A DNA stretch of 15,517 nt from Roseburia sp. GTDB taxonomy: Bacteria; Bacillota; Clostridia; Lachnospirales; Lachnospiraceae. Below, piece by piece: positions 1-15,517 of the stretch. Under the pieces are notes generated by a model. That model did not search any database and was not told the origin of the DNA. It was given only the letters and a program-made list of their open reading frames with translations. Every line of letters begins with the position of its first letter. The stretch's first letter is position 1. The position numbers and the translations under genes are program-made. The stretch covers positions 1 to 15,517 of the forward strand of contig JAUUNJ010000027.1 of assembly GCA_030844625.1 (NCBI GenBank), in the 5' to 3' direction.

Positions 1-124
1 GATGAAATTTTCATCCGCCTACTCTACATGGATGACTTGTGAGAGGACGCTTATATATGCCCAATCAACGTTATGAAGTGCGCTACAAAATCTGCGAGTT
101 ACGTTATGGAACTCCGGTTGTGGG

Positions 125-262
125 ATGAGTGTCTATTTGGTAGTCGCAAAATTCAAGGTGTTCAATTCCTTGCAATTTATTATAGGAATTATTGGCAGAA
201 TTGTGAGTGGTTTATTTACCACATACATAGTACGTCTTGTAGATAAATTGACACAAAAATAA
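125..262 (+). CDS. Possible small hydrophobic peptide, 45 aa
   Basis: An ATG-started 45-codon frame ending in TAA just before a stem-loop. The peptide has a hydrophobic stretch (about residues 17-36, with FIIGIIGRIVSGLF) followed by a basic tail (RLVDKLTQK), the layout of a single-pass membrane peptide or type I toxin-like peptide. The ATG overlaps the TGA of an even shorter 23-codon frame (57-128) as ATGA. No convincing Shine-Dalgarno sequence precedes it. The hydrophobic pattern and the hairpin right after the stop favour a real gene; the short length, poor RBS and lack of a recognised family argue against it. Function unknown. Confidence 0.3.
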   Translation: MSVYLVVAKFKVFNSLQFIIGIIGRIVSGLFTTYIVRLVDKLTQK

Positions 263-290
263 CCGCCATAGTTAATAAGCGGTCGTTTTT
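262..290. terminator. Short stem-loop, possibly bidirectional terminator
   Basis: ACCGC at 262-266 pairs with GCGGT at 279-283 around a 12-nt loop. On the plus strand it is followed by CGTTTTT; on the minus strand the same stem is followed by TATTTTTG. The stem is only 5 bp, so termination would be modest. It would serve the small frame ending at 262 on the plus strand and the minus-strand frame remnant ending at 301 on the other. Confidence 0.4.
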
Positions 291-300
291 GCGTTGATAT

Positions 301-414
301 TTAGTTTATATTAGCCAACACACCACATATTGACTCAAACCGTCTAACGGATATTTGCTTGTTATTTTTTATACCTACACATTTTAGCACATCAAAAATG
401 TATTTGCAATAGTC
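301..414 (-). pseudogene. Minus-strand open frame remnant, unknown
   Basis: On the minus strand, 37 sense codons are open between a TAA (415-417) and a TAA (301-303), with no ATG. The translation (including KYIFDVLKCVGIKNN and ISVRRFESICGVLA) has an amino-acid mix that looks protein-like rather than random. It is followed by the stem-loop at 262-283, as a gene 3' end would be. It is in frame with the longer minus-strand frame at 415-639, which carries the long hairpin. One reading is an old gene interrupted by insertion of the hairpin element. No family is recognised, and chance openness in AT-rich DNA is possible. Confidence 0.2.
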
Positions 415-438
415 TTAACGAAATAGAACAAACCTATT

Positions 439-529
439 ATGTAAAATGGACGGATATTGTTTTCGTTTTGCGTTAGGGAGAGTTTCATCTCCATAACGCA
501 ACGAAATACAATATCCGTCCATTTCACAT
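439..529. repeat. 91-nt near-perfect hairpin, MITE-like element
   Basis: The arms at 439-475 and 494-529 are inverted copies. The outer 22 bp (starting ATGT, containing GGACGGATATTGT) match with one mismatch. The inner parts (TTTCGTT, GCGTTA) match after small indels. The loop itself folds further: GGAGA at 477-481 pairs with TCTCC at 488-492 around a 6-nt loop. The whole is far longer than a terminator and has no T-tract. It could be a miniature inverted-repeat element, a structured RNA, or a palindromic repeat dispersed in the genome. No clear target-site duplication flanks it. Confidence 0.65.
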
Positions 530-604
530 TCATGCTTTTGTAAGTATGTCAGACTGCAATATTTTGTTTGTAATCCAAAAGTCTTTACACAAGAGAATAA
601 TATG

Positions 605-633
605 TTGAATTTCTTTACATCTAAGACTATAAT
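605..633 (+). promoter_or_regulatory. Sigma-70-type promoter upstream of the truncated gene
   Basis: TTGAAT (605-610) and a perfect TATAAT (628-633) are separated by 17 bp, placing a predicted transcription start near 640. The downstream gene starts at 691, leaving a leader of about 50 nt. The promoter and leader are covered by nested inverted repeats: 620-628 with 662-670, and 641-647 with 655-661. Confidence 0.6.
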
Positions 634-670
634 GAACATATATTCTTGATATATAAGAATAAGTCTTAGA
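620..670. repeat. Nested inverted repeats over the -10 region and leader
   Basis: TCTAAGACT at 620-628 is the inverse of AGTCTTAGA at 662-670. Inside it, TATTCTT at 641-647 pairs with AAGAATA at 655-661 around a 7-nt loop. The outer left arm reaches the first base of the -10 box and the inner stem begins about at the predicted transcript start. It could be an operator or a 5' leader hairpin. There is no T-run typical of a terminator. Confidence 0.35.
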
Positions 671-690
671 AGTTAGGAAAAAGTGCAATT

Positions 691-1416
691 ATGATCACAT
701 ATATTTGCCACAATAAAAATGACAAAACAGGTGAGGATCTGCCATGTACAAATAATCGATGTGAGACAAGTATATGTCCCAGTTGTGGCGGACGGGCAGA
801 TGCCATTTCAGAGATTTTCTGGTGTCCAGAATGTCAGGTGCCAATTTATGAGAAGACTTGTCCGGTTTGTGGACAGGAAGGAAAAAAGCTGACCAGTGAT
901 GTAAGCCCGGTGTTTCAGGAAGAACGTCTGCTGTTAGAAATCATTTTGGAAAAGCCGTTTGCATTTGAAAAAGATTCTGTCTGGAACGGCAACGGAAATA
1001 ATTATTTTGTAAATGGAAAAAAAATTAAATTTTCTGTCAAAGATCTGAAAAATAAGGATGCAGATGCAATTCGAAAGCAATATGAAGAATTAAAAGCGCA
1101 GAATACTTATCAGTATTTTGAAAAACAGATGGAACGTTTTATTTTGTGCAATAAAGAACGATATAACCGGATCGTGGAAGAGGCGAAGGGGTATATCAGA
1201 AGCATGACAGAGAATTTTGATATCACAGATATGTTTGTCTCGTTCAGCGGAGGAAAGGATTCTACTGTCACAGCAGCACTTCTTGCAAAAGGATTTCGAG
1301 AAGTTGTTCAGACAGCAGCCAATGCATTTCGTACTTTTGCTGACAAGTTGGAGGTAGATTATTCACAGAAAGAGCAGAAACATCCAAGAAAATCAAGACA
1401 AAGTATAGAATGCTAA
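691..1416 (+). pseudogene. Truncated PAPS-reductase-family (PP-loop) protein with zinc-ribbon N-terminus
   Basis: The N-terminal part is rich in zinc-binding CxxC pairs (C29/C32, C45/C48, C57/C60). After a helical linker it reaches the PP-loop ATP-pyrophosphatase motif SGGKDST at residues 186-192 (FVSFSGGKDSTVTAALL), characteristic of PAPS-reductase/sulfurtransferase-like enzymes that adenylate a substrate. Such proteins need a further 200 or so residues after the PP-loop. Here the family-like sequence stops about residue 200, and the last 40 residues (lysine- and glutamine-rich) run into group II intron debris, so the catalytic domain is incomplete. The start is the ATG at 691, with an AGGA-like RBS about a dozen bases upstream and a good promoter before it. 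It is probably inactive. The zinc-finger-plus-PP-loop layout parallels the intact minus-strand gene at 1655-2656. Confidence 0.75.
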
Positions 1417-1650
1417 AGGCATTAGATTAGGCCTAGAAGAATGGAAAGACAAGAAATTAGATATTAGTAGAAATGGTTATTGGAGAATAGCAAAAGTTTT
1501 AAACCAAATCTTTTTCAATAAAATAATAGCCAAGTTTGGATATACATCTATACTTGACTATTATCTAATGGTTTTTGAAAACTAGAGAAGACCATATATG
1601 GTGTTGTGAGGTCGACCAATCAACTAATGAGAAAGTCTCATACCCAATAG
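1380..1650 (+). mobile_element. Group II intron remnant: RT/maturase C-terminus and 3' RNA tail
   Basis: Two adjoining frames give the end of a group II intron reverse transcriptase/maturase. One reads KKIKTKYRMLKAL (about 1386-1424). After a one-base frame change the other reads GLEEWKDKKLDISRNGYWRIA, then FGYTSILDYYL, ending in TAG at 1583-1585. The GYWRIA and LDYYL motifs are typical of the C-terminal maturase/DNA-binding end of intron-encoded proteins. The stretch after the stop (1586-1645, with GGTGTTGTGAGGTCG) resembles the 3' RNA region that follows these ORFs but is shortened, so domains V/VI are probably degraded. The reverse transcriptase body and intron 5' end are absent. This is dead intron debris, joined directly to the broken PP-loop gene. 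The identification is by remembered family patterns. Confidence 0.6.
1627..1641. terminator. Small hairpin downstream of the minus-strand PP-loop gene
   Basis: ATGAGA (1627-1632) pairs with TCTCAT (1636-1641) across a 3-base loop, 14 bases past the stop of the minus-strand gene. No strong T-tract follows on the minus strand, so it is a weak terminator candidate. It may instead be part of the decayed intron 3' structure. Confidence 0.25.
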
Positions 1651-1654
1651 TTAA

Positions 1655-2656
1655 CTATACAACTATATCAAATTGAAGCATCATGCCGCCAAAATTGTCA
1701 ATAAAATAGGCATATTGCGTTGGATGAGTTTCTTTCAGCTTTTGATAACGATTGGATTCTGGAGCCTCAAGGTGAACTCCGAACCCACAAAACATACAAC
1801 CATTTCTTGTATAATCCATATTGTATAAATCTGGGATCTTAACATTATATTTTTCAATATATTCATTGATATCATCATCAGTCCAAAAAGAGAGTGGCTT
1901 ACATTGGTTGTCTTTAAATTGATAAAAAACATTACAGCCATATTCAAGCCATGCTTTTTCACGTTGGTAACTTTCGGATGCCAGGATTCCTAATATAACA
2001 CATTTCATCCCTAATTCTTTTGCTTTACGGCGAAGTGGCTCCTTTTTTAGCTTGTCGCAACATTTATCAGAAATAGGTAATTCCATATATTTTTGATATT
2101 TCTTGAAGTTGCGCTCTATGTAATCAATAGAGTTTTGCTTGGTACGAGGAGTTTTTGCGTGTTGATATGTTCTGATGGCGTTTGAAACGCGTTTGGAGAA
2201 CATAGGATACCCATAGTGTTCCACTACTTTTTTGAAATTCCACATTTCTCCCTTAGAATCTATAGGATAGACAATCATGATATTGGTATGATTTTCTTTG
2301 ATTTCCCATTGGATGTGTTTTAAGGTTTCAGGATATTCGTTAGTGGTATTTGCAAATAAATGTAATATGTTAGGGTATAATTGTTTAGTAATATGAGATA
2401 ACACCGTAGAGTCTTTTCCACCCGAATAAGATATGTAGCAGTGATCTTCTCCAAAAGTTCTAACAGCTTGATTAATAAGATACTTTGTCTGAATTATTTT
2501 GGCTTCAAGAGGCATAGAACGCAATGAAGCTAAAGTGTCACGTCGGTAAGTGAGATATTGAGTACGTTCTTCTCCACATTTCTTGCAGTATCTGGAATCA
2601 CGACTATAACGCATGCTTTCATCGTACTCTTCATCACATTTTTTACAAACAAACAT
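1655..2656 (-). CDS. PAPS-reductase-family PP-loop protein with zinc ribbon
   Basis: A 333-residue protein. An N-terminal zinc ribbon (C4, C7, C24, C27) is followed by the PP-loop motif SGGKDST at residues 78-84. A later cysteine set (C199/C200 in KCCDKLKKEP; C287/C290 in GCMFCGFG) could bind an iron-sulfur cluster, as in PAPS reductases and DndC. It belongs to the adenylate-forming sulfurtransferase/PAPS-reductase fold, but the substrate cannot be read from sequence. The ATG at 2656 is chosen over a more upstream one (2719) because AAGGAGGA lies 8 bases before it, and the upstream extension would cover the promoter. The gene is transcribed divergently from the xre-dndC operon, so it may supply or assist sulfur transfer in the same system, or be an independent island gene. 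It is not DndC itself, which is present at 3134. Confidence 0.85.
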   Translation of the reverse strand: MFVCKKCDEEYDESMRYSRDSRYCKKCGEERTQYLTYRRDTLASLRSMPLEAKIIQTKYLINQAVRTFGEDHCYISYSGGKDSTVLSHITKQLYPNILHLFANTTNEYPETLKHIQWEIKENHTNIMIVYPIDSKGEMWNFKKVVEHYGYPMFSKRVSNAIRTYQHAKTPRTKQNSIDYIERNFKKYQKYMELPISDKCCDKLKKEPLRRKAKELGMKCVILGILASESYQREKAWLEYGCNVFYQFKDNQCKPLSFWTDDDINEYIEKYNVKIPDLYNMDYTRNGCMFCGFGVHLEAPESNRYQKLKETHPTQYAYFIDNFGGMMLQFDIVV

Positions 2657-2664
2657 TGTTTTAA

Positions 2665-2672
2665 TCCTCCTT
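2665..2672 (-). promoter_or_regulatory. Ribosome binding site deciding the start of the minus-strand PP-loop gene
   Basis: On the minus strand AAGGAGGA sits 8 bases before the ATG at 2656. This near-perfect Shine-Dalgarno sequence supports that start over the more upstream in-frame ATG at 2719. Confidence 0.8.
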
Positions 2673-2684
2673 TTCTGTTTTTGA

Positions 2685-2752
2685 ACTAACAAATTCTTTG
2701 TATTTTTATTATAATACAAAATAATTGTTAGTCAAGAGTGGAAATACAAAAT
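2685..2752. promoter_or_regulatory. Candidate operator: inverted and direct repeats in the divergent region
   Basis: ACTAACAA at 2685-2692 is inverted as TTGTTAGT at 2725-2732, 40 bp apart. TTTGTATT at 2697-2704 is inverted as AATACAAA at 2713-2720. AATACAAAAT occurs at 2713-2722 and again at 2743-2752, 30 bp apart. Spacings near whole helical turns and overlap with both promoters make these candidate binding sites for the XRE protein encoded next door. That the XRE protein binds here is inference; the repeats are AT-rich and could be partly fortuitous. Confidence 0.4.
2708..2735 (-). promoter_or_regulatory. Promoter of the minus-strand PP-loop gene
   Basis: On the minus strand TTGACT (2735-2730) and TATAAT (2713-2708) are separated by 16 bp, close to consensus. 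A TTTGTATT-N8-AATACAAA dyad (2697-2720) is centred on the -10 box, and one half of the ACTAACAA inverted repeat overlaps the -35, suggesting repression by a local regulator. Confidence 0.65.
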
Positions 2753-2756
2753 TTTA

Positions 2757-2785
2757 TTGTGAAAAAAGCTTAATTATAGTACAAT
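2757..2785 (+). promoter_or_regulatory. Promoter of the xre-dnd operon
   Basis: TTGTGA (2757-2762) and TACAAT (2780-2785) are spaced by 17 bp, with a predicted start near 2792 and a short leader to the ATG at 2812. A copy of AATACAAAAT ends 4 bases before the -35. No other strong promoter was noticed inside the tightly packed operon, so this may drive all the genes to the right edge. Confidence 0.6.
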
Positions 2786-2811
2786 AAACAATTGGAAAGG
2801 TGGGCATTTCT

Positions 2812-3144
2812 ATGGAAATTGGAAGCAGATTATCTGAATTAAGAAAGAAATATGGATATACACAAAAACAATTAGCAGAGGCTCTCAATTTGTCTCAACA
2901 AAGAGTGAGTAACATAGAAAGGAATACCACGGCACCAGATGTGGAATTTTTACATGGTGCAGCTGATTTGTACAAGATTTCTTTAGATGAACTTATTGGT
3001 AGAAGAACACTTATCACTGAGGAAAGCAGCTATGAACAGCAGATATTAAATGTCGTTGAAACTATGGACGACACAAAAAAAGAGCTGAGTTTGCGTTTGT
3101 TAAACGAAGTGGCTCAACAAAGAGGTGATAAAGATGGCGAATAG
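2812..3144 (+). CDS. XRE-family helix-turn-helix regulator
   Basis: A 110-residue protein with an N-terminal HTH_3 (Cro/CI-type) DNA-binding domain, residues about 5-58 (IGSRLSELRKKYGYTQKQLA, then LSQQRVSNIERN for the recognition helix region). A short C-terminal helical tail is probably for dimerisation. The ATG at 2812 is preferred over an in-frame GTG at 2800, which lies inside the Shine-Dalgarno sequence GGAAAGGTGGG. It is the first gene of the plus-strand operon; its 3' end overlaps dndC by 11 nt. The likely role is autoregulation and control of the divergent PP-loop gene and the Dnd operon through repeats in the 2685-2752 region (inference). Regulators of other dnd clusters are known, but orthology to them cannot be shown here. 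Confidence 0.85.
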   Translation: MEIGSRLSELRKKYGYTQKQLAEALNLSQQRVSNIERNTTAPDVEFLHGAADLYKISLDELIGRRTLITEESSYEQQILNVVETMDDTKKELSLRLLNEVAQQRGDKDGE

Positions 3145-4522
3145 TTATTTTAACGAAAATACGCTTGAGGAGTTAATTGAAGAAATTAAGTATGTCTACA
3201 AGTCTGATGACAGACCATGGGTTATAGGATATAGCGGGGGTAAGGATTCCACAACCGTGGTAGAACTTGTTTATAAGATGTTATTGGGATTAGATCCAGA
3301 TGATAGACATAAAAATGTTTATATTGTATCTTCGGATACTCTAATTGAAAATCCACTTATAAAAATATATTTAAGTAAAATGAATGATTTGTTGGGACAG
3401 GCAGCAGATAGAGATGGGCTACCAATAAAGTCGGCTATGGTTACACCTCCACCAAACAATTCGTTTTGGGCAAATGTAATTGGAAGAGGATTCCCTACAC
3501 CTAGAATGAATGGAACATTCAGATGGTGTACAGATAGATTAAAAATAAATCCTAGTGGTGAATATATTCAAAGAGTTATTGATGAGGAAGGAAAAGAAGT
3601 GGTTGTTCTTCTTGGAGTTAGAAAAGCAGAAAGTATAGCACGAAAGAGAAGAATTGAAGGCAGAGAACTTGCAAATAGACTTCTAAATCGACATGAAACC
3701 ATACAGGATGCATATGTTTATAACCCTATTGTAGAACTAACCACAGATGATGTGTGGGATGTTTTACTTAGGTGTGATGGCGGAAGAACACCTTGGGGAT
3801 CAGATAATAGCGAGTTGGTATCGCTTTATGCTGATGCAGATAGTGGAGAATGTCCTTTTGCTGGTATTCATGCAGGTGGTCAGACACAGAGCTGTGGTAA
3901 TTCACGTTTTGGGTGCTGGGTATGCACAGTTGTTAAAGAAGATAAGTCGTTAAATGGATTTATAAAGAGTGGACATAGAGAGTTGATACCACTTGCTGAA
4001 TTTAGAAGTTGGCTTATAAGCATACGAGATAATGAAGAATATCGAGAGAAAAAGAGAAGAAATGGAACGGTATATCGTGATAAGCAAGGTAATATGGGAT
4101 TCGGTCCATTTAACTGGAAAGCAAGAAAACTTATTCTTCGAAAGTTGTTAGAAACCCAACAGGTTATGGAATATGAACTTATAACATTAGATGAACTGAA
4201 AGCAATAGATGAAATCTGGGATCAAGAATTAGACTTATCTCGAAGAGTTTTAGTGGAATTATATGAGGAAATAACAGGGAAAAGACTTCCGTGGTATGAC
4301 TATAAAGAACCTTTGATTGATAATGAAACTGTTGTTGAATTAGAAAATCTGGCTCAAAAAAATAATGTGCCAGAGGAATTGATCCGCAATCTGTTATTAT
4401 CGGTTTATCGAAATAAAAACTATTCAAATCAAAAAATACTTAGAGATGGAATAGATAAACTATTGAATCAGCAATGGCTACATTATGAAATAATAGAGGA
4501 GATTGAAAATGAAAATCAATAA
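3134..4522 (+). CDS. dndC: DNA phosphorothioation sulfurtransferase DndC
   Basis: A 462-residue PP-loop/PAPS-reductase-like enzyme. SGGKDST lies at residues 34-40. The cysteines expected for a DndC-type iron-sulfur centre are at C132 (FRWCTDRL), C240 (GECPFAG), C254 (QSCGNS) and C261/C264 (GCWVC). In Dnd systems DndC activates the DNA backbone with ATP and transfers sulfur supplied through DndA, working with DndD and DndE. The length and cysteine arrangement fit DndC well. The start is the ATG at 3134 with GAGGTGAT just upstream; an in-frame GTG at 3125 lies within that RBS. It overlaps the xre gene by 11 nt and dndD by 14 nt, indicating translational coupling. Confidence 0.93.
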   Translation: MANSYFNENTLEELIEEIKYVYKSDDRPWVIGYSGGKDSTTVVELVYKMLLGLDPDDRHKNVYIVSSDTLIENPLIKIYLSKMNDLLGQAADRDGLPIKSAMVTPPPNNSFWANVIGRGFPTPRMNGTFRWCTDRLKINPSGEYIQRVIDEEGKEVVVLLGVRKAESIARKRRIEGRELANRLLNRHETIQDAYVYNPIVELTTDDVWDVLLRCDGGRTPWGSDNSELVSLYADADSGECPFAGIHAGGQTQSCGNSRFGCWVCTVVKEDKSLNGFIKSGHRELIPLAEFRSWLISIRDNEEYREKKRRNGTVYRDKQGNMGFGPFNWKARKLILRKLLETQQVMEYELITLDELKAIDEIWDQELDLSRRVLVELYEEITGKRLPWYDYKEPLIDNETVVELENLAQKNNVPEELIRNLLLSVYRNKNYSNQKILRDGIDKLLNQQWLHYEIIEEIENENQ

Positions 4523-6647
4523 AGTAAAATTACATAATTTCAGCTCCTATGAGGGTAATAATGAATTTGATTTCGAGATAACAGATGCTGGAAAAAACAT
4601 TGTACTCATTGGTGGAAAAAATGGGGCAGGTAAAACTTCTCTTTTTACGGCAATAAAAGTTGCTTTGTATGGACCATTAGCATATGGATATGTAGGTGTA
4701 AATAGTCATTACATTTCTAAAATTAAAGACTTAATCAATTCAAAAGCATTTCAACAGGAGGTTGTGGAATCGGAAGTACAGTTAACGCTACAACTTAAGA
4801 TTGAGCGTGATATTAGAAATTATGTGATAACAAGAAAATGGGATTATACCAATCAAAAGCTTACAGAGGAATACACAGTAGAAAGGGATGGAAAGCTACT
4901 GAACGATCAAGAATTATCATATTTTGAGAACTATTTGCGTAGCATTATTCCTCCAGATCTGTTTGAGTTCTTTTTGTTTGACGGAGAAGAGGTTGGTAAT
5001 ATTTTCTCCACCAGTGCATACAACACATATGTTAGAAATGCAGTATTCACCATGTGCGGAATGGATGTGTTTGAAATTATCCGTAAATTCACAGGTGGCT
5101 ATGTAGCAAAGAACAATTCTAATGATGACGATGAGGTCTATGACACATATGAATCGGCAAAGCAGCAGATAGAATCATTAGAAACCGAAAAGGAAAACCT
5201 TGATATCGAAGTAGGCAATTTGACAAAAGAACTAGAAAACATTGGTATTCAACTTACTGAATTGGCGACTGCTTTTAAAAATGCAGGAGGAATTTCACGT
5301 AAGGAGAAAAAACAGTTAGAAGATGAGTATGCTTTAGCTGAAAAGGTAAAAACGGAATCACTTACAAATATTAAGTTGTTTGTGGAAGGGCTTATGCCAT
5401 TTTATATACTGCGAAATTTTGCTGATCCTATTATGGCACAATTAGATTTTGAAGAAAAAGGTGAGATATTTTATTACGTTCAAAGTAAGCTGAAACGAGA
5501 TGTAATATCTGATTTACTAAAAGGCGATGTGTCCGATGCAAAAGTAGATCAGTTAATGGATCATCTGTTGGATACATTTAGACCAAAAGGTTTCCGTGAA
5601 GACATGGAAATGATGTTTGATTTATCAAAGGAGGATATTGGTCGAGTAAATGGAATTGTATCGTCTTTGGATGATTTCGATGTATCAGCAATGGTTGATA
5701 TGGTCAATAAAAGGAGGGCAGCTTCTGAAAGAACAGCAGAAATTAATAGAATTTTGAAAAACTCGATGAGCGAGGAGGACATTAATGAATTTGCTCAGAG
5801 AGAAAATGAAATTTTAAAGAAAAAAGATGACCTATCAAGTATACTGTATGATTCACAACATAGATTAGAGGAAATTGATAGAGAATTGCAGATGCAAGAA
5901 CAAACTAGAGATAAAGCTATGCATATTCTTAAATCAAATGCTCAGAACAGGCATGTGTACGAGCTAAGCTCCGGTATTTCTTCTATGATGGAACAGTTCT
6001 TAGAAGAGAAGACTGTGAGTATAAGAAGGAAGCTAGAAAAGGCTATTGTTCAAAAACTGAAGTCAATTTATAGAAAGAATAATTTGATAACGCATATTGA
6101 AATTGGAAAGAATTTTGATTTCAATTTGTATCAAGATGAGGAATACAATGGCAAGGAACTTTTGACACTATATAAGAATTTGGGTAATTCCGAATTTACA
6201 AATCTTATTGGAACTAAAGGTGAAAAGCGACTAGTCAAAATGTTGGAAGGTACTTCAATAAATGTGCTAAAAAATAAGTCTGAATCTGATTTTGGGCAGG
6301 AACCAATTCGATTGTATAAGAAGATTGAATTGGGGAGATTGTCAAAGGGAGAGCGTCAGATTTTTATCTTGGCATTATATTGGGCGATAATTGAGATATC
6401 AGGACAGAATATCCCGTTTATTATTGATACTCCGTATGCGAGAATTGATGCAAATCATAGGAGAGAAATCTCAGAGAAGTTCTTCCCTAATATTAGTGAT
6501 CAGGTAATTATTCTGTCTACGGATGAAGAAATAAATGAGGAGTACTATAAGATAGTAAAACCTTATGTCTCTAAAGAGTATCTGTTAATCAATGACGAAA
6601 ACGAAAACAGAACTACAATTAAGAATAATTACTTTTTTGAGGTGTAA
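4509..6647 (+). CDS. dndD: DNA sulfur modification protein DndD (SMC/RecN-like ATPase)
   Basis: A 712-residue ABC/SMC-type ATPase. Walker A GGKNGAGKTS is at residues 35-44. A DLFEFFLFDGEEV segment is typical of DndD. Coiled-coil stretches lie at about 213-256 and 430-475. The ABC signature LSKGERQI starts at residue 611 and Walker B IPFIIDTP at 635-642. DndD is thought to supply ATP-dependent DNA handling or nicking during sulfur incorporation. The ATG at 4509 has AGAGGAG 7 bases upstream; the in-frame TTG at 4503 is within that spacing and is rejected. It overlaps the end of dndC and is followed 3 nt later by dndE, the canonical dndC-dndD-dndE order. Confidence 0.93.
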   Translation: MKINKVKLHNFSSYEGNNEFDFEITDAGKNIVLIGGKNGAGKTSLFTAIKVALYGPLAYGYVGVNSHYISKIKDLINSKAFQQEVVESEVQLTLQLKIERDIRNYVITRKWDYTNQKLTEEYTVERDGKLLNDQELSYFENYLRSIIPPDLFEFFLFDGEEVGNIFSTSAYNTYVRNAVFTMCGMDVFEIIRKFTGGYVAKNNSNDDDEVYDTYESAKQQIESLETEKENLDIEVGNLTKELENIGIQLTELATAFKNAGGISRKEKKQLEDEYALAEKVKTESLTNIKLFVEGLMPFYILRNFADPIMAQLDFEEKGEIFYYVQSKLKRDVISDLLKGDVSDAKVDQLMDHLLDTFRPKGFREDMEMMFDLSKEDIGRVNGIVSSLDDFDVSAMVDMVNKRRAASERTAEINRILKNSMSEEDINEFAQRENEILKKKDDLSSILYDSQHRLEEIDRELQMQEQTRDKAMHILKSNAQNRHVYELSSGISSMMEQFLEEKTVSIRRKLEKAIVQKLKSIYRKNNLITHIEIGKNFDFNLYQDEEYNGKELLTLYKNLGNSEFTNLIGTKGEKRLVKMLEGTSINVLKNKSESDFGQEPIRLYKKIELGRLSKGERQIFILALYWAIIEISGQNIPFIIDTPYARIDANHRREISEKFFPNISDQVIILSTDEEINEEYYKIVKPYVSKEYLLINDENENRTTIKNNYFFEV

Positions 6648-6650
6648 CCA

Positions 6651-7031
6651 ATGATATTTAGATTAAAAACATCAAAGAGAACACAAGAAATCTTTGAGGA
6701 ACTAGAAAATAGAACAAATTACAAACCATATACATTGGTAAAGCATGCAATAGCGTGGTCTATATTAGAAAAAACATCTGTTGCTGATTATAAGTCAGAT
6801 TCTGATGGGCTAGATCTAAATAGGCAAACAATTACTGGAGATAATGATACATATTTTAAGGTGCTTATAGAACAGGTGGAAGGAAGATACCTGACAGATG
6901 AAGAGTACTTTCCACAGTATGTTAAAGCGCATATAGATAGGGGAAGTAAGCTATTACTTGATATGTACAATCACGCTGGAAATATGGATAAGTACATTTT
7001 GCAAGTATTGGGTGAGGGAGATACCGTATAA
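6651..7031 (+). CDS. dndE: DNA sulfur modification protein DndE
   Basis: A 126-residue protein in the canonical dndE position. It begins MIFRLKTSKRTQEIFEELEN, matching the usual opening of the DndE family, with helical character throughout and a basic N-terminus suited to DNA contact. DndE is a small DNA-binding subunit of the modification complex, reported to favour nicked DNA. The start has GAGGTG 7 bases before the ATG, within the end of dndD. No catalytic motif is expected. The identification combines sequence resemblance and position. Confidence 0.88.
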   Translation: MIFRLKTSKRTQEIFEELENRTNYKPYTLVKHAIAWSILEKTSVADYKSDSDGLDLNRQTITGDNDTYFKVLIEQVEGRYLTDEEYFPQYVKAHIDRGSKLLLDMYNHAGNMDKYILQVLGEGDTV

Positions 7032-7049
7032 CAGGAAAGAGGAAAAATT

Positions 7050-8999
7050 ATGGGAACAATGGTTGGAACGGTAATAACTGTTAAAGAATTATATGGGATA
7101 AAGAGCGCAGACATTCAATTTAGAAACGGTACTAATAGCACACCATTAATAACTTTGGAAGAAAACAGAAAATACATTGTCCCATATTTTCAAAGAGAAA
7201 TTAGATGGACAAAAGATAATTTAATTACCCTTATTAATGATGTTAGGAAGGGATCAAAATTTCTTGGAAACCTAATATTCACAAAAAGACAAAGCGATTA
7301 CGAGATTCTTGATGGACAACAACGTACGACGGTAATCGCACTAATAGTTTTATTTTTAAAGAGTAAATACTCGGAACGGTTTGATATATTTGAGACTTGT
7401 GAAATAACGGTAGAAAGTTTCCCAGGATTTAGAAATCTATGTAATCATTTTTTTGATTTAGAAAAGATTCCTGAATCTGAAATGGAAGAAATAATCGGAA
7501 GTGATTGTTATGGCCAGCGTGATAAATACATGGAAATATGGGATGCCATGGAAAAAGTTGATCTCTTTGCAAATATTGCAGAGGCAGAGGATTTTCTCAA
7601 GAATTTAGAACAATCACAATTGAATGTGATTATTGAAACAGATTCTGCGGAGAGAAGTATTGAGGCATTTTTGGATGTGAATCTTAAAGGAGTGCGACTA
7701 GATGCAGAAGACATCTTTAAGGGTTATCTGTTTGCGCAAGACAACTCAGAGGAATTATTTAAAATCTGGAGTAAATTAAAACAAGAAAATAAAGTATTAA
7801 ATACGTATATTGATTATCCGTTTATGATGCTTTTGGAGCACTTTTTACAGTGTGAGTTATCAAAACATGAAAGTTATCGTTTGATAGAATTCTCAACAGA
7901 TTTTACGTTGAAGAATGAAAAAGAGATCGAAGGTAACAAGTATAGCTCTGGAGAACATATAATTAAAATTATACATAATAAAAAATATATTAGAGAAGAA
8001 TTAATTGTATTGGATAAGATACAAGAACTTTTAGTTTCTATTGTAACAGAAACGCATGCACCGGCTGAAATAAAAGGATATTACAAGAAACTGGCAGATG
8101 CAGATAAGAAATTTAAGGTGGATAACGATGAAATAGATATTATGTATAATTTGCTTCGAAAAGTAGTATTAGACAAGAATAAAGCTCCAAATTGTTTAAT
8201 AATCAAATACTTGTTGGAAAGTTTCATAAATTTAGAATTTCGTAAGGACAATTTTGATTCAATATATGGGGTTTTTGTAACATCTACATTATTTACTTTA
8301 TATGAAACAAAGAAAAACAGTGATGGGCTTTATAAAATTATAAGATCAGATGACTGGGAAGGACAAATGATAAATTATGCCATAACTTGTTTTGAGGGAA
8401 GAGAATTAACGAGTAGGCAAATATCGGCTGGCTATCAATTTGTTCTAACTAAAAGCCAAAGTATTTCACAGGAAAAGCAGGAGTTTAGATGTAAATCTAT
8501 TGCTACAATATATGAATATTTTGATATTGACAACAATGGAATACGAATCAAGCCCCATAAAACTAAGGAATTAGAACAATTTTTGAATGATTCTGAAAAA
8601 TATAGTGTGGAACACTTCATCATAAATGATAGTGGAAAATGTGAATGTAAGTTAAGTACAAATGCGACGTTTGAGTATGAATATCCCGAGGAAATAAAGA
8701 AGTATAAGAATTCTTTATTTAACTATGTATTTATCGATAGAGAGACAAATGGAAATATCAAAAATTTGTACTTGCTAGAAAAAGTTGAAGTTCTTGCGAA
8801 CCCTGATAAAAATATAAAAGGATATTCAGGAAAAGTAATTCAATTAGTATCTGATAAATTAAAATTGCCAGATCCAAAAGGATTTGATGGCGAAGAGGAG
8901 GCAAAGGGAGAGTTAGATCGATATTTTCAAATGGATTTCAGAAATCAATATGCACAATTTGCTGCTAGTGTAATTGAAATGATTTCGAAAGGAGAATAA
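7050..8999 (+). CDS. DUF262 (GmrSD N-terminal / SspE-type) protein, candidate restriction or sensing component
   Basis: A 649-residue protein whose N-terminus is a DUF262/ParB-like domain: PYFQREIRW at 45-53 and the signature DGQQRTT at 88-94. DUF262 proteins hydrolyse nucleotides and occur in GmrSD modification-dependent restriction enzymes and in SspE, which acts with phosphorothioation. The C-terminal region has a possible DUF1524-like HNH remnant: H522 in SVEHFII, N558 in SLFNYVF and N567 in ETNGN, in an order resembling H...GNL...N. The match is partial, so nuclease activity is uncertain. The gene starts at an ATG with AGAGGA upstream, 18 nt after dndE and 2 nt before dndA. Its place inside the modification operon suggests PT-dependent function. 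It is not DndB, although DndB also carries a DGQHR-type motif. Confidence 0.8.
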   Translation: MGTMVGTVITVKELYGIKSADIQFRNGTNSTPLITLEENRKYIVPYFQREIRWTKDNLITLINDVRKGSKFLGNLIFTKRQSDYEILDGQQRTTVIALIVLFLKSKYSERFDIFETCEITVESFPGFRNLCNHFFDLEKIPESEMEEIIGSDCYGQRDKYMEIWDAMEKVDLFANIAEAEDFLKNLEQSQLNVIIETDSAERSIEAFLDVNLKGVRLDAEDIFKGYLFAQDNSEELFKIWSKLKQENKVLNTYIDYPFMMLLEHFLQCELSKHESYRLIEFSTDFTLKNEKEIEGNKYSSGEHIIKIIHNKKYIREELIVLDKIQELLVSIVTETHAPAEIKGYYKKLADADKKFKVDNDEIDIMYNLLRKVVLDKNKAPNCLIIKYLLESFINLEFRKDNFDSIYGVFVTSTLFTLYETKKNSDGLYKIIRSDDWEGQMINYAITCFEGRELTSRQISAGYQFVLTKSQSISQEKQEFRCKSIATIYEYFDIDNNGIRIKPHKTKELEQFLNDSEKYSVEHFIINDSGKCECKLSTNATFEYEYPEEIKKYKNSLFNYVFIDRETNGNIKNLYLLEKVEVLANPDKNIKGYSGKVIQLVSDKLKLPDPKGFDGEEEAKGELDRYFQMDFRNQYAQFAASVIEMISKGE

Positions 9000-9001
9000 A
9001 A

Positions 9002-10195
9002 ATGATTTATTTAGACAATAGTGCGACTTCTCCTATTGATGAGGAAGTTAGAGATGCGATGCTTCCATATTTGAATGAGGAGTTTGGAAATCCGTCAAGT
9101 AAATATTATTGCAAAGCAACTCATGCTAAGAATGCTGTCGAGGAAGCCAGAGAAAAGGTTGCAAGGTTGCTAGGTGCAAAGCCGGATGAGATTATTTTCA
9201 CAGCTGGAGCAACAGAAAGTACAAATTTTATTATTAAGGGATATTTGGATTATAGAAAGTTTTATGGAGATGGCAAGAATCATGTGATTACATCTCTTGT
9301 AGAACACAAGGCAACATTAAACACCTGTAAGTATTTGAATGGTGAATTATATTCAAACAATGATCCTACTACATCTTTATTTGGTGTAAAGAAAAAAGTA
9401 GATAGAGGATATGAAGCTTCATTTGTTGGAGTTACTCCAGATGGTGAGATTAGTGTTGAAGAAATTACTTCTGCAATTAAAGAAAATACAGCACTTGTAT
9501 CAATGCTTTATGTGAATAACGAAATAGGGACAATAAGTGATGTTGAGTCAGTGGCAGAAATCTGTAAGAAGAATAACATTGCACTTCATTCTGATTTAAC
9601 ACAGGCTTTAGGTAAGATAGAAATTGATGTTAAGAGAATGGGAATCGATTATGCTTCTTGTTCTGCACACAAAATATATGGACCTAAAGGCATAGGCGCT
9701 GCATTTATGAAGTCTGATGCTTATGGGATAGTACCTATTACAGCATTTATGCATGGAGGAGAGCAGGAATTTGGATTCCGTGCAGGAACACATGCAGTTC
9801 ATAATATTGTAGGTTTTGGCAAAGCGGCTGAAATAGCACTTAGAGATCTTAAGAAAAATGAAGCATATATAAAAAGTTTGGATGATATGTTGATTGAAGG
9901 TATTTCTACTATTGAAGGTATTCATACAACTGTAAATATATCAAAGCGTTTACCTGGTATTGTTAGTTTGGTAGTGGACAAGACAGATTTTCATAATGAG
10001 AGATTCATTAAGAAGATTAGCGAAGAGGTGGCTTTGTCGACTGGATCTGCTTGTAGTGCTGGAGAACCATCTTATGTAATACAGGCACTTGGATTGGCAG
10101 ATAAGGTTACAAAAGTACTTAGAGTGTCTATAAACAAATATACAACAGCAAAAGATATAGAAGAATTTGTAGGCATACTTAAAGCTGAAATTTAG
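9002..10195 (+). CDS. dndA: Cysteine desulfurase, DndA/IscS-type
   Basis: A 397-residue class V aminotransferase-fold PLP enzyme. It opens MIYLDNSATSP. FTAGATESTN is the PLP-phosphate region. SAHKIYGPKG contains the PLP Schiff-base lysine K224, and STGSACSAGEPS carries the catalytic cysteine C351. It releases sulfur from L-cysteine as an enzyme persulfide and would support DndC sulfur transfer and iron-sulfur assembly. Sequence alone hardly separates DndA from IscS/NifS; the position within the dnd operon decides the name. The ATG is preceded by AAAGGAG. Here the gene follows dndE and the DUF262 gene, unlike the classical arrangement in which dndA lies beside dndBCDE, often divergent. Confidence 0.88.
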   Translation: MIYLDNSATSPIDEEVRDAMLPYLNEEFGNPSSKYYCKATHAKNAVEEAREKVARLLGAKPDEIIFTAGATESTNFIIKGYLDYRKFYGDGKNHVITSLVEHKATLNTCKYLNGELYSNNDPTTSLFGVKKKVDRGYEASFVGVTPDGEISVEEITSAIKENTALVSMLYVNNEIGTISDVESVAEICKKNNIALHSDLTQALGKIEIDVKRMGIDYASCSAHKIYGPKGIGAAFMKSDAYGIVPITAFMHGGEQEFGFRAGTHAVHNIVGFGKAAEIALRDLKKNEAYIKSLDDMLIEGISTIEGIHTTVNISKRLPGIVSLVVDKTDFHNERFIKKISEEVALSTGSACSAGEPSYVIQALGLADKVTKVLRVSINKYTTAKDIEEFVGILKAEI

Positions 10196-10210
10196 GAGGA
10201 ATAACACGTT

Positions 10211-13200
10211 ATGGCATTAATGATGGATAACAAGCCAACTGAATATAAAGGTGAAGCGTTAGTATGGGAAAAACTGTATTCTTTATTGCCTAACGATGTT
10301 GTTGTCTACAATCATCGAGAGGTGGTTGATGATCGTGAATTTGATTTCGCATTGCTTATAAAAAATGTTGGAATTATGGTCATTGAAGTAAAAGGATGGC
10401 AGTCTCAGTACATCTTTGATGTGAAAGGTCCTGATGAAATTGTGATTCAAGGAGAAACCCAAATTTATGGTTCTCCAGAGAAACAGGCAAGAGGATATAG
10501 ATTTGATTGGCTGAATTTTTTGAATGACCAGTTTGCAATAAGTCCTGTTGTATTATCAATGGTATGTTATCCGTTTATATCAGAAAAAGAATATAAGGAT
10601 GTAAGGTTAGACATTGTATCATCTAGGGATTTTACTATTTTCTCGGATGACCTGAATTCAGCAACTAAGCTAGGGCAGAAGATATCAAATGCATTTGTCA
10701 AGAAAAAGCCGTTAAACAGTACTCCGTTTGATGAAAAAGCAATGGCTATAGTAAGACAACATTTTGAACCATCATATAAGGCAAAGGATGATCAAATTGT
10801 AGAGGTTTCGGATGCATATTCATTACTGAAGGTATTCAACAAAGAATTAACAGAAAAGGATTCAGATGAATTGATAGAAATGTATTTTGCCGGAACAAAG
10901 ATTGTTGCATTTGTTAAGAGTGAAATAGATTTGTTATCCGTTTGCAATAAGTTGGAAGCAGGATTTAATGCCAGAGGTATTATTTCTGATAAAGGAAATG
11001 TGAGATTGGCAGAAATAGATGAAAGAAATGATTTTCGTGGTGCATCTGGCTCATATAGAATATTTAATTTTGAAATCTATACACATAATTTGGATTTGAA
11101 TAACGATGAAATTATTGTAGAGGGACAATATACAGAACAACAAAAATTGATACTTGAAGATGTTGCAAATTCCACAAGCTGGAATTTTGATCAGTATAAG
11201 GTTGAACATGCAATGGGTGATAAAAATGTGCTTGTTCAAGCAGGTGCGGGAACTGGTAAAACCTACTCAATGGTATCTCGTATTGCCTATTTGTGCATGA
11301 GTAGAAAACGATTTGTAAATAATCTTGTAGATGAGATTGCTATGATAACTTTTACGAATGAAGCTGCTGATAATATGAAGTTAAGACTAAAGCAGTATTT
11401 TATGAATTGTTATATTCTTACTAAAAACAAAAAAGTGCTACATGAAATAGAGGCTGTAGACTTAATGCAGATTTCGACCATACATAAATTTGCAAAAACT
11501 GTTTTGCAAAGCAGTGCTATGGAATATGGACTGGGTGCGGATTTTGCAATTTCCTCAAGTGAGTATGCGAAAGAGCAAGTATATGAGAAATATCTTAATA
11601 ATTTTCTGGTTGAAAAGCAAAAAGAGGACGCGAATTTTGCCCAACAACTAAGAATGCCTGTTCATAAGTTCAGAAAGTTGTTAATGCATTTTTCACAGCA
11701 ATTATATAATAAGAGTTATGGGATTAAAGAGCTTAAAGCAGAAAATCTAGGAACATTTGAAGCGTGGCCATTTTTTAATGAAGTCATAATGAAGGTTATG
11801 ATACCAGCAGAAAATGAATACGAAGAGCAGATATTCTCAAAAAATAAAATAGATCTGAAAGAAAGTATGCTATTACTGAACGATGCAGTAAATGGAGTAT
11901 TTAAGGGAAAATGTAGTTTTAAATATAAGTACTTATTTATTGATGAGTTTCAGGATACTGATGATGTTCAGATTGATTCTTTCTTAAAGTTACAAAATGT
12001 GATTAAAGATACAAAGCTGTTTGTAGTTGGCGACTTAAAGCAGAGTATTTACCGTTTTAGAGGTGCGACAATTAGTGCATTTGATCTGATTAGAACAGAT
12101 AAAGAAAAATGGGAAGAATTTTCACTTACCATAAATTATAGAACTGATAAGAGATTATTAGATAAATTTGATGCAGTATTTTCTAAAATGGGCTCAAAAG
12201 GGTATTTGCCATTTCATAAAGGAAAGGATTCGCTGACCAGTAGTGTTGAGACGTATCTATCGGAACATGAGTTAGTGACCCAATTAGAGTATGACGGCGA
12301 TGAGCAGAGGATGGAACAGCTCTTTGCAGAAATCGCAAGGCAGAAAGATATTATAAAATATCTATCCAAGCATCATAAACTATCTTCTAAAGATATGATA
12401 ATTGCCATTTTAGTAAGAGATAATTGGCAAATTCATAATATTTTGGAAGAAGCAAAGGTTCGAGGTGAGTTTATAGAAACTCAAGTAGGTGGAGATTTAT
12501 ATCAGCTTATGCCTACTTTAGATTTGTATAAATTGGTAATTGCGCTGCTTAACCCGAGAGATCCAGTGAATCTTTTTAATTTGATAGATTCAAATTATGT
12601 AGGAATTCAGTTAGATATACAAGGATTACATGGTTTGGGCACAGAGGAGCAGGTAAAAAGGTTAACAGATGTACTTAATCAGTATTTCACAACTGTGATG
12701 AACACAACATGGGAAAAGATAATTATGGATACTAGGGTTCAACCAATTTTAATGCTGCTGAGGAGTATCTATGAAGGATGTCAGCCTTGGTATCAATATT
12801 CAAATACCGATAGTGAGCAAAGATTCTATAAAGCAAATTATGAATTGGTATTAGAAAAAATAATTAAAACATATAGTGTAGATTACTTAACTCTCACTGT
12901 GATAGAACACAGTATGCATATAAATATTATGACAAAGCAGGAAGAACTCACACGAAATATTGAGGTTGAGACTGATGATATACGAGTGATTTGTACTACT
13001 GTTCATAAAGCAAAAGGATTGGAATATGGATGCGTAATTATGCCATATATGGGTATGGATATTTCATCAATGAAGAAAGCTGATTTAGATGTGTATGTAG
13101 AAAATGAAAAACTTGCATATGGAATTAGAATTGGAGATGAACCAAACAAGAAATATAATTCCAATTATGATGTATCGCAGGAACAAAATGAACGAGTTAA

Positions 13201-13315
13201 CGAAGAAAGTCGAGTATTGTATGTAGCGCTAACACGAGCTATCAGAAATGTTGTTTGGATGAAGGATATTAAATCAAAGAGCAAGATTTCGTGGCAGAAT
13301 TTAATGGAGGTATAA
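10211..13315 (+). CDS. NERD-domain UvrD/AddA-like helicase
   Basis: A 1034-residue fusion. The N-terminal NERD nuclease-related domain (about residues 12-115) keeps the PD-(D/E)XK-type residues D45 and E59-V-K61 (VIEVKG) and E15. A superfamily 1A helicase follows: Q-motif region YTEQQKLILED, Walker A AGAGTGKT at 344-351, DEFQD at 578-582, VVGDLKQSIYRFRG (motif III), TTVHKAKGLEYG (motif V) and VLYVALTRA at about 1002-1010 (motif VI). This is an ATP-driven 3'-5' DNA translocase related to AddA/UvrD with a potential nuclease domain at the front instead of the C-terminal one of AddA. The start is ATG at 10211; the RBS GGAGG is about 11 bases away. It follows dndA by 15 nt and is 1 nt from the AddB-like gene, pointing to a helicase-nuclease complex working with the Dnd proteins (inference). 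Confidence 0.85.
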   Translation: MALMMDNKPTEYKGEALVWEKLYSLLPNDVVVYNHREVVDDREFDFALLIKNVGIMVIEVKGWQSQYIFDVKGPDEIVIQGETQIYGSPEKQARGYRFDWLNFLNDQFAISPVVLSMVCYPFISEKEYKDVRLDIVSSRDFTIFSDDLNSATKLGQKISNAFVKKKPLNSTPFDEKAMAIVRQHFEPSYKAKDDQIVEVSDAYSLLKVFNKELTEKDSDELIEMYFAGTKIVAFVKSEIDLLSVCNKLEAGFNARGIISDKGNVRLAEIDERNDFRGASGSYRIFNFEIYTHNLDLNNDEIIVEGQYTEQQKLILEDVANSTSWNFDQYKVEHAMGDKNVLVQAGAGTGKTYSMVSRIAYLCMSRKRFVNNLVDEIAMITFTNEAADNMKLRLKQYFMNCYILTKNKKVLHEIEAVDLMQISTIHKFAKTVLQSSAMEYGLGADFAISSSEYAKEQVYEKYLNNFLVEKQKEDANFAQQLRMPVHKFRKLLMHFSQQLYNKSYGIKELKAENLGTFEAWPFFNEVIMKVMIPAENEYEEQIFSKNKIDLKESMLLLNDAVNGVFKGKCSFKYKYLFIDEFQDTDDVQIDSFLKLQNVIKDTKLFVVGDLKQSIYRFRGATISAFDLIRTDKEKWEEFSLTINYRTDKRLLDKFDAVFSKMGSKGYLPFHKGKDSLTSSVETYLSEHELVTQLEYDGDEQRMEQLFAEIARQKDIIKYLSKHHKLSSKDMIIAILVRDNWQIHNILEEAKVRGEFIETQVGGDLYQLMPTLDLYKLVIALLNPRDPVNLFNLIDSNYVGIQLDIQGLHGLGTEEQVKRLTDVLNQYFTTVMNTTWEKIIMDTRVQPILMLLRSIYEGCQPWYQYSNTDSEQRFYKANYELVLEKIIKTYSVDYLTLTVIEHSMHINIMTKQEELTRNIEVETDDIRVICTTVHKAKGLEYGCVIMPYMGMDISSMKKADLDVYVENEKLAYGIRIGDEPNKKYNSNYDVSQEQNERVNEESRVLYVALTRAIRNVVWMKDIKSKSKISWQNLMEV

Positions 13316-13316
13316 A

Positions 13317-15517
13317 ATGTCATTATCAATATATACTTACAGCAATCCATATGAAATAAATAATGAACCCTATTGGGATTCAATAAGAAACTGTGCACAT
13401 TTTTGCGTTTCGCAGACAATGGTAAATGGATTGTCAGCAGTATATGATGAATTAGATAATGGACAATTAGCAACAGTAGAAGAATTAGTAGAAGCATTAT
13501 ACCCAGGATGGTTTGATACAAAAACATACATTGAACAGTACACAATTTTAACCAATACACTAGATAAAGTGACGCCAAACATTGAACCTGATAGATGGAA
13601 AAAGATAAAACAATCTCTGCGATTCAATAAGAGTGCATTGTTGGATAGTATTCGACTGATGGCTGAAATGGGTCTGTTATTAAAAAATATAAAAATTAAA
13701 AAGATAACGGAAGAGCAAATGTATTTAGTTGCTACTTATAATGCAATTCTGCGAGGTGAGGATGCCAAGATTTTTGATTTAAAAAAGAATTTTTCGGAAA
13801 GTGAAATTGATAATGCTGTCAAAACAGCATTGGTGGCAAAAGATAAAAGGCGAGGTAAGGAAGTAAAAGCTATAGAGAGTGTTGATTGTAATACTGTAGT
13901 TATTCATGGAATACATCAATTTACTCCAACAATTCTTTCAATGCTTGAAGAGGTTTCAAAATACAAGCGGGTCGTGTTGTTATTTAATTATCAACAGCAG
14001 TATAACGAGATATATCAAACATGGTTGGATGTTTATTCCTGTTTTGATTTGAATATAAAGAGTCAGTTCAATAACGAATTTAAGCCAACAACATTGCTAC
14101 AGCCGAGCTACGAAGGAAATATGCTCGCAGATCAAATTGGAAGATTAGCTAATGGAACACTCATTGAAAAAAGCAAGGATATAAATAATGTAAAGGTTGT
14201 AGAGTTTGATAATATTACAGAATTTTCAGCATATGTTGCACGAATATATGAGGAGGCTGCTAAAGATTTTCATGCAGACGAACATAAGAACGGATCAGTT
14301 CTTTCATATATGAAGGAACAGTTTTATTCTGCCAATAATTCTGTAAATGATATATTGAAAGTCTATTTTCCAGAACAATTTGGGGAAAGACATTTCTTGG
14401 CTTATCCGATTGGTCATTTTTTCGTAGCTGTTACTAATATGTGGGACAGTGAAAATGGTGGTATTAGAATCGAGAATATGAATGATATTGCAGAATGCTT
14501 GTATTCAGGAGTTCTCTATGAAAAGAAAGTAGGATCATTAATTACTACCTTCAATCAGACAAGAAATTATTTTTCTAGGGCGACAAAGTTGGAAGGCGAT
14601 AGCGAAACAGATGGCGTAATTGATTTGCTGAAAAAGCTAAAGAAACAAATATCCAAGCTTAATAATGGTAAAATAGAGTATAACGAACAATTAGCGAAGT
14701 TATCATATTTCAATGTTGAATTAGATGAAATAGATGAGCTGATTGAAACACTTGAGGCACTTAATACTATTACAAAGATATTCTATGAAGATTTTGAAAA
14801 TGAGAATAATAATTTTAAGCATTTTTATGAGAAATTGAAGGATTTTGTAGAAACACAAATCCTTCCAACCGCAGATGCTGAAACGGAGTTTCAGGATATT
14901 TTGTTGAGATTATTAGCTAGACTAGAAGAAGTTGAAAAAATCGAGTCAACTAGCACATTTGATTGTTTAAAGGATACAATGGCATATTATTTGAAACAGG
15001 AAAGTCAGAAGGGTGAAAGTGCAAACTGGATTGTCAGAGACTTCCAGCAGATTGATGGGGATATATTGAAAAGCTCAACTCAGGATCCTGACACAATTTA
15101 TCATTTTGCGTGTGTGTCCGATTCTGATATGAATGTAAAACGAGAAGATCAATTTCCATGGCCATTGACTATAGAGTTTTTTGAAAGAGCATACGAACCT
15201 TTAGATTGGAAATATCAGGTTTATGTGAAGTCAAGAAAAGAATTTAAACATTTTAAAAGATATGCACTGATTTATGGATTAGAGTTTAATAGATGTAAGG
15301 TTAAACTGAGCTTTATAAAAAACGATGATGATAAAGAAAATGAACTGTATTATATCTTAAAACTGTTAGGGGTTAAAACAGAAAAAAATATTCATGATAC
15401 GACAGAGGTTCATGAGAGACAAAATATCACATTTGATTTGGGGAAAAATACAAATAATTTTGTGGATTTAGATGGATTTAGAAGACGCATATGTGGATAT
15501 AGATTTGCATTAGAGTC
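13317..15517 (+). CDS. AddB-like protein, 3' end outside window
   Basis: The frame opens at ATG 13317 with GGAGG 6 bases upstream and stays open for 733 codons to the right edge. It lies 1 nt after the NERD-UvrD gene. No Walker A motif is visible, as in helicase-dead AddB/RexB partners. Resemblances to AddB-type proteins include VVLLFNYQQQYNEIYQTW early on, QQIDGDIL, FPWPL, and a final DLDGFRRRICGYRFALE. That last segment looks like the cysteine-bearing entry (C-Y-R-F) to the C-terminal RecB-type PD-(D/E)XK nuclease with an Fe-S staple. The nuclease motifs would lie beyond the window. It is most likely the partner of the upstream helicase. Family assignment is moderate because AddB proteins diverge strongly. 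Confidence 0.65.
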   Translation, partial: MSLSIYTYSNPYEINNEPYWDSIRNCAHFCVSQTMVNGLSAVYDELDNGQLATVEELVEALYPGWFDTKTYIEQYTILTNTLDKVTPNIEPDRWKKIKQSLRFNKSALLDSIRLMAEMGLLLKNIKIKKITEEQMYLVATYNAILRGEDAKIFDLKKNFSESEIDNAVKTALVAKDKRRGKEVKAIESVDCNTVVIHGIHQFTPTILSMLEEVSKYKRVVLLFNYQQQYNEIYQTWLDVYSCFDLNIKSQFNNEFKPTTLLQPSYEGNMLADQIGRLANGTLIEKSKDINNVKVVEFDNITEFSAYVARIYEEAAKDFHADEHKNGSVLSYMKEQFYSANNSVNDILKVYFPEQFGERHFLAYPIGHFFVAVTNMWDSENGGIRIENMNDIAECLYSGVLYEKKVGSLITTFNQTRNYFSRATKLEGDSETDGVIDLLKKLKKQISKLNNGKIEYNEQLAKLSYFNVELDEIDELIETLEALNTITKIFYEDFENENNNFKHFYEKLKDFVETQILPTADAETEFQDILLRLLARLEEVEKIESTSTFDCLKDTMAYYLKQESQKGESANWIVRDFQQIDGDILKSSTQDPDTIYHFACVSDSDMNVKREDQFPWPLTIEFFERAYEPLDWKYQVYVKSRKEFKHFKRYALIYGLEFNRCKVKLSFIKNDDDKENELYYILKLLGVKTEKNIHDTTEVHERQNITFDLGKNTNNFVDLDGFRRRICGYRFALE

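Follow-up and report, generated by a model that had tools for sequence, protein, structure and literature searches.

The question raised by this locus is which machinery acts together with its DNA phosphorothioation genes. The window (the whole stretch of 15,517 nucleotides analysed here) carries an operon in the order xre-dndC-dndD-dndE-DUF262-dndA-(NERD-UvrD)-(AddB-like), with all eight open reading frames (ORFs) tightly packed on the plus strand, as laid out in the original prediction (Table 1). The intergenic distances from xre to the AddB-like gene are -20, -20, +3, +18, +2, +15 and +1 nt, so that the predicted limit of 18 nt holds for the gaps but not for the overlaps, which reach 20 nt; the modification and helicase-nuclease genes, described earlier as fused, are so as one operon and in no other sense. 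The 3' end of the window lies inside the AddB-like gene, and only the 5' part of the system is covered. Based on gene content, gene order, linkage, intact motifs, a predicted fold and homology to the proteins DpdE to DpdI, the window is probably the 5' part of a Bacillota restriction-modification system that relies on phosphorothioate and joins a nuclease of RecBC type to a Dpd-type core.

Table 1. Features of the operon and its divergent neighbour, with positions in the window
Feature	Position	Strand	Evidence and remarks
PAPS-reductase-like gene, divergent	1655..2719	-	PF01507
xre-type HTH regulator, operon gene 1	2812..3144	+	HTH_3 57 bits; alternative GTG start at 2800
dndC, sulfurtransferase of phosphorothioation	3125..4522	+	TIGR03183 413 bits, cut-off 290; SGGKDS at residue 37
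dndD, ATPase	4503..6647	+	TIGR03185 362 bits, cut-off 246; Walker A GKNGAGKT
dndE	6651..7031	+	PF08870 (Pfam DndE) 91.3 bits, cut-off 25
DUF262 (GmrSD_N), putative DndI/SspE-like accessory effector	7050..8999	+	PF03235 72.4 bits
dndA-type cysteine desulfurase	9002..10195	+	TIGR03235 best match, 365 bits, under cut-off 480
NERD-UvrD, N-terminal PD-(D/E)XK-type nuclease domain and RecB/PcrA-like helicase	10211..13315	+	domains NERD, UvrD_N and UvrD_C (PF08378, PF00580, PF13361)
AddB/RecC-like subunit, incomplete at window end	13317..15517	+	first 733 residues (full-length relatives, about 904); identity to relatives up to 96%

As members of their families, DndA, DndC, DndD and DndE would place sulfur in the DNA backbone of the host itself. 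Homologs of DndC, DndD and DndE are encoded together in this one operon, the first two above the NCBIfam cut-offs and DndE above that of Pfam, while the dndE product stayed under the cut-off of TIGR03184 (44.8 bits, cut-off 71.9). A homolog of xre was also observed upstream of dndC in the three nearest relatives of the window (L001, L002 and L036). Homologs of the PAPS-reductase-like gene, 66% identical, lie upstream of xre in L149 (L002 genome) and L151 (L036 genome), the latter split into two reading-frame pieces, and this gene is possibly an accessory of the window-type subclade.

In the NERD-UvrD protein, the nuclease and helicase motifs are intact, with no variation at E15, D45, E59, K61 or Walker A across 49 aligned rows, and the score against the AddA model TIGR02785 was 116 bits, far under the cut-off of 708. 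The AddB-like ORF of the window gave no Pfam, NCBIfam or PADLOC match at E 0.001. For P0001, a 96% identical relative, the best match of the predicted fold was AddB, indicating that the protein, by structure prediction, has an AddB/RecC-type fold and bearing out the earlier naming of this last ORF. Four invariant cysteines were found in the AddB-like family, the last three lying past the window end and seen in relatives only; the family fits C-x(n)-C-x2-C-x5-C, which we take to be the iron-sulfur cysteine pattern of AddB. AddAB and RecBCD likewise combine an SF1 helicase-nuclease with an AddB/RecC-fold subunit carrying four invariant cysteines, but here the nuclease domain is N-terminal (NERD), no Walker A or nuclease motif is recognisable in the AddB-like protein, and the pair sits in a defence-type operon. 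In G335, a distant UvrD and AddB-like pair without NERD adjoins AAA_21/RloB genes, with no dnd genes there.

Across related loci, NERD-UvrD was followed by the AddB-like gene in 54 of 55. Behind the pair, wherever contigs were long enough, homologs of DpdE (SNF2-type ATPase), DpdF (a helicase resembling RecQ), DpdG (winged helix at its N-terminus) and DpdH (AAA-type ATPase) were found in constant order; a homolog of the small protein whose gene comes next after dpdH, named DpdI in this analysis, completes a module of seven genes. Carriers in culture include Eubacterium plexicaudatum ASF492 and Neobacillus drentensis. For the system in the window, these five Dpd-like genes would lie beyond its end, as judged from the nearest relatives; none of them was observed on the window's contig. 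Profile comparison with five Dpd-type loci gave E values of 1e-133, 2e-125, 2.2e-35, 4.6e-85 and 9.5e-18 for E to I, with mismatched G/I controls at 0.6-0.7; the E, F and H homologs of the module fall below the Dpd equivalog cut-offs. In Dpd systems, which place 7-deazaguanine in DNA, DpdE-F-G-H and the gene after dpdH occur in identical order; the loci described here differ in having NERD-UvrD and AddB-like genes added and dnd genes in the place where the dpd modification genes would be.

Apart from dpdB, which is related to dndB, the remaining dpd genes were searched for in 97 loci. No match to dpdK or dpdD was obtained in any of them (each was found in 4/6 control loci), and dpdJ appeared as one 70-residue trace in a single locus (controls, 6/6). 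E. cloacae dpdA and dpdC gave no tblastn match in the 97 loci, in a search whose control was weak, with dpdA recovered solely as a truncated piece in L106 and no control showing dpdC. BRIGADE and other YprA-centred relatives of Dpd likewise join Dpd-like effectors to parts of other systems; in the accessible text of PMC12458937, however, their defining feature is a YprA/DpdJ-type helicase, to which BRIGADE adds a deazaguanine cluster, whereas the module loci have dnd modification genes and DpdJ only as the trace mentioned above.

The linkage of the module to dnd was determined in the same 55 loci. dndC was present near the module on the same contig in 45 (10 upstream, 24 downstream in the same direction and 11 downstream in the opposite direction), with L012, L014 and L042 placed by coordinates and L006, L009 and L038 by coordinates and an overlap check. 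Among the other ten, seven end at contig edges (L008, L010, L015, L019, L035, L044 and L052), and for L027, L033 and L054 a dndA homolog, with no dndC, is all that lies near the module. When all 55 genomes were searched (run as 50 + 5), DndC was above cut-off in 47; none was detected anywhere in the genomes of L008, L010, L015, L035, L044 and L052, whose module contigs are cut, or of L054, where both flanks are present and the module ORFs are truncated or merged. In a draw of 397 Lachnospiraceae genomes, dndC was above cut-off in 12/13 with a strong AddB-like match and in 9/384 others (Fisher p 1.4e-16). DpdF matches of at least 440 bits numbered 12, all in these 12 genomes with AddB-like and dndC, and the next best reached 229 bits. 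The pair is thus usually found with dnd; had it mostly lain away from dnd, the functional link of the original prediction would, by its own criterion, have failed. L024 and L029 are sisters in the DpdF tree, yet their DndC proteins belong to two different major lineages, a mismatch that on these trees is read as partner exchange; both trees come from quick searches that gave branch support by SH-aLRT alone and raised warnings of long branches, and the DpdF tree labels L035 as downstream and L019 and L027 as upstream, though no dndC was seen on those contigs.

According to the available part of a 2025 review (PMC12707154), phosphorothioate restriction branches into dndFGH (with sspFGH), sspE and pbeABCD, and DndI is a later addition (PMC11662687, seen in part). 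A system joining dnd to a Dpd-type core was not found described in the literature searched. Dnd systems with DndFGH (DptFGH) share the modification genes dndCDE-A and the signatures of these families, but the partner here is a seven-gene one of another kind, and DptH was not found in the genomes of L001, L002 and L036. No DptF, DptG or DptH is encoded among the window ORFs, which stop early. DptH was absent from all 12 Lachnospiraceae dndC genomes with the module and present in 4/9 without it; judging from these genomes, DptH and the module look as if one had replaced the other. Four Bacilli loci carry DptFGH in addition to the module, and therefore the module need not be the sole restriction partner.

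The original prediction treated the pair as the functional partner of the modification genes. It may be asked whether NERD-UvrD and AddB-like alone are the restriction partner of DndCDE, degrading unmodified or invading DNA, with unrelated genes downstream. The strict linkage of the pair and its conserved motor and nuclease motifs would suit such a role, but it is improbable given that the DpdE-, F-, G- and H-like genes always follow in one order where contigs reach, and that strong DpdF homologs, AddB-like and dndC coincide in the identical 12/397 genomes. The pair is accordingly tied to dnd as the first two genes of a Dpd-like module, and the variant phosphorothioate-based defence system proposed earlier is partly supported, as a probable dnd-linked restriction-type module that includes more genes than these two. 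About equally doubtful is a device for repair or end processing at breaks in phosphorothioate DNA, with no restriction role: the pair is similar to the break-processing enzymes RecBC/AddAB, but the core is homologous to what PMC12707154, in its accessible text, presents as the presumptive restriction cluster of Dpd systems, and the lack of DptH in the 12 Lachnospiraceae dndC genomes with the module, against its presence in 4/9 without it, also speaks against it.

The DUF262 protein had been counted as part of the system, and could itself be the real restriction effector of the window, DndI/SspE-like, with the module a separate adjoining defence set. Its DGQQR motif and E521, H522, N558 and N567 are invariant (24 aligned rows), its C-terminus has HNH-like residues (GmrSD_C 14.4 bits, cut-off 23), SspE matched its N-terminal part only in a profile comparison (E 0.0021), and its size is similar to that of DndI, a phosphorothioate-sensing nickase in the accessible part of PMC11662687. 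A DUF262 protein with DGQQR likewise stands beside the phosphorothioation genes in IscS-DndBCDE-DndI and SspABCD-SspE; here, in contrast, it is optional and adjoins a large helicase-nuclease module. Although it lies within the operon, its family occurred in just one other fetched locus (L149, L002 genome), and the module stays with dnd where DUF262 is missing, which makes this explanation very unlikely; the protein appears to be an accessory of DndI/SspE type whose presence varies between loci.

For the preferred reading, a restriction-modification system that uses phosphorothioate and has a Dpd-type core, we infer that the module acts as a restriction machine against unmodified DNA, and surveillance, mark sensing, loading and degradation are the inferred steps. 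The DpdE-I core would survey DNA, sense the absent sulfur mark either directly or via Dnd proteins, open the DNA and then load NERD-UvrD/AddB-like, which would unwind and degrade it in the manner of RecBC. In Dpd systems, this degradation role would be taken by DpdJ and DpdK.

Since the core of the module resembles that of Dpd, whose DNA mark differs, these results suggest that the same restriction engine can serve chemically unrelated DNA marks. Tentatively, and with slightly less than even confidence, DpdE-I may be a mark-agnostic restriction chassis combined with a mark on the base (7-deazaguanine) or on the backbone (phosphorothioate), as well as with varied nucleases (DpdJ/K or NERD-UvrD/AddB-like), self-recognition coming from the partner modification proteins and not from a dedicated reader of a single mark. 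How a Dpd-type core discriminates self from non-self becomes a testable question, because the core here adjoins a chemically unrelated mark. A recurrent Dpd-core branch, found in 12/21 dndC genomes of one draw, would offer a candidate for the restriction machinery of those Lachnospiraceae that carry Dnd but lack DndFGH.

The predicted operon from xre to the AddB-like gene was real, with eight co-directional ORFs reaching the end of the window and separated by gaps of -20 to +18 nt. DndC and DndD exceeded curated cut-offs, DndE was above the Pfam cut-off and below that of TIGR03184, and the cysteine desulfurase fitted DndA best, with a score under the cut-off of that model. The AddB-like ORF was interrupted at residue 733 by the window end, and full-length relatives (identity up to 96%) have about 904 residues. 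Homologs 66% identical to the divergent PAPS-reductase-like gene were present in two window-type relatives (loci L149 and L151), the L151 copy being split into two reading-frame pieces. A short PAPS-reductase-like ORF, with SGGKDS at residue 186, looks truncated and gave weak PRK13795-type matches.

Features of the window and of related loci, with coordinates in each stretch
Feature	Locus	Coordinates	Strand	Remark
xre, dndC, dndD, dndE, DUF262 gene, dndA, NERD-UvrD, AddB-like gene	window	2812 to window end		in this order
PAPS-reductase-like gene	window	1655-2719	-	divergent, upstream of xre
Short PAPS-reductase-like ORF	window	691-1416	+
PAPS-reductase-like gene	L149	12212-13327
PAPS-reductase-like gene	L151	1787-2803
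Two inserted genes	L047	12712-14189
NADAR-type N-glycosidase gene	L085	17904-18821	-	after DpdI-like gene
UvrD and AddB-like genes	L106	32710-37784
UvrD and AddB-like pair	L141	12081-19207
HNH_4 protein region	L057	7830-9615		after dndA

For the DUF262 protein, DGQQR, E521, H522, N558 and N567 were invariant across 24 rows, and the resemblance to SspE was weak. A DUF262 protein encoded beside dnd genes is common to the window and the system of DndI, the published phosphorothioate-sensing nickase (DUF262-HNH, a 1971-bp ORF beside dndBCDE; PMC11662687). The DUF262 family was present in one further fetched locus, L149 (from the genome of L002), where its gene is divergent from xre and adjoins the PAPS-reductase-like gene. 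A Mrr/HARE-HTH gene was found between dndA and NERD-UvrD in L023 (by Pfam) and in L025, L032 and L036 (by clustering), and the DUF262 and Mrr/HARE-HTH genes were taken for exchangeable accessories.

The original prediction of phosphorothioation genes in one operon with NERD-UvrD and AddB-like genes held, its reading as a variant defence system was partly supported, and the system was larger than claimed, since DpdE-, F-, G-, H- and I-like genes continue behind the pair in relatives. One genome per species was scanned, and 287 candidate stretches yielded 55 loci with an AddB-like relative; NERD-UvrD precedes it in 54 of them, and in L055 the contig stops at that point. Behind AddB-like, proteins of about 1120, 825, 265 and 1030 residues follow in fixed order, then one of about 220. 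ORFs above the length limits were present for the first four genes in 48, 46, 46 and 40 of the 55 loci, and for the fifth in 33 of 35 regions fetched downstream; many missing ORFs are explained by contig or locus ends. AddB-like and the DpdE-like gene are separated in L047, L048, L050 and L053 by a pair of small genes encoding about 195 and 300 aa, and the L047 copies had no Pfam or PADLOC match.

Against NCBIfam, the L002 proteins scored 383 bits for DpdE (cut-off 500), 473 for DpdF (550), 304 for DpdH (450) and a weak 15.5 for DpdG (80), and PADLOC was concordant for DpdE, DpdF and DpdH. When profiles were compared, the module proteins matched their counterparts from five Dpd-type plasmid loci at E values of 1e-133 (E), 2e-125 (F), 2.2e-35 (G), 4.6e-85 (H) and 9.5e-18 (the gene after H), with mismatched G/I comparisons as control at 0.6 and 0.7. 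DpdI is named here by its position after dpdH; database records say hypothetical. In two loci with dnd genes upstream of the module, L085 (by NCBIfam) and L086 (by clustering), the DpdI-like gene is followed by one for a NADAR-type N-glycosidase.

The neighbourhood check bore out the co-occurrence of the pair with dnd genes. Of the 55 loci, 10 carry dndC and further dnd genes immediately upstream of the module, as in the window, 24 carry them downstream in the same direction, and 11 downstream on the opposite strand. In 14 of the 18 gene-mapped loci of the 24, the first dnd gene was a member of the dndB cluster, for which TIGR03233 was above cut-off in both members checked (L057 and L075). The spacing from the DpdI-like gene to dnd was 14-403 nt in 25 of 28 mapped downstream regions; dnd starts 1340 nt past it in L077, and about 9.6 kb past it in L076 and L079, with DptFGH, the known Dnd restriction partner, in between. 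DndC was above cut-off in 46 of 50 genomes of module loci and in one of the remaining five. Ten loci lacked dndC near the module. Seven of them end at contig edges, and six of these seven genomes had no DndC above cut-off anywhere; in L027 and L033, dndA sits at the contig start. The one real exception is L054, which has dndA alone; its module ORFs are truncated or merged, and its genome lacks DndC. In many downstream-type loci dndA is followed by a gene for an HNH_4 protein (about 390 aa), and often also by one for a small SAM-methyltransferase-like protein.

Profile searches of 397 evenly drawn Lachnospiraceae genomes gave 13 strong AddB-like matches plus a weak one (G335, 73 bits), and DndC above cut-off in 21. 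Strong AddB-like and DndC occurred together in 12 genomes (Fisher p 1.4e-16, the genomes being related and 10 of the 13 already among the 55 loci); the remaining one of the 13, G008, corresponds to L008, which is cut by a contig end. DpdF matches of at least 440 bits (below the curated cut-off of 550) were found in exactly these 12, the next match being 229 bits. DptH was present in none of the 12, versus four of the nine other dndC genomes (below its cut-off; p 0.02). Among 398 Bacilli genomes, four strong DpdF matches were obtained, two (807-840 bits) in dpdJ loci and two (508-530 bits) in dnd-linked modules, followed by one of 249 bits. In Bacilli, four loci combine the Dpd-like module and a single dnd operon with DptFGH (given as L043, L047, L048 and L050, and also as L073, L075, L076 and L079). 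In L141, a distant UvrD (no NERD found) and AddB-like pair adjoins AAA_21 and RloB genes, with no dnd or Dpd homologs nearby.

The gene order of Dpd loci L107 and L108 was E-F-G-H-I-J-K-D; in L109 other genes stand before K and D, in L110 the genes behind I are annotated differently, and L106 has a second J-K pair, with E, G and H unnamed. With E. cloacae Dpd queries, tblastn over 97 system loci (L001-L090 plus L145-L151, of which many flank one another) gave no match to DpdA, DpdC, DpdK or DpdD and a single 70-residue match to DpdJ. In six control loci these queries recovered DpdJ all six times, DpdK and DpdD four times each, DpdA as a single cut piece and DpdC never, which makes the negative for A and C weaker than that for J, K and D. 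The Paenibacillus plasmid L106, with DpdA and DpdE-I homologs, also has a shorter UvrD gene (225 bits) adjoining an AddB-like one (57 bits), and is possibly an intermediate between Dpd and dnd-linked systems.

In a quick DpdF tree with SH-aLRT support, the dnd-linked sequences grouped with L106, and the six remaining Dpd sequences were separate from them (100); dnd position and Dpd label jointly require 8 changes on it. In a tree of DndC, the window sequence formed one clade with those of nine upstream-type loci (100). The module seems to have swapped dnd partners while keeping some dnd partner, because the two groupings disagree: DpdF of L001, L002 and L036 groups with downstream-type loci (90), and L024 and L029 are sisters in DpdF (100) with DndC in two different major lineages (100).

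UvrD, AddB, RecQ and Dpd do not occur in the main text of a Dnd survey (PMC10853773). The coupling of dnd genes with a Dpd-like module was not described in the portions covered of a BREX survey (PMC12839542), a Dpd mining preprint that required dpdAB (PMC11888242), a YprA preprint (PMC12458937), a restriction review (PMC12707154), a phosphorothioate origin paper (PMC8569181), PMC12704722 and PMC12904381; subscription papers and preprints were mostly uncovered, so absence from print is unproven. The window system is predicted to be a new variant of phosphorothioate restriction-modification, distinct from both Dnd-FGH and Dpd, though with parts in common with each.
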